A stretch of DNA of 64,000 bases, taken from the NCBI GenBank assembly GCA_913058495.1, contig CAJXQC010000003.1, positions 62,001 to 126,000 of the forward strand, in the 5' to 3' direction. Under the pieces are notes generated by a model, which did no database searches, had not been told where the DNA came from, and saw only the letters and a program-made list of their open reading frames with translations. The DNA comes from an uncultured Balneola sp. Its GTDB lineage: Bacteria; Bacteroidota; Rhodothermia; Balneolales; Balneolaceae. A program made the position numbers and the translations under genes. How positions within the stretch are numbered: position 1 is the first letter of the stretch; each line of letters starts with the position of its first letter. Positions 1 through 64,000 of the stretch are shown in pieces.

Positions 1-606
1 TGAGTCAGGTAAATTATGTGCAAATTGATCGATCTCAGGTGGACTTGCCAACCCATCTTCACTAGCTGAAATTTTCAGCACAGGAAATTCCAGTCTACTC
101 AAGTCTTTATCTTTCGGATGCGTGGTACCCATCAGAACTAAACCAGAAATAGATTCGGGATAAAGGCTTGCATAATTAGCAGCCATTCTCCCACCACGTG
201 AATGTCCTGCAACGACCCAGTTTTCTTCTTTTGAGCTGGCGATGAATTTAGAAGTTTTTTTCAAGGCATTTTGTTCCATGTTATCAGTAATAGCGATACG
301 GAATGGAATCTTTTGTATATAAGAAGAATAGCCTTTTTGAGCTAATTTTTTTGCCAGTGGGGCATAGGCTTCATGTTGGACCAAAGCTCCCGGAAAGAAT
401 AATACAGAAGTATCCACAGAATCTGTTTGCGGAATAAAAGAAAGGTATTCATCGGTTTCTGCAAATAGAATATCTTGATCTGATGAGAGCATGCTGTCTT
501 TATCAAATCCTCGTGCATTCATTTGAAAAAATTGCCACAGAATTACTGAACTCCAGAACAGCAATAAAAAGTAGCGGATAAATTTTCTTTTTTTTGATGA
601 TGCCAT
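1..606 (-). CDS. alpha/beta hydrolase, membrane-anchored, C-terminus cut by window edge
   Basis: The reading frame runs open from an ATG at 606 to base 1, giving 202 residues, so the 3' end lies outside the window. Residues of about 10-27 form a hydrophobic N-terminal segment (signal anchor) after a Lys/Arg-rich start. The nucleophile elbow GHSRGG is visible near residue 145, with a preceding strand (WVVAG), which is the serine-hydrolase signature of the alpha/beta hydrolase fold. A later segment (VLKISASEDG) fits the strand carrying the acidic catalytic residue. It lies downstream of purK and purE on the same strand, 56 bases after purE, and could be co-transcribed. The substrate cannot be told from sequence. 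Confidence 0.85.
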   Translation of the reverse strand, partial: MASSKKRKFIRYFLLLFWSSVILWQFFQMNARGFDKDSMLSSDQDILFAETDEYLSFIPQTDSVDTSVLFFPGALVQHEAYAPLAKKLAQKGYSSYIQKIPFRIAITDNMEQNALKKTSKFIASSKEENWVVAGHSRGGRMAANYASLYPESISGLVLMGTTHPKDKDLSRLEFPVLKISASEDGLASPPEIDQFAHNLPDS

Positions 607-662
607 GTATTTAATCAGATTAGTTAAAATCTGACTAAAATACGCGCGGGGAAAAAATAAGT

Positions 663-1148
663 TTAGCTAAGGTTTTTTGTTTTCTCTCGACTCTCATCAG
701 CAAGATTGGCATGGTAATCAGCCAGTTTATCAGCAATACCAGAGTCGTTCATACTTAACATCCTTAAAGCCAGTAAACCTGCATTTTGTGCTTTACCGAT
801 AGCTACCGTGGCAACCGGGATTCCGTTCGGCATTTGAACGATGGAATACAGACTATCCAACCCACCTAAAGCAGAAGTTTGAATAGGAACTCCGATTACA
901 GGTAAAGTGGTATGACTTGCCAGCATTCCCGGAAGATGTGCGGCTCCACCGGCTCCTGCTATAATTATTTGTAATCCGCGGTCACGAGCTGTTTCACCAT
1001 AATCAGCCATATCGTTTGGAGTACGGTGAGCGGAAACCACTTTCTTTTCGTAGCTGACACCAAATTGATCCAGAATATCTGTTGCTTGTTTCATGGTAGG
1101 CCAGTCGCTGTCGCTGCCCATTACTACACCGATGATTGGATTGCTCAT
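663..1148 (-). CDS. purE: N5-carboxyaminoimidazole ribonucleotide mutase PurE
   Basis: This 161-residue protein has the size and motifs of class I PurE, which moves the carboxylate of N5-CAIR to make CAIR in purine synthesis. The N-terminal [13 protein letters not shown], the SAHRTP loop near residue 40 and the glycine-rich [11 protein letters not shown] near residue 65 form the conserved active site of the family. It follows purK on the same strand, and PurK makes its substrate, so the two act in sequence in the cytoplasm. The gap to purK is about 98 bases and holds a small palindromic repeat, so coupling through a single mRNA is likely but not shown. Confidence 0.96.
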
Positions 1149-1200
1149 TATTAAAAAGACTTTTTATTAATTGGTTTGAATGTAATAAATAAACCAGGTC

Positions 1201-1221
1201 ATCCTGAACTTGTTTCAGGAT
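1201..1221. repeat. REP-like palindromic repeat, copy 1
   Basis: ATCCTGAA, a five-base loop (CTTGT) and TTCAGGAT form a perfect 8-bp hairpin in the purK-purE gap. It is preceded by GTC and followed by TTTGTAAGGTCT. The same flanks and a near-identical palindrome recur at 62884-62904, and an inverted relative is at 62963-62983. No gene is disrupted. The arrangement resembles bacterial REP elements; whether they are mobilised here is unknown. Confidence 0.75.
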
Positions 1222-1246
1222 CTTTGTAAGGTCTATAATCTATTAA

Positions 1247-2407
1247 TTAAATTTCAATTTTAGAGGATACTTCTTTGGCTTTATCATAAACATCTCCCAA
1301 ATCATTCCCAAGCAGCGTGTAGTGAGCCATCTTTCTTCCGACTTTACTCTGTACTTTTCCATATACGTGAAGATGCCCGTTTTTAGCTTCTAATCCCTTT
1401 TGAATGTTATCAGCTTCTGCGGGACGATTATGAGTTCCCAGTAAATTGATCATCGCAACAGCTGGTGTATTCATCTTTGTAGATCCAAGTGGAAGTCCAA
1501 GTACAGCCCGTACATGATTTTCAAATTGTGATGAGATACATCCCTCAATAGTATAATGACCGGAGTTATGTGGTCTTGGTGCGGATTCATTTAAAAGAAT
1601 ATTTCCATCTTCTGTCAGAAAAAACTCAAAAGCATAAATTCCTTTTCCGTCAATGGCTTCAACTGCTTTTACAGCAAGTTCCTGAGCTTTTTTCTGATAT
1701 TTTTTTTTAATAGGAGCGGGAGACAGAACAGCTACACAAATATGATTCTCCTGCACTGTTTCACAACAAGGATAAACTACAGTTCCTGTTTCGTTACGAG
1801 CAACCTGAACGGCAATTTCTTTAGTAAACGGTACAAATGCTTCGGCTAAGATATCTCGGTTTTGATTACCACCAAGTTTATCAAATGCTTCTTTTGCTGA
1901 TTCGAGATCCCGAACCGTTTCATTTCCATAACCATCGTAACCACCCTTGGAAGATTTAAGTAAATACGGCCAGTCATGGGTATCTCCAAAAGTTTTCAGA
2001 TCTGATTCTGACCTAACCAGTTTATAAGGAGTTACCGGTATTCCTGCATTTTCAAAGGTTTGCTTTTCGATCAGCTTATTCTCGATCAGTGAAAAACTTT
2101 TTGGAGATGGAAAGATCGGAGTACCGCTTTTATCCTGAACTTCCTGAAGAATTTCGGAACTGATGAACTCATTTTCTAAAGTGATAACATCGCATCCTTT
2201 AGCAAATTCAACCATATCATCAACAGAATCAAAAGAGCCTGAAGTAGAGAATGGAGTCATAAACTGAACAGGTTCGTTCTCAGATCGATCAGAAAAAACA
2301 GCTACCTGAATTCCTAATTTAAAGGCTTCGAGTGCGCTCATTCGGGCAAGTTGTCCGGCGCCGAGAAAGCCAAGTTTCAAATTTGCTGGTATAGAAGTTC
2401 GAGACAT
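1247..2407 (-). CDS. purK: 5-(carboxyamino)imidazole ribonucleotide synthase PurK
   Basis: PurK is an ATP-grasp enzyme that carboxylates AIR with bicarbonate to N5-CAIR, the substrate of PurE next door. I choose the ATG at 2407 (386 residues), where the Rossmann start LGFLGAGQLARM begins about nine residues in. An upstream ATG at 2458 would add 17 hydrophobic residues not seen in the family. The ATP-grasp core shows LLKSSKGGYDGYGN near residue 150, LAEAFVPFTKEIAV, and the metal-binding LNESAPRPHNSGH near residue 275. It is the first gene of the leftward purK-purE-hydrolase group. Confidence 0.96.
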   Translation of the reverse strand: MSRTSIPANLKLGFLGAGQLARMSALEAFKLGIQVAVFSDRSENEPVQFMTPFSTSGSFDSVDDMVEFAKGCDVITLENEFISSEILQEVQDKSGTPIFPSPKSFSLIENKLIEKQTFENAGIPVTPYKLVRSESDLKTFGDTHDWPYLLKSSKGGYDGYGNETVRDLESAKEAFDKLGGNQNRDILAEAFVPFTKEIAVQVARNETGTVVYPCCETVQENHICVAVLSPAPIKKKYQKKAQELAVKAVEAIDGKGIYAFEFFLTEDGNILLNESAPRPHNSGHYTIEGCISSQFENHVRAVLGLPLGSTKMNTPAVAMINLLGTHNRPAEADNIQKGLEAKNGHLHVYGKVQSKVGRKMAHYTLLGNDLGDVYDKAKEVSSKIEI

Positions 2408-2486
2408 AGTTAGTTTTATTTTCAAGATAAGGATGATTTTTATGAAAGAAATAATCAAATGAAGTCAAAAACTACATAGTTAGGTG

Positions 2487-2517
2487 GTTTAATTAATGGG
2501 TACAAAAAGTAGATTTG
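2487..2517 (+). promoter_or_regulatory. candidate Bacteroidota-type promoter for the FG-GAP gene
   Basis: TAGATTTG at 2510-2517 matches the Bacteroidota -7 consensus TAnnTTTG exactly. A TTTA lies 19 bases upstream at 2487-2490, close to the expected TTTG of the -33 box. The start codon at 2548 is about 30 bases downstream. This is pattern matching only. Confidence 0.4.
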
Positions 2518-2547
2518 ATAAATTAATTTCAAAATAAACAAGTTGTT

Positions 2548-4335
2548 ATGTTTTTAAAAAAGTTACTAATCGTTTTATTCCTAATAATAATCAGTACAAT
2601 ACAAACCAAAGGGCAATTAATTTATGAGCTAGATGATTTTGTGTCTCAAGAAATGGGCTTTACATTCTTCGAATCAAGTAGATTTTTCAGTTCATCTGCA
2701 ACAGGAGATATAAACGGAGATGGATTAGACGATTTAATTTTTTCAAGTTCAAATAACGTATATGTGATATTTGGCGATGAAAACAGAAATGACACTAAAA
2801 TTAACCATAGTAACTTTTCAAGCGATCTAGATGGAACAATTGGTTTTAGAGTTACTGGGATATTTAATGATACTGATCTAGGAGTTAGCTTGGCCTCTCC
2901 TGACATAAACAATGACGGGTTTCATGAAGTTGTAATTGGTTTGGCAGGAGCGGGGACTTCAAATGAAGGGAAACTACATCTTATATACGGTAAAGCAGGT
3001 TCTTTTGAATCTGATTTTAATGTGGACACATTGAATGGTACAAATGGATTTACAACGGAAGGTATACTCAATTCGGATAAATTAGCAGGTGATCTTAGTG
3101 TTGGAGATATTAATGGTGATGACATAGATGATTTAATGCTATTCTTTCGTCAAGGTACAGAGGTTTATGCTTTTTACGGAAATGAAGAAGGTTTAGAAGG
3201 GAGTGTCTTAGAAAATGCTTTCCAAGGTAATGTAGATTATAATAAAACATTAAAAATAAATGCAAACTATTCTACCTCAAGCAATGATAGTAAAATTGAG
3301 TCCGCTGATATAAATGGGGATGGCTATGATGATATTATTTTCTCAAACCCAGAGATTTTTTCAGGTCAGGGACGTGTAAATGTTGTTTATGGGCAGCAAG
3401 AAAAAAGAACGGAGTCATTCGATTTAAGTGATATGTTGGAGGGGGAGGGTTTTTTCTTAAACGGATCGGGAAATGACTCAGAATTGGGATTTGAGATTAG
3501 TGCGGGCGATGTAAATAATGACGGTATAGATGAGTTAGTGATAGGAGCGCCCTTTTCAGATATCGATGAAGATAATTTCTCGGGTGAAAAGCATGGGGTA
3601 ATTTATGTTATAAATGGAATTATGGAGAGACCTCTTGAAATTGATACAGATACACTAAGCGATGTGAGTTCAACCAAAATTATATATAGTGATACTTTGT
3701 TTCTTACTTTTGAAATTGGTCGTGAAATAGCTGCCGGACATGTAAATGACGATGAATATATAGATGTAATGATTGGTTCGGCTGGAGCAGGTAATACTTA
3801 TTTACTTTTTGGAAGCGATTCAGGTATGGGAAGTGAAGTAAAGCTTTTAGATATAACAGAAGAACAAGGTTTTACCATTTTAGGAGAGAGAAATCAGTTT
3901 GATTCGCCTACTGGAATAGGAGGTCAATTAGTTTCTTTTGGAAATTTTAATGGGGATAATATAGATGATATGGTTATATCAGGAAATTCTTCAGGTGAAT
4001 CTGAATATTTATATGTGATAGATAATTTGGGAGGAATTAAAGTGTCAAACGAAATTGATAAAAATATTCCAAATAGCATAGTACTTAATCAGAACTACCC
4101 AAACCCTTTCAACCCCAGTACCAATATTTCATATTCACTCGCTAATGCATCTTCTGTAAATTTAAGCGTGTACGATATGTTAGGAAGAAAAGTAGCAACT
4201 ATAGTTAATGAAAGGAAGTCAGCAGGTAGTTATACCGTTACATTTGACGCTACAAATCTGTCATCTGGTATGTATATATATCGTATTGAAGCTGGAAACT
4301 TTACACAAACCCGTAAGCTGATGTTGATTAAATAA
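2548..4335 (+). CDS. secreted FG-GAP (integrin-like) repeat protein with type IX sorting domain
   Basis: This 595-residue protein opens with a signal peptide (Lys-Lys, then a hydrophobic run ending near residue 22). The body carries about seven calcium-binding-type FG-GAP repeats of the form D-I/V-N-x-D-x-x-D-D/E, for example [40 protein letters not shown] and [14 protein letters not shown]. These should build a beta-propeller. The last ~80 residues start with [12 protein letters not shown] and end in TRKLMLIK, the type A sorting domain that directs proteins through type IX secretion to the cell surface or medium. It stands alone, divergent from purK, with its own terminator. Likely a surface binding or adhesion protein; the ligand is unknown. 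Confidence 0.9.
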
Positions 4336-4360
4336 ATTGCACGAATTATTTAGCTTTATA

Positions 4361-4390
4361 AGCCGATTTAAATCTTGGATCGGTTTTTTG
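4361..4390 (+). terminator. rho-independent terminator after the FG-GAP gene
   Basis: AGCCGAT and ATCGGTT can pair around an 11-base loop, followed by a run of six T. It lies about 25 bases after the stop codon at 4335. Confidence 0.6.
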
Positions 4391-4431
4391 TGTCAAACAC
4401 ATTACTGTAAAAACTAATATTTAAATGGTGA

Positions 4432-5703
4432 ATGAATAAAAGTAAAGAAAGCTGAGTTAACAGAGCATTATGATGAATTTACCAAGTTTAGTGCCGAAGA
4501 ACAGGCTTTGGTTACGAGGATTTTGACAACCAACTTCGATGAGGAAATAAAAGCTGCAAAAAGGAAGATAGTCAAAGTAATGGTAGAGTTGAGTTGTAGT
4601 GATTCCAAAAATATGCTGAATGCCCAGTTACGTACCAGTACTAAAGCAATTTTAGGAGTGGCCACATGAGCATTAATGCTTGGCACGCCATTAGCTCCTC
4701 TAGGCATTATTGTAACAGGTGTTTCGGCAGCTAATTACTTATAGCTCTGGATCCTCTTATAAATAGAATTGGGGATTTTATTGATGCCTGTTTTGTTCAT
4801 GATAAAACTCTGCTTGAATCAGTAAGTAGTTCTAAAATGAACGCGAGAGCATTGAATATTCAACAATCATTAATCTTCTCTCACGGAGAAGAAGAAAGTT
4901 TTGTTATTAAAGCTAAGTAAGATTTAGAAAGTGATTTCGCAGACTTATTAGCGGAGGTAAGAGTAGCATTAGAACCTGTTTTTAGTAAGCTTCCGGCTGA
5001 TTAGGGGGATCAGATCTCAATTGAAGATTATTCAGAAACAAAGATAGAAGAGCCTTCATTATACAATATTGTAAACATATCAGATAACCGCATAGAGGTA
5101 TCTTCAAAAACCACAAGTGAGGGGCTCGCATTAGAGTTTAGTTTCTTGGAATCAGATATGCCTACCGATGATCAAGCGTTTACTTTTGACTTGCTAAACA
5201 CAGAAGACAGTGAGGAACCGACAGTAATTGAGGCTACACTCAAACCCGTAAAGCCTATTACTTATAACATGCAGGTTAGCGTAGCGGCAGGTGAATCGGT
5301 AATGGATACACTGAAAGCTGATTATGCGGCATCATTTACGATTGAAAGTAATCCAGCGAATGGTACAGTTACGCTTTTGGATGCTGAGCAGGCTCTTTTG
5401 ATCTCGGTAAGTTTACATTTAGCACTGACACAACTGTGCAATACGATTATATTTATGATGCGGGACTTGCTACGTTCAGTAATGGAGAGATAGAAGAAGA
5501 ATTTTTTGTTACGGATGGAACCGTAGAAGTATGAATTTCCGGGGATATATACTTTAATTCTTGATTTGACTATTAGCAATGGAAAGCCGTTAAGAGGTAA
5601 TTTTTCTTCATCATTAGGTTTTCTTAGTAGAAGGAAGGCAACAGTTTCTGACTCTGAAAGTCAAGCTAAAATTAATTCAACAAAAAGAAGGTTTAGAAAG
5701 TAG
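4432..5703 (+). pseudogene. decayed gene of unrecognised family (about 420 codons originally)
   Basis: Joined conceptual translation gives a continuous, coding-looking product spread over several frames. Segment A runs 4448-4744 (starts KKAELTEHYDEFTKF) with an internal TGA at 4667. Segment B runs 4744 to about 5393 with TAA at 4918 and TAG at 5002, and includes the open stretch 5146-5493. Segment C runs 5394-5534 (GKFTFSTDTTVQYDY). Segment D runs 5533-5703 and ends at TAG. The ATG at 4432 opens a frame that soon shifts. That makes at least three frameshifts and three stops. Codon use matches its neighbours, which suggests recent decay rather than non-coding DNA. Segment A contains one apolar stretch (TPLAPLGIIVTGVSAANY); segment C looks beta-rich. 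I do not recognise the family. Confidence 0.75.
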
Positions 5704-5730
5704 CAGTTACCTTTAATCATATTTAACTAA

Positions 5731-5759
5731 GGAGCAGGCGTAAAGTCTGCTCCTTTTTT
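5731..5759 (+). terminator. rho-independent terminator
   Basis: GGAGCAG and CTGCTCC form a perfect 7-bp stem around a nine-base loop, followed by six T. It sits 27 bases after the last stop of the decayed gene and presumably was its terminator, so the pseudogene has kept its transcription signal. Confidence 0.85.
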
Positions 5760-5842
5760 AATTTGTTAACTTTAGTTAGCATTCTAATTTTCAATTAAAG
5801 AATCGTACTTTAGCGACAGAAAATTATTGAAAAAAACGAAGA

Positions 5843-6922
5843 ATGGACATAGAAGAAAAGTTAAAGCAGATAAAATCAAGATTTGAAGAAGTGAACGCCG
5901 CTATGAGCGATCCTTCGGTTTTTGATGATCCTGATAAATATACTGAGCTAACTAAAGAGAGAAGCGATCTCGAAGAATTAGTACAAGATTACGATAGTTG
6001 GAAAGATCTGCATGATCGACAAGAAGGAAATAAAGAACTCATCGAAATGGATGAGGATGCCGAGATCACTGAAATGGCTAAAGATGAAAACAAAGAGATC
6101 AAGGAGCAATTAGCTAAACTTGAAGACGACATCAAGATGAAGTTGGTTCCTAAAGATCCAGAAGATTCCAAAAATGCCATTATTGAAGTCAGAGCTGGTA
6201 CAGGAGGAGACGAGGCTGCTATTTTTGCCGGAGATCTGTTTGATATGTACAGACGTTATGCTGATTCTCAAAATTGGAAGATGAGTTTGTTGAGTATTAC
6301 TGAATCAGATAAAGGCGGCTACAAAGAAATTGTGTTTTCGCTGGAAGGAAATGAAGTGTTCGGAAAGATGAAATACGAATCCGGAGTTCACCGGGTACAA
6401 AGAGTTCCTGCAACTGAAAGTCAGGGAAGAGTACACACATCAGCTGCAACAGTAGCGGTACTTCCGGAAGTAGAAGAAGTAGATGTTGCTATCAACACAG
6501 CTGATCTGAGAATTGATACTTTTCGGGCAAGTGGAGCCGGTGGTCAGCATGTGAACAAAACAGATTCAGCAATCAGAATTACGCATGAGCCAACAGGAAT
6601 TGTGGTTGAATGTCAGGAAGAGCGATCTCAGCATCAGAATAAAGAGAAAGCAATGACGATGTTGCGTTCTAAAATGTACGATATTGAACTGGAAAAGAAA
6701 GAAAAGGAGAGAGCTGCTGAAAGAAAAAGCCAGGTTTCTACAGGTGACCGTTCAGCTAAGATCAGAACTTATAATTTCCCACAAGGACGTTTTACCGATC
6801 ACAGAATTAATCTAACATTGTACAATTTAGATAACATTATGAAAGGCGATCTTCATGAAGCTATTGATGCACTACGTGTTCAGGATAATCTTGATAAATT
6901 AAATGAATTGGTAGAGGAATAA
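5843..6922 (+). CDS. prfA: peptide chain release factor 1
   Basis: At 359 residues this is a full-length class I release factor reading UAA and UAG. The GGQ motif that triggers peptidyl-tRNA hydrolysis is at residues 233-235 in [13 protein letters not shown]. The codon-recognition tripeptide is PAT (189-191), the P-x-T form of RF1, not the SPF of RF2, so the call as RF1 is firm. The N-terminal coiled-coil domain (residues 1-95) is rich in Glu and Lys. Its last 28 codons are partially copied twice downstream, at 7499 and 8143, as part of a tandem duplication with the adjacent lipoprotein genes. Confidence 0.97.
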
Positions 6923-6959
6923 ATAATAGTTTTTATATAAATTATAAGAAAAAATTTTT

Positions 6960-7493
6960 ATGAAAAGTATATATATAATAATAGGATGCGCTTTAGCTTT
7001 TCTTTCATGTGCAACTTCGAAAAACTCCATTGAAACGAATAAATCAACAGAGTATAATCGTCAAATAGAAAAAGTATTTATTGTTTCATATAAAGTTGAT
7101 GAAACTGAAAAGACAATGAAAGCAGTGTCTGAGGTTATTGTCAATTCTTTGAAAATGAAAAACATTGATTCAGAACTTTATTACAAGGAATCTGATGATC
7201 TTGAATTAAGTCCCGAATTACCAAAAGAAGAAATAGATTCTTTTCAGCCTGATGCCTTAATGTTTATCGCTTTAAAAAGTGGAATGTATAATAGTTATGG
7301 TCTAACAGAATTAAACTTAGATTTAGTGATTGTTGACTTAGAAATGCAAAAAGTAGTTTGGAGGGCTGATATATCTTCAAAATTAAAAGCTAGATTCGGT
7401 TTTCAAGGGCTTGAAAATAAAGAAACCATGAAAAAGTTAGGCGATTCGATTATACAGAAGATGATTGAAGACGAACTGTTGAACATCAAATAA
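6960..7493 (+). CDS. lipoprotein of unknown function, paralogue 1
   Basis: This 177-residue protein has a lipoprotein signal peptide: Lys at position 2, a hydrophobic run, and the lipobox LSC with the lipidated Cys near residue 17. It starts 37 bases after prfA on the same strand. It is homologous over its length to the next lipoprotein (7613-8137): both share SPELP, PDALM, a VVWRA/IVWKA motif and an identical C-terminus KMIEDELLNIK. The layout (an alpha/beta domain presenting a central DALM strand) recalls small periplasmic lipoproteins that work with envelope complexes, but I cannot assign a family. Likely in the outer membrane, facing the periplasm. Confidence 0.8.
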   Translation: MKSIYIIIGCALAFLSCATSKNSIETNKSTEYNRQIEKVFIVSYKVDETEKTMKAVSEVIVNSLKMKNIDSELYYKESDDLELSPELPKEEIDSFQPDALMFIALKSGMYNSYGLTELNLDLVIVDLEMQKVVWRADISSKLKARFGFQGLENKETMKKLGDSIIQKMIEDELLNIK

Positions 7494-7498
7494 TCAAA

Positions 7499-7582
7499 AT
7501 GATGTCTGATCTACATAAAATCATTGATGCACTCCGTGTTCAGGATAGTCTTGATAAGCTGAATGAGTTGGTAGAGGAATAA
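7499..7582 (+). pseudogene. duplicated 3' end of prfA, copy 2
   Basis: Twenty-seven codons plus TAA starting at an ATG encode [18 protein letters not shown] followed by DKLNELVEE. This aligns with the last 27 residues of RF1, which differ mainly in [12 protein letters not shown]. The frame and stop are intact, but the fragment lacks every functional part of RF1. It starts six bases after the first lipoprotein's stop. It marks one unit of a tandem duplication; a translated micro-protein is possible but not supported by anything else. Confidence 0.8.
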
Positions 7583-7612
7583 AACTAAACTAAAAACTAA
7601 ATCTTAGTACGT

Positions 7613-8137
7613 GTGAAAACTGCATTTTTAATTATAACATCTTGCTTACTATTCTCTTGTTCTTCTTCTGTGAATACAATAGAGTCTAATAAGGATGAGT
7701 CTTATCAAAAGAGATCTTCTAAACTTTTTATGGTCGTGTATACAACGGCTGAAAGTGAGAATTTAATGGAAAAAGTAGCGGAGTCGGTAAGTAGTTCGCT
7801 TGACTCTATTAAAATTGAATCTACCTACTACCTTCAAGAGTCTAGCAGCCTTGCTCTTTCTCCTGAACTACCAAGAAAGGAAATTGTATTTTTTGGTCCG
7901 GATGCTTTAATGATTATAGGGATAGAGGGTGGGAGATATTATAATAATGATCTTACAGACCTTCAGTTAGGTATTGCAATTTATGATCCAGAATCTCAAA
8001 AAATAGTCTGGAAGGCACAAATTGATTCAAAAAAAAGTTTTGGTTTAGGTGGAATTGAAAACAAGATTGCAATGGAGAGATTAGGGAATTCAATCGTAAA
8101 TAAAATGATTGAAGACGAACTGTTGAACATCAAATAA
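7613..8137 (+). CDS. lipoprotein of unknown function, paralogue 2
   Basis: This 174-residue protein starts at GTG (KTAFLIITSCLLFSC follows), with lipobox LFSC and the lipidated Cys near residue 16. It is a diverged tandem copy of 6960-7493: shared SPELP, PDALM, QKIVWKA and GGIENK blocks. The final 74 bases spanning the gene end and the following prfA fragment (8106-8179) are identical to 7461-7534, while the 5' halves differ strongly. That contrast points to gene conversion or selection on the 3' end. Function is unknown; location is likely the periplasmic face of a membrane. Confidence 0.78.
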   Translation: MKTAFLIITSCLLFSCSSSVNTIESNKDESYQKRSSKLFMVVYTTAESENLMEKVAESVSSSLDSIKIESTYYLQESSSLALSPELPRKEIVFFGPDALMIIGIEGGRYYNNDLTDLQLGIAIYDPESQKIVWKAQIDSKKSFGLGGIENKIAMERLGNSIVNKMIEDELLNIK

Positions 8138-8142
8138 TCAAA

Positions 8143-8221
8143 ATGATGTCTGATCTACATAAAATCATTGATGCACTCAGTGTTCAGGATAACCTGGATA
8201 AACTGAATGAGTTGGGTAGAA
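8143..8221 (+). pseudogene. duplicated 3' end of prfA, copy 3 (frameshifted)
   Basis: Begins MMSDLHKIIDAL like copy 2 and continues [12 protein letters not shown], then an extra G (GTTGGG instead of GTTGG) shifts the frame so the VEE-stop ending is lost. The homology stops where the leftward PIN gene ends at 8224. Copies 2 and 3 are closer to each other than to prfA, so the unit was duplicated after it first diverged. Confidence 0.75.
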
Positions 8222-8223
8222 GA

Positions 8224-8637
8224 TTAGATCAAAGTTGCTAAATACTGAGTCGGATTGAGTACGGGAAGTTTTGAAAGTTTAAAGTCATCCAGGTTTCTGG
8301 TAATTATCAAATCTATTGAGTTCTCATATGCAGTGTAATATTGGAATGCATCTTCCAGATCTTTGAACTGAGAATTAAGAGCTTGTTCAATTACTAAATC
8401 AGAAGTGTTACAAATCTCGAACATAGGTTTGATATGTTTTAGATTCTCTTTAGCTATAGTAGGGTTTAAAAGTCTACTACTGATATAATAAATATTAGAG
8501 AAGCAAATTGATGAAGTATAAAGTTTATGAGAATCAGTATAAGACAGGTCAAATATCCCGGAAGAGTTATCTACGAACTCCTTTCGGTTTAGTAAAACAT
8601 CAAGAAATATATCTGAGTCTATGAATAATTTTTTCAT
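8224..8637 (-). CDS. PIN-domain ribonuclease toxin (VapC-like)
   Basis: This 137-residue protein starts MKKLFIDSDIFLDVLLNR, the first strand of a PIN domain with paired Asp at 7 and 9. Further acidic residues in LEDAFQYYTA and in IITRNLDDF near the C-terminus complete the metal-binding site expected for Mg-dependent RNA cleavage. It overlaps the upstream antitoxin gene by four bases (ATGA), the usual translational coupling of type II toxin-antitoxin pairs. Its 3' end abuts the third prfA-tail fragment, facing it. Target RNA is unknown. Confidence 0.88.
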   Translation of the reverse strand: MKKLFIDSDIFLDVLLNRKEFVDNSSGIFDLSYTDSHKLYTSSICFSNIYYISSRLLNPTIAKENLKHIKPMFEICNTSDLVIEQALNSQFKDLEDAFQYYTAYENSIDLIITRNLDDFKLSKLPVLNPTQYLATLI

Positions 8638-8921
8638 CCGTATTTTTCTAGCAAGTAATCTAGTCTTTCATCTCCGGTAAATTCTTTATTTTCGAGCATT
8701 CCTCTCATTTTTTTTACAAGAGGAGTGTTTTCAGATAAATACTCTACAGGATGTTCTGAAACTTTGATTTTTAGATTTCCAGCCCCTCCATGAGAGCGTT
8801 TGATTAATACTTTGAGATAGTTTTCAACTAACTGAGAAACAGAAATTTCATTGGCATTAGAATATGCTTTAGCCTCTTGTATAACTTTTTCTTCTAAAGT
8901 AAGTGTTAATTTCTTCTTCAT
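8634..8921 (-). CDS. DUF6364-type antitoxin partner of the PIN toxin
   Basis: This 95-residue protein begins MKKKLTLTLEEKVIQEAK and continues with SVSQLVENYLKVL, a ribbon-helix-helix-like DNA-binding half typical of DUF6364 antitoxins. The C-terminal half, rich in charged residues and ending EFTGDERLDYLLEKYG, is the expected toxin-neutralising tail. It lies directly upstream of the PIN gene and overlaps it by four bases. RHH antitoxins usually repress their own operon; a 12-bp palindrome lies in the upstream region. Confidence 0.85.
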   Translation of the reverse strand: MKKKLTLTLEEKVIQEAKAYSNANEISVSQLVENYLKVLIKRSHGGAGNLKIKVSEHPVEYLSENTPLVKKMRGMLENKEFTGDERLDYLLEKYG

Positions 8922-8945
8922 AATACACGTGTTTAATTAAAATAA

Positions 8946-8957
8946 TAATACGTATTA
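8946..8957. promoter_or_regulatory. candidate antitoxin operator palindrome
   Basis: TAATACGTATTA is a perfect 12-bp palindrome 25 bases upstream of the antitoxin start. Palindromes of this size in this position are common autoregulatory sites for toxin-antitoxin operons. In AT-rich DNA such palindromes also arise by chance. Confidence 0.4.
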
Positions 8958-8970
8958 ATTCGATTAAATA

Positions 8971-9001
8971 AAAAAAGCCCATCCTTAACAGAATGGGCTT
9001 T
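8971..9001 (-). terminator. rho-independent terminator of pckA
   Basis: On the minus strand AAAGCCCAT and ATGGGCTTT form a 9-bp stem with a ten-base loop, followed by a T run (the A run at 8971-8976 on the plus strand). It lies 30 bases beyond the pckA stop. Confidence 0.85.
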
Positions 9002-9030
9002 GAAAGACTATAAACTGAAATTAAATAAAT

Positions 9031-10638
9031 TCAGTCTCCTTTTGGAGCTGCAGCCAATAATGCTTCACTGGCTTCAGATTCAAACTTCTTAAAGTTGTCT
9101 ACAAACATTTTGGCAAGCTTTTTAGCTTTGACGTCATATTCGTCAGCGCTTTTCCACGTATTTCTTGGAATCAGTACTTCTGAAGGCACGCCATCAACTG
9201 CAGTAGGTACTTCAACTCCGAAAATCGGATCCTTAGTGTATACTGCGTTTTCCAAATTCCCTGCAATAGCTTCGCTTAACATTCTGCGTGTATGAGAAAG
9301 TTTCATTCTGGAACCCTCACCATAAGCGCCACCTGTCCAACCTGTGTTTACCAACCAAACCTGAGAGCCATGCTTTCTGATCTTTTCAGCGAGCAACTCT
9401 GCATATTCAGTAGGATGTAAAGGCATAAACGGAGAGCCAAAACAAGCTGAAAAAGTAGCTTGGGGTTCAGTAACACCACGTTCTGTTCCTGCAACTTTTG
9501 CAGTGTATCCACTGATAAAATGATACATAGCTTGTTCCGGTGTCAGTTTAGAAATAGGAGGAAGTACTCCGAAAGCATCAGCTGTTAAGAAGATGATATT
9601 TTCAGGATGTCCGCCTGTACCGGTTTCACTTGCATTAGGAATGAAATCGATCGGGTAAGAGCATCTGGTGTTTTGAGTAAGGCTTACATCATCGAAATCC
9701 GGTTCGCGATTATCATCCAGAATAACATTCTCTAAAATAGTACCCGGCATTTTGGTGGTAGCGTAGATCATTGGCTCACCTTCTTCAGAAAGGTTGATCG
9801 TTTTTGCATAACAACCGCCTTCAAAATTGAAAACACCGTCATCGCTCCAGCCATGCTCATCATCACCTATAAGGGTTTTTTCAGGATCAGCAGATAGAGT
9901 GGTTTTACCGGTTCCGGATAGCCCAAAGAATACAGCTGTTTTGCCGTTTTCATCATGATTAGCAGAACAGTGCATTGCCATAATTCCTTTTTTAGGAAGC
10001 AGGTAATTCATGACTCCAAAGATTCCTTTTTTAACTTCTCCGGAGTATAATGTTCCTCCGATAAGGATGATTTTTTTTTCGAAATTACAGATAATAAAAG
10101 TGCTGGATTTTGTGCCATCTTCAGCAGGATCGGCTTCCAGAAATGGTGCAGCCATTACAGTAAACTCAGGCTCATGATCTGCAAGTTCGCCGTTAGTTGG
10201 GCGACGAAACATGTTATGAGCAAATAATCCGTGGTAAGCTACTTCACTAACTACACGGACCTGAAGCTGGGTAGCTTTATCAGCTCCGCAATACAGATCT
10301 TTTACAAAAAGTTCTTTATCAGAAAGATAAGTCTGAGCCTTCTTGAATAATTTATCAAATACTTCTTCTGAGATTGGCTGATTTATATCGCCCCAATCTA
10401 TATCGTCATGAACAGAAGGTTGATCGACAATAAATTTATCCTTTGGTGAACGTCCGGTAAATTTCCCGGTGTGTACAACTAATGCATGATCTTTTGTAAG
10501 AAAGGCTTCTCCACGTGCTATTGCTCTTTCATACAATTCTGCTGGTGTTAAATTCCAGTGAACATTTTTATTACTCTCCAGTCCTAAATAATCTAAACCG
10601 ATCTTACTTTTTGGATGCTTGTCGTAGTTAGGTGTCAT
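9031..10638 (-). CDS. pckA: phosphoenolpyruvate carboxykinase (ATP)
   Basis: At 535 residues this is a full-length ATP-type PEPCK, which converts oxaloacetate and ATP to PEP, CO2 and ADP in gluconeogenesis. The P-loop GLSGTGKTTLSAD is at residues 239-251, followed by IGDDEHGWSDDGVFNFEGG with the metal and phosphate ligands. The substrate-binding HTGKFTGRSPKDKF lies at residues 56-69, and NTGWTGG near residue 425 is also family-typical. It is transcribed alone, divergent from aguB, and ends at a clear terminator. A conserved AAGCGCTT-centred element lies about 110 bases upstream and also occurs upstream of gltA and gltB. Confidence 0.97.
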   Translation of the reverse strand: MTPNYDKHPKSKIGLDYLGLESNKNVHWNLTPAELYERAIARGEAFLTKDHALVVHTGKFTGRSPKDKFIVDQPSVHDDIDWGDINQPISEEVFDKLFKKAQTYLSDKELFVKDLYCGADKATQLQVRVVSEVAYHGLFAHNMFRRPTNGELADHEPEFTVMAAPFLEADPAEDGTKSSTFIICNFEKKIILIGGTLYSGEVKKGIFGVMNYLLPKKGIMAMHCSANHDENGKTAVFFGLSGTGKTTLSADPEKTLIGDDEHGWSDDGVFNFEGGCYAKTINLSEEGEPMIYATTKMPGTILENVILDDNREPDFDDVSLTQNTRCSYPIDFIPNASETGTGGHPENIIFLTADAFGVLPPISKLTPEQAMYHFISGYTAKVAGTERGVTEPQATFSACFGSPFMPLHPTEYAELLAEKIRKHGSQVWLVNTGWTGGAYGEGSRMKLSHTRRMLSEAIAGNLENAVYTKDPIFGVEVPTAVDGVPSEVLIPRNTWKSADEYDVKAKKLAKMFVDNFKKFESEASEALLAAAPKGD

Positions 10639-10746
10639 ATTTTATATGAAATTTTGAATGAAGCCTTAAAGTTAAGGATTTACGCATCTAATTTTAAGTA
10701 AAAAACCATTTAAACCTTAATTTCTTAGGCATTAAAGAAAGTTTAT

Positions 10747-10761
10747 GGAAGCGCTTTTTTA
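10747..10761. promoter_or_regulatory. GKAAGCGCTTTTYTA element, copy 1 (pckA/aguB)
   Basis: GGAAGCGCTTTTTTA, with the 8-bp palindrome AAGCGCTT at 10749-10756, lies midway between the divergent pckA and aguB starts (about 114 and 110 bases from each). Thirteen of 15 bases are the same in the copies upstream of gltA (32115) and gltB (44686). It looks like a transcription-factor site; the factor is unknown. Confidence 0.5.
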
Positions 10762-10861
10762 ATTAAGGGAAGGTTGATTAATTGCCTTAATATTCATTGC
10801 AGTTTTAAAGATTGATTGAAAAATAAAATCCCAAAAAACCTGATAATTTGTAACTTTAGGT

Positions 10862-11740
10862 ATGGAAAATAAAGAACGAGTTATAAAGCTGGGTTTGATA
10901 CAAACTTTTTGTGAATCAACCCCATCAAGAAATGTAGAAAGGTCTAAAGAACTGATAAGATCAGCAGCTGAACAAGGAGCTAATATCATATGTCTTCAGG
11001 AGCTATTTAATACCATTTATTTCTGCAACCAACATGACGAAAAAAACTTTGATTGGGCTGAGCCTGTTGATGGGAAGTTGATTCAGGATTTAAGTGCTTT
11101 ATCTGCGGAATTGAATATTGTACTTATTGCGCCTTTTTTTGAGAAGAGAACTCAGGGAGTTTATCATAACTCGCTTGTAGTCATTGATTCGGACGGAAGC
11201 GTTCTGGGAAATTACCGGAAGATGCATATTCCGGATGATCCCGGATTCCATGAAAAGTATTATTTCACTCCGGGTGACAAAGAAACCGGATTTCAGGTTT
11301 TTGATACAGCTTTTGGTAAGGTCGGTGCTCTTATTTGCTGGGATCAATGGTATCCTGAAGCAGCACGAATTACAGCTTTAAAAGGAGCTGAGATTATTTT
11401 TTATCCAACAGCTATCGGGATGTTAAAGAAGGAAACCCAAAAGCAGAAAAAAATATTTATGGACGCATGGATAACCGTTCAGAGAAGTCATGCTATCGCA
11501 AATGGATGTTTCGTAGCAGTTACAAACAGAGTAGGGAAGGAGAGTGGAAACAAATTCTGGGGTAATTCCTTTGTTGTAGGACCGTTTGGAGAAATTCTTA
11601 AACAAGGTGGAGAAAAAGAAGAGATCTTAATTACAGAGATCGATCTTAATTCCATCGAAAGTCAGAGAAGAGAATGGCCGTTTTTCCGAGACCGAAGAAT
11701 TGATGTTTATGATGGAATCATGAAAAGATTGATTGACTGA
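10862..11740 (+). CDS. aguB: N-carbamoylputrescine amidase
   Basis: This 292-residue nitrilase-superfamily enzyme hydrolyses N-carbamoylputrescine to putrescine, CO2 and ammonia. The Glu-Lys-Cys triad is visible: Glu47 in ICLQELFN, Lys120 in GNYRKMHIPDDPGF, and Cys159 in GALICWDQWYPEAAR. The WDQWYPEAAR context is typical of AguB rather than other amidases. It is followed 30 bases later by aguA, which produces its substrate, so the pair forms the agmatine route to putrescine. The order (aguB first) is common in bacteria. Confidence 0.95.
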   Translation: MENKERVIKLGLIQTFCESTPSRNVERSKELIRSAAEQGANIICLQELFNTIYFCNQHDEKNFDWAEPVDGKLIQDLSALSAELNIVLIAPFFEKRTQGVYHNSLVVIDSDGSVLGNYRKMHIPDDPGFHEKYYFTPGDKETGFQVFDTAFGKVGALICWDQWYPEAARITALKGAEIIFYPTAIGMLKKETQKQKKIFMDAWITVQRSHAIANGCFVAVTNRVGKESGNKFWGNSFVVGPFGEILKQGGEKEEILITEIDLNSIESQRREWPFFRDRRIDVYDGIMKRLID

Positions 11741-11742
11741 TT

Positions 11743-11780
11743 TTCAATATCGAATATCGAACTAGGAATAATGAATATCG
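11743..11780 (+). repeat. GAATATCGAA-type intergenic repeat overlapping the aguA start
   Basis: The short aguB-aguA gap is made of AATATCGAATATCGAACTAG followed by GAATAATGAATATCG. A similar tract, GAATATTGAATATCCAACAA followed by TGAATATTCAATG, follows aguA at 12824-12856. The aguA start codon falls inside the first copy. Such AT-rich GAATATYGAA tracts are widespread in intergenic DNA of this phylum (from general knowledge, not tested here). Confidence 0.5.
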
Positions 11781-12832
11781 TACAGACTTCGAATAATTTT
11801 TCAATGCCGGCTGAATGGAAAACACATTCTGCAACTCAGCTTCATTGGCCATCAAATAGAGAGACTTGGCCTGACGAGAGACTTCAAAGAGTTGAAAAAG
11901 TATATCTGAATATCATAAAAAGCCTTTCTGAATTCGAACAAATTTTACTTTTAGTTGAAACTAACAACGTACTAAGCAGAGTTTTAAAGCTTTTTAAAGC
12001 TGAAGGGATTGATGATAAACAGATTCTCATCAAAGTTTATCCTGTAAATGATGTATGGGCAAGAGATTGTGGTCCGATTTTCGTCATACGAAATAACGAG
12101 TTTATAATCACAGATTGGGAATACAATGCATGGGGAGAAAAATATCCGCCTTGGGATTCTGACAATAATGTTCCTGAATTCATTTCTCAGCTTTTTGGAA
12201 TAAAAAAAGTATCCACGAAAATGGTTTTGGAAGGCGGTTCTATTGATGTGAATGGAGCCGGGGATTTGCTGACTACAGAATCGGTACTTTTGAATCCGAA
12301 TCGAAACCCCGGAATGAGTAAAGGTGAAATTGAGCAGAATCTTAAAAAATACTTAGGAGCAGAAAATATTATCTGGCTTAGATCCGGATTGGCAGGGGAT
12401 GATACAGATGGACATATTGATGATCTGACTCGATTTCTGAATGAAGAAACTGTGTTAACGATGGTTTGTGAGGATAAAGACGATATAAACTATCTGGCAT
12501 TACAAGAAAATCTCAAGATTCTGAGATCTGCCAAATTGAAGAGCGGAAAGAAATTGAACATAGAAACATTACCTCTTCCCAAAACCAAAATCGAAGGAAC
12601 AACAGTAGATGGCTCAGAATTTGTACCGGCAAGCTACGCTAATTTTTATGTGGCAAATGGATGTGTTTTAGTCCCGCTGTACGATGAGCAATACGATCAG
12701 CAAGCGCTGGATCTATTTAAAAAGTATTTTCCGGATAGAGAAATTATCGGAATTGATTGTGCAGATCTGGTTTGGGGGCAGGGAAGTATTCATTGTATTA
12801 CGCAGCAGCTTTATGGAACAGATGAATATTGA
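11771..12832 (+). CDS. aguA: agmatine deiminase
   Basis: This 353-residue enzyme removes ammonia from agmatine to give N-carbamoylputrescine. The catalytic Cys342 sits in GQGSIHCITQQ near the C-terminus. The guanidine-binding and acid-base motifs appear as WARDCGPIF, MVLEGGSIDVNG and DTDGHIDDLTRF. Family members usually begin near MPAEW, which is at residues 12-16 here. The preceding eleven residues (MNIVQTSNNFS) are encoded partly by an intergenic repeat, so the N-terminus may be repeat-derived or the true start may lie later. It follows aguB in a two-gene operon. Confidence 0.95.
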   Translation: MNIVQTSNNFSMPAEWKTHSATQLHWPSNRETWPDERLQRVEKVYLNIIKSLSEFEQILLLVETNNVLSRVLKLFKAEGIDDKQILIKVYPVNDVWARDCGPIFVIRNNEFIITDWEYNAWGEKYPPWDSDNNVPEFISQLFGIKKVSTKMVLEGGSIDVNGAGDLLTTESVLLNPNRNPGMSKGEIEQNLKKYLGAENIIWLRSGLAGDDTDGHIDDLTRFLNEETVLTMVCEDKDDINYLALQENLKILRSAKLKSGKKLNIETLPLPKTKIEGTTVDGSEFVPASYANFYVANGCVLVPLYDEQYDQQALDLFKKYFPDREIIGIDCADLVWGQGSIHCITQQLYGTDEY

Positions 12833-12856
12833 ATATCCAACAATGAATATTCAATG
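12824..12856. repeat. GAATATYGAA-type intergenic repeat between convergent genes
   Basis: TTGAATAT (12829-12836) and ATATTCAA (12847-12854) form an 8-bp inverted repeat at the convergent ends of aguA and the secreted-protein gene at 12862. It is related to the tract at 11743-11780. There is no T run, so it is not a standard terminator. Confidence 0.45.
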
Positions 12857-12861
12857 TTGAG

Positions 12862-14304
12862 TTACTTGATCAAAGTTAATCGCTTTGTTTGAACAACTCC
12901 ATTCGCTTCCAATCTGTACAAATACACTCCGCTGGCTAAGTTCGTCGCATCAAATTGAATAGCATTGATTCCTGCGGGACGTATTTCATTCACCAATTCC
13001 TGAACTTTTCTACCCAGCAGGTCAAACACGGTCAGTTTAGTGAAAGTGGATTTATCTAGTTCAAATTCAATGGTAGTGGTTGGATTAAAGGGATTGGGAT
13101 AATTTTGTTTTAAAGAAACAGCATTAGGAATTTCAGGAGCTTCTTCATTACTGACGGGAACTTGTTTGATAGAAGTTGGTTGACCGTTTTCTACTTTAAA
13201 AAGTTCTTTTTCGGTTAACACATAAAGGATGTCTGATTCAGGCTTCGCATATAAACCGGTAATTCTATGATCAAAGGTAAGAATAGATTCAAAGTTACTT
13301 CCTGCATCAACGGATCGTAATAATTTAGTTCCTACCGATGCAAAAAGTACTGAGTCTGAAGAAACAGAATAATAATGAGTATTCAACGAAGCATTTTCAA
13401 TATCTGTAAAAACAGGAGAAACTTCCCAGTTATCGATGTCCCCTTTAGCAGAATTTTTCAGTAAATAAGTTTGAACCGAATCATTTTGTGAGTCTTTAAG
13501 ATCAACAAACCAATAAATGAGATTAGAATTATTTGTGTGATAGATATTTAAGTGAGACCATCCTGTGATTACCAAAGAGTCATTAGCAGGGTTTATAAAT
13601 TGCGTCACGTTTTCCAGGCTAATTTCTGAACTTTGATTTAAATCGTTTGTTCTGTAAAGGGTGTCACTATTGATGAAAAAAGAAAGACTATCCTCTCTGG
13701 CGATGGAACTTTCTAAATGTCTGAAATATAAATCTCTTGATTCTACAAATGTATCGTAAGATTCGCCTTCCGGATATTGGTTACTTTCAAAATATAGTGC
13801 TTTAGTAGATAATCCATGAAATGTAGAATATTCCATCAAATAAGCTTCATTAGTGAATGGATGAGGGATTAATCTTAGAAGATTGAAATCATAATTAACT
13901 CCAAAAGTTTTGCTGTTTATAAACCACACCTGTTCTACTCTTGACCTATACGCTGTAATTCTTCTCAATGTAGAATTGTAAGAACTGGTTAAGAAATCAC
14001 GAAGAGTTTCTGAATCCACAAGTTCACAATTGTTGGGGTGAAGATGATGTCTGGATGCTGTTATCCTTAAGCTATCTTGAAGGGTTGCAGAATTTAAACT
14101 ATAAATGTGAGATGAAAAGCCATTAAATTTACTCCCTGTGGTTGGGCACTCATAATTTTGCGTTTCTAACCTTTCATAATAAAGCTGGGTTACACTGTTT
14201 TGATCTTCAAAACCTCTTAACCTTTGCAGCGTTATTTCTTGTGAATTCCCTGGAACTGAACACAAAAGTGAAATAAAAATAATAAGGGTGCTGAAAGTCT
14301 TCAT
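12862..14304 (-). CDS. secreted protein with type IX sorting domain, paralogue C
   Basis: This 480-residue protein has a signal peptide (residues 1-21) and, just after it, the block GFEDQNSVTQLYYERLE shared in form with its two neighbours. The middle ~300 residues are beta-rich and diverge from the paralogues. From ITGLYAKPESDILYVLTEKE onward (about 125 residues) it is nearly identical to them, including [29 protein letters not shown] and the terminal QTKRLTLIK. The C-terminal part is the type A type IX sorting domain. The region before it resembles the repeats of photosystem-stability/sialidase-like propellers (LLRSVDAGSNFESIL). It is the last of three genes transcribed together. Function unknown. 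Confidence 0.85.
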   Translation of the reverse strand: MKTFSTLIIFISLLCSVPGNSQEITLQRLRGFEDQNSVTQLYYERLETQNYECPTTGSKFNGFSSHIYSLNSATLQDSLRITASRHHLHPNNCELVDSETLRDFLTSSYNSTLRRITAYRSRVEQVWFINSKTFGVNYDFNLLRLIPHPFTNEAYLMEYSTFHGLSTKALYFESNQYPEGESYDTFVESRDLYFRHLESSIAREDSLSFFINSDTLYRTNDLNQSSEISLENVTQFINPANDSLVITGWSHLNIYHTNNSNLIYWFVDLKDSQNDSVQTYLLKNSAKGDIDNWEVSPVFTDIENASLNTHYYSVSSDSVLFASVGTKLLRSVDAGSNFESILTFDHRITGLYAKPESDILYVLTEKELFKVENGQPTSIKQVPVSNEEAPEIPNAVSLKQNYPNPFNPTTTIEFELDKSTFTKLTVFDLLGRKVQELVNEIRPAGINAIQFDATNLASGVYLYRLEANGVVQTKRLTLIK

Positions 14305-14306
14305 TG

Positions 14307-15716
14307 TTATTTGATGAGTGTAAGTCTTTTAGTTTGCACAACGCCATCTACTTCCAATCTGTACAGATATACGCCGCTGGCTAAATTGGTGGCATTGAAT
14401 TCAATGGTGTTGGTTCCAGCCGGTCTGGTTTCATTTACCAGTTCCCGGACTTTTCTTCCAAGCACGTCAAATACAGTTAGCTTGGTGAAGGTGGCTTTAT
14501 CCAATTCAAATTCAATGGTAGTGGTTGGATTAAAGGGGTTTGGATAGTTTTGTTTTAAAGAAACCGCACTCGGGATTTCAGAAGTTTCTTCATTACTGAC
14601 GGGAACTTGTTTGATGGATATGGGTTGACCGTTTTCTACCTTGTAAAGATCTGTTTTGGTAAGCACATACAAAATATCTGAATCTGGCTTTTTGTAGAGT
14701 CCGGTTACTTCTTCCTCAAATTCCAGAATTTCCTGCATAGTTTCTCCATAATCTTCAGAGAAGAAAACTTTTGTAGTATCTGAAAGGTATACTTGTCCGG
14801 ATTGAAGGGTAGATATGGAAATGCTTTTGGAATTAGATTGTGGCAAGAGTTCTTTGAATGACCAGGAAGTTTCATTCCTCTTTGCTAAAAAAATGTCAGA
14901 CTTTGAGCTATAGGTTCGGTTATCAGTCATCAGATAAGTAGAAGTTGAATCCGCATCAATTAAATAGTCTTTAAATGAGTTAAAATATCCATTTCCGGAT
15001 GTATAGATTAGTTCTTTATTACCTTCAAAATAGTAGAAGAGACTATCAGCATTTACAAGAAGAAAAGATTTATTCAAATCATTAAAGCCAACGAAAGAGA
15101 GTGGAATAAAATCGGTATTGAAATCAATCTCGGAATATTGATCTTTTGTCCAAACAGAATCTTCTTTCAAAAGTTTATGAGTTACTTCTCCATAACCTTT
15201 CCAATCCAAAAAATTGAAATAAAGTGTATTTGTAGAAGCATCAAAGTCCAGTTCGGCTTCAAAATCTACAAAAGAGTTTAACACTAATCGTTGCTTATCT
15301 GGGTTTATTAAGAGTATTGTTGCTTCAACAGAACCAAAATTTTCCTTTTTGAACTGATAATACACAGCCGGATTTCTGTTTACGAAATCAATGTCTTCAA
15401 GAAACGAGAGTTTAGGCTCACAAAATCCTTGTAAGAAAAAATAATCTTGAACTAAAATGCTATCTGACAAATTATTAAGGTTCAGATGATACAAGTGATT
15501 ATTATACCAACTATCTTCATAGTTTATATAATCTCCGTCATCATCCTGATATGTACAGATTGTAGTTTTAGGCTCATACACTCTATAAAACAATTGTGTT
15601 GTTCCTGTGGAATCCTCAAAACCACTTAGATCATGGAAGAAGTTGGGGTTTGATTCTTGAGCGATCAATGGAAAGCTGAAAAAAAGTAATGATATGGTGA
15701 AAAGAAACCTTCTCAT
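14307..15716 (-). CDS. secreted protein with type IX sorting domain, paralogue B
   Basis: Middle member of the tandem family, 469 residues. A signal peptide (residues 1-19) is followed by DLSGFEDSTGTTQLFYRVYE, the shared N-terminal block. The centre (residues 50-310) is divergent and rich in Tyr, Phe, Asp and Ser, suggesting beta structure. VFFSEDYGETMQEILEF resembles a BNR/sialidase-type Asp-box region. The final ~125 residues, from VTGLYKKPDSDILYVLTKTD through [18 protein letters not shown] to QTKRLTLIK, are nearly the same as in both neighbours. Its ATG overlaps the stop of paralogue A by four bases, and two bases separate it from paralogue C, so the three are one operon. Probably surface-exposed or released. 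Confidence 0.85.
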   Translation of the reverse strand: MRRFLFTISLLFFSFPLIAQESNPNFFHDLSGFEDSTGTTQLFYRVYEPKTTICTYQDDDGDYINYEDSWYNNHLYHLNLNNLSDSILVQDYFFLQGFCEPKLSFLEDIDFVNRNPAVYYQFKKENFGSVEATILLINPDKQRLVLNSFVDFEAELDFDASTNTLYFNFLDWKGYGEVTHKLLKEDSVWTKDQYSEIDFNTDFIPLSFVGFNDLNKSFLLVNADSLFYYFEGNKELIYTSGNGYFNSFKDYLIDADSTSTYLMTDNRTYSSKSDIFLAKRNETSWSFKELLPQSNSKSISISTLQSGQVYLSDTTKVFFSEDYGETMQEILEFEEEVTGLYKKPDSDILYVLTKTDLYKVENGQPISIKQVPVSNEETSEIPSAVSLKQNYPNPFNPTTTIEFELDKATFTKLTVFDVLGRKVRELVNETRPAGTNTIEFNATNLASGVYLYRLEVDGVVQTKRLTLIK

Positions 15717-17095
15717 TTTATGAGAGTGAGTCGTTTTGTTTGAACTACTCCGTTTGCTTCCAATCTGTACAGATATACGCCACTGGCTAAATTGTTGGCG
15801 TTGAATTCAATGGTGTTGGTTCCTGCCGGACGTATTTCATTTACCAATTCTCGTACTTTTCTTCCAAGTACATCATATACCGTCAGTTTGGTGAATGTGG
15901 ATTTATCCAATTCAAATTCAATGGTAGTGGTTGGATTAAAGGGATTCGGATAATTTTGTTTTAGAGAAACCGCATTCGGGATTTCAGGATTCTGTTCATT
16001 ACTAACCGGAACTTGTTTAATGGAAGTAGGTTGACCGTTTTCTACCTTGTAAAGATCTGTTTTGGTAAGCACATAAAAAATATCAGAGTTTGGTTTTTTG
16101 TATAGTCCGGTAATTTGAGAATCGAATTCCAAGAGCATTTCGAAACTGTTCCCAAAATCAGAAGAATGGTAGACGGAATTAGTATCTGCAATGAACAAAC
16201 TCCCCGAGACTGAAGCATCCGTTACTGCAAAAAATAATGCGTTAAAATTTTCAGGCAAACTAACTTCTGACCAGGAACCTTCTACACCTTTGTTATCAGA
16301 TAATCTTAGTGAATTACGATTTTTACCATATATATAACTTTGGTCGGCATCAAAAAACAGTTCTGAATAATAAGTCGAAGAATCTGCTAGTATAAAATCA
16401 GAAGAATGTGCATCACTTCTATAAAGATGTCCATTTTTATCGGTACCGAAATAAAGAGAATCGTTAACAGGATGTATTGCCAAAAGCCTATAATCAAAAT
16501 GAGTACTGTCGAAGTAGCTGATCATCTCATCATAACCTGCGTTATAATCCTCATCGAAATAAGGCCAATAAGAAGTATCGGATGAGAATGGTACTGTAAA
16601 GTCATCTGTGATATAGTAAAGCGAGTCATTTGCGTTACTCAGTAAAAATTTATCAGCAGCGTAATAAAATTCATTACTTTTTTGAGCTTTAACAATAATG
16701 GGAAATGGAAATCCGAAACCGGCATTTCTATGGTCTTGAAACCAAGGTGCAGAACCTCCTCCATTTGTAGTCATCCTTATCCACTTAGAAGGATCACTAT
16801 CAAAAAAATGGTAGTCGGTGGTATAACTTGCCGTGTACATTCCCGGAATAGTCCATTCTTCATAATAATTATTGAAGAGCTTGTAATAAGTTTTAGTTAC
16901 AACATCAAAGTGATAGATATGATCATATCGGTAATTGAACTGTTCACCTTCTTCCGGAGTTTCATGAATCTGAAAAAACAGTTGAGTCACATCTGTCGAA
17001 TCCTCCAACCCTTTTAATTCATGAAAATATCGTTCTTGAGCTGAAATAGATAAGCCGTAAAGCAACATCAATAAAAAAGTAAGCAGATATTTCAT
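15713..17095 (-). CDS. secreted protein with type IX sorting domain, paralogue A
   Basis: First gene of the three-gene operon, 460 residues. A signal peptide (residues 1-19) precedes HELKGLEDSTDVTQLFFQIH, matching the N-terminal block of the paralogues. The central part has its own sequence, with VYHSSDFGNSFEMLLEF again resembling an Asp-box. The C-terminal ~125 residues (TGLYKKPNSDIFYVLTKTD to QTKRLTLIK) carry the type IX sorting domain and match the neighbours almost residue for residue. The upstream region (17096-17218) is shared with divergent gatB. Function unknown; the conserved ends with variable middle argue for diversification of a displayed domain. Confidence 0.85.
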   Translation of the reverse strand: MKYLLTFLLMLLYGLSISAQERYFHELKGLEDSTDVTQLFFQIHETPEEGEQFNYRYDHIYHFDVVTKTYYKLFNNYYEEWTIPGMYTASYTTDYHFFDSDPSKWIRMTTNGGGSAPWFQDHRNAGFGFPFPIIVKAQKSNEFYYAADKFLLSNANDSLYYITDDFTVPFSSDTSYWPYFDEDYNAGYDEMISYFDSTHFDYRLLAIHPVNDSLYFGTDKNGHLYRSDAHSSDFILADSSTYYSELFFDADQSYIYGKNRNSLRLSDNKGVEGSWSEVSLPENFNALFFAVTDASVSGSLFIADTNSVYHSSDFGNSFEMLLEFDSQITGLYKKPNSDIFYVLTKTDLYKVENGQPTSIKQVPVSNEQNPEIPNAVSLKQNYPNPFNPTTTIEFELDKSTFTKLTVYDVLGRKVRELVNEIRPAGTNTIEFNANNLASGVYLYRLEANGVVQTKRLTLIK

Positions 17096-17218
17096 AGCAA
17101 CTCGTTAATCTAAAAGAACATACTAAAACCACAGAAGTAATGCATATTAAGTTTACTATCTAAGTGTTTACTTTAATATCTTTACCCTTTATAAATCACG
17201 ATTCTGAAACAGGACTAA

Positions 17219-18667
17219 ATGAGCACAATTGCCCATGAACGGTTTGAGGCAGTAATTGGCCTTGAGGTACACGCACAATTATTAACAAAAAGTAAAGCTT
17301 TTGCACCGGTAGCAGCACAGTATGGAGAAGCTCCTAATACACAGGTTTCACCACTTTGCCTGGGACATCCGGGAACGTTGCCGGTTATTAATGAGAACTT
17401 AGTTCGCTATATCATTAAAATGGGATTGGCAACAGATTGTAGTGTTGCTCCAAAATCCATTTTTGCCCGGAAAAATTATTTCTACCCGGATCTTCCAAAA
17501 GGATACCAGATATCTCAATTCGATACTCCAATTTGTTTCGACGGGTTCATTGATATTGAACTGGATGAATATGATAAAAGAATCGGGATTACCCGCATTC
17601 ACATGGAAGAAGATGCAGGGAAGTCTATACATGATCAGGATCCTTATAATACATTAGTGGATCTGAATCGTGCAGGTACTCCACTGATTGAGATTGTTTC
17701 AGAACCGGATTTAAGAACTCCGCAGGAAGCATACGCTTATTTGACCAAGATCAAGCAAATTGTGCAATATCTGGAGATCTGTGACGGGAATATGGAGGAA
17801 GGAAGCTTACGCTGTGATGCCAACGTGTCTGTTCGTCCAAGAGGAAGAGAAAAGTTTGGTACCCGAACTGAGTTAAAGAACATGAATTCTTTCCGGAATG
17901 TTGAAAAAGCCATAGAGTTTGAAATTTACAGACAGATCGAGCTGATCGAAGAAGGTGGTGAAGTTGTTCAGCAAACCAGATTGTGGGATACTTCCAAGAA
18001 TCAGACAAGAGTTATGCGCTCAAAAGAAGAAGCTCATGACTATCGGTATTTCCCTGAACCGGATCTGCCACCTGTAATTGTTACTGAAGAATTGCTCGCT
18101 GATATAAAAGAAGAGCTTCCGGAATTGGCTGATGTACGTCAAAAGCGATTTATGGAAGAATATGCTATGAGCGAAAATGATGCGGTTACTTTGACTGAGA
18201 GTCGATATCTGGCAGATTATTTCGAGGAAGTTGTTTCGTTTACAAACTCTCCAAAATCAGCTTCAAACATGGTGTTGAGTGAAGTTTTAAGAGTTTTAAA
18301 TGAGCAAAGTATTGATATCAGAGAATTTTCCGTTACACCGGAACGTTTATCAGTGCTGATAAAACTTAAAGAAGAGGATAAGATCAATTCTTCTGCCATG
18401 CAGGAAGTTTTCAATGCTATGCTGGGTTCGGAAAAATCTGCTGAAGAATTGGCAAAAGAGATGAATTTAATACAAGTTTCAGATTCCGGATTTTTAGAAC
18501 CAATTGTTGATGAAATAATTGCTGATAACCCGGACGAAGTAAAAAGATACAAGGAAGGAAAAAAACAATTGATGGGCTTTTTTGTGGGGCAGGCTATGAA
18601 AGCATCTAAAGGTAAAGCCAATCCAAAATTGGTCACAGAAATGGTTTCAAAAAAATTACAAAATTGA
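17219..18667 (+). CDS. gatB: Asp-tRNA(Asn)/Glu-tRNA(Gln) amidotransferase subunit B
   Basis: GatB (482 residues, normal length) is the kinase/transamidase subunit that, with GatA and GatC, converts Glu-tRNA(Gln) or Asp-tRNA(Asn) to the amide form. The N-terminal EAVIGLEVHAQL, the PLCLGHPGTLPV loop, KNYFYPDLPKGYQISQ and the catalytic-cradle block HMEEDAGKS are all family signatures. The C-terminal ~150 residues form the helical/YqeY tail that binds tRNA. gatA and gatC are not in the window. It is followed 21 bases later by a lipoprotein gene on the same strand. Confidence 0.96.
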   Translation: MSTIAHERFEAVIGLEVHAQLLTKSKAFAPVAAQYGEAPNTQVSPLCLGHPGTLPVINENLVRYIIKMGLATDCSVAPKSIFARKNYFYPDLPKGYQISQFDTPICFDGFIDIELDEYDKRIGITRIHMEEDAGKSIHDQDPYNTLVDLNRAGTPLIEIVSEPDLRTPQEAYAYLTKIKQIVQYLEICDGNMEEGSLRCDANVSVRPRGREKFGTRTELKNMNSFRNVEKAIEFEIYRQIELIEEGGEVVQQTRLWDTSKNQTRVMRSKEEAHDYRYFPEPDLPPVIVTEELLADIKEELPELADVRQKRFMEEYAMSENDAVTLTESRYLADYFEEVVSFTNSPKSASNMVLSEVLRVLNEQSIDIREFSVTPERLSVLIKLKEEDKINSSAMQEVFNAMLGSEKSAEELAKEMNLIQVSDSGFLEPIVDEIIADNPDEVKRYKEGKKQLMGFFVGQAMKASKGKANPKLVTEMVSKKLQN

Positions 18668-18688
18668 TTCAGATCGAATCAAACTATT

Positions 18689-20053
18689 ATGGACATTAGA
18701 AAAATATTTTATCCGGTACTTTTGGTTGCTTTCATTACAAATTGCAGTAATGAACCGGAACTGAAAAAAGCATTTATAGACGGGAAAATTACCGTTGCTG
18801 ATTCTGTAGATAACTCTAAGGATTATTCAGGTATTCAGCTGATAATCACATATCAGGAAAGTGTGGACAATCCAATCGACACTATTTTCAATAAAAGTTC
18901 TGATATAAAAGGTGTTTTAAAAGGGAAGGTAGAGTTTTCGCAAAAAGGGGTATATCCTGTTTTTATTAAAAGAAACGGAAATGACCTGGCAACGACTCAA
19001 TTTATTTTAGCAGATAATGACACACTTCGGTTTACCGGTGAGCTTCCTGGATTAGATCAAAATTTTGAGCTCGACTCCCGTGAACAGAGGGCAATGAATA
19101 CTTTTAACAGAATTGATAAAGGGTTTAAAAGAGTTGCCGCCTATATAGGCGCAGGATCAATCGAAGATTCACTTATTTACGATGAAGTTCTGAAATGGAG
19201 TGATCTGTTTTGGGAGGTAACTCAAAAAAACAGAAATACAATTGCCGCAAGTTTATCAGCTTCAGAATCTATTAGATTGCTAAACATCATTGATAAAGAA
19301 GTCATGTTGAGTAAAATAGATGAAGCATTACGAAATGATGAAATGATCTTTGCTGCAGTTAACTATGGATTTCCTTTTATATCTGACCGGGATGGACTAG
19401 AAAGCGGACTCAGATATCTGGATTCACTCAGTAATCTTACAGAAAATGAAGAGTTTATTTTAGGGCTTGACCAAAAGAAAATCGAAGTACTGTATGACAG
19501 TTCCAGAATTGAAGAGGCAAAATCGGCACTCGAAAATTTTGAGAAAACGTATAAAAACAAAGTAAATGCTATGCAATGGGCTAAGAATATTGGTTACGAT
19601 CTTGCCTACTTAGCTCCCGGTTTCAGAGTCCCTGATTTTTCTTTTGTAACACAAGAAGGGGATTCGGTTAATTCAACCAGAATGATTGGAAAACCATATA
19701 TCATAGAGATCACTCCGGTTGCAAGCAGATTGTACCAGGATCAATACGACAGAACAGTTGTACTACATCAGATCTATCAGAATTATGATCTGGAAATTTT
19801 TACTATTCCGTTGGACAGAAGTGAAATAACAGTAAATGCATTTTTCGAAGAACGCGTTAGACATTGGGACGTCGCTTCTTTCGGATCATTTGATATTCAA
19901 AAACTTATAGAGACGTTCAATGTAACTGATGTGCCCACAAGAATTTTAGTAGATCAAAATGGAAATATTGTCCGTAAATATGTTACTACTGAATTTACAG
20001 ATGTTATTCAGGGAATGAACTCAGTTATAAATCAAAATAAAAAAGAGAACTAA
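18689..20053 (+). CDS. thioredoxin-fold lipoprotein lacking the CxxC site
   Basis: This 454-residue protein has a lipoprotein signal (lipobox ITNC, Cys near residue 19). Residues of about 25-130 resemble the DUF4369-type beta domain that often precedes thioredoxin domains in Bacteroidota. The middle is helical. Residues of about 310-445 look like an AhpC/TlpA thioredoxin fold: APGFRVPDFSFVTQEGDSVN, then KPYIIEITPVASRLYQDQY where the WC-x-x-C would be, and FNVTDVPTRILVDQNGNIV with the cis-Pro loop. No cysteine remains at the active site, so redox catalysis is unlikely. It abuts tpiA directly (stop then ATG). Confidence 0.8.
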   Translation: MDIRKIFYPVLLVAFITNCSNEPELKKAFIDGKITVADSVDNSKDYSGIQLIITYQESVDNPIDTIFNKSSDIKGVLKGKVEFSQKGVYPVFIKRNGNDLATTQFILADNDTLRFTGELPGLDQNFELDSREQRAMNTFNRIDKGFKRVAAYIGAGSIEDSLIYDEVLKWSDLFWEVTQKNRNTIAASLSASESIRLLNIIDKEVMLSKIDEALRNDEMIFAAVNYGFPFISDRDGLESGLRYLDSLSNLTENEEFILGLDQKKIEVLYDSSRIEEAKSALENFEKTYKNKVNAMQWAKNIGYDLAYLAPGFRVPDFSFVTQEGDSVNSTRMIGKPYIIEITPVASRLYQDQYDRTVVLHQIYQNYDLEIFTIPLDRSEITVNAFFEERVRHWDVASFGSFDIQKLIETFNVTDVPTRILVDQNGNIVRKYVTTEFTDVIQGMNSVINQNKKEN

Positions 20054-20827
20054 ATGAGTAAGAGACAGTTTTTAATTGCCGGAAACTGGAAGATGAATGG
20101 CGGACCATTTGAAGCTGCTGAACTACTTGAAGGTATTAACGCTACAAAAGATAAGATCTCAGAAGATGTGGATGTACTTGTTTGCCCGCCTTTTGTATCA
20201 CTGGGAATGGCTATAAAATATCTTCACGACTCAGAAATTCAGGTAGGAGCTCAGAATTTTCATTTTGAAGATAACGGAGCTTACACCGGAGAAATAAGCG
20301 CTGCTATGCTTGCCGAAAGCGGTTGTAACTTTGTGCTCATCGGACATTCTGAACGTCGTCAATATTTTGATGAGAACGATGAAACTGTCAACAAGAAAGC
20401 CCTTAAGGCATTATCTCATAAAATAACTCCGGTTATTTGTGTGGGAGAATCTCTGGATCAACGGAAAAAAGACACACACTTTGATGTAGTTTCCGGCCAA
20501 GTTAAAAAGGCACTTCAAGATATTTCAGACAGTGAGATCTTAGATGTTGTAATTGCTTACGAACCTATTTGGGCAATTGGAACAGGAGAGACTGCTTCAC
20601 CTGAACAAGCTCAGGAAATGCATGCTTTTATACGCGCTGAAATTGCCTCTTTATACAACGAAGAAACAGCATCAGCTATCAGAATCCTGTATGGTGGAAG
20701 TATGAAACCCGGGAACGCAGAAGAACTGTTATCGCAGGCGGATGTTGATGGAGGTTTGATCGGAGGAGCCAGTCTAAAAGCCGACAGCTTTACTGAAATT
20801 ATTTCTATTGCCGAAAAACTTTCCTGA
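20054..20827 (+). CDS. tpiA: triosephosphate isomerase
   Basis: Full-length TIM (257 residues), interconverting dihydroxyacetone phosphate and glyceraldehyde 3-phosphate. The catalytic residues are all present: Asn and Lys in GNWKMNG near the start, His in IGHSERRQ, Glu in VIAYEPIWAIGTG, with the phosphate-binding loops RILYGGSM and LIGGASL. It starts at once after the stop of the lipoprotein gene and is followed three bases later by purD, so it is probably part of a run from gatB to the LuxC-like gene. Confidence 0.97.
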   Translation: MSKRQFLIAGNWKMNGGPFEAAELLEGINATKDKISEDVDVLVCPPFVSLGMAIKYLHDSEIQVGAQNFHFEDNGAYTGEISAAMLAESGCNFVLIGHSERRQYFDENDETVNKKALKALSHKITPVICVGESLDQRKKDTHFDVVSGQVKKALQDISDSEILDVVIAYEPIWAIGTGETASPEQAQEMHAFIRAEIASLYNEETASAIRILYGGSMKPGNAEELLSQADVDGGLIGGASLKADSFTEIISIAEKLS

Positions 20828-20830
20828 ATT

Positions 20831-22111
20831 ATGAAATACAATGTACTCTTGTTGGGAAGTGGAGGAAGAGAACATGCACTGGCCTGGGGAATAGCAAAGT
20901 CACCTAAACTTGAACAGCTTTTTATTGCGCCCGGTAATCCAGGAACAGAATCGCTGGGAAAAAATGTGCAACTTAATGCTTCAGATTTTGAAGAGGTTTG
21001 GGAATTTATCCAAACCAATGCTATTCATTTAACTGTTGTAGGACCTGAACAACCTCTGGTAGAGGGAATCGCAGACTTTCTGGAAGAAAAATGTCACGCT
21101 GTGTTTGGCCCTAAACAGCAAGCTGCAATGCTGGAAGGAAGTAAAGAATTTGCTAAGGATTTCATGAAAAGACATGATATTCCAACAGCAGGTTATGAAG
21201 TATTTAGCCAGGATAAATTTGACCGCGCTGCGGAATATATCATAGAGAAGGGCAGTTATCCGATAGTTTTGAAAGCAGATGGCTTAGCCGGAGGAAAAGG
21301 AGTTCTGATCCCTGAAAATGAATCAGATGCGATTTCTGCATTGGAAGAACTTCAGGAAGGATCGTTAAGTGATGCAGCTTCCCGATTGGTGATCGAAGAG
21401 TTTATGGAAGGCGAAGAAGCATCGGTTTTTGCTATTTGCGATGGAGACAGCTATAAAGTGATCGGCAATGCTCAGGATCATAAACGTATTGGAGAAGGAG
21501 ATACAGGTTTAAACACTGGTGGAATGGGAGCTTATTCTCCCGCTCCGATTGTAACAAAAGAGCTTCTTAAAAGAGTAGAGATAGAAATTATTCAACCGAC
21601 AGTGGCCGGGATGAAGTCCGAAGGAAATCCATACCAAGGAATTCTTTATGTAGGTTTGATGATCACTGAAGACGGACCAAAAGTTGTCGAATATAATTGC
21701 CGGTTCGGAGATCCTGAATGTCAGGTGATTGTACCTGCAATGAAATCAGATCTGCTGGACGTGATCATTTCATGTACGGAAGGAAGATTATCAGAAACAG
21801 ATATTGAGCTGGACGATAAATACAGATGTACGGTAGTTATGGTTTCCGGTGGATATCCACAAAGTTATGAGAAGGGCAAAGAGATTACCGGAGTTGATAA
21901 AGTTGACGACGGAATATTAATCCATGCCGGAACAAGGAATGAAAATGGGAAGCTTCTTACAAATGGCGGTCGGGTTTTAAATATCGTTGGGGAAGGGCTG
22001 TCACTGCAGGAAGCCATCGACAATTCTTATGCTCAGTTAAAAAAGATCAGTTTTGAGAAAGCATTTTACAGAAGAGATATCGGAGCAAAAGGAATAAAAC
22101 GCCTTGCATGA
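20831..22111 (+). CDS. purD: phosphoribosylamine-glycine ligase (GAR synthetase)
   Basis: PurD (426 residues) joins phosphoribosylamine and glycine with ATP, step two of purine synthesis. It begins with the typical NVLLLGSGGREHALAW. The ATP-grasp domain contains IVLKADGLAGGKGV near residue 150, EEFMEGEEASVFA and the metal-binding EYNCRFGDPECQV near residue 300. The C-terminal GGYP motif is also as in the family. It overlaps the next gene by four bases (ATGA) and follows tpiA by three, so it is embedded in a long operon apart from purEK. Confidence 0.97.
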   Translation: MKYNVLLLGSGGREHALAWGIAKSPKLEQLFIAPGNPGTESLGKNVQLNASDFEEVWEFIQTNAIHLTVVGPEQPLVEGIADFLEEKCHAVFGPKQQAAMLEGSKEFAKDFMKRHDIPTAGYEVFSQDKFDRAAEYIIEKGSYPIVLKADGLAGGKGVLIPENESDAISALEELQEGSLSDAASRLVIEEFMEGEEASVFAICDGDSYKVIGNAQDHKRIGEGDTGLNTGGMGAYSPAPIVTKELLKRVEIEIIQPTVAGMKSEGNPYQGILYVGLMITEDGPKVVEYNCRFGDPECQVIVPAMKSDLLDVIISCTEGRLSETDIELDDKYRCTVVMVSGGYPQSYEKGKEITGVDKVDDGILIHAGTRNENGKLLTNGGRVLNIVGEGLSLQEAIDNSYAQLKKISFEKAFYRRDIGAKGIKRLA

Positions 22112-22932
22112 TTCGCTTATACCTCATAGCGTTTATGTTGTTTTTGCTGTCAACAGTTGAAGCCCAACAATTCAAAGTTGATACTCTTTATTCCGGCTTA
22201 AAAAATCCCACTTCTTTTTTATTAGCTAATGACGCTATTTATATAGTAGAGCAAGGCGATCACAGAATTTTAAAGCTCGATTTGAACGGAAAATTGATCG
22301 AGAAATATGGGAACAGAGGAAGTGGAAACTACCAGTTCGATTCTCCGACAGATATTGCGTCTTCTACAGGCTTAAAGATTTTTGTTTCTGACCCCGGAAA
22401 TAATCGTATTCAGGTATTCGATAAAAGATGGCAATATCTGAGTTCTATCAAAGGAAATGACAAATTCAGAACGAGAGATGAGATTTCACCGGAATATATT
22501 GGAGTAAATAAACAAGGAGAGATTTTCTTTTATGACAGTCGATCAAAGTCGATTGGAAAATACGATGAAGACGGCGCCTATCTAGATCAAATTCCGATAC
22601 CATCAGATATAAAAGAAGTTTCAGGATTACAGATAAGTGAATCTAAAATTTTTATACTCGATAAAAAATCAGAACTGATTCACCGACTTTCAGAAAATGG
22701 ATTTTATGAGACTTATTATGCCTTGAGAGGAGCAACAGTATTTGAATTCAAACATGATACTATTATAAGAGGATTTTCGAATTCTAAAAAGGTTCGGGTT
22801 TTATTTGAAGGGCAACAATTTTCCCCAAATGGAATTATTTACCCAAGTTTTATAAAAGATATGATCTATGACTCGGGGGTATTTTTTCTTCTAGTGGAAG
22901 AAAATTTGATAAGTTTAAGTCTTTCAAAATAA
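22108..22932 (+). CDS. secreted NHL-repeat / six-bladed beta-propeller protein
   Basis: This 274-residue protein begins with a short signal peptide ending in VEAQQ. It contains propeller-type repeats such as IYIVEQGDHRILKLDLNG, YGNRGSGNYQFDSPTDIAS and IFVSDPGNNRIQVFDKRWQY, which match the NHL pattern (F-x-x-P-x-x-I plus N-R-I-Q-V). Probably periplasmic or surface-located. It is translationally coupled to purD upstream and shares a base with the LuxE-like gene downstream, so it is expressed with them. What it binds is unknown. Confidence 0.8.
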   Translation: MIRLYLIAFMLFLLSTVEAQQFKVDTLYSGLKNPTSFLLANDAIYIVEQGDHRILKLDLNGKLIEKYGNRGSGNYQFDSPTDIASSTGLKIFVSDPGNNRIQVFDKRWQYLSSIKGNDKFRTRDEISPEYIGVNKQGEIFFYDSRSKSIGKYDEDGAYLDQIPIPSDIKEVSGLQISESKIFILDKKSELIHRLSENGFYETYYALRGATVFEFKHDTIIRGFSNSKKVRVLFEGQQFSPNGIIYPSFIKDMIYDSGVFFLLVEENLISLSLSK

Positions 22933-23921
22933 TGAATCCCGACCAAATATTTGATGAGTCTGTTTCTTTTGAAGAAAAAGCACTCAACGTCTTTAAATAT
23001 CAGGTAGAAAATAATCCTGTTTACGGACGATTCTGCAAAGCTTTAGGAATTACCAGTTCTGTAAATGTTGAAGAAATCCCGCTTTTACCCATTCAGGCAT
23101 TCAAAGAGAAAGAAATAGTGACCTCTAAGAAAAAGCTTTCAGCTGACGGTTATCAGATTTTTCAAAGTAGTGGCACTTCCGGAATGCAAAGAAGTAAACA
23201 TATTGTTGTTGATCCCGATCTGTATAAGCAGTCGATTTTTGATGGAATGTGGGAATTCTATGATCTTCATGAATATGTAATTTGGGCGTACACTCCGGGT
23301 TATAATTCCAATCCCAATTCTTCTTTGGTATGGATGCTGAATGCATTGATAGAAAGAGAAGATTCAGGTCACAGTAAGTTTCTGGAACTTGATAAACCAT
23401 TGCTCCAAAACGAGATAGATCAAATCATAGCATCAGGGAAAAAGCTGATGTTATTTGGCGCTGCATTTGGATTACTGGATCTGGCTGAACGCAGTAATGT
23501 TGATCTTGCAAAAGATACCATTGTGATGGAAACGGGAGGCATGAAGACATTCAGAAGAGAAATGACGAAACAAGATCTTCATGAACAATTAGCGAAGGAT
23601 TTCGGATTGAATTTGGAACAGATCCATTCGGAATACGGGATGACAGAATTATTGAGTCAGGCTTACAGTGTGGGAACTCAGTGGTTTGATTGTCCTTCAT
23701 GGATGCAGGTAAGTATTAGAAATCCAGAAAACCCGATGTTGGAAGTAGAACATGGAGAAGAAGGCTTGATAGGAGTTATAGATCTGGTAAACTTCTATTC
23801 CTGTTCGTTTATTTTAACAGGAGATAAAGGCATTATGAATGCTGAAAATCAATTTCAGGTTTTAGGCAGATGGAATCCAAAGAATTTAAGAGGCTGTAAT
23901 TTTCTAATCGACCAGGATTGA
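22932..23921 (+). CDS. LuxE/PaaK-family acyl-activating enzyme (acyl-protein synthetase-like)
   Basis: This 329-residue protein belongs to the LuxE family, related to adenylate-forming enzymes. The nucleotide-binding FQSSGTSGMQRSKH near residue 75 corresponds to the SSGTTG motif. Later blocks LFGAAFGLLDL, VMETGGMKTFRREM and IHSEYGMTELLSQ match the LuxE core. A Cys eight residues from the end (LRGCNFLID) is placed like the acyl-accepting Cys of Vibrio LuxE (inference). In luminous bacteria LuxE activates fatty acid and hands it to LuxC for reduction; here a LuxC-like gene follows by about 100 bases. No luxAB, luxD or luxG is nearby. Confidence 0.85.
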   Translation: MNPDQIFDESVSFEEKALNVFKYQVENNPVYGRFCKALGITSSVNVEEIPLLPIQAFKEKEIVTSKKKLSADGYQIFQSSGTSGMQRSKHIVVDPDLYKQSIFDGMWEFYDLHEYVIWAYTPGYNSNPNSSLVWMLNALIEREDSGHSKFLELDKPLLQNEIDQIIASGKKLMLFGAAFGLLDLAERSNVDLAKDTIVMETGGMKTFRREMTKQDLHEQLAKDFGLNLEQIHSEYGMTELLSQAYSVGTQWFDCPSWMQVSIRNPENPMLEVEHGEEGLIGVIDLVNFYSCSFILTGDKGIMNAENQFQVLGRWNPKNLRGCNFLIDQD

Positions 23922-23983
23922 AGAAATGCCACAGAATCACAAATACACAGAATGCTGCAACTTCCCGAACTTGAACAACGAGT

Positions 23984-24004
23984 TTCCCCTCAAAAGGAGG
24001 GGAA
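23984..24004. repeat. GC-rich hairpin ahead of the LuxC-like start
   Basis: TTCCCCTC and GAGGGGAA form a perfect 8-bp hairpin with a five-base loop, followed by CAAGGGGAGGGTC. It lies 16 bases before the chosen start of the LuxC-like gene. The preceding tract CCACAGAATCACAAATACAC (23928-23947) is also repeat-like. Both resemble dispersed intergenic elements; a role in controlling translation is possible but unproven. Confidence 0.5.
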
Positions 24005-24020
24005 CAAGGGGAGGGTCAAC

Positions 24021-25076
24021 ATGAGCAAATCAATAGAAAATAATTTCCAAGATCATATCCAAAAAGTCTCCCGGGCAACCAAAGCTTGGCTCCAACCCGA
24101 TAATTTATCGCTGAAAAAAGCCATTGATAAAACGGTGGAAGAAGGCCTGTTCAGTTTTGAAGACATTAAATTTCAGATCAGAACATTAAAGCAGAAAGTG
24201 GATTCCGGTCAGGTTGAAGAATGGGCTAAGCGGGCTGAACTATCAGAAACTAAACATTCAGTCGGACAAAAAGTGCTTTGCTTGCATGCCGGAAACCTTC
24301 CCTTGGTGGGATTTCAGGATGCACTTGGTACAATTTTATCCGGGGCTGATTATTATGGAAAACTCTCGAAAAAAGATCCGTATTTGATATCAGGTTTTTT
24401 GAAGATGATGGATGAAGCTGATCTCGATAATCAAATTCAATACTCGACAGAATTAGCCGATTTCAAAAATTTGCAGGCTGATAAAGTTCTGTTTGCGGGA
24501 TCGGAAGAGTCTGTTGATCCGGTTAAAGAAAAGCTTTTCAAGCTAAATGCTGTGAATGACAACACAGAGTTTGTAATTCGGACTGCGAAATTTTCCATAG
24601 CCTATCTGGATAATGAAGAGCCTGATACTTTGAGAGATATGATCGAAGCGGTGTTCAGATACGGAGGGAAGGGTTGTCGTTCTGTAGCTGTAATCGTTAG
24701 CCCTTTTTCATTATCAAAAGTAAAATGTCACTTTACCGATTATGTAGAAGAATTCTGGCTGAACAATCCTCAGCTTAAAAAGCCTAAAGAAAATCTTGCG
24801 TATCAGTTTGCATTCAATAAAGCCATTGAACGGGATCAGGCTTGGTTGGATGATTTTCTGGTTCAGGAAACCAATGATTTCCCCGAGCAGGAATTTGTGC
24901 TAAACTGGGTTGTGGGAGATCACGAAAAGGTTAAAGAGCTAAAGAGCAGGTTCGGAAACTCAGTGCAAGCGGTTTACCGTACCGGAGAAAATATTTTCGG
25001 AATTAAAACTGAATTTCTGAGTAATGCTCAAACACCTGATCTGTGGTGGGAGCCGGATGGGATTCCCATTTTGTAG
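24021..25076 (+). CDS. LuxC-like acyl-CoA/acyl-protein reductase
   Basis: From the ATG at 24021 the product is 351 residues (MSKSIENNFQDHI). The upstream frame back to 23952 is repeat-derived and I reject it. The family is the LuxC branch of the aldehyde dehydrogenase superfamily, which reduces activated acyl groups to aldehydes with NADPH. VLCLHAGNLPLVGFQDALG fits the cofactor-binding segment. The probable catalytic Cys is near residue 219 in YGGKGCRSVAVIV. LuxC of luminous bacteria is about 480 residues, so this is a short form. Together with the LuxE-like gene it should make a fatty aldehyde from a fatty acid; the end product is unknown. Confidence 0.85.
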   Translation: MSKSIENNFQDHIQKVSRATKAWLQPDNLSLKKAIDKTVEEGLFSFEDIKFQIRTLKQKVDSGQVEEWAKRAELSETKHSVGQKVLCLHAGNLPLVGFQDALGTILSGADYYGKLSKKDPYLISGFLKMMDEADLDNQIQYSTELADFKNLQADKVLFAGSEESVDPVKEKLFKLNAVNDNTEFVIRTAKFSIAYLDNEEPDTLRDMIEAVFRYGGKGCRSVAVIVSPFSLSKVKCHFTDYVEEFWLNNPQLKKPKENLAYQFAFNKAIERDQAWLDDFLVQETNDFPEQEFVLNWVVGDHEKVKELKSRFGNSVQAVYRTGENIFGIKTEFLSNAQTPDLWWEPDGIPIL

Positions 25077-25150
25077 TTAAAGAACTCTCATTATTTGATT
25101 TCAAAATCCCTATTTTCATCTTAAATAAAATTCTTACAAGAAATTAGTTG

Positions 25151-27688
25151 ATGCATTCATACAACCCATCTGCCATAGAAACCAAATGGCAAAAGTACTG
25201 GCTAGAAAACAAGACCTTTAAAACACCGACCGATACTTCTAAGCCCAAGTTTTATGTGCTGGATATGTTTCCGTATCCCAGTGGGTCGGGACTTCATGTA
25301 GGTCACCCGGAAGGATACACGGCAACCGATATCGTTGCAAGATATAAAAGAATGAATGGCTTTAACGTGCTTCATCCAATGGGTTGGGATGCATTTGGTT
25401 TACCTGCAGAACAGTACGCAGTAAAGACAGGAACTCATCCAAAGATAACTACAGAGAAAAACGTAAATAAATTTCGGGAGCAGTTACAAGCTATTGGTTT
25501 CAGTTATGACTGGGACAGGGAAATCAATACTACTGATCCTGATTATTTTAAATGGACTCAGTGGATCTTCCTGAAGTTATTTGAACGGGGATTAGCGTAC
25601 GAAGATGAAGTAGCAGTGAACTGGTGTCCTGAGTTGGGAACCGTTTTGGCTAACGAAGAAGTAATTGATGGAAAGAGTGAAGTTGGCGGTTATCCGGTTG
25701 TAAGAAAGCCAATGAGACAGTGGGTTCTGAAGATCACAGAATATGCAGAACGACTTTTAAATGATCTTGAAGACCTGGATTGGCCGGAATCGCTGAAAGA
25801 CATGCAGCGAAACTGGATCGGAAAATCGATCGGGGCAGAAGTAGATTTTCAGATCAAAGATCATGATGATAAACTAAGAGTATTTACAACGCGCCCGGAT
25901 ACAATTTTCGGTGCAACGTACATGGTTATTGCTCCTGAACACCGACTTGTAAATGAGATCACAACAGATGATCAGAAAGATGCAGTTGCAAAATACAGAG
26001 CTGAAGTTGAGTTAAAGTCTGATCTTGAACGACAGGAATTAACCAAAGAAAAGACCGGAGTTTTTACAGGCGCGTATGCGATCAATCCGGCAAATGGTAA
26101 AGAAGTTCCCATCTGGATAGCCGATTATGTATTGGTGAGTTATGGAACCGGAGCTATAATGGCGGTTCCCGGTCAGGATGAAAGAGACTGGGAGTTCGCT
26201 GAGAAATACGTTCTTGAAATAGTGAGAACAGTGCAGCCGGAAGAAGGTTTTGAAGGAAAGGCGTACACAGGAAACGGTCCCGCTATAAACAGTGATTTTT
26301 TGAATGGTTTAAAGATCAAAGAAGCCAAACAAAAGATCATCAGGTTTTTGGAAGAAAAAGGAGCAGGTAAAAAAGCTGTTAATTACAAACTTCGTGATTG
26401 GTTGTTTTCAAGACAGCGATACTGGGGCGAGCCTTTTCCAATTATTCATGTGGATGGGGAAGCAAAAGCAATTTCTAAAGATGAATTACCACTGGAACTT
26501 CCGGAAGTTGAAAAATATGAGCCAACCGGTAATGGAGAACCACCTTTGGCAAATGCTACTGAGTGGATAAAAACGACTGATCCTGAAACGGGTAAGGAAG
26601 CGATTCGCGAAACCAATACTATGCCGCAGTGGGCAGGTTCTTGCTGGTATTATTTACGATACATTTCTCCTGATTTTGATGGCGGCCCTGTTGATCCGGA
26701 TTACGAAAAATACTGGATGCCAGTGGATCTGTACATTGGTGGTGCTGAGCATGCGGTACTTCATTTACTCTATGCTAGATTTTGGCATAAAGTTCTTTAC
26801 GATTGTGGAATACTATCTACAAAAGAGCCATTTCAAAAACTTGTGAATCAGGGAATGATTCTTGGGGAAATGGAATACACATCAAAAGATGGTGAGAAAT
26901 TATCTGACGATGAAGTTGAGAAAAAAGGAGATGGGTTCGTTGAGAAATCCACGGGCGTAAAAGTAGAAGCCAGAGCTCATAAGATGAGTAAAAGTCGTGG
27001 GAATGTTATTAACCCGGACAATATCATTGCTCAATACGGCGCAGATTCATTACGATTGTATGAAATGTTCATGGGACCTCTAGAGCAGGTGAAGCCGTGG
27101 AGTACGAAAGGTGTAGAAGGGGTAAACCGGTTTTTAAATCGAGCCTGGAGATTGCTGATCAATGAAGATTCAGGAGAATTGAGCTCCAAGATAAATGAAG
27201 ATGAGCCAACTAAAGATCAGCTGAAAGTACTACACGAAGCTATCAAAAAAGTAACTGACGATATTGAATCACTCAGATTTAATACGGCAATTTCTTCACT
27301 AATGATCTTCACGAACGAAGCAAACCAATGGAACACTATTCCTAAGTCAGTTGCTGAGGATTTTGTAATCTTATTATCGCCATTTGCGCCTCATATTTGT
27401 GAGGAATTATGGAAAATACTGGGAAATAAAAATTCCATCGCTTATGCTGAATGGCCTGAGTTTGTAGAGGAATACCTGAAAGAAGATTCCATTCTGTATC
27501 CGATCCAGATCAACGGAAAAGTCAGAAGTGAAATAAATATTCCTTCAGACAAAGCTGTTGACAAAGAATTCGTGCTGGATCATGCAAAACAGGATGAGAA
27601 AATAAAAGAGTATTTAGAAAACGCAGAAATAATTAAAGAGATCTTTGTTCCAAAGCGTATTATCAACATCGTTGTAAAACCAAAGTAG
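25151..27688 (+). CDS. leuS: leucyl-tRNA synthetase
   Basis: LeuRS of 845 residues, a class I synthetase charging tRNA(Leu). The HIGH-type motif appears in [17 protein letters not shown] near residue 45, and the KMSKS loop in [11 protein letters not shown] near residue 618. The CP1 editing domain lies around residues 220-420 (for example [14 protein letters not shown]). The C-terminal anticodon and LeuC domains follow ([10 protein letters not shown]). I choose the ATG at 25151 rather than the adjacent TTG at 25148. It stands alone, with about 75 bases upstream and no visible T-box or other leader. Confidence 0.97.
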
Positions 27689-27788
27689 AATTTGCTGTTA
27701 AGTACTTTTAACTGAAACTATCCGTTTAAAATCGTTATTCTTTAGCCGATAATGTAAACTAACACAGATATAAGTGGTGTTCAGTTAG

Positions 27789-30755
27789 ATGAAGATGATC
27801 AGGGTGCTTTTTATAGAGGATAGTTCACACGATGCTGAGCTTTTGATTCGCCATATCAAGAAAGGTGGTTTTGAGCTTAAGTATGATGTGACAGACTCCC
27901 TCGAAGAAATGGTATTATTGATCGCTAAAAATCAATATGACATTTGTATATGTGATTTTAAACTCCCCGGATTTTCAGGAATTGATGCTGTTAAAAGAAT
28001 AAGAGGGCTTGAGCAAGATATTCCTGTTATACTGGCTTCCGGTACCATTCCTGATGAACAAGCTATTGATGCTGTTTTAGCAGGAGCCAAAGATTACGTA
28101 TTAAAAGATAACTTGAGAAGACTTATTCCGGCTATGCAGAGAGAGCTGGAGGCACTTGAACAAAGGCGTGACAAGAGGAAAAGTGATCGCTTATTGGCAG
28201 CAGTATTTAACAGCTCAACCGGAGTCCGTATATCGAATAGAGATCGTATTATCATCAAGGTAAACAATGCCTACTGCGAGATGATGGGATATAGCGCTGA
28301 AGAACTTATTGGAACAAGTATAGATAATATCATCCCAAAAGACAGGCGTGAACAAGACAGAAGAGAATACGAAGAGTTTATACGAAATTTTTTAGAGAAT
28401 GGAGTTGATACACCGAATACTAAAAAGGATGTGAGAAAAGACGGTACGTATATTGATGTGCTGGTCAGGTCAAATGTTTTTGCAGATAATGATGAAATCT
28501 TTGTTGTAAGCACATTGCAAGATGTAAGTGAAGTTTTTAAGTACAAAACTCTTTTTGAAGAAAGTGGACGGATTGCAAAACTGGGTGGCTGGGAAAGAGA
28601 TGTAGCTACGGGAAAAGAAGTTTGGACAAAGCAAATTTATGATATTTATGAGGTATCGGAAGATAATTTTGATCCTGCGGAAGAAAGTGATGAACGATTT
28701 CATACAAAAGAGTCTCTGGAGCTAATGAAGAGGTCTATGAAAGCGGCCGAAGAAAAGGGTATTCCATTTGATATTGAGGTTGAGATAATAGATGCAAAAG
28801 GAAATAAAAAGTGGTGTAGAGGAACCGGTAACCCCATTTTTGAAAAAGATAAAGTGGTGAAGTTAATAGGTTCCTTTCAGGATATTACAGAGCGTAAATC
28901 TAGGGAGCTAGAGCTTAAAAGAAATGAAGAAAAGTATAAATTTCTCTTCGATCATAGTCCTAACTCAATGATTATTTTTGAAGTGGATTCAGATAAAATT
29001 ATTGATGCAAACTCTGTCGCAATACAGATGTACGGTTATACTAAAGAAGAATTTAAGGAACTTGCCGCTGTTGATTTAAGGCCTGAAAGGGAGGTCGATA
29101 AATATTTAAAAATTTCTGATCAAGGAGAACATGATTCTGAAGAAATCAGATCCTTCAGAGGAGGGTTTCATAAAAGGAAGAATGGGGAAGAGTTCATCGT
29201 TGATGTTTATACCAGAACAACGGTTATAAATGACAAAAAAGCCAATATTGTAGTTATTAATGATATAACTGAAAAATATAACTATGAACAGGATCTGATA
29301 AAGACCAATAACATTCTGAATGCACTTATAGAAAATGCACCAATAGGTTTGGTAGCCACTGATGATCAGGGAAATGTTAAGGAACTGTGGAACCCGATGG
29401 CCGAGGAAATATTTGGGTGGAAAAGAGAGGAAGTCCTGGGAAAGTCTCTACCTTATGTTCCGAATAATAAAATGGATGAATTTGGAGAAAATCTAAGAAG
29501 AGGTATAGTATCAAAACAATCATTTATTACTGAAATTGAGAGGGTAAGAAAGAATGGAGAAAAAATATATTTGCGGGAGTTTGTAACCCCTCTCAAAGAC
29601 TCTGAAGGAAACGTAAGTAAGTTACTTATGCTTACGGAAGATGTAACTGAAAAGAAGAAGGTGGAACTGGCTTTAGTCAGCAGTGAGCAAAAGTACAGAA
29701 ATCTGGTTGAGGCTTCTCATGATCTTGTATGGCGAATTGACATTGAAAGGAATTTTAATTTTATCAATAATGCAAGTTCGTCTATTCTGGGTTACAGCCC
29801 ATCCGAAATGATTGGTAATTCATTTGTTTCATATATCAACCCACCAAAAGCGGAAGAAGTAGTGAAGATACATGATAGCGTGATTGAGGGAGACATCTTT
29901 GAAAGTTTTCCTCTTGAAATGCTAACAGCGGAAGGGGAGCTGAGACATCTTACCGCAACTGCTTATCCAATTATAGATGATAGTGGTACAATAATAGGCT
30001 GTTCAGGAACGGCCACGGATATAACCCATTTAAAGAACTATCAATCTCAACTAGAGGAGTCTTTAGCTGAAAAAGAAATTCTTATTAAAGAGATTCATCA
30101 CAGAGTAAAAAATAATTTAGCAGTTATATCAGGATTGTTTGCTTTGCAGGCCATGCATGTGAACGAAGAAGATACTGAGACTTTAACAATTTTGCAGGAA
30201 AGTCAATCCAGAATTAAATCTATAGCTGCAATTCATGAGAAACTTTATCAGAATCATATTTTCAGTAGCATAGAAATCAAAAGTTATTTAACTGATTTTG
30301 TTTCAGAAATAGCAGAAACTTATGAGAGAAGTGATAAAAATATAGAAATTGAAGTACTGGGAGATGAGGTTTCTTTAAATGTAAATCAGGCAGTTCCATT
30401 TGGTATCTTGGCTAATGAACTAATTGTAAATGCATATAAATATGCATTTGTAGGAAAAGATCATGGAAAAATTAATATCAGTTTAAACGTGGTTAGAGAA
30501 GAGTTGATTTTTTCAGTTGCTGATAACGGTGTTGGTTTGGCTGAAGATTTTGATATCAATGAATTAAATTCACTCGGAATGACCTTGATAAGAACACTGG
30601 CAGAACAATTAAATGCTACATTTGATTGGGACACAAAAAAGGGAGAAGGAGTTAATTTCAAAATCAGTTTTATCCCTGATAAACTTATAAAATCCACGTG
30701 GATAAAAAACAAGCCTGAAAACAGATTTGTATCCAGGCTTGATAAAAGGAAATGA
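27789..30755 (+). CDS. REC-PAS(x5)-HisKA_2-HATPase hybrid sensor histidine kinase
   Basis: The 988-residue cytoplasmic protein has no membrane segment. Residues 1-125 are a receiver domain with acidic pocket (FIEDSSHD) and phospho-acceptor Asp56 in CICDFKLPG. Five PAS domains follow, at roughly 130-245, 255-370, 380-495, 505-620 and 630-750 (for example DANSVAIQMYGYTKEEF and FINNASSSILGYSPSEM). The kinase core has IKEIHHRVKNNLAVI with the phosphorylated His at 770 or 771, the HisKA_2 type, then the ATPase N box NELIVNAYKYAF and G box ADNGVGL. An N-terminal receiver suggests control by an upstream kinase. The last ~15 codons overlap the terminator of gltA. Confidence 0.92.
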   Translation: MKMIRVLFIEDSSHDAELLIRHIKKGGFELKYDVTDSLEEMVLLIAKNQYDICICDFKLPGFSGIDAVKRIRGLEQDIPVILASGTIPDEQAIDAVLAGAKDYVLKDNLRRLIPAMQRELEALEQRRDKRKSDRLLAAVFNSSTGVRISNRDRIIIKVNNAYCEMMGYSAEELIGTSIDNIIPKDRREQDRREYEEFIRNFLENGVDTPNTKKDVRKDGTYIDVLVRSNVFADNDEIFVVSTLQDVSEVFKYKTLFEESGRIAKLGGWERDVATGKEVWTKQIYDIYEVSEDNFDPAEESDERFHTKESLELMKRSMKAAEEKGIPFDIEVEIIDAKGNKKWCRGTGNPIFEKDKVVKLIGSFQDITERKSRELELKRNEEKYKFLFDHSPNSMIIFEVDSDKIIDANSVAIQMYGYTKEEFKELAAVDLRPEREVDKYLKISDQGEHDSEEIRSFRGGFHKRKNGEEFIVDVYTRTTVINDKKANIVVINDITEKYNYEQDLIKTNNILNALIENAPIGLVATDDQGNVKELWNPMAEEIFGWKREEVLGKSLPYVPNNKMDEFGENLRRGIVSKQSFITEIERVRKNGEKIYLREFVTPLKDSEGNVSKLLMLTEDVTEKKKVELALVSSEQKYRNLVEASHDLVWRIDIERNFNFINNASSSILGYSPSEMIGNSFVSYINPPKAEEVVKIHDSVIEGDIFESFPLEMLTAEGELRHLTATAYPIIDDSGTIIGCSGTATDITHLKNYQSQLEESLAEKEILIKEIHHRVKNNLAVISGLFALQAMHVNEEDTETLTILQESQSRIKSIAAIHEKLYQNHIFSSIEIKSYLTDFVSEIAETYERSDKNIEIEVLGDEVSLNVNQAVPFGILANELIVNAYKYAFVGKDHGKINISLNVVREELIFSVADNGVGLAEDFDINELNSLGMTLIRTLAEQLNATFDWDTKKGEGVNFKISFIPDKLIKSTWIKNKPENRFVSRLDKRK
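30705..30742 (-). terminator. gltA rho-independent terminator inside the kinase gene's 3' end
   Basis: On the minus strand CAAGCCTG and CAGGCTTG form a perfect 8-bp stem with a 16-base loop, followed by six T (A run at 30705-30710 on the plus strand). It lies 22 bases beyond the gltA stop and entirely within the coding end of the convergent histidine kinase gene. Confidence 0.75.
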
Positions 30756-30763
30756 TAAATATC

Positions 30764-31933
30764 TTATCTGCTTTCTAAAGGAGTCCACTCCAGATTTTTT
30801 TCCCCAACATAAAGTGCACGAGGACGAATTAATCTGTTATTTGCGGCTTGCTCCATAACATGACCTGTCCATCCTGAAACTCGGCTCATTGTAAAAATAC
30901 AAGTGTAAAGATCCGGTTCAATTCCGATTGAGTAGTAGACAGTAGCTGAGAAGAAATCTACGTTAGGATCAATGCTTTTTTCTTCTTTCATGGTATTGAG
31001 CATATCCATACTCCAGCGGTACAATTCTTCATGGCCTGTTTCTTCTGAAAGAGCCTTTGCCATTTTTTGAAGATGATATCCGCGTGGATCAAAAACTTTA
31101 TATACACGGTGACCGAAGCCCATTATCTTTTCTTTGCTGTCCAGCTTTTTCTTAGTGAAAGCAACTGCATCAGCATCTTTTCCTTGCTTTGAAAGTTCAA
31201 GAAGGGTATTCATAACCGCTGTATTTGCACCACCGTGTAAAGGACCCTTTAATGCTCCTATTGCTCCTGTAACAGAAGAGTACATATCCGCCATAGTAGC
31301 AGTGATAGTTCTGGCTGTAAAAGTAGAAGCGTTCATTCCGTGTTCAGCATGAAGGATCAAACACAGATCCATTGTTTTCTCTGCTTGTTTACCCGGCTTT
31401 TCCCCATTCAACATATAAAGGAAATTAAAAGCGGTACTTCCTTCTTTTAACGGAGCAATTATTTCTTTTCCTTTTCTGGATCTGTCAAAAGCTGCAATGA
31501 TAGAAGGGATGCGGGCAGTAATAGAAATAGCCTGATCCATGAATAGACTTTCATCGAACTTACCAAAAGTGGAATCGCTATCTGCCAACATAGAAACGGA
31601 AGTTCTTAAAACTGCCATCGGCTCAGCATCTTTACTGGTAGATTTAATATAATTAAGAACAGCGTCCGGCAATTCGCGAAGTTCAACCAGTTCTTTTTCC
31701 AGGTTCTCTAACTCAGAACTATTAGGTAGTCGATCATTCCAAAGCAAAAAACAAACTTCTTCAAAAGTAGCATTTTCAGCTAGTGTGTCAATATGATAAC
31801 CAGAGTATATAAGATCTCCCACTTTACCATCAATAAAACTCTTAGTCGTAGAAAATGCTACGATACCATCAAGCCCTTTATTGATGTGAGGGTATTCTTG
31901 TTCGTCAAAACCAGTATGTAAATCAGAAGACAT
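30764..31933 (-). CDS. gltA: citrate synthase
   Basis: This 389-residue enzyme condenses oxaloacetate and acetyl-CoA to citrate. The catalytic His residues are in ILHAEHGMNASTFTAR and GFGHRVYKVFDPRG, and the catalytic Asp in NVDFFSATVYYSIG. The length fits the short dimeric citrate/2-methylcitrate synthase group, so some activity with propionyl-CoA cannot be excluded. It is a single-gene unit with a 324-base upstream region and its own terminator. An AAGCGCTT-centred element sits 188 bases upstream of the start codon, as it does for gltB. Confidence 0.95.
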   Translation of the reverse strand: MSSDLHTGFDEQEYPHINKGLDGIVAFSTTKSFIDGKVGDLIYSGYHIDTLAENATFEEVCFLLWNDRLPNSSELENLEKELVELRELPDAVLNYIKSTSKDAEPMAVLRTSVSMLADSDSTFGKFDESLFMDQAISITARIPSIIAAFDRSRKGKEIIAPLKEGSTAFNFLYMLNGEKPGKQAEKTMDLCLILHAEHGMNASTFTARTITATMADMYSSVTGAIGALKGPLHGGANTAVMNTLLELSKQGKDADAVAFTKKKLDSKEKIMGFGHRVYKVFDPRGYHLQKMAKALSEETGHEELYRWSMDMLNTMKEEKSIDPNVDFFSATVYYSIGIEPDLYTCIFTMSRVSGWTGHVMEQAANNRLIRPRALYVGEKNLEWTPLESR

Positions 31934-32257
31934 TCGATCTCCAAATTTTAGTGTTAAATAATTTCTTTGTGTCCTAATCAGGAATCCAAACTTAAAACTG
32001 TTTTTTTATCTCAATCGTTTAGTTTGGACTAAAAAGTCTATCCTTTTTTGGGAAGAATAATAAAATAAGATTATCTGAAGAAAATTGTAGAATTAATTTA
32101 CTCTTTTAACATCTGTAAGCGCTTTTTTATGTCTAAGCATAGTGGCTGTTTGTGCGTAGTTTTAAAGCAAAAAGATGATCAGATCAGAACTCTAAAATGA
32201 GTGAACCTAGTAATGGTGTAGTCTTATTTATTTTCAGCAGAGATCGTGATATAAAAA
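31934..32257. other. 324-base intergenic region upstream of gltA
   Basis: No reading frame with coding character, tRNA or recognisable riboswitch is visible. The region holds the AAGCGCTT-centred element at 32115-32129. A TTTAGTTTGGACTAAA inverted pair (CTAAA/TTTAG type) lies near 32018-32033. Both mazG and gltA are transcribed leftward, so this is the gltA regulatory region and mazG 3' flank. Confidence 0.6.
32115..32129. promoter_or_regulatory. GKAAGCGCTTTTYTA element, copy 2 (gltA)
   Basis: GTAAGCGCTTTTTTA, with the palindrome AAGCGCTT at 32117-32124, is centred 188 bases upstream of the gltA start codon. It differs from the pckA/aguB copy at a single base. The T tract points away from gltA. 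Confidence 0.5.
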
Positions 32258-33022
32258 CTAATTAACCGATTTAGCTTTTTCCCACAACAAATCCATTTCA
32301 TCGAGGGTGGCTTCTTTTACACTTTTATCAGATTTTTTTAATTCTGATTCGATGTATTTAAATCGCTTTTCAAATTTTTTATTGGTTTGTCTCAAACTAT
32401 CCTCAGCTACCAAATTAAAGTAGCGGGCAACATTTACAATAGAGAATAAGACATCTCCGAATTCTTCAGATGAAGCATTGATATCATTATTCTGCAGTGT
32501 TTCTTTAAACTCAGCAAGTTCTTCATCCAATTTTTCCCAGGCAAGCTTCCATTCCGGCCAATCAAAACCAACGTTCGCTGCTTTTTCCTGCATTCTTTGT
32601 GCTCTTATTAATGATGGCAGGTGTGCAGGCAACCCGTCCAATGTAGATTTTTTTCCTTCTTTTAGTTTGATATTTTCCCAGTTCTCAGCTACTTCTCCTT
32701 CATTAGTAACTGTTTGTTCTCCAAATACATGAGGATGTCTTCTGATTAGTTTTTCCATCAAGGTGTAGATCACGTCGCCAACATCAAAAGTATTGGTCTC
32801 ACTGGCAATATTACTGTGAAAAACAACATGTAATAAAAGGTCTCCTAATTCCTTTTTAAACTCGTCAAAATCATTATTGTCCAGAGCTTCAATAGCTTCA
32901 TAAGCCTCTTCTATGAGGTTATCTTTAATGGAATGATGCGTTTGTTTTTTATCCCAAGGACATTCTTTTCTGAGAATAGATACTAACTCAATGAGATCTT
33001 CAAATTTTTTGCTTGGCTGCAT
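32258..33022 (-). CDS. mazG: nucleoside triphosphate pyrophosphohydrolase MazG
   Basis: This 254-residue protein has the two-domain layout of MazG, which hydrolyses (d)NTPs to monophosphates and pyrophosphate and so clears unwanted nucleotides. The first domain shows CPWDKKQTHHSI and the metal-binding EEAYEAIEAL...KELGDLLLHVVFHS acidic helix pair. The second domain shows EFGDVLFSIVNVARY. The length matches the E. coli protein. It precedes gltA on the same strand but is separated by more than 300 bases, so it is likely independent. No mazEF pair is nearby, so a link to toxin-antitoxin control is not implied. Confidence 0.95.
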   Translation of the reverse strand: MQPSKKFEDLIELVSILRKECPWDKKQTHHSIKDNLIEEAYEAIEALDNNDFDEFKKELGDLLLHVVFHSNIASETNTFDVGDVIYTLMEKLIRRHPHVFGEQTVTNEGEVAENWENIKLKEGKKSTLDGLPAHLPSLIRAQRMQEKAANVGFDWPEWKLAWEKLDEELAEFKETLQNNDINASSEEFGDVLFSIVNVARYFNLVAEDSLRQTNKKFEKRFKYIESELKKSDKSVKEATLDEMDLLWEKAKSVN

Positions 33023-33096
33023 AAAGAAATTAAGAATTAAGGATTCAATATTAAAAATTAAGGTACTAATCTTTAATTTTGAATTTTTAATTTAAA

Positions 33097-34365
33097 CTAT
33101 GTTTTCTTTTTCTTTTTTTTAGCAGCCGGAAACAGAATGTTATTTAGTATCAAGCGATATCCCGGACTATTAGGATGTAGATCTAAATCGGTAGGAGGGT
33201 CGTTCACTCGATGAGTATAATCTTCAGGATCATGACCGGCGTAGAATGTCCATGTTCCCTGACCATAGTTACTGTGAATATATTTAACCTGATTTCTGCC
33301 AGGAGATTCTGCAAGTATTACTACAGATGATTTAACTTTTTCCTTTCTGAAAGCAGTTGTTTGTCCATAAAAGCCTTTTACAGAGCTTACATGGTTTTGA
33401 GTAAGCATAGTAGGAACAGGATCCCATTTTGCTGAAAACTCAAAAAGTGTAAAAAAATCAAGTGATTGGTCAATCTCCCTTATTTGTACAGGAACATCGA
33501 TATCAGCATGTTCATATTGATAAGGATCAATGATGATATTAAAATCTTCAAAAGCAAAGGTTTTGGAAAAATCCAGATTTTCCTGAGCATTAGGATCTAC
33601 AGCATCTCCGTCAAATTGAGTAGGTGCAATATCTATTCCTTCAGCTGCTAATGCAATATCAAAAGTATCTGTACCTGAACACATCGCAAACAAAAACCCG
33701 CCATTTCCTACATATTCTTTGATAGTTCTCGCAACTTCTTTCTTCTGTTCGCTGACTTTTGAATATCCCAATTCTTTAGCCATAGCTTCCATTTGGCGAA
33801 CTTGGGCAATATACCAGGGTACACTGTTATAACTGGCCCAGAACTTACCAAACTGACCTGTAAAATCTTCATGATGCAGGTGAAGCCAATCATATTCTTT
33901 CAACTTTCCCTCCAACACTTCCACATCCCATATTTTATCGTATTCTACTTCTGCATAAGTTAATGCAAGAGTTACTGCATCATCCCAAGGGAGTGCCTGA
34001 TCAGGAGTATATACTGCAATTTTAGGAGCTTTTTCTAAATTTACTACAGATGTATTAGACCCGGGACGTTCTACTTCTGCAACAATTGAAGCTGCTTTTG
34101 ATGAACTGATATTCTCCAGACTTACATTCCGTAATCTGCTTTTTCGAATAATGTCATTATCGACAGTTACCATAAAACTACCACCACGATAGTTCAATAA
34201 CCATTTTACGGGATAGCCGTCAGTAACATGATTGAAGATCACACCATAAGCTTTAAGATGGTTTGTTTGGGTGTCATCCATTGGAATAAGGATCTGTTGC
34301 TGGCTGAATAAATCAGAAGCAGACAACAGTAGCAGTGATGAAATAAAAAGAATTCGTTTGATCAT
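33097..34365 (-). CDS. secreted GATase-1-like protein, often labelled asparagine synthetase B
   Basis: This 422-residue protein has a signal peptide ending near FSQQQ (residues 21-23). Bacteroidota homologues starting ILIPMD...QTNHLKAYGV are commonly annotated asparagine synthetase B. I see none of the expected hallmarks: no N-terminal Cys glutaminase and no SGGxDS PP-loop. Instead GNGGFLFAMCSGTDTFDIAL near residue 230 looks like a class I glutamine-amidotransferase-like nucleophile elbow, as in ThuA/DJ-1-type folds. YIHSNYGQGTWTFYAGHDPED near the C-terminus fits such a fold. The protein ends in AAKKKKKKT. Its ATG directly abuts the stop of the TPR gene. Function unknown. Confidence 0.7.
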   Translation of the reverse strand: MIKRILFISSLLLLSASDLFSQQQILIPMDDTQTNHLKAYGVIFNHVTDGYPVKWLLNYRGGSFMVTVDNDIIRKSRLRNVSLENISSSKAASIVAEVERPGSNTSVVNLEKAPKIAVYTPDQALPWDDAVTLALTYAEVEYDKIWDVEVLEGKLKEYDWLHLHHEDFTGQFGKFWASYNSVPWYIAQVRQMEAMAKELGYSKVSEQKKEVARTIKEYVGNGGFLFAMCSGTDTFDIALAAEGIDIAPTQFDGDAVDPNAQENLDFSKTFAFEDFNIIIDPYQYEHADIDVPVQIREIDQSLDFFTLFEFSAKWDPVPTMLTQNHVSSVKGFYGQTTAFRKEKVKSSVVILAESPGRNQVKYIHSNYGQGTWTFYAGHDPEDYTHRVNDPPTDLDLHPNSPGYRLILNNILFPAAKKKKKKT

Positions 34366-36243
34366 CTAAATATTCTTTTTTGATAGTTCAGTAAGTCTTT
34401 TTCGGGCATAAGGTGCATAGAAACCTTGAGGATAGTCAAGTATCAGCTCTTCATAATATGAAATCACCTGAGAAACTGAAATTTCTATAGAAGGATCGTA
34501 TTCGGAGTCGTTCTCGGCTTTGGTAAATGCTTGATCAGCATATCTAGCCCTCTCCCATATTATTCGCTCTCTGTTAGATAGAACCTTGTTCTTTAACAAA
34601 ATTTCATTCGTCAAATTATAGGAAGAGCTAACACTTTGCGAAGGATTTTCTGAGAGCAAAAGTACAGCGTCGTCGTATAGTGGACTTTGAGGTTCATTTT
34701 CCAAGTAACTGATAAGCTGTGTTTTTGCAAGCTCATTATTGCCAATCAGAGTTTCAAAATAAGCATCTGCAAAAGGTTCTAAAGCTGTACCGGAGGAATC
34801 TGCAGTAAGCCCTTCCTGAATCCAAAGGCGAAGTTCTAAGGCATCATTCGCATAGTAGGAAGTATTTTGTCTACCCAGCGTTTTAAGCTGGATGGTAGCA
34901 AATTCATAATCAGAAGAGAAAAAGTCGGTCAGAGCCAGAAAGTAGCGGGTTTTTTCTGCCATCTCGCCTATCTCTGCTAACTTATTACTTTTGGTTAACG
35001 AAATTCTGGCTTGTGAGTATTGTCTGTTAGCAAGTTCAATTCTACCTTGGATATAATATTCTTCTGAGGATTCATTTTCTTTATTAAAATTTCTCAAACG
35101 GGTAAGGATATTAGTAGCAGCTTCCAAATCATGTAGGTGATCCAACACAACTTCTGATTTCATCAATAGTACTCGTGATATATATCGGTAATTAGGAGCG
35201 TTGTCTATTATTGAATTTATTTGCTCTAATGCTTTTGTGAAAAAAGTATCTCTTTGGTTTGAAAAATCTAGGTTAAAGTCCTTTATCTGCTTTGCCCACT
35301 CGGTATAAACTTTTGCGAGTTCTTCCTGACTTTGCCATTTAAGATTTCCCTCGGTTCTTTGTATGTAATATTCGAAAGCATCTACTGCTAATTCAAACTC
35401 TTTATTTCTACGTAAACTTCGTCCCAGCTGAAACAGTGAATAATTATAATTAGTAGTCGAGTTTTCGAAAGCAGTGGCAGAAGCCAAAGCTCTTCTGTAC
35501 AATTTGTTTTCCTGAAGAAGCCATATCTGTAAGCGAAATAAGGTGCTGTATACCGGATTAGTAATGGATATTTCATTCAATTTATCTTCGATCTCCAGAA
35601 TGGTAATATCATTTAAAAGCACATCATTAAAACGTAACAGTGTACGCTGAATATTAGAGACTTGATCAGGTTGAGCAGCGAGCCAAGCAATCCATTCCTG
35701 AACAGCTTCCTCATAATTTCCTGATTGCAACAGTGTTGTTGATATATCATTATAAAAAAGCTGGGGGTTATTAAACACCTCCCGGGCTTTTCTCAGAACT
35801 TCAACGGAGCGTTCAAATTCTTTTAGGTCTGCCATAACATTTGATGTGGAAATATAAAGCTGAAGACTTCGGGTATTTTCAGCAAGGTTTTTATCCCAGA
35901 TCATATAGGCTTTTCCAGTATCACCTTTAAAATGATATAGTTCCCCTTCTAAAACTTTGACTTGTGAATCTAAGTTTGGTAAAGGTTGTAATTCTGAAAG
36001 TTTGTTTAGGGCATCGTCGTATCTCTTGAGTTGAATAAAGCATTCTAAATAACGCTCAAGGAAATAAAACTCAGTAGGATTCTCTGAAACTAATTTTTCA
36101 AAAACCGGAAGAGCAGCTTCATAATTTTGCTGCTGCATAAGCCTGTTAGCAATTTGGAATTCGTTTCCCGGTTGAGCTTTTACTACTGTAGATGAAAGAA
36201 CCAGCAGGATACCTAATACAAATATGTGGAATGATTTATTCAA
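34366..36243 (-). CDS. secreted tetratricopeptide-repeat protein
   Basis: This 625-residue protein begins with a signal peptide (residues 1-24, ending VVKAQPG). The rest is helical and carries repeated TPR-like pairs, such as QNYEAALPVFEKLVSENPTE, RYDDALNKLSEL and GNYEEAVQEWIAWLAAQPD, plus a C-terminal stretch like bacterial outer-membrane assembly lipoproteins (YEELILDYPQGFYAPYARKR). No lipobox is visible. It overlaps maf by four bases upstream and abuts the GATase-like gene downstream, so maf, this gene and the GATase-like gene form one leftward operon. Probably a periplasmic scaffold. Confidence 0.85.
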   Translation of the reverse strand: MNKSFHIFVLGILLVLSSTVVKAQPGNEFQIANRLMQQQNYEAALPVFEKLVSENPTEFYFLERYLECFIQLKRYDDALNKLSELQPLPNLDSQVKVLEGELYHFKGDTGKAYMIWDKNLAENTRSLQLYISTSNVMADLKEFERSVEVLRKAREVFNNPQLFYNDISTTLLQSGNYEEAVQEWIAWLAAQPDQVSNIQRTLLRFNDVLLNDITILEIEDKLNEISITNPVYSTLFRLQIWLLQENKLYRRALASATAFENSTTNYNYSLFQLGRSLRRNKEFELAVDAFEYYIQRTEGNLKWQSQEELAKVYTEWAKQIKDFNLDFSNQRDTFFTKALEQINSIIDNAPNYRYISRVLLMKSEVVLDHLHDLEAATNILTRLRNFNKENESSEEYYIQGRIELANRQYSQARISLTKSNKLAEIGEMAEKTRYFLALTDFFSSDYEFATIQLKTLGRQNTSYYANDALELRLWIQEGLTADSSGTALEPFADAYFETLIGNNELAKTQLISYLENEPQSPLYDDAVLLLSENPSQSVSSSYNLTNEILLKNKVLSNRERIIWERARYADQAFTKAENDSEYDPSIEISVSQVISYYEELILDYPQGFYAPYARKRLTELSKKNI

Positions 36244-36848
36244 CTGTTAATTGATATACTATTAATAATAACATTTGGAAAATGTGTCTTCAGCTCGGAA
36301 TATAGTCTGTTGATCGGTAAACCTACTACATTATAAAAATCTCCTTCAATTTTTTTAACAAAAACAGCTCCCCAATCATCTTGTATTCCATAACTTCCCG
36401 CTTTGTCAAATGGACTTCCGGACTCAATATAAGCGTCAATTTCGGATTGTGTAAGTTTAGAAAAATATACCTTCGTAGCTTCTGAAAAATTTAAAGAGTT
36501 TACAATAGATGATTTATGATCTGTTTCAATAAGTGCAACACCTGTATATACAAAATGTTGTTTTCCACTCAGTTCATTTAACATTTTTGAAGCTTGATCC
36601 CTGTTTTCAGGTTTTCCTAGGATCCTGTCTTTATATACAACCACCGTATCCGAACCAATCGTGAGACTATCAGGATTAGTCTTTGATACATCACAAGCTT
36701 TTTGAAATGCTAAATTTTCAACCAACTTTACAGGGTCGGTTTCTTTAACATTCTCATTTACAGAGCTGGGGATCACTTTAAATTGTAACCTTAGTTGTTC
36801 TAATAGCTTTTTTCTTCGGGGACTTTGCGAAGCCAGGATAATTTTCAT
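36240..36848 (-). CDS. maf: Maf-family nucleotide pyrophosphatase
   Basis: At 202 residues this matches Maf/YhdE proteins, which hydrolyse dTTP, UTP or modified nucleotides to monophosphates. The signature IILASQSPRRKKLLEQL opens the protein, followed by LTIGSDTVVVYKDRILGKP and the late SPFDKAGSYGIQDDWGAVFV block with the catalytic Asp. The N-terminal SPRR is the family hallmark. It leads the operon with the TPR gene. With mazG and dut it is the third nucleotide-pool-cleaning enzyme in the window. Confidence 0.94.
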   Translation of the reverse strand: MKIILASQSPRRKKLLEQLRLQFKVIPSSVNENVKETDPVKLVENLAFQKACDVSKTNPDSLTIGSDTVVVYKDRILGKPENRDQASKMLNELSGKQHFVYTGVALIETDHKSSIVNSLNFSEATKVYFSKLTQSEIDAYIESGSPFDKAGSYGIQDDWGAVFVKKIEGDFYNVVGLPINRLYSELKTHFPNVIINSISINS

Positions 36849-36940
36849 TCAGTCAGATATCGCCTTTGCAGTTAATAGATAATTAAATAACTTCTTGTTC
36901 CGTTTCAAACTCTGAAAACGTTAAGGTTTATAAAAGATAA

Positions 36941-37192
36941 ATGGCAAAAAAGAATACAAAGAATAACGATAACCACCCTATGTTTTTCTCATCGTTTAAC
37001 TATAAACTGATTGGGATAGCGATATTTCTTATAATAGCCGGCTTTACAGCTATGTACATGGAAAATGAAATTGAAGGTTTTATTTCGTTATTCGTTTCTC
37101 CAATTATGATAATGTCTGGTTATGTGATAGTGATATTTGCGATCTTGAAGCACAACAGGGGCAAACAGGAAGAATCAGGCCAATCTTCTTAA
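36941..37192 (+). CDS. DUF3098 small membrane protein
   Basis: This 83-residue protein has a charged N-terminus and two hydrophobic segments (residues of about 25-43 and 52-69), with a short loop MENEIEGF between them. The pattern, including FNYKLIGIAIFLIIAGF, fits DUF3098, which in Bacteroidota usually lies in the ftsX-uppP neighbourhood. Here it is followed two bases later by the DUF92 gene. Role unknown. Confidence 0.8.
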   Translation: MAKKNTKNNDNHPMFFSSFNYKLIGIAIFLIIAGFTAMYMENEIEGFISLFVSPIMIMSGYVIVIFAILKHNRGKQEESGQSS

Positions 37193-37193
37193 A

Positions 37194-38012
37194 GTGACGC
37201 ACCGTCACGTAAATATCTTTTTTCTTTTTTCACTGATATTTGTCTTCTTCATATTTGGAGAAGTAAACGATCATATCAGGATAATGATCGCAATTTTACT
37301 TGCAACAATTTTTGGGATTATTGCTTTTCTATTAAACTGGCTTACTTATGATGGAGCATTAGCAGCTGCTATTTTTGGAGTGATTTCATATGGAATTGGA
37401 AGCTGGGAAGTCGCAATTATTGTATTGTTCTTCTTTGTTTCAGCATCTTTATTATCAAAAGATATTGCCGCTACTGAAGATTCATTTTCTGTTAAGTTCA
37501 GAAGGGATGGCAGACAGGTTTGGGCGAACGGTTTTTGGTTGTGTTTATGGATATTAATTTGGTTTATTTCAGAGAATTCTCTCTTTTTAGCGGCTTCTGT
37601 TGCAAGTATAGCTGCAGCAACAGCTGATACCTGGGCTACTGAATTAGGAAGTAATCCCAAAAATAAAACGTATCTGATTACAAATTTAAATGAAGTTACC
37701 TCGGGTACAGACGGAGGTATAAGTTATAAAGGAAGTCTTGGTGCTTTATTTGGAGCAGCCACCATAAGTGCTATTTGTTGGTTATTGATTGGGGAAATTT
37801 CACTTTTGATATGTATAATAATAGGTTTTACAGGTTTCTTGGGGTGTTTTGTCGATTCTTTTCTGGGGGTTAAGCTTCAGGGCAGTTCGCTTAAAATTCC
37901 CTTATTATCAAATAATGAAAACGGAAAAATTACTGTAAGTAATAATATTGTAAACTGGCTTTCAACAGGGGTGGCATCCGTTTTAGTACTTTTAATAACA
38001 TTAATAATATAA
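37194..38012 (+). CDS. DUF92 integral membrane protein (TMEM19/VTE6 family)
   Basis: The frame starts at GTG, one base after the preceding stop. The 272-residue product has about seven membrane segments. AAATADTWATELGS, VTSGTDGGISYKGSLGALFGA and FLGCFVDSFLGVKLQ are DUF92 hallmarks. Plant VTE6 of this family is a phytyl-phosphate kinase, so a prenyl-phosphate kinase role is a reasonable guess for the bacterial members, but no substrate is known here. It is coupled to DUF3098 upstream and to the symporter gene two bases downstream. Confidence 0.88.
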   Translation: MTHRHVNIFFLFSLIFVFFIFGEVNDHIRIMIAILLATIFGIIAFLLNWLTYDGALAAAIFGVISYGIGSWEVAIIVLFFFVSASLLSKDIAATEDSFSVKFRRDGRQVWANGFWLCLWILIWFISENSLFLAASVASIAAATADTWATELGSNPKNKTYLITNLNEVTSGTDGGISYKGSLGALFGAATISAICWLLIGEISLLICIIIGFTGFLGCFVDSFLGVKLQGSSLKIPLLSNNENGKITVSNNIVNWLSTGVASVLVLLITLII

Positions 38013-38013
38013 T

Positions 38014-39315
38014 ATGAAGTGGTATAGAAAATTACATTGGCAGATAATTCTAGGTTTGATATTGGGTCTGCTTTGGGGACTTGTCTCAGCTTTAGCGGGT
38101 TTTAATGAATTCACCTTGGATTTTATTAAACCTTTCGGAACCATATTTATAACACTTCTTAAACTTATTGCGGTTCCGCTGGTTTTGGCTTCCCTTGTGG
38201 CAGGTGTAACCAGTTTAAATGATACAGCATCATTGTCACGAATGGGTGGTAAAACAGTACTCATTTATCTGTGTACAACAATTTTTGCCATTACTATAGG
38301 ATTGGTTTCTGTAAATGTATGGGAGCCGGGAAAGGCACTTCCTGAAGAAACTAAAATAGAACTTCAGGAAACATATAAGGATAATGTAGGAGAGAAAGAA
38401 GAAGGAGCAATGCTTGTAAAAGAGCGCCGTCCGCTGGATTTTATTGTAGGAATTGTACCGGATAACTTTTTTAAATCTGCGAGTGAAAATTCGAATATGC
38501 TTCAGGTTGTATTCGTTGCAATATTGCTTGGAATTGGAATCATTAAAGTTGGAGGGGAAAAAGGTAAACTTCTGGTAAATGTTTTTGATTCTTTTAATGA
38601 TGTAATCATTAAGATTGTTGACTTGATCATGAAAACAGCACCATACGGTGTTTTTGCTCTAATGGCAGCATTAATTGTTGATCTGGCTGGAGACGATCTG
38701 GGAAAGGCGGGAGACTTGCTTTATGCTCTTGGAGCTTATTGTTTGGTAGTTGTTTCGGCACTTATTTTACATGTATTGCTGGTTTATACTGCGATGTTTA
38801 AGATCTTTACTAAAGTTAAACTAGGTACATTTTTTAAGGCGATAAGACCAGCAATGTTGCTAGGTTTTAGTACAAGTTCCAGTTCGGCGACTCTCCCGGT
38901 AACTATGGAAAGAGTGGAAAAAAACCTTGGAGTTGAAGAAGAGGTCTCAAGTTTTGTATTGCCAATTGGTGCAACAATTAATATGGACGGAACAAGCCTG
39001 TATCAGGCTGTAGCTGCAGTTTTTATAGCACAGGCATTAGGAATGGATTTGACAATAATCCAGCAGTTAACAATTGTACTTACCGCAACATTAGCTTCGG
39101 TTGGAGCGGCTGGAGTACCCGGAGCCGGAATTGTGATGTTGGTTGTAGTATTACAAGCAATTGAAGTGCCTGTTGAAGGAATAGCACTCATTTTAGGTGT
39201 TGACAGAATTCTGGATATGTGCAGAACAACAGTTAACATAACAGGAGATGCAGCTGTTGCGCTTACTGTAGCATCCTCTGAAGGGAAATTAGGTACACCA
39301 AACCTGGATGATTAA
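38014..39315 (+). CDS. dicarboxylate/amino acid:cation symporter (DAACS family)
   Basis: This 433-residue inner-membrane transporter belongs to the GltP/DctA family, moving glutamate, aspartate or C4-dicarboxylates with Na+ or H+. The serine-rich hairpin GFSTSSSSATLPVTME is clear, followed by FVLPIGATINMDGTSLYQAV, the NMDGT substrate/cation motif, and the second hairpin SVGAAGVPGAGIVML. DRILDMCRTTVNITGD carries the substrate-binding Asp and Asn. The loop at residues 105-130 is charged, as in eukaryotic and archaeal relatives. It closes a three-gene run with DUF3098 and DUF92. Confidence 0.94.
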   Translation: MKWYRKLHWQIILGLILGLLWGLVSALAGFNEFTLDFIKPFGTIFITLLKLIAVPLVLASLVAGVTSLNDTASLSRMGGKTVLIYLCTTIFAITIGLVSVNVWEPGKALPEETKIELQETYKDNVGEKEEGAMLVKERRPLDFIVGIVPDNFFKSASENSNMLQVVFVAILLGIGIIKVGGEKGKLLVNVFDSFNDVIIKIVDLIMKTAPYGVFALMAALIVDLAGDDLGKAGDLLYALGAYCLVVVSALILHVLLVYTAMFKIFTKVKLGTFFKAIRPAMLLGFSTSSSSATLPVTMERVEKNLGVEEEVSSFVLPIGATINMDGTSLYQAVAAVFIAQALGMDLTIIQQLTIVLTATLASVGAAGVPGAGIVMLVVVLQAIEVPVEGIALILGVDRILDMCRTTVNITGDAAVALTVASSEGKLGTPNLDD

Positions 39316-39396
39316 AAATTGGAAATTTTTTAATTTTAATATGCCTTTTAGCGTAGAAATAGTTTAATTACAGTATAGTTTTCAGCATTGTGAAAA

Positions 39397-42168
39397 ATGG
39401 GAATGCTTATGGCAGAACCGCTACAAAAGAAAGCACTTTTTAAAACATTACATATCACCCTCTGCTTCTTTGTAATTTTTATTACAAAAGATATCTATGC
39501 TCAATCACTTCTACTCCCGGGAGATATTGTGTTTGTTTCAGTTAACGCAACTTCTAATGAATTTGAGATTGTACCTTTAATAGATTTAGAAGCGGGAACG
39601 GAGTTTAGCGTTAACAACGGCATATGGAACAATGCCGAGTTGTCTTTTAGCGAGGCAGATGAGGTTGATTTTGTACTTCAAAAAAGAATAGAAGCCGGAA
39701 CGCCGTTAAAATTCGGGTCTCATTCATCTGAATACTTTATAAGATCGGGAGCCCTTAACTTATCGGACCTAAAAGAGCAGTTATTTATCTATCAAAAAGA
39801 TAAGGATCAATACCGGTTTTTATACGCGTTGGGGTGGGGAGAAAGAGGAGGCAAAAGGGATCGGTCATTTTTTGGTTCTGAAATCCCTGAAGTGCTTAAT
39901 GAAAAAAACGGAACTGTTCTCAGATTAGGTTCAAATAACAACTATCAATATTACATTAGAAACGGAGCAAGTGGAACTCAGAAAATGTTACTTTCTTTTA
40001 TTTCTAATGCCGGGTTCTGGAGAGGAAATGAAGAAACTGGATTTCCTGATTTTGGAACTTCTTTTAACCTTTTATCGCCGCCGGTAATTCTTTTTGACGA
40101 AAGCCTTTCATCAGTACAAGAGAATAGAAATAAAGCATCACTGAATGTAGCTATTTATGAGCACGACGGTTCAAAATTGACCGTTGAAGTAGCTTTTGAT
40201 TCTGTATACAGTTCGTTATCACATAATGAAATTAATGATTTTAAAACACAAAGGATCAATTTTACAGGATTAATTGGCGATGCTGTATATGAAATAGAAG
40301 TTCCAATTAAGGATGATAAAAACTACGAAGGAACTGAGTCTGCGATATTTAATCTTCAGAATTTAAGTAATGGAAGATTTGGTGATTTTATATCACATAC
40401 TGTTTTGGTTAGTGATGATGAATTGCCGGATACAAAACTTGAGATTGATGAAGGTGTAGACAGAAGTGTGCTTTTGATCCATAACCTTGAAAGCAAAGAG
40501 CTTGATATGGGAAGTTGGGAGCTTGTAAGAGGAGATATTAGAATTATTTTCCCTAGAAATACGTATCTGGGTGTAGGAGAATCACTGGTTATTGTAGGCG
40601 ACGAAAGTGGGGATTCAGGACCTGTTTCAAGTGCATATTTTATGCTTGATGAAGAAGAGTCTGAGATATTTAAATCATCCGGTACTATTAGGCTTCACAA
40701 TCATGAAGGCATAAAAGTATCAGAAATTTCATTACCCGGTAAAAAAGAAGAGCAGAACACTCAGAACTTGATTAACAATTCCAAAATTGTTTCAACTTCC
40801 GAAAATCTTAATACGATATCACAATCATCTAGATTAACTAGCGCTGTTAGCGAAACGCTGACTCCGGGATGGAAATCATTGCCAATTTCGGAAATAAATA
40901 CCCGCAACTTTACCACGACAGATTTATTCTATTGGAATACTAAAGAAGGGGAGTTCAAAAAATTTGAAGGTAATTCAACAGAAATAAAAGAGGATATTAT
41001 TTTGGTGGGTTATTTTGATGAAACTTTGTTGCCAAAATTGACCAGAATAGAAAACCAGGCTTCTGAGTCTGAAGGCTCTGAGTTTTTAGAGATTACTGTT
41101 GAGTCAATCGATATAAACAAAAACGGCATACTGGAATCAACGGAAGGATTGAATTTAGTTAAAAACAATTCTACAGATGCTTTTATGGTTGCTGAATTAG
41201 TTAAAGGATTGAAGGATGAGCTGGATATTGAAGAGGCTATTGAAGTTTATAAAAGCTCTGCTGATTTTGACAATATCACAAAAGTTGAAAAAGAAGGGGT
41301 TATTTTATCCAATGAAGTTTTTTGGTTAAAATTCAATTCTGAATTTAACCGTAAAAATCTAGCCATAGACCCGAATAATTATACTATTTCGCCTGTGGTT
41401 GAAGATCAGGTTGAAAAAGGAATATTGGAATTTGAGTTAACGGGTAATTCTAAAGCTTCCAGTTTTTTGGTTTCTTTTTCATCAGATGAAAGTGTTCCGG
41501 ATAACAGGTTGAATCTTAAACTGAATAAAGAATTGTATTTTTCAGATTTTAATGAGCTTGTGTTGACCACAAACGTGGCAGAAAACAGATATGATGTGTT
41601 TGGGATCAATACCGATGCAAACAATATAAGTTCATTACCATTAGATGTGGTATCACCCAAAAGTGGTGAACTTGAATTAAAGGTAAAAAAATGGACTGAT
41701 ATCCCTGAAGGATGGGTTATTAAATTAGAAGATCACAAAGAAGATAAATCATACGAAATTCATCAAAATTGGTCTTTAAAATTTACATATTCAGATGTTA
41801 GCCAAATTGAAACCGATAAAGCAAGATTTCCGAGTATCGATGATCGTTTTACTTTAAAAGTTATTCCTAAAGATTTGGTAGTAAAAGAAGAAAAAGATCT
41901 TCCGTTAAATGTTGAACTACATCAAAATTATCCAAATCCATTTAACCCAACTACAGTTATATCTTTTTATATGCCTGAAGAAAATATGGTTAAACTTTCA
42001 GTATTTAACATAGTAGGCCAGCCGGTCGCTGTATTAATACAGGAAAACAGAGCTCAGGGTGAGCATTCTTTTGAATGGGATGCTTCAGATTTACCTAGCG
42101 GAATATATATTTATCAGTTAGAAGTAGGTACAAAAATCATGACAAGAAAAATGACTCTTGTCAAATAA
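39397..42168 (+). CDS. large secreted protein with Calx-beta/lamin-tail-like domains and type IX sorting domain
   Basis: This 923-residue protein has a signal peptide after a short charged stretch (cleavage near IYAQS, residue 36); a later Met at residue 5 is an alternative start. Residues 38-220 resemble the spondin/lamin-tail-like N-terminal domains of Bacteroidota surface proteins (LLPGDIVFVSVNA). Around 230-350 is a Calx-beta-like segment ending DDELPDTKLE, then a lamin-tail-like stretch (LDMGSWELVRGDIRI). The C-terminal 80 residues contain [16 protein letters not shown] and end TRKMTLVK, a type A sorting domain. It differs in sequence from the three tandem proteins at 12.9-17.1 kb. Function unknown. 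Confidence 0.85.
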   Translation: MGMLMAEPLQKKALFKTLHITLCFFVIFITKDIYAQSLLLPGDIVFVSVNATSNEFEIVPLIDLEAGTEFSVNNGIWNNAELSFSEADEVDFVLQKRIEAGTPLKFGSHSSEYFIRSGALNLSDLKEQLFIYQKDKDQYRFLYALGWGERGGKRDRSFFGSEIPEVLNEKNGTVLRLGSNNNYQYYIRNGASGTQKMLLSFISNAGFWRGNEETGFPDFGTSFNLLSPPVILFDESLSSVQENRNKASLNVAIYEHDGSKLTVEVAFDSVYSSLSHNEINDFKTQRINFTGLIGDAVYEIEVPIKDDKNYEGTESAIFNLQNLSNGRFGDFISHTVLVSDDELPDTKLEIDEGVDRSVLLIHNLESKELDMGSWELVRGDIRIIFPRNTYLGVGESLVIVGDESGDSGPVSSAYFMLDEEESEIFKSSGTIRLHNHEGIKVSEISLPGKKEEQNTQNLINNSKIVSTSENLNTISQSSRLTSAVSETLTPGWKSLPISEINTRNFTTTDLFYWNTKEGEFKKFEGNSTEIKEDIILVGYFDETLLPKLTRIENQASESEGSEFLEITVESIDINKNGILESTEGLNLVKNNSTDAFMVAELVKGLKDELDIEEAIEVYKSSADFDNITKVEKEGVILSNEVFWLKFNSEFNRKNLAIDPNNYTISPVVEDQVEKGILEFELTGNSKASSFLVSFSSDESVPDNRLNLKLNKELYFSDFNELVLTTNVAENRYDVFGINTDANNISSLPLDVVSPKSGELELKVKKWTDIPEGWVIKLEDHKEDKSYEIHQNWSLKFTYSDVSQIETDKARFPSIDDRFTLKVIPKDLVVKEEKDLPLNVELHQNYPNPFNPTTVISFYMPEENMVKLSVFNIVGQPVAVLIQENRAQGEHSFEWDASDLPSGIYIYQLEVGTKIMTRKMTLVK

Positions 42169-42207
42169 CAAAAATCAAAATCTTAAAACGAACACTTCCA
42201 TCATAAA

Positions 42208-43032
42208 ATGGTAACAAAGAATATTCAAGGTATCGATGTTCCCGAAATCGGACTTGGCACTTATAAATTAATCGGGAAAGAGTGTGAACAAACAGTAAAA
42301 CTAGCCCTTAATCTTGGCTATCGACATATTGACACAGCTCAGGAATATAAAAATGAAAGAGAGATCGGAGAAGCTATAAAACATGCTCATATACCAAGAG
42401 AAGAGCTTTTTCTGACTACAAAAATTTCTTTGTTAAACATGGAAACCGATGATGTAATTAAATCTACAGAAAGATCGCTTCAGGATCTGGATGTACCTTA
42501 TTTAGATTTACTGCTGATTCATTGGCCAAATCCGGATGTGGATATTGAACAAACTATCGAGGCAATGCTTTCCATTAGGGATCAGGGTAAAGCGTTAAAT
42601 ATCGGTGTTAGTAACTTCCCAATGAAACACCTGAAGGAAGTGAACGATGAATTGGCGGCTCCTATTTTTTGTAACCAGGTAGAATACCATGCCAATTTAG
42701 GACAGTTCGATCTTCTGGATTACGCGGCGGAAAATGACCTGATGGTTACGGCGTATAGTCCTTTAGGTCAGGGAAAAATACTGGAAGAACCATTAATAAA
42801 AGAATTAGCTCAGAAGTATCAAAAATCGCCGGCTCAAATTGCATTGAGATGGTTGATTGAACAAGAGCAGGTAGTTGTTATTCCAAAAGCATCAAGCAGA
42901 GCTCACCTGGAAGAAAACATGGATATCTATGATTTTGTTCTTGAAGACGATGACTTCTACGCTATTGATGAACTTCCAAAAGATCAACGAATTGTAACTC
43001 CTGATTTTGCTCCGGATTGGGAAGCTGTTTAA
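42208..43032 (+). CDS. aldo/keto reductase
   Basis: This 274-residue protein is an NADPH-dependent carbonyl reductase of the AKR superfamily. The catalytic tetrad is in place: Asp and Tyr in YRHIDTAQEYKNE, Lys in FLTTKIS, and His in LLIHWPNPD. The C-terminal IPKASSRAHLEENMDI is the cofactor-phosphate-binding motif. It most resembles the bacterial 2,5-diketo-gluconate reductase/methylglyoxal-reducing group; the natural substrate is unknown. It faces the thioesterase gene, with seven bases between the two stops. Confidence 0.94.
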   Translation: MVTKNIQGIDVPEIGLGTYKLIGKECEQTVKLALNLGYRHIDTAQEYKNEREIGEAIKHAHIPREELFLTTKISLLNMETDDVIKSTERSLQDLDVPYLDLLLIHWPNPDVDIEQTIEAMLSIRDQGKALNIGVSNFPMKHLKEVNDELAAPIFCNQVEYHANLGQFDLLDYAAENDLMVTAYSPLGQGKILEEPLIKELAQKYQKSPAQIALRWLIEQEQVVVIPKASSRAHLEENMDIYDFVLEDDDFYAIDELPKDQRIVTPDFAPDWEAV

Positions 43033-43039
43033 AATTTGC

Positions 43040-43771
43040 TCAAGAATGAGAGAATCTGGCTTGGGCTATAACCTCATCATTCTGGTTTTTTAGTTGATGT
43101 AAAGTTGATTCAAGTTCGGATGATGTCACTTGAGAATTAATAACGTCGCCATAAAGAGCTTCTCGAAGAAACAGAATATCAATAGTATTTACTCTGGAAA
43201 TCTGACCTGTGTTCAAAGGCTCACTCATCCATTCTAAATAGCGGGCATTATTTACATGCTGATTCATATCCAGATCAGAACGACGAACAGGGATTTCTTT
43301 TTGAGAATCGGGCTCTTCAATTCTCGGAATTTTGTCTGAACGAACCGGCAGAACATGATCTCTGTCAGATAATCTGGTATTTAGGATATCTTCGGTCATC
43401 CGAACCGGGCGTCTTGTTTTCAAGCTGATCATCATCCAGTAGCTTAAACAAACAACTAGCTCGTTATTTTCCTCATCCAGAATTCTATAGTTTCTGTAAG
43501 CTCTCAATGCATCACCTGCTGCAGGCCAGGTTTCAATTTTTACGGATTCCCTCCACTTTGGAAAGCGATTTACCTTGATGTCCATTCGGTGAAGTACCCA
43601 AGTTAAATCCTGTTTATGAAGATCAGTGATATCAAAATTAAGTATCAGAGCATGATTTCCTGCTACTTCCTGAAAAAGACTGCAAACAGATGAAAGAGTG
43701 ATTTTACCGTTAGTATCAACTTCGCTTGCCCTTACTTCAAATCGTTCGGAGTAAATAGAGGTGTTGTCCAT
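43040..43771 (-). CDS. acyl-ACP thioesterase (FatA/FatB type)
   Basis: This 243-residue double hot-dog protein releases fatty acids from acyl carrier protein. The N-terminal half has [33 protein letters not shown] and the conserved FatA/B stretch [19 protein letters not shown]. The C-terminal half carries the catalytic Asn/His site in [17 protein letters not shown]. Free fatty acid from such an enzyme is the substrate class of the LuxE-like protein elsewhere in the window, but the two loci are 20 kb apart. The gene is divergent from hisF. Confidence 0.9.
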
Positions 43772-43852
43772 ATATATTATTTAATTTCTTCTGATAACTT
43801 AAAAAATGTGAATACAAGTTCCCTCATAAAAAAAGAAGCGTTAACTTACAGT

Positions 43853-44611
43853 ATGTTAACAAAAAGGATTATCCCTTGTCTGGATATAAAAGAAGGCAGA
43901 ACAGTTAAAGGAGTGAACTTTGAAGGGTTGAGAGACGCAGGTGATCCTGTTGAACTTGCCAGGAGATATTCTGATGAAGGAGCTGATGAACTGGTTTTCC
44001 TGGATATCACTGCGACTCTGGAAAAAAGAAGTACATTGATAGAGCTTGTAAAGAGAATTTCGACAGAGATCAATATTCCATTTACTGTTGGTGGCGGTAT
44101 AAAATCAGTAGAAGAAATTGAAGAATTGCTGAAAGCAGGGGCAGATAAAGTATCACTGAATAGTAGCATAGTAAAAGATCCGGAATTGATAAACAGAGCT
44201 TCAGAAGCTTTTGGAGCGCAAGCAATAGTTGCTGCAGTTGATGCGAAGCAGGTAAGTGATCATTGGGATGTATTTGTCAAAGGCGGAACGGAGAATACCG
44301 GAAAAGATGCTCTTAAATGGATGATGGAAGTGGAAGAAAGAGGTGCTGGCGAAATTCTACTTACAAGCATGGATCGAGATGGAACTAAAAAAGGCTTCGA
44401 TCTGGAGCTGCTGTGCAAGGTAAACGAGTGCGTTAGCATACCTGTAATAGCAAGTGGGGGAGCAGGAACCATACAGCACTGCATTGATGCAATATTGATT
44501 TCCAATGTGGATGCTGTTCTCGCAGCAAGCATATTTCACTTTAAAGAGATAGAAATTTCAGAACTTAAGAGAGCTTTAACTGCTGAAGGAATACCAATCA
44601 GGCCAAGTTAA
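43853..44611 (+). CDS. hisF: imidazole glycerol phosphate synthase, cyclase subunit
   Basis: From the ATG at 43853 the protein is 252 residues, the usual HisF length. A GTG at 43808 would add 15 non-conserved residues. HisF takes ammonia from HisH and PRFAR to make IGP and AICAR. It opens [20 protein letters not shown] with the catalytic Asp11, and has the second catalytic Asp in VAAVDAKQ. Both phosphate-binding loops (GGGI and ASGGAG) are there. It lies about 15 kb from hisH and hisA, so its partner subunit is encoded at another locus. Confidence 0.96.
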
Positions 44612-44685
44612 AAAAATAATGAAATTTTATTTATTTACGCATAATTATTAATCTCCCTAAATTAATTAATTCTCGTTAAATTAAC

Positions 44686-44700
44686 GGAAGCGCTTTTCTA
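44686..44700. promoter_or_regulatory. GKAAGCGCTTTTYTA element, copy 3 (gltB)
   Basis: GGAAGCGCTTTTCTA, with the palindrome AAGCGCTT at 44688-44695, is centred 188 bases upstream of the gltB start codon at 44880, the same spacing as in gltA. The remaining 268-base hisF-gltB region has AT-rich inverted repeats (AATTAATTAATT near 44660) and no recognisable riboswitch. Confidence 0.5.
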
Positions 44701-44879
44701 AAATACAGAGCAAAATAGATAGCTGTCAATTCATTGCAAAAAAGCTCTTTTATGCTCTTTTAGCCTAATTTTTTAAGTAAGGACAATGCCTCTTCATTTT
44801 CGAGATATTTGAAATAGTGCAAAAAAATCGTCTTTTTTGTTGTTGTCCTTTCTTAAAAACAATTAGTGCTATCTGTAAA

Positions 44880-47800
44880 ATGTCTAATAAATTTAATTAC
44901 TGTTCTGAAGAGCATTCGGCTTGTGGTGTAGGTTTTATTACAAGCAGGAAGAAAGAGTATTCACATCGTCATTTAATAGAAGGTTTGCACGCATTAAGAT
45001 GTGTAGAGCATCGCGGAGCTTGTTCAGCAGATGGAATTACCGGTGATGGAGCCGGAATAATGACCGATATTCCTTTTGATATGCTTGGCTATGAAAAAGA
45101 TACTGTAGCCGTTGCAACATTATTTTTGGCAAACGATCAGGATAAACAGAGAATAGCACTACATATTTTTGAAAATACATTCAGCTTTTTTGGGTTGGAT
45201 ATTTTGAACTACAGAGATGTTCCTGTAAATCATTCTGTATTGGGTAAGGATGCTTCAGCTAATGTGCCGGTAATTAAGCAGGCAATTATTAAGCGACCGG
45301 AAAGAAGTAAAACCAATTTATCGTTTGACAAAAGATTATATAATGCCAAACAGTTAACCAGATCAAAGCTTTCGGAATCTTCATTGATTCAAAGTCTGCA
45401 TTTTGCTTCATTATCAGCCCAAACGATCGTTTATAAAGCATTAACAAAGGCAGAAGCTTTAGATGAGTTCTATCCGGATTTGAAAAATGAAGAATTTACT
45501 ACACGATTTTGTCTTTTCCACAGGCGGTTTAGTACAAATACGAAAACATCATGGGACAAAATTCAGCCATTAAGACTTATTGGGCATAATGGAGAGATCA
45601 ATACAATAGCCGGGAACCGATCATGGGCTAAATCAAGAGAAAAGATGATTGGTGCAGAGCGAAATGAAATACTTACAAGATCTAATATTAGTGATTCAGG
45701 TAGCTTAAATGAAATGGTTGAGGCTTTGCGATATCGAAGTAGTATTCCGAATGTAGAAGATATTTTGGCGATAATGATGCCACCTGCAACAGAAGCCAAT
45801 CAGTTTTATACATTTTGGAGCAGAGCGATGGAGCCTTGGGACGGCCCTGCTTTTGTTAGTTACGCTAATGGATATACAATTGGAGCACGACTTGATAGAA
45901 ATGGTTTTCGTCCATGCAGATGGGTACGTACTAAAGATCACTTTTATCTTTCATCAGAAGCGGGAACCTTTCATATCAGGGAGGATGAGATAGAAGGCAA
46001 GGGAACTCTTTATGCTGGAAGGGGAGTTACTGTGGATCTTAGCTCGGGCGAAGTATTATTCAGAGATCCAAGCCATTCGAAAGAGAACCATGATGCTAAC
46101 TTTGATTCAAGATTAAAATCTATTCCCAAAATCATTAGGGATATTGGAACACGATACGAAGAAAAATTAGCCACTTTTAGCTATACCGATGAAGAGCTTT
46201 CTAAAGTAATATATCCAATGGCGATGACAGGTAAAGAACCTGTTGGGTCTATGGGAGATACAGCTCGTCTTGCAGTACTTTCAACTGAACCCCGATCCTT
46301 TTTTGATTTCTTTTACCAAAATTTTTCACAGGTAACCAATCCTCCTCTGGATTATATAAGAGAAAAGATTGTAACTGATCTGACTGTTCACTTAGGAAAA
46401 AAGCCTAACATTTTTGAGCCCAAAGAACTTATTCCTGCAGCTCCTGCATATGAATTAAAGAGTCCTTTTTTGAGTTTAGCACAGATGGAATTTTTAAGAG
46501 ATTTGATTATCAAATATGATCCATCAGACCGTGTTGTTCCATTCGAAATCGAAACAACTTTCAAAAGAAGTCATGGATCGGTTGGTTTTAAATCCAGACT
46601 CAACGCTATCGGAGAAGAAGCAATAAAAGCGGTAAGAAGTGGCTATTCTATTATAATTTTGAGTGACAGAAAATCAGATTATGATAACCCGGGTATACCT
46701 TCACTATTAACTTTACGGAGAGTTGTTAATGCCCTTAATGATGAGGGTCTTAAGTTAAATGCATCGGTGGTTATGGACACAGGAGAAGTAAAAAGTACAC
46801 ATCATGCATCTGCTTTAATTGGTTTTGGAGCTCAGGCAGTATGTCCTTATTTGGCTTTGGATGTTGCAAGGAATGCTGTTCATCGCTCTCTCAAAGATCT
46901 GGATTCAGATACTAAGGAAAGAAATCTGCTTAAAGCGTTTGATACCGGTTTACTGAAAATAATGGCAAAGTCCGGGATATCGGTTGTTAGAAGCTATCAA
47001 AGTGCGAAACTGTATTCGATATTAGGACTAGGTCCTAAAGTTGTAAATGAGTATTTCCCACAAGTTCAAAGTCCGATCGGAGGACTGGAAATCAATCAGA
47101 TCGCTGAAAGAGTATTGGCTAGAACAGGGGGTAAGTCACAGGAAGAGCAGGAAAAATATAAACCCATAAAGAGCTATCAATATAAAGAGCATGCGCGTGG
47201 TAAAATGGGTGAGAAGCACTCAATGACCAATTCACGATCTAAAGTTATTCACGACTTAGTTCGGGATAAAAAACTTGATCTAACGGATATGTCATTGTTT
47301 GATGAATATCTTAAACTGGGACTAAATGATGAACCTGTTGCATTAAGACATCTTTTTAAACCTATATATTCTCCACAAAAGTTGCCGCTGGATAAAGTTC
47401 GTCCTGTATCTCATATCCTGAATAAATTCGGGTCGGGTGCGATGTCTTTTGGAGCAATAAGCGCTGAATCTCAGAGAGACATATTTCTCGCAATGAAGGA
47501 AATAGGAGGGAGGTGTAACAGTGGTGAAGGAGGGGAAAACCCATATTACTTCACTGAAGGAATTTCTGCTTCAGTAAAACAAATTGCTTCGGGGAGATTT
47601 GGTGTTACTGCAGAGTATCTAGTTTCAGGAGAAGAGGTCCAGATAAAAGTATGTCAGGGAGCTAAACCCGGTGAGGGAGGACAGCTTATGGGCTTAAAAG
47701 TAAATGAAGATATAGCCAGAGCCCGATACGCAAATCCCGGTTTTGATTTGATATCTCCTCCACCATTGCATGATATTTATAGCATAGAAGACCTGAAACA

Positions 47801-49304
47801 ATTAATTCATGATCTAAAGCAACTGCATCCTGAGGGAAAAGTTAGTGTTAAATTAGTTTCAGGAGTTAATATCGGAACTATAGCAGTTGGAGTAGCAAAA
47901 GCGGGCGCTGACATTATACAGGTTTCCGGTGGGGAAGGAGGGACAGGAGCTGCTTCTTTAAGTTCGATGAAACATGCAGGTCTGCCTTGGGAAATAGGCT
48001 TGCTGGAAGTGCATCAATCGTTGATAGAGAATGACTTGAGAGATCATGTGATTTTAAGAACTGATGGTGGGCTCTCAAGTGGAAAGGATATTATTTTAGC
48101 TTCTATTCTTGGAGCAGAAGAATTCGATTTCGGTAAGTTGCTTTTGATTGCTCAAGGTTGTGTAATGGCGAGAATTTGCGAAAAAAACACATGTCCAACT
48201 GGTATTGCAACTCATGATCCCAAATTCAAAGCCAAATACAAAGGCAATAAAGACCATATTGTTGATACGCTAACGTATTTAGCAGAAGATGTACGAAGAG
48301 AACTGGCAAGCATCGGAATAGAATCTCTTCAGCAGATCATGGGAGATACCAGCTTACTGTCAATTGATGATAAGCATCAACCACTCATTAATGAACTGGG
48401 ATTAGATCTAAGTTTCTTTACCTCCGCTCCGGAATATAATAAAACAGAGACTCTGAGATCACTATCAGACTCTGTAAGTCCATTTAACACCAAGATCATT
48501 CATGAACTGGAGGAAAAAATAAACAAGAATGAACCTATTGATGAAGAATACAAGATTTTTAATACAGATCGTTCTGCTTTAGCTACACTCTTCGGACTTA
48601 TAGCAGATAAAGAAAGTAAAAGCAGATTAGCATCCATAAAAGAAGCCGACACTACAGTTCAATCATATAATAATGAGATCAATTTAATTTTCAGAGGTAG
48701 TGCAGGACAAAGTTTTGGAGTATTTCAAACCGAAGGAGTCAACATTCGATTAATTGGTGAAGCTAACGATTCAGTTTGTAAATCGATGAGTGGTGGAAAA
48801 ACAGTAATTGTACCACCTGAAAATGCAAAGTATAAACCGGAAGAGAACGCAATAATCGGGAATTGTGCACTGTATGGAGCTACTAGTGGAAAATTCTATG
48901 TATATGGACAAGCCGGTGATCGGTTCGCTGTACGAAATAGTGGTGCTACAGCTGTTGTAGAGGGAACAGGGTTGCATGCCTGTGAGTATATGACAAATGG
49001 TACTGTTGTTATCCTTGGAGATACTTCAGATAATGTAGGAGCGGGGATGACTGGAGGTGAGTTGTTTCTTTATGAAGATCCTAAAACCCGGGTCAATACC
49101 GAGTATATAGTAAAAGCTGAAATGTCAAATGCAGATAGTGAGAAGCTCAGGAAAATAATAGAAGATTATTTCAAAGAAACTAATTCTTCCAAAGCAGGAT
49201 ATATATTATCAGATTGGGAAAAGGTATCTAATAATTTTAATAAGTTTATACCCCATTCAATGGTTGATAAGCACCTTGTATCAAAAGCAGAACCCGCTAA
49301 TTAG
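44880..49304 (+). CDS. gltB: glutamate synthase large subunit
   Basis: From the ATG at 44880 the product is 1474 residues. The GTG 63 bases upstream gives an implausible Cys-rich extension. The N-terminal nucleophile of the glutaminase domain is Cys15 in EEHSACGVGFI, after a 14-residue propeptide. The central domain, the FMN/2-oxoglutarate domain (GAMSFGAISAESQ, VSGGEGGTGAASLSS, RTDGGLSSG) and the 3Fe-4S cysteines (GCVMARICEKNTCPTGIATH) follow, then the C-terminal beta-helix. It transfers the glutamine amide to 2-oxoglutarate. No gltD small subunit is adjacent; the downstream gene is on the other strand. The electron donor may be ferredoxin or a distant GltD. Confidence 0.95.
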   Translation: MSNKFNYCSEEHSACGVGFITSRKKEYSHRHLIEGLHALRCVEHRGACSADGITGDGAGIMTDIPFDMLGYEKDTVAVATLFLANDQDKQRIALHIFENTFSFFGLDILNYRDVPVNHSVLGKDASANVPVIKQAIIKRPERSKTNLSFDKRLYNAKQLTRSKLSESSLIQSLHFASLSAQTIVYKALTKAEALDEFYPDLKNEEFTTRFCLFHRRFSTNTKTSWDKIQPLRLIGHNGEINTIAGNRSWAKSREKMIGAERNEILTRSNISDSGSLNEMVEALRYRSSIPNVEDILAIMMPPATEANQFYTFWSRAMEPWDGPAFVSYANGYTIGARLDRNGFRPCRWVRTKDHFYLSSEAGTFHIREDEIEGKGTLYAGRGVTVDLSSGEVLFRDPSHSKENHDANFDSRLKSIPKIIRDIGTRYEEKLATFSYTDEELSKVIYPMAMTGKEPVGSMGDTARLAVLSTEPRSFFDFFYQNFSQVTNPPLDYIREKIVTDLTVHLGKKPNIFEPKELIPAAPAYELKSPFLSLAQMEFLRDLIIKYDPSDRVVPFEIETTFKRSHGSVGFKSRLNAIGEEAIKAVRSGYSIIILSDRKSDYDNPGIPSLLTLRRVVNALNDEGLKLNASVVMDTGEVKSTHHASALIGFGAQAVCPYLALDVARNAVHRSLKDLDSDTKERNLLKAFDTGLLKIMAKSGISVVRSYQSAKLYSILGLGPKVVNEYFPQVQSPIGGLEINQIAERVLARTGGKSQEEQEKYKPIKSYQYKEHARGKMGEKHSMTNSRSKVIHDLVRDKKLDLTDMSLFDEYLKLGLNDEPVALRHLFKPIYSPQKLPLDKVRPVSHILNKFGSGAMSFGAISAESQRDIFLAMKEIGGRCNSGEGGENPYYFTEGISASVKQIASGRFGVTAEYLVSGEEVQIKVCQGAKPGEGGQLMGLKVNEDIARARYANPGFDLISPPPLHDIYSIEDLKQLIHDLKQLHPEGKVSVKLVSGVNIGTIAVGVAKAGADIIQVSGGEGGTGAASLSSMKHAGLPWEIGLLEVHQSLIENDLRDHVILRTDGGLSSGKDIILASILGAEEFDFGKLLLIAQGCVMARICEKNTCPTGIATHDPKFKAKYKGNKDHIVDTLTYLAEDVRRELASIGIESLQQIMGDTSLLSIDDKHQPLINELGLDLSFFTSAPEYNKTETLRSLSDSVSPFNTKIIHELEEKINKNEPIDEEYKIFNTDRSALATLFGLIADKESKSRLASIKEADTTVQSYNNEINLIFRGSAGQSFGVFQTEGVNIRLIGEANDSVCKSMSGGKTVIVPPENAKYKPEENAIIGNCALYGATSGKFYVYGQAGDRFAVRNSGATAVVEGTGLHACEYMTNGTVVILGDTSDNVGAGMTGGELFLYEDPKTRVNTEYIVKAEMSNADSEKLRKIIEDYFKETNSSKAGYILSDWEKVSNNFNKFIPHSMVDKHLVSKAEPAN

Positions 49305-49308
49305 ATTG

Positions 49309-49890
49309 CTAGTTTAAAGGGTCTTCAGCTAATTTCTTTTTTAGAGTGGCGAGCTCATTTCTTCTTCGAATGTAGCATTTGTGCTCCCACCAAGAAAGGT
49401 AACTTACCCCCGAAAATAGTATTGCCAATGCCAATGCAAACCAAAGAGATTTACCACTCATGGCTAAACTCAATACTGAAATCAAATAAACAGCAGGCCA
49501 GAATCCGAACAACATGCCTTTTGATAAACTAACCTGATATTCAGAAATAGATAATGCATGTTCTAAATCACCAAGAATTGACCGTTCAAAATTTTCTGTT
49601 TTATTCTTTCTAAGGAACCTGTTGATCATTCCATACACAGTAATAAGCGAGAAGAGAACCACAGAAATATATGAAAATACGTTGCCTTCATCTTTTATAA
49701 AGTCGAAATAAACAAGTATTCCAGAAGCTATTAATCCGGTTGAAATTAATATCCATTCGGTAAGATTAGCAGTTCGACCTGCTTTTCTTCCTTTTGCGAG
49801 AACTTTTTGATGTAGAGCTTCTTCTCGTATCACATACATAGGTTTATTGTTTTGAGAGTCCCATATTTTTTGAAGGTCATTAAATTGCAT
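49309..49890 (-). CDS. membrane protein cotranscribed with ECF sigma factor (possible anti-sigma)
   Basis: This 193-residue protein has a soluble N-terminal ~42 residues (NDLQKIWDSQNNKPMYVI) followed by four predicted membrane segments near residues 45-62, 72-90, 120-138 and 145-163, and a charged C-terminal tail with a coiled-coil look. Its start overlaps the sigma factor gene by 11 bases. A small membrane protein encoded right after an ECF sigma is usually its anti-sigma, but no zinc-binding HxxxCxxC motif is present, so this is inference from context. Confidence 0.7.
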   Translation of the reverse strand: MQFNDLQKIWDSQNNKPMYVIREEALHQKVLAKGRKAGRTANLTEWILISTGLIASGILVYFDFIKDEGNVFSYISVVLFSLITVYGMINRFLRKNKTENFERSILGDLEHALSISEYQVSLSKGMLFGFWPAVYLISVLSLAMSGKSLWFALALAILFSGVSYLSWWEHKCYIRRRNELATLKKKLAEDPLN

Positions 49891-50392
49891 GGTGCTCCTT
49901 TTTTTCTGATTGTTTAGTCAGCTGTTTTTTAATTCTATGAATCTTCACTCCTATATTGCTTTCTGATATCCCCAGGATCTCTGACATTTCTTTATAACTA
50001 AACCCGTCAAGCATAAGAAGAGTAATTGAGCGATCAATTTTATCTAGTTTTTCTATCTCTCTGTATAGCCATTCCAATCGCTCATCAACAGGTTCGTTTG
50101 CTTGTTCCAGAATATGGTTCACACTTTCAATATCCTGTTTTCCAACCGTGTGCTTTCTATTCTTTCTGGTCCAGTTCAAAGCCACATTAAGTGCAATACG
50201 ATAAAGCCAGGTACTTACTTTTGATCTTTCTTTAAAGTTGGGAATAGAGCGCCATATTTGAATTGAAACCTCCTGGAAAAGATCGTTTTGATCTTCATGG
50301 TTGAAGGCATAAGCACGTACCACTTTAAAAAGGAGTGGTTTGTATTCTGCAATCCAACGATCAAATATGTCTAACTGTATTTTATTTTCCAT
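49880..50392 (-). CDS. ECF-type RNA polymerase sigma factor
   Basis: This 170-residue protein has the two sigma-70 regions of ECF factors. Region 2 is around residues 15-75 (HEDQNDLFQEVSIQIWRSIPNF, STWLYRIALNVALNW). Region 4 is around 110-160 (SITLLMLDGFSYKEMSEILG, SESNIGVKIHRIKKQL), with the helix-turn-helix. It overlaps the membrane-protein gene downstream and has a 9-bp inverted repeat just upstream. The target regulon is unknown. Confidence 0.92.
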   Translation of the reverse strand: MENKIQLDIFDRWIAEYKPLLFKVVRAYAFNHEDQNDLFQEVSIQIWRSIPNFKERSKVSTWLYRIALNVALNWTRKNRKHTVGKQDIESVNHILEQANEPVDERLEWLYREIEKLDKIDRSITLLMLDGFSYKEMSEILGISESNIGVKIHRIKKQLTKQSEKKEHHAI

Positions 50393-50407
50393 AAGAGGGT
50401 ATCTCAG

Positions 50408-50432
50408 ACAGTTAGTACCTAAGACTAACTGT
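50408..50432. promoter_or_regulatory. inverted repeat upstream of the ECF sigma gene
   Basis: ACAGTTAGT and ACTAACTGT are perfect 9-bp arms around a 7-base spacer, 16 bases before the sigma start codon. Rightward it is followed by TTTTC. It could be an operator or a 5' UTR hairpin of the sigma operon; its position against the promoter is unknown. Confidence 0.5.
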
Positions 50433-50571
50433 TTTCTTACAATAATTTTGAACTATTTCTGAGGAATTGAAATTTCTATGTATGGTAATATTAAATTTTT
50501 TCGAAACTTTGATTGGCGTTTGTAAAATGCAGACCTTTGCTTCAGAAAATTAAAATGTATAAGACTACTAA

Positions 50572-50910
50572 ATGGGCGTTTCTAAAAAGTTAACAAAGAA
50601 AGATTATAAGTTTTTGATAGAGTTAGAAGAACTTTTATATGAACGGAAGGAAGATATGCCGAAAGGTTCATATACCACTTCCATGTATAAAAAAGGGTTA
50701 GATAAGATTGCTCAAAAGGTAGGAGAAGAAGCAGTGGAAACTGTGATAGCTTCAAAAAATGAAGGTGATGGCGAAACTATAGCCGAAGCTGCAGATCTGA
50801 TGTTTCACTTAATGTTACTACTGGCAGAAAAAGAAATTCCTATGCATAAAGTGATTAAGTTGCTTCGTAAACGCCACAGCAAAGGTGATCATAAACATAT
50901 TGGGAAGTAA
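50572..50910 (+). CDS. hisE: phosphoribosyl-ATP pyrophosphatase
   Basis: This 112-residue protein removes pyrophosphate from phosphoribosyl-ATP, step two of histidine synthesis. YERKEDMPKGSYTTSMYKKG and GLDKIAQKVGEEAVETVIASKN carry the conserved acidic residues of the all-alpha MazG-like fold, and EAADLMFHLMLLLAEK follows. It is a stand-alone HisE, not fused to HisI as in many bacteria, and no hisI is in the window. It is a single gene ending at a strong terminator. Confidence 0.95.
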   Translation: MGVSKKLTKKDYKFLIELEELLYERKEDMPKGSYTTSMYKKGLDKIAQKVGEEAVETVIASKNEGDGETIAEAADLMFHLMLLLAEKEIPMHKVIKLLRKRHSKGDHKHIGK

Positions 50911-50914
50911 AATA

Positions 50915-50944
50915 AAAGCCCGATTCAATTAAGAATCGGGCTTT
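50915..50944. terminator. bidirectional rho-independent terminator
   Basis: AAAGCCCGATTC and GAATCGGGCTTT form a perfect 12-bp stem with a six-base loop between convergent hisE and the DUF4382 gene. AAA/TTT on both ends allow it to work in either direction. Confidence 0.88.
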
Positions 50945-50970
50945 CTCTCTCTATCACACGGTATAGCTTA

Positions 50971-51822
50971 TCAGCTATTCGCTTCTAGTGTAATATCTTC
51001 ATCAAGTTCTACATCTTCACCATTTTCTACTTCGATATCTGTGATGGTTGAATCTCTGTAAGCTTCATTGGTTGACTTTATTTCGATTTTGTAGGTTCCA
51101 TCATCAAGACCAATAATTCTGAAATCACCATTTTCATCAGCTTGTGTTCCTGAAGTATCACTTCCGGCAATTGCATAAACATATGGGTTTGCATCAATTG
51201 GAAGAATGGTTCCTGAAATACTACCTGAAGCAGTAAGATTTGCTGTTTTTAGGACAGGCTTAAGAATATAACTTCCGTTTCCGGTCACAACTATTGAACG
51301 TGAAGCGTCAAAGTCGATCATAAGGTCGTAAACCTGATCTTCTTCAATATCAGCTTGTACAAGCAATTTATAGCCTGATGTCTGTCCGCTTGGAGTATTT
51401 AATTGGAATGTATTTCCGTTATTCAGCACAACATTATTTTCATCACCAAGAACAAGACGAACTTGATTGTACCTACCTGTTTCAAGCTCAACTTCACCCA
51501 GATCTAATATAGCTCCGTTTTGGTAATCCAGAAGATTAACAGTGATGGTGTCATTAAATACTACTTTCCAACCTTCGTCTTCCAGTTCTTCGTCATCCAT
51601 GTCTTCTGTTTCATCAAGGTCATCATCATCGTCATCATTTTCTTTTACCAAGACTTGATGAATCTCGATATTTACTTCCGCATAGTCAGCGGGTGCATCT
51701 GTAAGAGAAATCCTCATAGTTCCCGTGCCATCGCCGTTACTGCATGCGGTAAGGCCAAAACCTACTAATAGTGCGATTAACCCAAATATTTTGTTTCTGA
51801 AATTTATTACTGGTCGTAACAT
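50971..51822 (-). CDS. DUF4382 lipoprotein with carboxypeptidase-regulatory-like domain
   Basis: I choose the ATG at 51822, giving 283 residues with a lipoprotein signal (lipobox LTAC, Cys near residue 27). A longer frame to 51900 adds residues not typical of a signal peptide. GTMRISLTDAPADYAEVNIEI opens the DUF4382 domain, which covers about residues 35-190. A stretch of about 22 mostly acidic residues (DDDDDLDETEDMDDEE) interrupts it near residue 70. The C-terminal ~80 residues (ISGTILPIDANPYVYAI, DENGDFRIIGLDDGTYKIEI) form a carboxypeptidase-regulatory/Cna-B-like beta sandwich. Outer-membrane or surface lipoprotein; function unknown. Confidence 0.87.
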   Translation of the reverse strand: MLRPVINFRNKIFGLIALLVGFGLTACSNGDGTGTMRISLTDAPADYAEVNIEIHQVLVKENDDDDDDLDETEDMDDEELEDEGWKVVFNDTITVNLLDYQNGAILDLGEVELETGRYNQVRLVLGDENNVVLNNGNTFQLNTPSGQTSGYKLLVQADIEEDQVYDLMIDFDASRSIVVTGNGSYILKPVLKTANLTASGSISGTILPIDANPYVYAIAGSDTSGTQADENGDFRIIGLDDGTYKIEIKSTNEAYRDSTITDIEVENGEDVELDEDITLEANS

Positions 51823-51934
51823 GTTTGTTATTTTATTTATGTTCATTTCTAACTTGAACATGCTACGATTCAATAAGTTCCGAGTATTAATGGGGCTCAT
51901 TCGGAATTAATTCAGCTAATGTAACTATGGCGAT

Positions 51935-52354
51935 TTATCTTTTAAGTAAATCCCGTATTTCAGTTAAGAGCACTTCTTCTTTAGTAGGTTCAACCGGCTT
52001 CGTATCCGGCTTTTTATCTTCTTTTTTCATGAAGTTATTATAGACTTTAACCATACTGAAAATTGCAATAGCTACGATGAAAAATGTAATAATGGTATTA
52101 ATAAAAGCCCCATAGTTAATAGTAACAGATTCTACTGTACCATCGGCAAGAATCTTTTCGGAAACGGTAACTGTGAGCTCGCTGAAATCAACCCCTGCAA
52201 TTAAATAACCTACAGGCGGCATTATTATATCATTTACAAAAGATTTTACGATTGCTCCGAAGTAAGTGGCAAGTATCAAACCTACCGCTAATTCTATTAC
52301 ATTTCCTTTGGATACAAATTTTTTAAATTCCTGAATTAAATTTTTCATAAACAC
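51935..52354 (-). CDS. mscL: large-conductance mechanosensitive channel
   Basis: This 139-residue protein has the MscL layout: an amphipathic N-terminal helix (LIQEFKKFVSKGNVIELAVG), the pore-lining TM1 (VIELAVGLILATYFGAIVKSF), a periplasmic loop around GVDFSEL, TM2 (INTIITFFIVAIAIFSMV), and a charged cytoplasmic tail. It opens under membrane tension to release osmolytes on hypo-osmotic shock. It is divergent from the DUF6265 gene and apparently a single-gene unit. Confidence 0.95.
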   Translation of the reverse strand: MFMKNLIQEFKKFVSKGNVIELAVGLILATYFGAIVKSFVNDIIMPPVGYLIAGVDFSELTVTVSEKILADGTVESVTINYGAFINTIITFFIVAIAIFSMVKVYNNFMKKEDKKPDTKPVEPTKEEVLLTEIRDLLKR

Positions 52355-52408
52355 AGTGTCCCTTAAAGTCTTTTTTGATTGTTATAACTAAACAACTGAT
52401 ATACCACT

Positions 52409-52891
52409 ATGAAACATTCATTATTTTTACTGATCCTTTTTATAACACTGAATTCATTTCAGTTATTCGAAACCAGTAAAGACGAACAACTACAGCAACC
52501 ATTTGATATAAATGATTATTCCTGGCTTGTCGGTTCCTGGAAAGGCGATGGATTTGGAGGTATTTCCGAAGAAATTTGGTCTAAGCCGGAAAATGGAGTA
52601 ATGATGGGAATGTACAGGCACATTAAAGACGGCAAGCTGGTGTTTTATGAATTTTTGATTCTGGATAAAACTGGATTAAGACTGAAACATTTTCACCCTG
52701 ATTTAAAAGGATGGGAAGAAAAAGATGAAACTACATTCTTTGAGATGATAGATTATTCACCCACCAAAATTGAAATGAAAGGATTGATCTTTGAAAAGAA
52801 GAGCAATGATCTGATGGAAATCAGATTAAGATTAAAAAGAGATGATAAAATAGAAACTGAAGTTTTTACAATGCACAGAATTACATTGTGA
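52409..52891 (+). CDS. DUF6265 family protein, secreted
   Basis: This 160-residue protein has a signal peptide (residues 1-18). The mature part contains DINDYSWLVGSWKGDGFGG and EEIWSKPENGVMMGMYRH, the WLxGxW pattern of DUF6265, which is lipocalin-like: a beta-barrel of about eight strands with ligand capacity. The function of the family is unknown. It lies divergent from mscL and upstream of the OsmC gene. Confidence 0.8.
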   Translation: MKHSLFLLILFITLNSFQLFETSKDEQLQQPFDINDYSWLVGSWKGDGFGGISEEIWSKPENGVMMGMYRHIKDGKLVFYEFLILDKTGLRLKHFHPDLKGWEEKDETTFFEMIDYSPTKIEMKGLIFEKKSNDLMEIRLRLKRDDKIETEVFTMHRITL

Positions 52892-52913
52892 ATTGTTGGT
52901 ATGGAATTGCTAG

Positions 52914-52948
52914 TTTGAGTTAGATAAAATTTAACTAAAGTAGATTTG
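52914..52948 (+). promoter_or_regulatory. candidate Bacteroidota-type promoter for the OsmC gene
   Basis: TAGATTTG at 52941-52948 matches TAnnTTTG and repeats the box at 2510. TTTG lies at 52914-52917, with a 23-base spacer that is at the long end. The ATG at 52954 is only six bases after the -7 box, so a transcript from it would be nearly leaderless. Confidence 0.35.
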
Positions 52949-52953
52949 CTCAA

Positions 52954-53373
52954 ATGAATATTACAGTAAACTGGCTAAAGAAAGACTTCCATATGGAAGC
53001 GGGAAATGAAGAAGGTGGAAAGATCCGTATTGATGGCAATACTCAAATCGGAGGTTTGGAAGGAGGGATGAGTCCGATGCAATTATTGCTTGCCGGAGTG
53101 GGTGGATGCAGTGCGATCGATGTGATCTCAATACTTGAAAAGCAAAAACAAAACCTGACTAATCTGACTGTTGAAGTAGATTCAGAGAAAATAAAACTGA
53201 AAGAAGGATATTCAGAGTTCAAAGAAATCCACCTTCACTTTAAACTTTCAGGTGATCTGGATATAAAAAAAGTAGAGCGTGCTTTAGAACTTTCGATCAC
53301 AAAATATTGCTCTGTTTCTAAGGCTTTAGAAAAGGGCTCTGAGATTAGTTATGACTATTCTATAGAAAATTAA
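52954..53373 (+). CDS. OsmC family peroxidase-like protein
   Basis: This 139-residue protein has the OsmC/Ohr fold. The first conserved cysteine is in LAGVGGCSAIDVISILEKQK (residue ~52) and the second in ITKYCSVSKALEKG (residue ~115); such pairs reduce organic hydroperoxides. The start NITVNWLKKDFHME and GGLEGGMSPMQLLL suit the YhfA/OsmC-like branch rather than Ohr. Cytoplasmic; the physiological peroxide substrate is not known. Confidence 0.92.
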   Translation: MNITVNWLKKDFHMEAGNEEGGKIRIDGNTQIGGLEGGMSPMQLLLAGVGGCSAIDVISILEKQKQNLTNLTVEVDSEKIKLKEGYSEFKEIHLHFKLSGDLDIKKVERALELSITKYCSVSKALEKGSEISYDYSIEN

Positions 53374-53463
53374 ATCCCTTATCTAGAAAACCTGTTTTTT
53401 GCCTCTAGGTGACTTATTTAGTACATTGAAGTTTATAAAGTTCAATAAAACAGATACTTATAT

Positions 53464-53637
53464 ATGGCTAAATGCGAGTTATACCAAGACGTTAAAGAAG
53501 AATGGAGATGGAGACGAGTTGCAAAGAACGGGGATATAGAGGCGCATTCTACGCAGGGTTTTGAAACTGAAGAAGAAGCAAGAAAAGACGGTAAGGATTG
53601 TAAAGAGTGTACAAGTTACCTGAGGAAATTCTACTAA
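53464..53637 (+). CDS. YegP/DUF1508-like mini-protein
   Basis: A 57-residue ORF from ATG to TAA: starts MAKCELYQDVKEEWRWRRVA, continues KNGDIEAHSTQGFETEEEAR and ends TSYLRKFY. The EWRWRRVAKNGDIEAHSTQGF core follows the DUF1508 pattern (W-R-W-R-x-x-A-x-N-G-x-x-I-A). It is a single copy of the motif where YegP has two. Codon use fits neighbours. It lies between OsmC and the convergent dut gene. Confidence 0.78.
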   Translation: MAKCELYQDVKEEWRWRRVAKNGDIEAHSTQGFETEEEARKDGKDCKECTSYLRKFY

Positions 53638-53681
53638 AGTTATAAAAACAGAGTCTGGTTATTTGAGTAACAGGAAGGTAT

Positions 53682-54128
53682 TTACTTAACTCCTGTACTA
53701 CCGAATCCACCTTCACCACGATCGGTTGAGCTGAGATCATCAACTTCTTTTATCGGAAATTGTGTTACCGGTGCTATAACCATTTGTGCGATACGATCTC
53801 CATGTTCAATAATGAAATCTTCATTGCCATGGTTAATTGCGATTACTTTCACCTCACCTCTGTAGTCAGAATCAATAGTTCCCGGAGAATTCAACATGGT
53901 AATTCCGTTACGGATGGCTAAACCACTTCTCGGGCGGATCTGAGCTTCAAAACCATCTGGAATCGACATTTGCAGTCCGGTTGGAATTAAAGTTCTTTCA
54001 CCGGATTTAAGGGTAACGGGTTTTTCTAATGCAGCTCGGATATCCATTCCTGCTGCTGACTTGCTTTCGTACTCAGGAAGAGGAAGGTCTTTAGCATGAG
54101 GGAGTTTTTTAAACAGGATCGAGTTCAT
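53682..54128 (-). CDS. dut: deoxyuridine 5'-triphosphate nucleotidohydrolase
   Basis: At 148 residues this is a trimeric dUTPase, converting dUTP to dUMP. All five motifs are seen: [44 protein letters not shown] and the C-terminal arm [12 protein letters not shown]. It limits uracil in DNA and supplies dUMP for thymidylate synthesis. Its ATG overlaps the stop of the DUF3108 gene by four bases, so the two are coupled. Confidence 0.96.
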
Positions 54129-54925
54129 AAATCTTTACGTGAATATTCAATTAATCGTACAATGGTATTTCCAAAAAGAACTTTTACTCTTGCTTCAAGA
54201 GGAACCCTGAGATCATCGGCTAAAAACCAAGCTCTGAACTCGCCGGAAAACCCAAAAGGACCGTCAATATTTTCGGTAGTTCCTTCACTCAAATACGTTC
54301 TAACTTCATCTTCAAAAGGAGCGTAATTTCTCATTTCAATCTCAGATGAATTGGTCATATTAATATAACCGAGTTTTTTTGTTACATAAACAGGCAATCG
54401 GGAATTTTGATCACTTCCTGCAAATAATCTGGAAAAATAGAAAATTTCTTGTCCGGAAGTAGCGGGTTCAACCAAGTCAAGAGTATCGCGAGTATCATCT
54501 TCTTCTTTGTAACGCACTACATTTTCAACACGGTCGAATTCATAAACTATTTCTTTGAACTTGTCTTCATCAGCATTGTCTTTCCAGTAGTAAGAGGAAA
54601 CCGGTATTCCGTTTTCATTAACAAAAAATAAGGAATGAAATAAATCTAGTTCTGTGCCAACCAAAGGGATTCTGGAGTTTGACCTTATTGTGGTCACCAA
54701 ATGCTTATTCAAAGTTCCGTTATATAAGGTATCTGAAAGCAACTCTACTTCTACCCATCCAAGTTTAAAGAATCCGTATTTTACTTCATATTTGAATGTT
54801 TCTTTAACGGAGAAGAGGTCTCCCATTTCAGGTTGATCAGCAGAGTTATCAGGGTAAGAATGCTGACCAAATATATTTGGAGAAAGAAAAAAGTAACCTA
54901 AAATGAGAAGTGAGATATATTTCAT
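54125..54925 (-). CDS. DUF3108 domain protein, exported
   Basis: This 266-residue protein starts with a signal peptide (residues 1-20, ending NIFGQ). [20 protein letters not shown]-type sequence near residue 45 ([18 protein letters not shown]) and [19 protein letters not shown] are hallmarks of DUF3108, an outer-membrane-associated beta-sandwich family of unknown role. The C-terminal [19 protein letters not shown] also fits. It lies directly upstream of dut with a four-base overlap. Confidence 0.85.
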
Positions 54926-54940
54926 TTGAAATTAAACGAT

Positions 54941-55303
54941 CTAGCTTTCAGTTGAGTCTTCCAGACCAATAAAATTTTTAAATGCTTCCTCATCATATCC
55001 AACTAGAACAGCTTCATCGAAAACTAAAACAGGTCGTTTAATCATAGATTGATTTTCTTGCAGTGTTTGGATCATTTCCTCATCGGTAAGGTCGAGGTCT
55101 TTTAAACCCAGATTTCGGTAAGTAGTGCCTCTCTTATTCACAAGAACATCCAGCCCAACCTTAAATTCCAGTTCCTTTATCTCATCAATGGTAAGAGGCT
55201 CTTTTTTAAGATCAATGAATTCAAACTCTACCTCATTTTCAGTTAACCATTTTCTGGTTTTTTTTATGGTATCACAATTTTTTATACCAATTACATGCAA
55301 CAT
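54941..55303 (-). CDS. ArsC/Spx-family thioredoxin-fold protein
   Basis: This 120-residue protein belongs to the ArsC/Spx/YffB group. The single active-site Cys is at GIKNCDTIKKTRKWL (residue ~10), the form C-x-x-x-K of YffB-like proteins rather than the CxxC of Spx. The later RGTTYRNLGL and MIKRPVLVFDEAVLVGYDEE blocks are conserved in the family. Arsenate reduction cannot be assumed; YffB members are proposed glutathione- or thiol-linked. It is upstream of the DUF3108-dut pair on the same strand. Confidence 0.88.
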   Translation of the reverse strand: MLHVIGIKNCDTIKKTRKWLTENEVEFEFIDLKKEPLTIDEIKELEFKVGLDVLVNKRGTTYRNLGLKDLDLTDEEMIQTLQENQSMIKRPVLVFDEAVLVGYDEEAFKNFIGLEDSTES

Positions 55304-55396
55304 AGCATTTCAACAATTAAGTTTTGTATTTTCAGTTAAAGATAAGGTTTGCATCATCAATAATGAACCCTAATCCTGTTTCCACACAAGCTTGTA

Positions 55397-55894
55397 ATGA
55401 AAATCATTCCAAAATTTATACTTATATCTGTTTTTCTTTTTCTGAGTTGCACAAGTAATGACGCTCAGCGTGAATTTGAGTCAGAAGCCTACACAGATCC
55501 GTCAGGTATAACCAGAACTTCTGCTCAGGGAGAAGTTATAAGTATCGACCCGGATGATTGGAGAATATCACCATTTTTTCAAGGCTTGATGGAGGTTACT
55601 CCTCCTTTTCAAAATCCTGCACAGCTGGGAACTGCACTAAATTTTGAATATCAGGTTACAGGAGTACAAGGAGTTTCGGGTTTAGATGTCAGAGTTCGTT
55701 ACCCAAATGGATCATTACATAATATTTACTCAAGCAGTAACAATCCTTTGGAACCCGGAATAAAAACATTTCAAATCGATCCCATAGCGTTGAGTCAGGA
55801 TGGTTCTGATAATCTTGCCAGAGGTTTACATCGTATTTTCTTCTTTGACTTCAATCAGCGCCTCATATCTTACGGTGATATTGAGGTTGAATAA
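55397..55894 (+). CDS. lipoprotein of unknown function
   Basis: This 165-residue protein has a lipoprotein signal (lipobox FLSC, Cys near residue 18). The mature part contains SGITRTSAQGEVISIDPDDW and a beta-rich middle (TALNFEYQVTGVQGVSGLDVRV-like, then YPNGSLHNIY), suggesting an immunoglobulin-like fold. I do not recognise a named family. It precedes a cluster of small genes leading to the biotin carrier and murA. Confidence 0.75.
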   Translation: MKIIPKFILISVFLFLSCTSNDAQREFESEAYTDPSGITRTSAQGEVISIDPDDWRISPFFQGLMEVTPPFQNPAQLGTALNFEYQVTGVQGVSGLDVRVRYPNGSLHNIYSSSNNPLEPGIKTFQIDPIALSQDGSDNLARGLHRIFFFDFNQRLISYGDIEVE

Positions 55895-55974
55895 CTAATA
55901 TAGTTTAAAGATTTATTCAGCAATAGATAGTGATCGTTGGATGTTCAATTCTCAAAGTTCTATCTTCTTAGCCT

Positions 55975-56244
55975 ATGAGAAAACTAACAAAGTCCGAAAA
56001 AACGGTAATCGAGCGTCTGATCTTTCCTGAATCATTTGATGTGATCATGGAAGAAACAAATATGCAGTTTGGTGAATTGCGTGATGATCTGATGAATTTG
56101 GTGAATCATCGTTTTGTGGAGGTTGTTAATTTTGAAAGTGATAAAGACAGCAAAATGGCTTTTTATGACAGTGATAATATCAAAGATTTCTCATTCCGAG
56201 CTACAAAAACAGGACTTAAAAGTTTAAATAAAGCAACTATATGA
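55975..56244 (+). CDS. small hypothetical protein coupled to the biotin carrier gene
   Basis: This 89-residue protein starts RKLTKSEKTVIERLIFPESF, suggesting a helical, winged-helix-like N-terminal part, with a beta-hairpin near KMAFYDSDNIKDFSFRATKT at the end. No known motif is recognised. Its stop overlaps the biotin-carrier start by four bases (ATGA), so the two are translated together, which hints at a shared pathway. Confidence 0.78.
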   Translation: MRKLTKSEKTVIERLIFPESFDVIMEETNMQFGELRDDLMNLVNHRFVEVVNFESDKDSKMAFYDSDNIKDFSFRATKTGLKSLNKATI

Positions 56245-56747
56245 AATTTGAAGCGCGCGTTTCTGAAGAACCCATTGAAGTAGATATTTCTGAAAAAGAA
56301 AATTCTTTTAAGTCCGGCGATCTGGAAGGGGAATATGAATTTATTTCCCAAAATGGGAGATATCTTTTGAGAATCGGAACAAAACTCTACAAAATTGATA
56401 ATGTAAGTTATGATGGTTCTGATATAGAGTTTTCCGTAAACGGAGACTGGTTCAAAGTTTCTGTTAAAGACGAGCAGGAATTGTTACTTGACCGACTTGG
56501 ATTTAAAACCGGAAATGCGGTTGCTGAAGGTTCTCTGAAATCTCCGATGCCGGGTAAGATCCTTGATATCCTGGTTTCTGAAGGAGATGAAGTTACAAAA
56601 GGACAACCAGTTGTGATCCTGGAAGCCATGAAAATGGAAAACGAATTGAAAGCTGCTATCGACGGAACCATTGCATCAATTTCAGTAGAAGTTGGTCAGT
56701 CATTGGAAAAAAATTCACCAATTTTGGAGATCGAAAACATTGGATAA
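56241..56747 (+). CDS. biotin carboxyl carrier subunit of an acyl-CoA carboxylase
   Basis: This 168-residue protein ends in a biotinyl domain (residues 98-168): the biotinylated Lys131 lies in ILEAMKMENELKAAI. The first ~90 residues (ISEKENSFKSGDLEGEYEF) form a domain seen in Bacteroidota biotin carriers paired with acetyl/propionyl-CoA carboxylase subunits. No carboxylase or carboxyltransferase gene is adjacent. The 3' end overlaps the murA start by eight bases. Confidence 0.9.
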   Translation: MKFEARVSEEPIEVDISEKENSFKSGDLEGEYEFISQNGRYLLRIGTKLYKIDNVSYDGSDIEFSVNGDWFKVSVKDEQELLLDRLGFKTGNAVAEGSLKSPMPGKILDILVSEGDEVTKGQPVVILEAMKMENELKAAIDGTIASISVEVGQSLEKNSPILEIENIG

Positions 56748-58005
56748 ATTTATTATAGAAGGCGGAACCCCTTTAAAAGGAACAATCAACATAAGTGGTT
56801 CAAAAAATGCAGCACTTCCTATTATTGCAGCTTCGCTTTTAGGAGATTCAGAAACAACTATTACTAATATTCCCCGCTTACAGGATATTTACACCTTCAA
56901 CAATGTTCTGCGAGTTGTTGGTGCAAAAGTCGATTTTCAGGATAAAAAGAATACCCTGATCATTGATCCTACGAATGTTTCTCATTTGGAAGCTCCATAT
57001 GATCTTGTTAGAAAAATGCGTGCTTCTTTTTATATGCTTGGAGCTTTAGTTGGTAAACATGGCTACGCAAAAGTTTCTCTTCCGGGCGGATGTGCGTGGG
57101 GACCCAGACCGGTTGATCTTCACCTTAAAGGAATGGAAGCTATGGGAATTGATATCGATCTGGACAAGGGATATGTAATAGCAAAAGCAGATAAGAATTT
57201 AAAGAAATCTAGTTTTAAGCTGGAACCAAGTAGTGTTGGTGCAACGGTGAACCTGCTTCTTGCAGCTGTTTTGAGAACGGAAGAATTCACCATCGAGAAT
57301 GCAGCGATGGAGCCGGATGTAGTTCAGCTATGTAATGTTTTAGTGAAAATGGGCGCTGATATTTCCGGAATCGGTACCGATAGAATTACGGTTCGTGGAG
57401 TTGAGTCTTTAAATGGTGTTGAAATCGCAAACGATCCGGACAGAATTGAAGTAGGAACGTTTATGATAGCAGGGGTTCTTCATCCTGCTTCTGAGCTTAC
57501 GCTTGAAGGATGTAATGTGGATCATTTAGGAAATCTCCCGGAATTGCTATCAAAAACCGGTGCTAAAGTTGAAGTAGATGGATCTACTATACAAGTAAAA
57601 GCGCCAAAGGAACTGGAAGCTGTTTCTGTTGCCACCGAAGTGTATCCGGGTTTCCCAACCGATATGCAGGCGCAATGGGCAACTATGATGACACAAGCTA
57701 ACGGGGTTTCAACGGTAACTGATACAGTTTACTATGATAGATTCAGTTATGTGCCGGAGCTTACGCGATTAGGTGCTGATATGAGATTGGAAAAGAACAC
57801 TGTTACGATCTTCGGTAAAACAGACTTTGAAGGCGCTTCCGTTATGAGTACAGATCTACGGGCAAGTGTAAGCTTAGTGCTTGCAGCAATGGTCGCTGAA
57901 AATGAAACTGAAGTTTTGCGTGTGTATCACTTAGACAGAGGCTATGAAAATCTGGAACATAAGCTGAATGCAGTAGGGGCAAAGATCAAAAGAGTGGATG
58001 AGTAG
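56740..58005 (+). CDS. murA: UDP-N-acetylglucosamine 1-carboxyvinyltransferase
   Basis: MurA transfers enolpyruvate from PEP to UDP-GlcNAc, the first committed step of peptidoglycan synthesis. The TTG at 56740 gives 421 residues, matching the family's start (LDKFIIEGGTPLKGTINISG). The ATG at 56692 would add 16 residues from the frame overlapping the biotin gene. Active-site Lys22 is in ISGSKNAALP and the catalytic Cys118 in VSLPGGCAWGPRPVDLH. The Cys predicts sensitivity to fosfomycin. It overlaps the preceding gene by eight bases. Confidence 0.95.
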   Translation: MDKFIIEGGTPLKGTINISGSKNAALPIIAASLLGDSETTITNIPRLQDIYTFNNVLRVVGAKVDFQDKKNTLIIDPTNVSHLEAPYDLVRKMRASFYMLGALVGKHGYAKVSLPGGCAWGPRPVDLHLKGMEAMGIDIDLDKGYVIAKADKNLKKSSFKLEPSSVGATVNLLLAAVLRTEEFTIENAAMEPDVVQLCNVLVKMGADISGIGTDRITVRGVESLNGVEIANDPDRIEVGTFMIAGVLHPASELTLEGCNVDHLGNLPELLSKTGAKVEVDGSTIQVKAPKELEAVSVATEVYPGFPTDMQAQWATMMTQANGVSTVTDTVYYDRFSYVPELTRLGADMRLEKNTVTIFGKTDFEGASVMSTDLRASVSLVLAAMVAENETEVLRVYHLDRGYENLEHKLNAVGAKIKRVDE

Positions 58006-58013
58006 TTTTGGGA

Positions 58014-58050
58014 GTGAAAAGTTAAAAGTGAGAAGTTAAAAGTGAAAAGA
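58014..58050 (+). repeat. 14-bp tandem tract (GTGARAAGTTAAAA)
   Basis: GTGAAAAGTTAAAA, GTGAGAAGTTAAAA and a partial GTGAAAAG stand head to tail directly after murA. The GTG of the next small ORF is in the third unit, so its start is uncertain. This looks like simple-sequence expansion in intergenic DNA. Confidence 0.7.
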
Positions 58051-58379
58051 GAGAGAATTTATTTATTAGTAGGTAGAGGGTTGAATGCTTTTGCTACAGT
58101 TTTTGTGACTCTTATTACTTTTTCTTGTTTTTCTGAATTTTATACTATTGCTGTAAAAAAAGATATAGATCAGTACCTTTTGGTTCAGAATGTGCACCAA
58201 ACTACTATGAAACTCCTGATTTATATGCTGATGTGATGTTAGCTACAGGTTGTTTTTTTGGAATTTTGTTGCTGTTCCAAGTTATTAACTGGAAGAAGAA
58301 GCTATTAAGTGGATATTCTATATTCATAATAACATTGATTGCTTTTATAGTAGATCAATTGTTTCTGAGACTATTCTAA
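58042..58379 (+). pseudogene. small membrane protein gene with a frameshift at an A7 tract
   Basis: The first part, from GTG at 58042, encodes a hydrophobic segment (AFATVFVTLITFSCF) and then reads out to a stop at 58236. In the frame one base off, 58173-58379 encodes VPFGSECAPNYYETPDLYAD followed by two membrane segments (TGCFFGILLLFQVI and IFIITLIAFIVDQLF) to TAA. The two join cleanly if one base is changed in the A7 tract at 58155-58161. Together they make a protein of about 112 residues with three membrane segments. It could be a true pseudogene, a slippage site or a sequencing error. Confidence 0.65.
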
Positions 58380-58488
58380 GTACTCTTATTAGTACACTAA
58401 AAGTACAAGCAGTCACTAAAATTAAATCCCGAAACATTTTCATTGATCGATGGTTCAAGGTGTTGAATCACAAACAATTAAAAGATCA

Positions 58489-59064
58489 ATGAAAAAATTA
58501 ATACTACTAACAGCATTTATATTTACTGCATTTTTAACTACTGATTCTGTGAAAGCACAGGATGGGTTCTTTTCAAATGCAAGAACACTTGAAAAAGGAG
58601 TTGGATCTGTTGCTTTACAACCGGTTTTTCTAACCAATCAGGATGATTTCATGTTCATTATCAGAGGTGGATATGGACTTACCAACTCAGTAACCGGTCA
58701 TTTGAAGCTTGGACTGTTTGAAGATGAAACCTTTTTTGGTGGTCATTTTGAAACAGCACTGAACAGTAGCGCAGAAAGCAACATCGATGTAGCTGCACTG
58801 GTTGGTGTACATTCTTATGGCGATCTGGGACTGAAACTTGGTCTTAATCTAAGTACAGATCTGGATGCAGTGAGCATTTACTCAGGAATTAACTATCAAC
58901 CTTTGTTTATTGAGAACAATACTAATCACGCTATTTTAGTGCCGATTGGATTTGATGTTCACTTAAACGAAGGTTTCGACATCATGTTGGAAGGTAATAT
59001 TCCTGCTAATGACGATGCCAGATATCTTGAAGCGATCACCTTTGGAACCAGATTTTACTTCTGA
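58489..59064 (+). CDS. outer-membrane beta-barrel-like protein
   Basis: From the ATG at 58489 the product is 191 residues with a signal peptide (KKLILLTAFIFTAFL, ending SVKAQ). The mature protein is built of alternating beta strands (GSVALQPVFLTNQ, FMFIIRGGYGLTNSVTGHLKL, LGLKLGLNLSTDL) and ends in aromatic GTRFYF, the C-terminal Phe signature of outer-membrane barrels. The frame start at 58450 would put 13 residues before the signal, so I reject it. Function unknown. Confidence 0.78.
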   Translation: MKKLILLTAFIFTAFLTTDSVKAQDGFFSNARTLEKGVGSVALQPVFLTNQDDFMFIIRGGYGLTNSVTGHLKLGLFEDETFFGGHFETALNSSAESNIDVAALVGVHSYGDLGLKLGLNLSTDLDAVSIYSGINYQPLFIENNTNHAILVPIGFDVHLNEGFDIMLEGNIPANDDARYLEAITFGTRFYF

Positions 59065-59086
59065 AACAAAGAAAGAGCCTGAATTT

Positions 59087-59120
59087 AAAGCCTGTACATT
59101 TAGTTGTGCAGGCTTTTCAT
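59087..59120. terminator. terminator at the barrel gene-hisA convergent ends
   Basis: AAAGCCTGTACA and TGTGCAGGCTTT form a 12-bp stem (one G-U pair) with a six-base loop, followed by TTTTCATTT in the rightward direction. It overlaps the last codons of hisA and ends the rightward barrel gene; leftward function is weaker (no clear T run). Confidence 0.65.
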
Positions 59121-59816
59121 TTGCTCTAAAGTTATATGATGCTCATAAAAAGCTTTCCCAACTACCACAGCATCAATATCAGCTTTATCGAGCTGAACCA
59201 GATCTTCCAGATCAGAAACTCCACCGGAAGCAATTAACTTTATTTCGGGAAAAGCTTTCTTTAATGATATATACAATTCTGTATTTGGTCCCGATAAGGT
59301 TCCATCTTTAGAAATATCTGTACAAAGTACTTCCTGAAGTCCTTCATCTATCATTCTTTCCAGAAAATGAAAAGTATCTTCTTCAGCCGTTTCCAGCCAA
59401 CCGGAATAAGCAATTTTTCCATCTTTAAGATCCATTCCCAGGATCATTTGCTCCGGATATTTTTTAAGTGCTGCAATCCAGTCAGCCTCATTTTTGATCG
59501 CCATAGAACTGCATATCACTTTTGATAGTCCCGCATCCAAAAGAAATTCAACATCGGCTAACTTTCGTATTCCTCCACCTGTTTGAACTGAAATGCCCAG
59601 ATCAGAAATAATGTTTTTTATGTATGGGAGATTGACAAATTTACCTTCTTTGGCTCCGTTAAGATCCACAATGTGTATATGATCAAACCCGGCTTCTTTA
59701 AATTGAGTAGCAAAATTTAAAGGGTCTTTGTCATATATAGTTGCTTCTTCGTATTTACCTTTGTGAAGACGGACAACTTGTCCATTTAGCAAGTCGATTG
59801 CCGGAATTACTTTCAT
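59100..59816 (-). CDS. hisA: ProFAR isomerase
   Basis: HisA (238 residues) opens the ring of ProFAR to PRFAR, a TIM-barrel step in histidine synthesis. KVIPAIDLLNGQVVRLHKG contains the catalytic Asp near residue 8, and ILGMDLKDGKIAYSGW holds the second Asp. Phosphate-binding blocks QTGGGIRKL and LIASGGVSDL are as in the family. It sits downstream of hisH by 17 bases on the same strand. The HisH partner hisF is elsewhere, at 43.9 kb. Confidence 0.96.
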   Translation of the reverse strand: MKVIPAIDLLNGQVVRLHKGKYEEATIYDKDPLNFATQFKEAGFDHIHIVDLNGAKEGKFVNLPYIKNIISDLGISVQTGGGIRKLADVEFLLDAGLSKVICSSMAIKNEADWIAALKKYPEQMILGMDLKDGKIAYSGWLETAEEDTFHFLERMIDEGLQEVLCTDISKDGTLSGPNTELYISLKKAFPEIKLIASGGVSDLEDLVQLDKADIDAVVVGKAFYEHHITLEQMKSLHN

Positions 59817-59833
59817 TCAATTCTTTTGTGTAA

Positions 59834-60436
59834 TTACTTTTTTTGTGAATAAACCAGATCTAAAAAATTCTGTAGAACTTTAGATCCAACGGAGCCTGAT
59901 TTCTCGGGATGAAACTGTACTCCCATAAAATTGTCTTTTGCCACAACTGCTGAAAACGGAGTGATATAATTACCTTCTGCGATAGTGTATTCAGAAACAG
60001 GAGCATAAAAACTGTGTACGAAATATAAATGCTTCTTGTCTTCCAGGCCATGTGTAAGATGGTGCTGCTTTAATGCTTTGATAGTATTCCATCCCATGTG
60101 AGGAACTTTATCAATTTCTGAATCGAATTTTTTAAGAAATCCGGGAATAATTCCAAGCCCTTTGGTATCACCCTCAGTAGAGCCCTCATACATTAATTGC
60201 ATCCCCACACAGATTCCTAAAACGGGTTTGCTTGTGGTTTTAAGCCATTCATCAATTCCAAGTTCTTTCAGAGAATCCATCGCAGTTTTAGCATGTCCTA
60301 CACCCGGGAAAATGACGGCTTTTGCACTTTCAAGTTCCTGGGCTGACTGAGCAAAATAATAATGAGCTCCCAGCCTGTCTAAGGCATTAGAAACGGAAGC
60401 AATGTTGCCTGCTTTGTACTTGATGATAGCAATCAT
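59834..60436 (-). CDS. hisH: imidazole glycerol phosphate synthase, glutaminase subunit
   Basis: HisH (200 residues) releases ammonia from glutamine for HisF. The Cys-His-Glu triad is visible: Cys in VLGICVGMQLMYEGS, His and Glu in VQFHPEKSGSVG. The oxyanion-strand PGVGHAKTAM near residue 45 also fits. It follows hisB by three bases and precedes hisA, so the three leftward genes are an operon. Its partner hisF is about 15 kb away. Confidence 0.96.
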   Translation of the reverse strand: MIAIIKYKAGNIASVSNALDRLGAHYYFAQSAQELESAKAVIFPGVGHAKTAMDSLKELGIDEWLKTTSKPVLGICVGMQLMYEGSTEGDTKGLGIIPGFLKKFDSEIDKVPHMGWNTIKALKQHHLTHGLEDKKHLYFVHSFYAPVSEYTIAEGNYITPFSAVVAKDNFMGVQFHPEKSGSVGSKVLQNFLDLVYSQKK

Positions 60437-60439
60437 AAA

Positions 60440-61327
60440 TTAAAGAGAACCTTTAGAGCTGGGTATTTGGTTTTTAATTCGCTCGTTTTGTTCAACAGCC
60501 GCCTTCAAAGCGCGGGCAAAACCTTTAAAACAAGCCTCAATTTTGTGGTGATCATTATCACCGGTACAACTAACATGAAGAGTTGCTTTCAAGTTCATTG
60601 CCAGGCTATAAAAAAAGTGTTCTAACATTTCGGTTGGGAAATCTCCTACATATTCACGCTTCACCGGTACATCAAAAACCAAATAAGGCCTGCTTGAAAG
60701 ATCGATCGCTACCGTAGCTTGAGCTTCGTCCATAGCCAATACAAAACCGTAACGTTCTATTCCTTTTTTATCTCCTAAAGCCTGAGTAATGGCATCACCA
60801 AGAGCAATGGCGACATCTTCTATAGTGTGATGTTCATCAATTTCCAGATCGCCTTTGCAGTAAATATCAAGATCTACCAGTCCGTGCCGTGCGATCTGTT
60901 CCAGCATGTGATCGAAAAACTTTAGTCCGGTATCAATGTTTGACTTTCCGGTGCCGTCCAGATTCAGATCCACCTTTATTTTGGTTTCTTTTGTTTCTCT
61001 TTTGATAGAGGCTGTTCTATTCGGTGATAAAAGTGCAGATACAACCTGTTTCCAATCTGATGAGCTTATTACTTCAGTGTTGGCTGCATCTCTTAAAACT
61101 AATTCGGAGTCTTTAACTCCAATGGAATAATCAGTTCTTTCGATTTCAGAAAAACCAATTCCTTCCTGTTCTAACAAACTTTTTTGATCTTCTGTAATCG
61201 CTGCTCCTGAAACCGAGATCGAGACTCCTGCATCAACTAAGCACTTTAATGAAGAAATAGCTTGCTGACGGAATAGGAATTGTTTATCAACAGGCAAAAG
61301 CGTATTACTTTCTATGGATACATTCAT
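60440..61327 (-). CDS. hisB: imidazoleglycerol-phosphate dehydratase with an extra N-terminal domain
   Basis: The C-terminal ~190 residues (from about 104) are a complete dehydratase: FFDHMLEQIARHG, DEHHTIEDVAIALG and NDHHKIEACFKGFARAL carry the metal-binding His/Glu residues. Single-domain HisB is about 195 residues; the 295 here leaves ~100 residues at the N-terminus. That region (IESNTLLPVDKQFLFRQQAI, LVDAGVSISVSGAAITEDQ) loosely follows the HAD phosphatase layout of bifunctional HisB but lacks the DxD nucleophile. So it makes imidazoleacetol phosphate only; histidinol-phosphate phosphatase must come from elsewhere. First gene of the hisBHA run. Confidence 0.92.
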   Translation of the reverse strand: MNVSIESNTLLPVDKQFLFRQQAISSLKCLVDAGVSISVSGAAITEDQKSLLEQEGIGFSEIERTDYSIGVKDSELVLRDAANTEVISSSDWKQVVSALLSPNRTASIKRETKETKIKVDLNLDGTGKSNIDTGLKFFDHMLEQIARHGLVDLDIYCKGDLEIDEHHTIEDVAIALGDAITQALGDKKGIERYGFVLAMDEAQATVAIDLSSRPYLVFDVPVKREYVGDFPTEMLEHFFYSLAMNLKATLHVSCTGDNDHHKIEACFKGFARALKAAVEQNERIKNQIPSSKGSL

Positions 61328-61406
61328 GTTAAATGTTACTTAAATGTGAAGTTTAAAAGTGGGTGTTTTGCTAAAATCATATAACTACTAACTAAATTGT
61401 GGAACA

Positions 61407-61814
61407 ATGAATTCAAAATTTAACATTCTGTTTTGGGTACTCAGAATCGTAGCAGCAGGAATTTTACTGCAAACGTTGTTTTTTAAATTTACCGGCGCTC
61501 CCGAAAGCATATACATTTTTGAAACCGTTGGTTTAGAGCCATTTGGCAGGTACGCTTCAGGGATCACAGAGTTAGTCGCTGCGATTTTTTTGTTGATACC
61601 AAGATTCAACTGGTTAGGCGCCTTACTTTCACTTGGAGTTATGAGTGGAGCCATTTTGAGCCATTTAACAGTTTTGGGAATTGAAGTCAAAGGCGACGGC
61701 GGATTACTCTTTGCACTGGCAATTGTAGTTTTTATCTGCTCTGCAATTCTATTGTACTTTAATAAAGAAAACATACCGGTCATAGGAGAAAGGTTTAAGA
61801 ATTCAGGATCTTAA
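61407..61814 (+). CDS. DoxX family membrane protein
   Basis: This 135-residue protein has four hydrophobic segments (near residues 7-25, 48-65, 73-88 and 100-120). FWVLRIVAAGILLQTLFFKFTGAPE opens with the DoxX pattern, and the loop RYASGITELVAAIFLLIP is typical. It lies inside the histidine region on the opposite strand, its 3' end overlapping that of hisC by 20 bases. DoxX members are linked to respiratory and thiol stress systems, but no partner is visible here. Confidence 0.85.
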   Translation: MNSKFNILFWVLRIVAAGILLQTLFFKFTGAPESIYIFETVGLEPFGRYASGITELVAAIFLLIPRFNWLGALLSLGVMSGAILSHLTVLGIEVKGDGGLLFALAIVVFICSAILLYFNKENIPVIGERFKNSGS

Positions 61815-62856
61815 TAAGAGCTTCCAAAAACCTATCATTTTCCTCGGCTGTACCAATAGTAACTCTGAGGCAATTTTCACAATGAGGTTCATTGCCTCTG
61901 TAGCGAACTATCACTCCGGAATCAGCTAGTTTTTTGTATACATTCAATGCATCATCGACTTTGAACAACAGAAAATTAGCATCAGATGGAAATACTTTTT
62001 CTACTTGAGCCAGATTTTCCAATTCTGCAACAATCCGTTTCTTTTCTGAATTAATGGATTCGATATTTTTTTGAACTGATCCCAAATTTTCAAACCCATT
62101 CAAAGCAGCTTGAGATGTAAGTTTATTTACATTATATGGAGCTTTAACCTTCATCATGTACTTGATGATCTCCGGGTTAGCGATTGCAATGCCCAAACGA
62201 ATTCCTGCCAATCCAAATGCTTTTGAAAGTGTTTGAAGAACCACAAGGTTCGGATAGTTTTTTACTTCATCAGCAAAACCGGCTTGCTCAGAAAAATCGA
62301 TATAAGCTTCATCTACTACTACCAAACCATCAAAGTTTTCCAGAAGATGGATTATATCATTCCGGTCCATATCGTTGGCTGTAGGATTATTGGGCGAGCA
62401 GACAAAGATCAGTTTGGTGAAATCCGTAACTCTGTTCAGTATTCGTTCAGTCTGAAGTTGAAAATCCGGAGTCAACAGCACCTCATCAACTTTTATATTG
62501 TTGATATTCGCTGATACTTTATACATGCCGTAGGTTGGTGGGTTGGTAATGACTTTATCTTTACCCGGACTGCAAAAGATTCTGAATAACAGATCTATTG
62601 CTTCATCACTTCCAACTCCTACAAACACATTTTCAGTATCTACTTTTCTGTAGTCAGCTATTACAGATCGTAACTTCTCCTGATAGGGCATAGGATAGCG
62701 ATTCAATTCCATATCGCTTTCTATGGGTGCTCCAAAACTGTTTTCATTGGCATCAAGAAGTATTCCTGAGTCAAAATCATCCCTTGCAGAACGATAGGGT
62801 TTTAAGTCACGGATATTTTCCCGAACTATTTTTTCTAAGTTGAATTTTTTATTCAT
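61795..62856 (-). CDS. hisC: histidinol-phosphate aminotransferase
   Basis: HisC (353 residues) is a fold-type I PLP enzyme turning imidazoleacetol phosphate and glutamate into histidinol phosphate. LLDANENSFGAP opens the protein. The PLP Lys is in TLSKAFGLAGIRLG, preceded by VVDEAYIDFS with the pyridine-N Asp. CLRVTIGT near the C-terminus has the carboxylate-binding Arg. It lies between hisB and hisD; the convergent DoxX gene (61407) breaks the his cluster, so hisC is probably not co-transcribed with hisB unless readthrough occurs. Confidence 0.96.
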   Translation of the reverse strand: MNKKFNLEKIVRENIRDLKPYRSARDDFDSGILLDANENSFGAPIESDMELNRYPMPYQEKLRSVIADYRKVDTENVFVGVGSDEAIDLLFRIFCSPGKDKVITNPPTYGMYKVSANINNIKVDEVLLTPDFQLQTERILNRVTDFTKLIFVCSPNNPTANDMDRNDIIHLLENFDGLVVVDEAYIDFSEQAGFADEVKNYPNLVVLQTLSKAFGLAGIRLGIAIANPEIIKYMMKVKAPYNVNKLTSQAALNGFENLGSVQKNIESINSEKKRIVAELENLAQVEKVFPSDANFLLFKVDDALNVYKKLADSGVIVRYRGNEPHCENCLRVTIGTAEENDRFLEALIKILNS

Positions 62857-62883
62857 TTAACTGATTCCGAATAAGTTACCGTC

Positions 62884-62983
62884 ATCCCGAATTTGTTTTG
62901 GGATTTTTGTGGAGTTTGAAAAGAAAATATGGGCACAATTGATATCAAAGCCATTTCGTAAGATCCTGAAATAAATTCAGGAT
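62884..62983. repeat. REP-like pair in opposite orientation between hisC and hisD
   Basis: Copy 2 is at 62884-62904 (ATCCCGAA, loop, TTTGGGAT) and shares its flanks GTC and TTTGTGGAG with copy 1 at 1201. Copy 3 at 62963-62983 (ATCCTGAA, loop ATAAA, TTCAGGAT) is reversed, with GAC on its right. The head-to-head layout of two copies about 80 bases apart in the 162-base hisC-hisD gap is like a BIME (paired REP) in enterobacteria. Confidence 0.75.
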
Positions 62984-63018
62984 GACCTATGCTTTTATAG
63001 AAACATATGTTATTTATT

Positions 63019-64000
63019 CTATCCATCAGCTTTCTCCAGAGAATTCAATCTAATACTCACCGCATTTTTATGAGCTTGTAGTTCTTCAACTTCAGCAAGA
63101 GTTTCAACGGTTTTCCCGATGTTTCTCAAGCCTTCTTCGGTTAAAGTTTGCATGGTTATGGATTTTTGATAAGAACTCAGATTTACTCCACTATACATTT
63201 TTGCATATCCGTAAGTAGGTAAAGTGTGGTTGGTACCTGATGCATAATCTCCAACACTTTCGGGAGTCAGATTCCCTAAGAAAACCGATCCTGCATTGAC
63301 GATCTCATCTTTATAGTCTTCAGAATTTTCAACATTCAGGATCAAGTGTTCCGGAGCGTATTCATTGGAAAAAGAAATTGCCTGTTCAATGTTATCAACT
63401 TCTATAACAAAACTCTGATCAAGAGCTTGCTTAGCAATTTCTTTTCTTGGAAGTTCATTCAGCTGAGACTCTAACTCTGAATTGAATGAGTTCCTGTCGA
63501 AGTCGGGAGTTGAAACCAACACTACCTGACTGTCTTTTCCATGTTCGGCCTGAGAAAGAAGATCCGCAGCTACAAATGCTGGGTTAGCTTGTTTGTCTGC
63601 TATCACCAACACTTCTGAAGGTCCTGCAGGCATATCAATGCTGATCTGTGCATCGCTGTTTTGAAGGATCATTTTTGCGGCAGTCACATATTGGTTTCCT
63701 GGACCAAGAATTTTATCCACTTTTGGTACAGATTCCGTTCCCAATGCCAAAGCCGCAACCGCCTGAGCTCCACCTGCTTTAAGGATACAATTAACTTTAG
63801 CTTTTTGAGCGATATAAATGATCTCAGGTGCAATATTTCCATCTTTTTGAGGAGGTGTGGCTAATACAATCTGTTTACATCCGGCGATCATAGCAGGAAC
63901 TGCCAACATCATCGCAGAGGAAGGCAAAACTGCAGTTCCTCCGGGAACATATAATCCAACTCGTTGGATAGCTTTGGTAATTCTCGAACATTTTACTCCC
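63019..64000 (-). CDS. hisD: histidinol dehydrogenase, N-terminus cut by window edge
   Basis: The open frame reads back to the window edge and encodes about 327 C-terminal residues of HisD, which oxidises histidinol twice to histidine with [19 protein letters not shown] near the edge is the family signature, followed by [31 protein letters not shown] and [14 protein letters not shown]. The zinc-site block [20 protein letters not shown] and the late YAPEHLIL and [17 protein letters not shown] blocks are present. It is upstream of hisC, with a REP pair between them. Confidence 0.96.

What the first reader, a model, noticed from the sequence alone, without database searches (positions are those of the whole stretch)
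60440..61327. HisB with a ~100-residue N-terminal extension resembling an inactivated HAD domain
The dehydratase part is complete and starts near residue 104. The extension starts with VSIESNTLLP where bifunctional HisB has the DxDGT nucleophile loop, and continues with a helix and VDAGVSISVSGA that lines up with the second HAD motif (hydrophobic strand ending in Ser). Both catalytic Asp are missing. At ~100 residues it is too short for an intact phosphatase. It may be a remnant used for oligomer assembly or regulation, or an unrelated domain.
Basis: inference. Interest (0 to 1): 0.5.

Follow-up and report, generated by a model that had tools for sequence, protein, structure and literature searches.

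The report
HisB with a dead phosphatase domain
A histidine-making enzyme of Balneolales bacteria still carries the shrunken, dead remains of a second enzyme that it once contained, and a separate gene of another family has most likely taken over the lost step.

Summary
In detail: 60440-61327(-) encodes a 295-aa HisB with a complete dehydratase behind a roughly 104-residue N-terminal domain lacking HAD catalytic residues. A confident AlphaFold model from the window and 11 related sequences (pLDDT 90.8) aligns best with HAD proteins; E. coli HisB-N is second of 50 listed entries (Z 8.0). Profiles of 67 such extensions and 81 intact HisB phosphatase domains match (P 4.5e-7; none of 300 column or block shuffles scores as high). 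None of the 67 has a strand-end DxD[GST] loop or GDxxxD. The dead domain occurs in 52 of 58 related genomes. The own genome has no HAD-type and no above-cut-off PHP-type histidinol phosphatase, but has an IMPase-type HisN with published motif 5. Among sampled genomes, 68 of 70 with a dead domain have such a HisN; 18 of 19 with an intact one lack it. The domain is under purifying selection but evolves faster than the dehydratase. Del Duca et al. 2021 noted the domain, found no similarity to HisN and left its activity open. Its present job is not shown.

The parts
60440..61327 (-). hisB, 295 aa: degenerate HAD domain plus imidazoleglycerol-phosphate dehydratase
61016..61327 (-). residues 1-104, degenerate HAD (HisB-N type) domain
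   Evidence: AF2 model; profile match
61301..61324 (-). residues 2-9: strand 1 and former DxDGT nucleophile loop, now IESNT
61232..61261 (-). residues 23-32: helix 1, part of the block that matches intact HisB-N best
61208..61222 (-). residues 36-40: strand 2, equivalent of the motif II strand
61163..61192 (-). residues 46-55: helix 2 and Glu55 (Glu in 66 of 67; its counterpart is invariant in 25 of 25 intact domains)
61028..61054 (-). residues 92-100: C-terminal HAD helix with Trp92 (60 of 67; counterpart invariant in 25 of 25 intact domains)
60443..61015 (-). residues 105-295: dehydratase domain, complete
   Evidence: Pfam IGPD 2.1e-64 over residues 133-274, profile 1-144 of 144
59834..60436 (-). 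hisH (recognised from the translation, no model run)
59100..59816 (-). hisA (recognised from the translation; sub-threshold hit of the hisF model, 83.6 bits, fits its paralogue)
61795..62856 (-). hisC (recognised from the translation)
63019..63927 (-). hisD, as listed near the window end; true start not determined (recognised from the translation)
43808..44611 (+). hisF, apart from the cluster

Best explanation
HisB of this Balneolales bacterium descends from a bifunctional histidinol-phosphatase/dehydratase (hisNB). Its N-terminal HAD phosphatase domain lost the nucleophile loop, the Lys and GDxxxD motifs and roughly 60-100 residues. A folded core remains: strand 1, helix 1, strand 2, helix 2, the outer strands and the Trp helix next to the dehydratase. 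Histidinol phosphate is most likely hydrolysed instead by an IMPase-type HisN encoded elsewhere in the genome (contig C18). The dead core is probably kept as a structural piece of the dehydratase, helping folding or packing of its N-terminal side. Shown by computation: HAD ancestry, loss of catalytic residues, order-wide retention, purifying selection in the genus, presence of a HisN gene. Inferred: that HisN is the enzyme in use, and that the remnant is structural.
For: Model of residues 1-104 from the window and 11 related extensions only, pLDDT 90.8; the full-length model keeps the same elements (pLDDT 86.4, pTM 0.73). Structural second look: 2obb Z 9.2, HisB-N 2fpr Z 8.0 over 96 residues, GmhB 7.8; first aaRS at rank 34, Z 6.0 over 82 residues. 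hhalign of 67 extensions against 81 intact HisB-N domains: probability 92.6, P 4.5e-7; global P 1.4e-7; score 43.7 against a maximum of 21.6 in 150 column shuffles, 37.5 in 150 block shuffles and 13.8 reversed. The extension HMM scores 16 of 81 intact domains at 8 bits or more, against 1 of 2025 shuffles and 0 of 81 reversed at 5 or more. Three collinear blocks in L131 and L130. The dehydratase tree puts 50 Balneolales rows in one group (98*) inside a 96-row group (98*) with the bifunctional Bacteroidota HisBs. Strand-end DxD[GST] and GDxxxD: 0 of 67 each. HisN just over its cut-off in the own genome, motif 5 RTWGDAYGH and no Gly at the position that is Gly in SuhB, top PDB chain a histidinol-phosphatase. 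No TIGR01656 hit and no TIGR01856 hit over cut-off in the own genome. HisN goes with dead domains in 68 of 70 and is absent with intact ones in 18 of 19. dN/dS 0.18-0.34 for the extension in ten pairs of five congeners.
Against: A first profile comparison with few sequences (12 against 25) was not significant (probability 1.6, P 0.032). Foldseek's own top rows were class II aaRS, and no row passed E 0.001. On the whole model only 1 of 1000 chains reached Z 8, and the aligner warns that a best Z of 7-8 is common among models without a clear match. The HisN/HAD association rests on few independent contrasts: 2 on starred branches, in most random pairings 1 in favour, 0 against and 1 without difference. 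G219 has a dead domain and no strong HisN; G255 has both an intact domain and HisN. The HisN score of the own genome is only 1 bit over cut-off, and only 23 of 58 relatives pass it. No structural role was tested.
Confidence: 0.85

Rival explanations
1. The domain is an unrelated alpha/beta module, such as a class II aminoacyl-tRNA synthetase anticodon-binding-like domain, fused to HisB.
For: Foldseek's top rows are ThrRS, Gcn2 HisRS-like, GlyRS and ProRS chains, E from 1.1e-3; GlyRS and HisRS appear at Z 6.0 and 5.9.
Against: HAD rows lead with longer, tighter alignments (HisB-N 96 residues at 3.1 A against GlyRS 82 at 4.2 A). Profile comparison with 21 ThrRS/ProRS anticodon domains gives P 0.014, probability 3.2, against P 4.5e-7 for HisB-N. 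The dehydratase groups with the bifunctional lineage.
Confidence: 0.05
2. The remnant is a passenger: it has no function of its own and persists because most deletions would harm the fused dehydratase.
For: Extension dN is about 5-10 times that of the dehydratase within the genus. Family f3 tolerates low-complexity insertions, bringing the N-terminal part to as much as 217 aa; G045 has lost the domain, and in the HisC-HisB fusions of two genomes (L036; L039 = L155) a low-complexity linker stands in its place.
Against: dN/dS is 0.18-0.34, not near 1; 37 of 52 dead extensions are 103-107 aa long by first ATG and core positions stay conserved (Ile5, Leu52, Glu55, Trp92).
Confidence: 0.3
3. The domain has become a regulatory or scaffolding module, for example binding HisN, HisH or a phosphorylated intermediate.
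For: Purifying selection and order-wide retention. Glu55 and Trp92 are kept from the ancestral enzyme while catalytic residues are not.
Against: No partner, ligand or interface was tested; the pattern is equally explained by fold stability.
Confidence: 0.12
4. The shortened domain is still a phosphatase with relocated catalytic residues.
For: None beyond the HAD fold; Del Duca et al. 2021 left activity open.
Against: No strand-end DxD[GST] and no GDxxxD in any of 67; the region of the Lys motif falls in a gap. A separate HisN is present.
Confidence: 0.02

Closest known systems
Bifunctional HisB/hisNB of Bacteroidota and E. coli (PRK05446; HisB-N structure 2fpr)
   Same: Same domain order, HAD fold by model, same junction (Trp helix, then R-x-A, R-x-T-x-ET), dehydratase grouping with the bifunctional ones
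   Different: About 104 residues instead of 164-206 in the 81 intact domains used, no catalytic motifs, PRK05446 score under cut-off
Short N-terminal domain of Balneolota HisB reported by Del Duca et al. 2021 (PMC8305728; section 3.2.2 read whole; other passages)
   Same: By description the same domain in the same group
   Different: They found no sequence similarity to the HisN moiety, left activity unclear, and by that section queried HAD-, GmhB- and PHP-type phosphatases only; here HAD ancestry and an IMPase-type HisN candidate are shown
IMPase-type HisN (Kulis-Horn et al. 2017, PMC5516325; abstract and passages read)
   Same: The genome's TIGR02067 protein has motif 5 and no Gly at the position that is Gly in SuhB-like proteins
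   Different: In the passages read the only Bacteroidetes named with HisN orthologs are some Chitinophagaceae; 'Balneola' does not occur in the main text
Pseudophosphatases of the HAD superfamily (general knowledge, recalled)
   Same: HAD fold without the nucleophile
   Different: No listing pointed to such a case inside HisB in the searches

Membership tests
HAD phosphatase, HisB-N type | HAD Rossmann-like fold | tested here: met
   predicted model, pLDDT 90.8; HisB-N second of 50 listed entries at Z 8.0, with profile support
HAD phosphatase, HisB-N type | DxDGT nucleophile loop at the end of strand 1 | tested here: not met
   IESNT in the window; 0 of 67 with hydrophobic-DxD[GST]
HAD phosphatase, HisB-N type | motif II Ser/Thr | tested here: not met
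   equivalent column not conserved (residue 40: D 27, S 11 of 67)
HAD phosphatase, HisB-N type | Lys motif III and GDxxxD motif IV | tested here: not met
   Lys region falls in a gap of the alignment; GDxxxD 0 of 67, 81 of 81 in the intact set
Bifunctional HisB (PRK05446) | score over the curated cut-off of 443 bits | tested here: not met
   313.4 bits
Imidazoleglycerol-phosphate dehydratase | IGPD domain over cut-off | tested here: met
   Pfam 216.4 against 27; NF002111 276.5 against 231
Imidazoleglycerol-phosphate dehydratase | catalytic activity and 24-mer assembly (recalled) | not testable with these tools
   needs purified protein
IMPase-type HisN (gene outside the window) | TIGR02067 over cut-off of 275.15 | tested here: met
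   276.0 and 276.4 bits at G000:C18:19891-20604, only just over
IMPase-type HisN (gene outside the window) | HolPase motif 5 (Asp with aromatic residues), no Gly at position 219 | tested here: met
   RTWGDAYGHM and WDAAALL in the own gene; motif 5 and WDAAAL in 8 of 8 other strong hits read; the second IMPase of the genome has neither. The other motifs of the paper were not compared
IMPase-type HisN (gene outside the window) | histidinol-phosphatase activity | not testable with these tools
   complementation needed
Class II aaRS anticodon-binding domain | profile and fold similarity | tested here: inconclusive
   P 0.014, probability 3.2; Foldseek ranks it first, second look gives it lower Z than HAD

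The most novel reading that the evidence does not exclude
The dead HAD core is a retained pseudoenzyme module, shared by Balneolales and a second distant family (f25), whose present job is to steer assembly or control of the dehydratase or to dock the replacement phosphatase HisN, so that two functions of one pathway that were once fused stay physically linked after the catalytic swap.
Probability: 0.12. Interest if true: 0.65.

Novelty: new variant of a known kind. Interest (0 to 1): 0.45.

Why it matters
It answers a question left open in print: what the short N-terminal domain of Balneolota HisB is, and where the missing histidinol phosphatase may lie. It gives a series of natural stages of domain decay inside one fused enzyme (intact, dead but nearly full length, dead and shrunken, lost) with a candidate trigger, the presence of a non-homologous enzyme. 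It also warns annotators not to infer histidinol phosphatase from HisB length in this group.

Tried and rejected
Pfam and NCBIfam scans of residues 1-105 and sequence searches of the PDB gave nothing usable for the extension. The first hhalign with small alignments was not significant; deeper alignments were. Foldseek favoured class II aaRS; I tested that with an anticodon-domain profile from 21 of the 30 loci fetched and rejected it. L065 (a Bacteroidetes MAG) first looked like an intermediate of the Balneolales form, but its dehydratase lies among the bifunctional Bacteroidota rows, so I treat it as a separate decay. For f25 the direct HAD link is not significant (P 0.075; its HMM puts 1 of 81 intact domains at 5 bits or more, against 9 of 2025 shuffles); it is linked only through the Balneolales profile (P 3e-10). 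Whether f25 and Balneolales share one decay is open: the tree with both held together is not rejected (p 0.503). G022 and G027, with intact domains, fall outside the Balneolales rows, near bifunctional Bacteroidota HisBs, L131 on a long branch with L193, and carry compact his clusters, so transfer or mis-binning is possible. The rotation control showed that hmmsearch scores do not depend on block order, so collinearity rests. The 81 intact domains were chosen by a D.DGT motif and a length of 150-215, so that motif's frequency in them is by construction; the 67 extensions were unique, uncut rows with 90-140 aa before the dehydratase, so longer ones (most of family f3) are not in the profile. 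One of the 67 (L034) comes from a MAG titled only 'Bacteroidetes bacterium'. The HisN threshold (E 1e-65) was set after seeing a gap between 222 and 197 bits and lies below the curated cut-off. Eleven near-duplicate rows and rows under 150 aa were left out of the tree. dN/dS in two further sets was mostly saturated; the pairs that could be computed for the extension gave 0.33, 0.09 and 0.14.

Full report
What is there. The ORF at 60440-61327(-) encodes 295 aa. Residues 133-274 match Pfam IGPD at 216 bits and the monofunctional HisB models start at residues 99-106. Residues 1-105 scanned alone match no Pfam or NCBIfam family. The gene lies between hisH and hisC, with hisA and hisD beyond (names of H, A, C and D read from the translations). 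hisF is at 43808-44611 and a hisI domain on another contig. hisG and hisE were not searched for in this genome.

How widespread. Of 58 genomes in the relatives set, 57 had a HisB hit, one of them (G011) a 64-aa fragment. For the 56 whose loci I read, my script sorted 52 as a catalytically dead extension, 2 as an intact phosphatase domain, 1 as a HisC-HisB fusion and 1 as without extension; G011 and G023 were not read. By first ATG 37 of the 52 extensions are 103-107 aa; 11 are longer (up to 217 aa, mostly family f3), and in 4 the first ATG lies inside or beyond the extension, one of them (L029) also cut by the contig end. In the class draw, the other Rhodothermia mostly show short frames of about 200-240 aa, and a group of 620-830 aa; of six read, two are HisD-HisB fusions and one (L167) has an intact phosphatase domain. 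Many further Bacteroidota have frames of about 360-420 aa, and those read have an intact domain, except L065 and L193. A distant family, f25, has dead 94-109 aa extensions in 9 of the 14 loci read, none in 4, and 1 (L178) not resolved by its start.

What it is. AlphaFold on the window sequence with 11 related extensions gave pLDDT 90.8 and pTM 0.80, with order E-H-E-H-E-E-E-H. Foldseek ranked class II aaRS first with no row at E 0.001 or better. The DALI-like second look at the same 1000 chains listed 2obb (Z 9.2), HisB-N (8.0) and GmhB (7.8) first, and the first aaRS at rank 34 with Z 6.0. Such Z values are only slightly above the stated background, so the fold evidence alone is moderate. Sequence profiles carry more weight: 67 extensions against 81 intact domains give P 4.5e-7 locally and 1.4e-7 end to end; native score 43.7, reversed 13.8, best of 150 column shuffles 21.6 and of 150 block shuffles 37.5. 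Anticodon domains give P 0.014. The matching blocks are helix 1, helix 2 with EGI-F after it, and the Trp helix before the dehydratase, in the same order in L130 and L131. The dehydratase tree (103 rows, SH-aLRT only, drawn with a midpoint root) places 50 Balneolales rows in one group (98*) inside a 96-row group (98*) that holds 25 of the 26 intact HisBs; L130 and L131, the two intact ones of the same family, fall outside the 50.

What is lost and what is kept. No extension of 67 has hydrophobic-DxD[GST] or GDxxxD; 8 have a D.D string elsewhere in the first 30 residues. Conserved are Glu55 (66 of 67), Arg104 (66), Ile5 (60), Trp92 (60) and Leu52 (59). The counterparts of Glu55, Trp92 and Arg104 are invariant in 25 intact domains (equivalence). 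An Arg also stands at this place in HisBs without extension, so Arg104 probably belongs to the dehydratase (sequences). dN/dS over the ten pairs of five congeners is 0.18-0.34 for the extension and 0.02-0.09 for the dehydratase.

Who does the phosphatase step. The own genome has no TIGR01656 (HAD) hit and only two sub-threshold PHP hits, the better in a frame of 601 aa. It has one TIGR02067 HisN just above cut-off (276 against 275.15). Its top PDB match is a histidinol-phosphatase (5yht, 1.9e-38), level with a chain labelled inositol monophosphatase (5eq7, 2e-38). It carries RTWGDAYGH, which fits the motif 5 that Kulis-Horn et al. found essential, and no Gly at the position that is Gly in SuhB-like proteins; 8 of 8 further strong hits share both, and the second IMPase of the genome has neither. 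Across 105 sampled loci with a HisN result (of 108), dead domains go with HisN (E under 1e-65) in 68 of 70 and intact ones lack it in 18 of 19; loci without extension or with fusions are 14 with and 2 without HisN. The exceptions are G033 (76% complete, with a partial 145-bit hit), G219 and G255. The independent contrasts are too few for a test.

What is known. Del Duca et al. 2021 (section 3.2.2 read) saw the short domain in Balneolota and Melioribacter roseus, found no similarity to the HisN moiety, and queried HAD-, GmhB- and PHP-type phosphatases. Kulis-Horn et al. 2017 (abstract and passages) do not mention Balneola in the main text. The searches gave no listing that points to a degenerate phosphatase domain in HisB; apart from the two papers named I judged listings by title and abstract start only.

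Verdict. The extension is an inactivated, shrunken HisB phosphatase domain, order-wide and under selection, with its activity most likely replaced by an IMPase-type HisN. Whether it now stabilises, assembles or regulates the dehydratase, or is a passenger, is undecided.

Noticed in passing
window 61407-61814 (+): A DoxX-family gene lies antiparallel between hisC and hisB.
   Followed up: partly
window 43808-44611 and 44817-49304 (+): hisF stands apart from the his cluster, directly before a 1495-aa glutamate synthase gene.
   Followed up: partly
L036, L039 (same protein as L155), L187: HisC-HisB fusions; in L036 and L039 a low-complexity linker stands where the HAD remnant would be.
   Followed up: partly
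L164, L165: Two genomes of the same class outside the order encode HisD-HisB fusions of about 630 aa.
   Followed up: partly
L144, L152: Family f3 extensions carry long low-complexity insertions (for example a GQ run in L152), up to 217 aa in all.
   Followed up: no
L193 (G219): A nearly full-length HAD domain with DGEET and GHGDWT in place of the motifs, in a genome without a strong HisN hit; its histidinol phosphatase is unknown.
   Followed up: partly
L222 (G022), L223 (G027): Two same-family genomes carry compact his gene clusters with intact hisNB and lack the strong HisN; possible transfer or mis-binning.
   Followed up: partly
G011:C8:99026-99211: HisB hit reduced to a 64-aa open frame in a genome whose genus mate G029 has a HisC-HisB fusion.
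   Followed up: no
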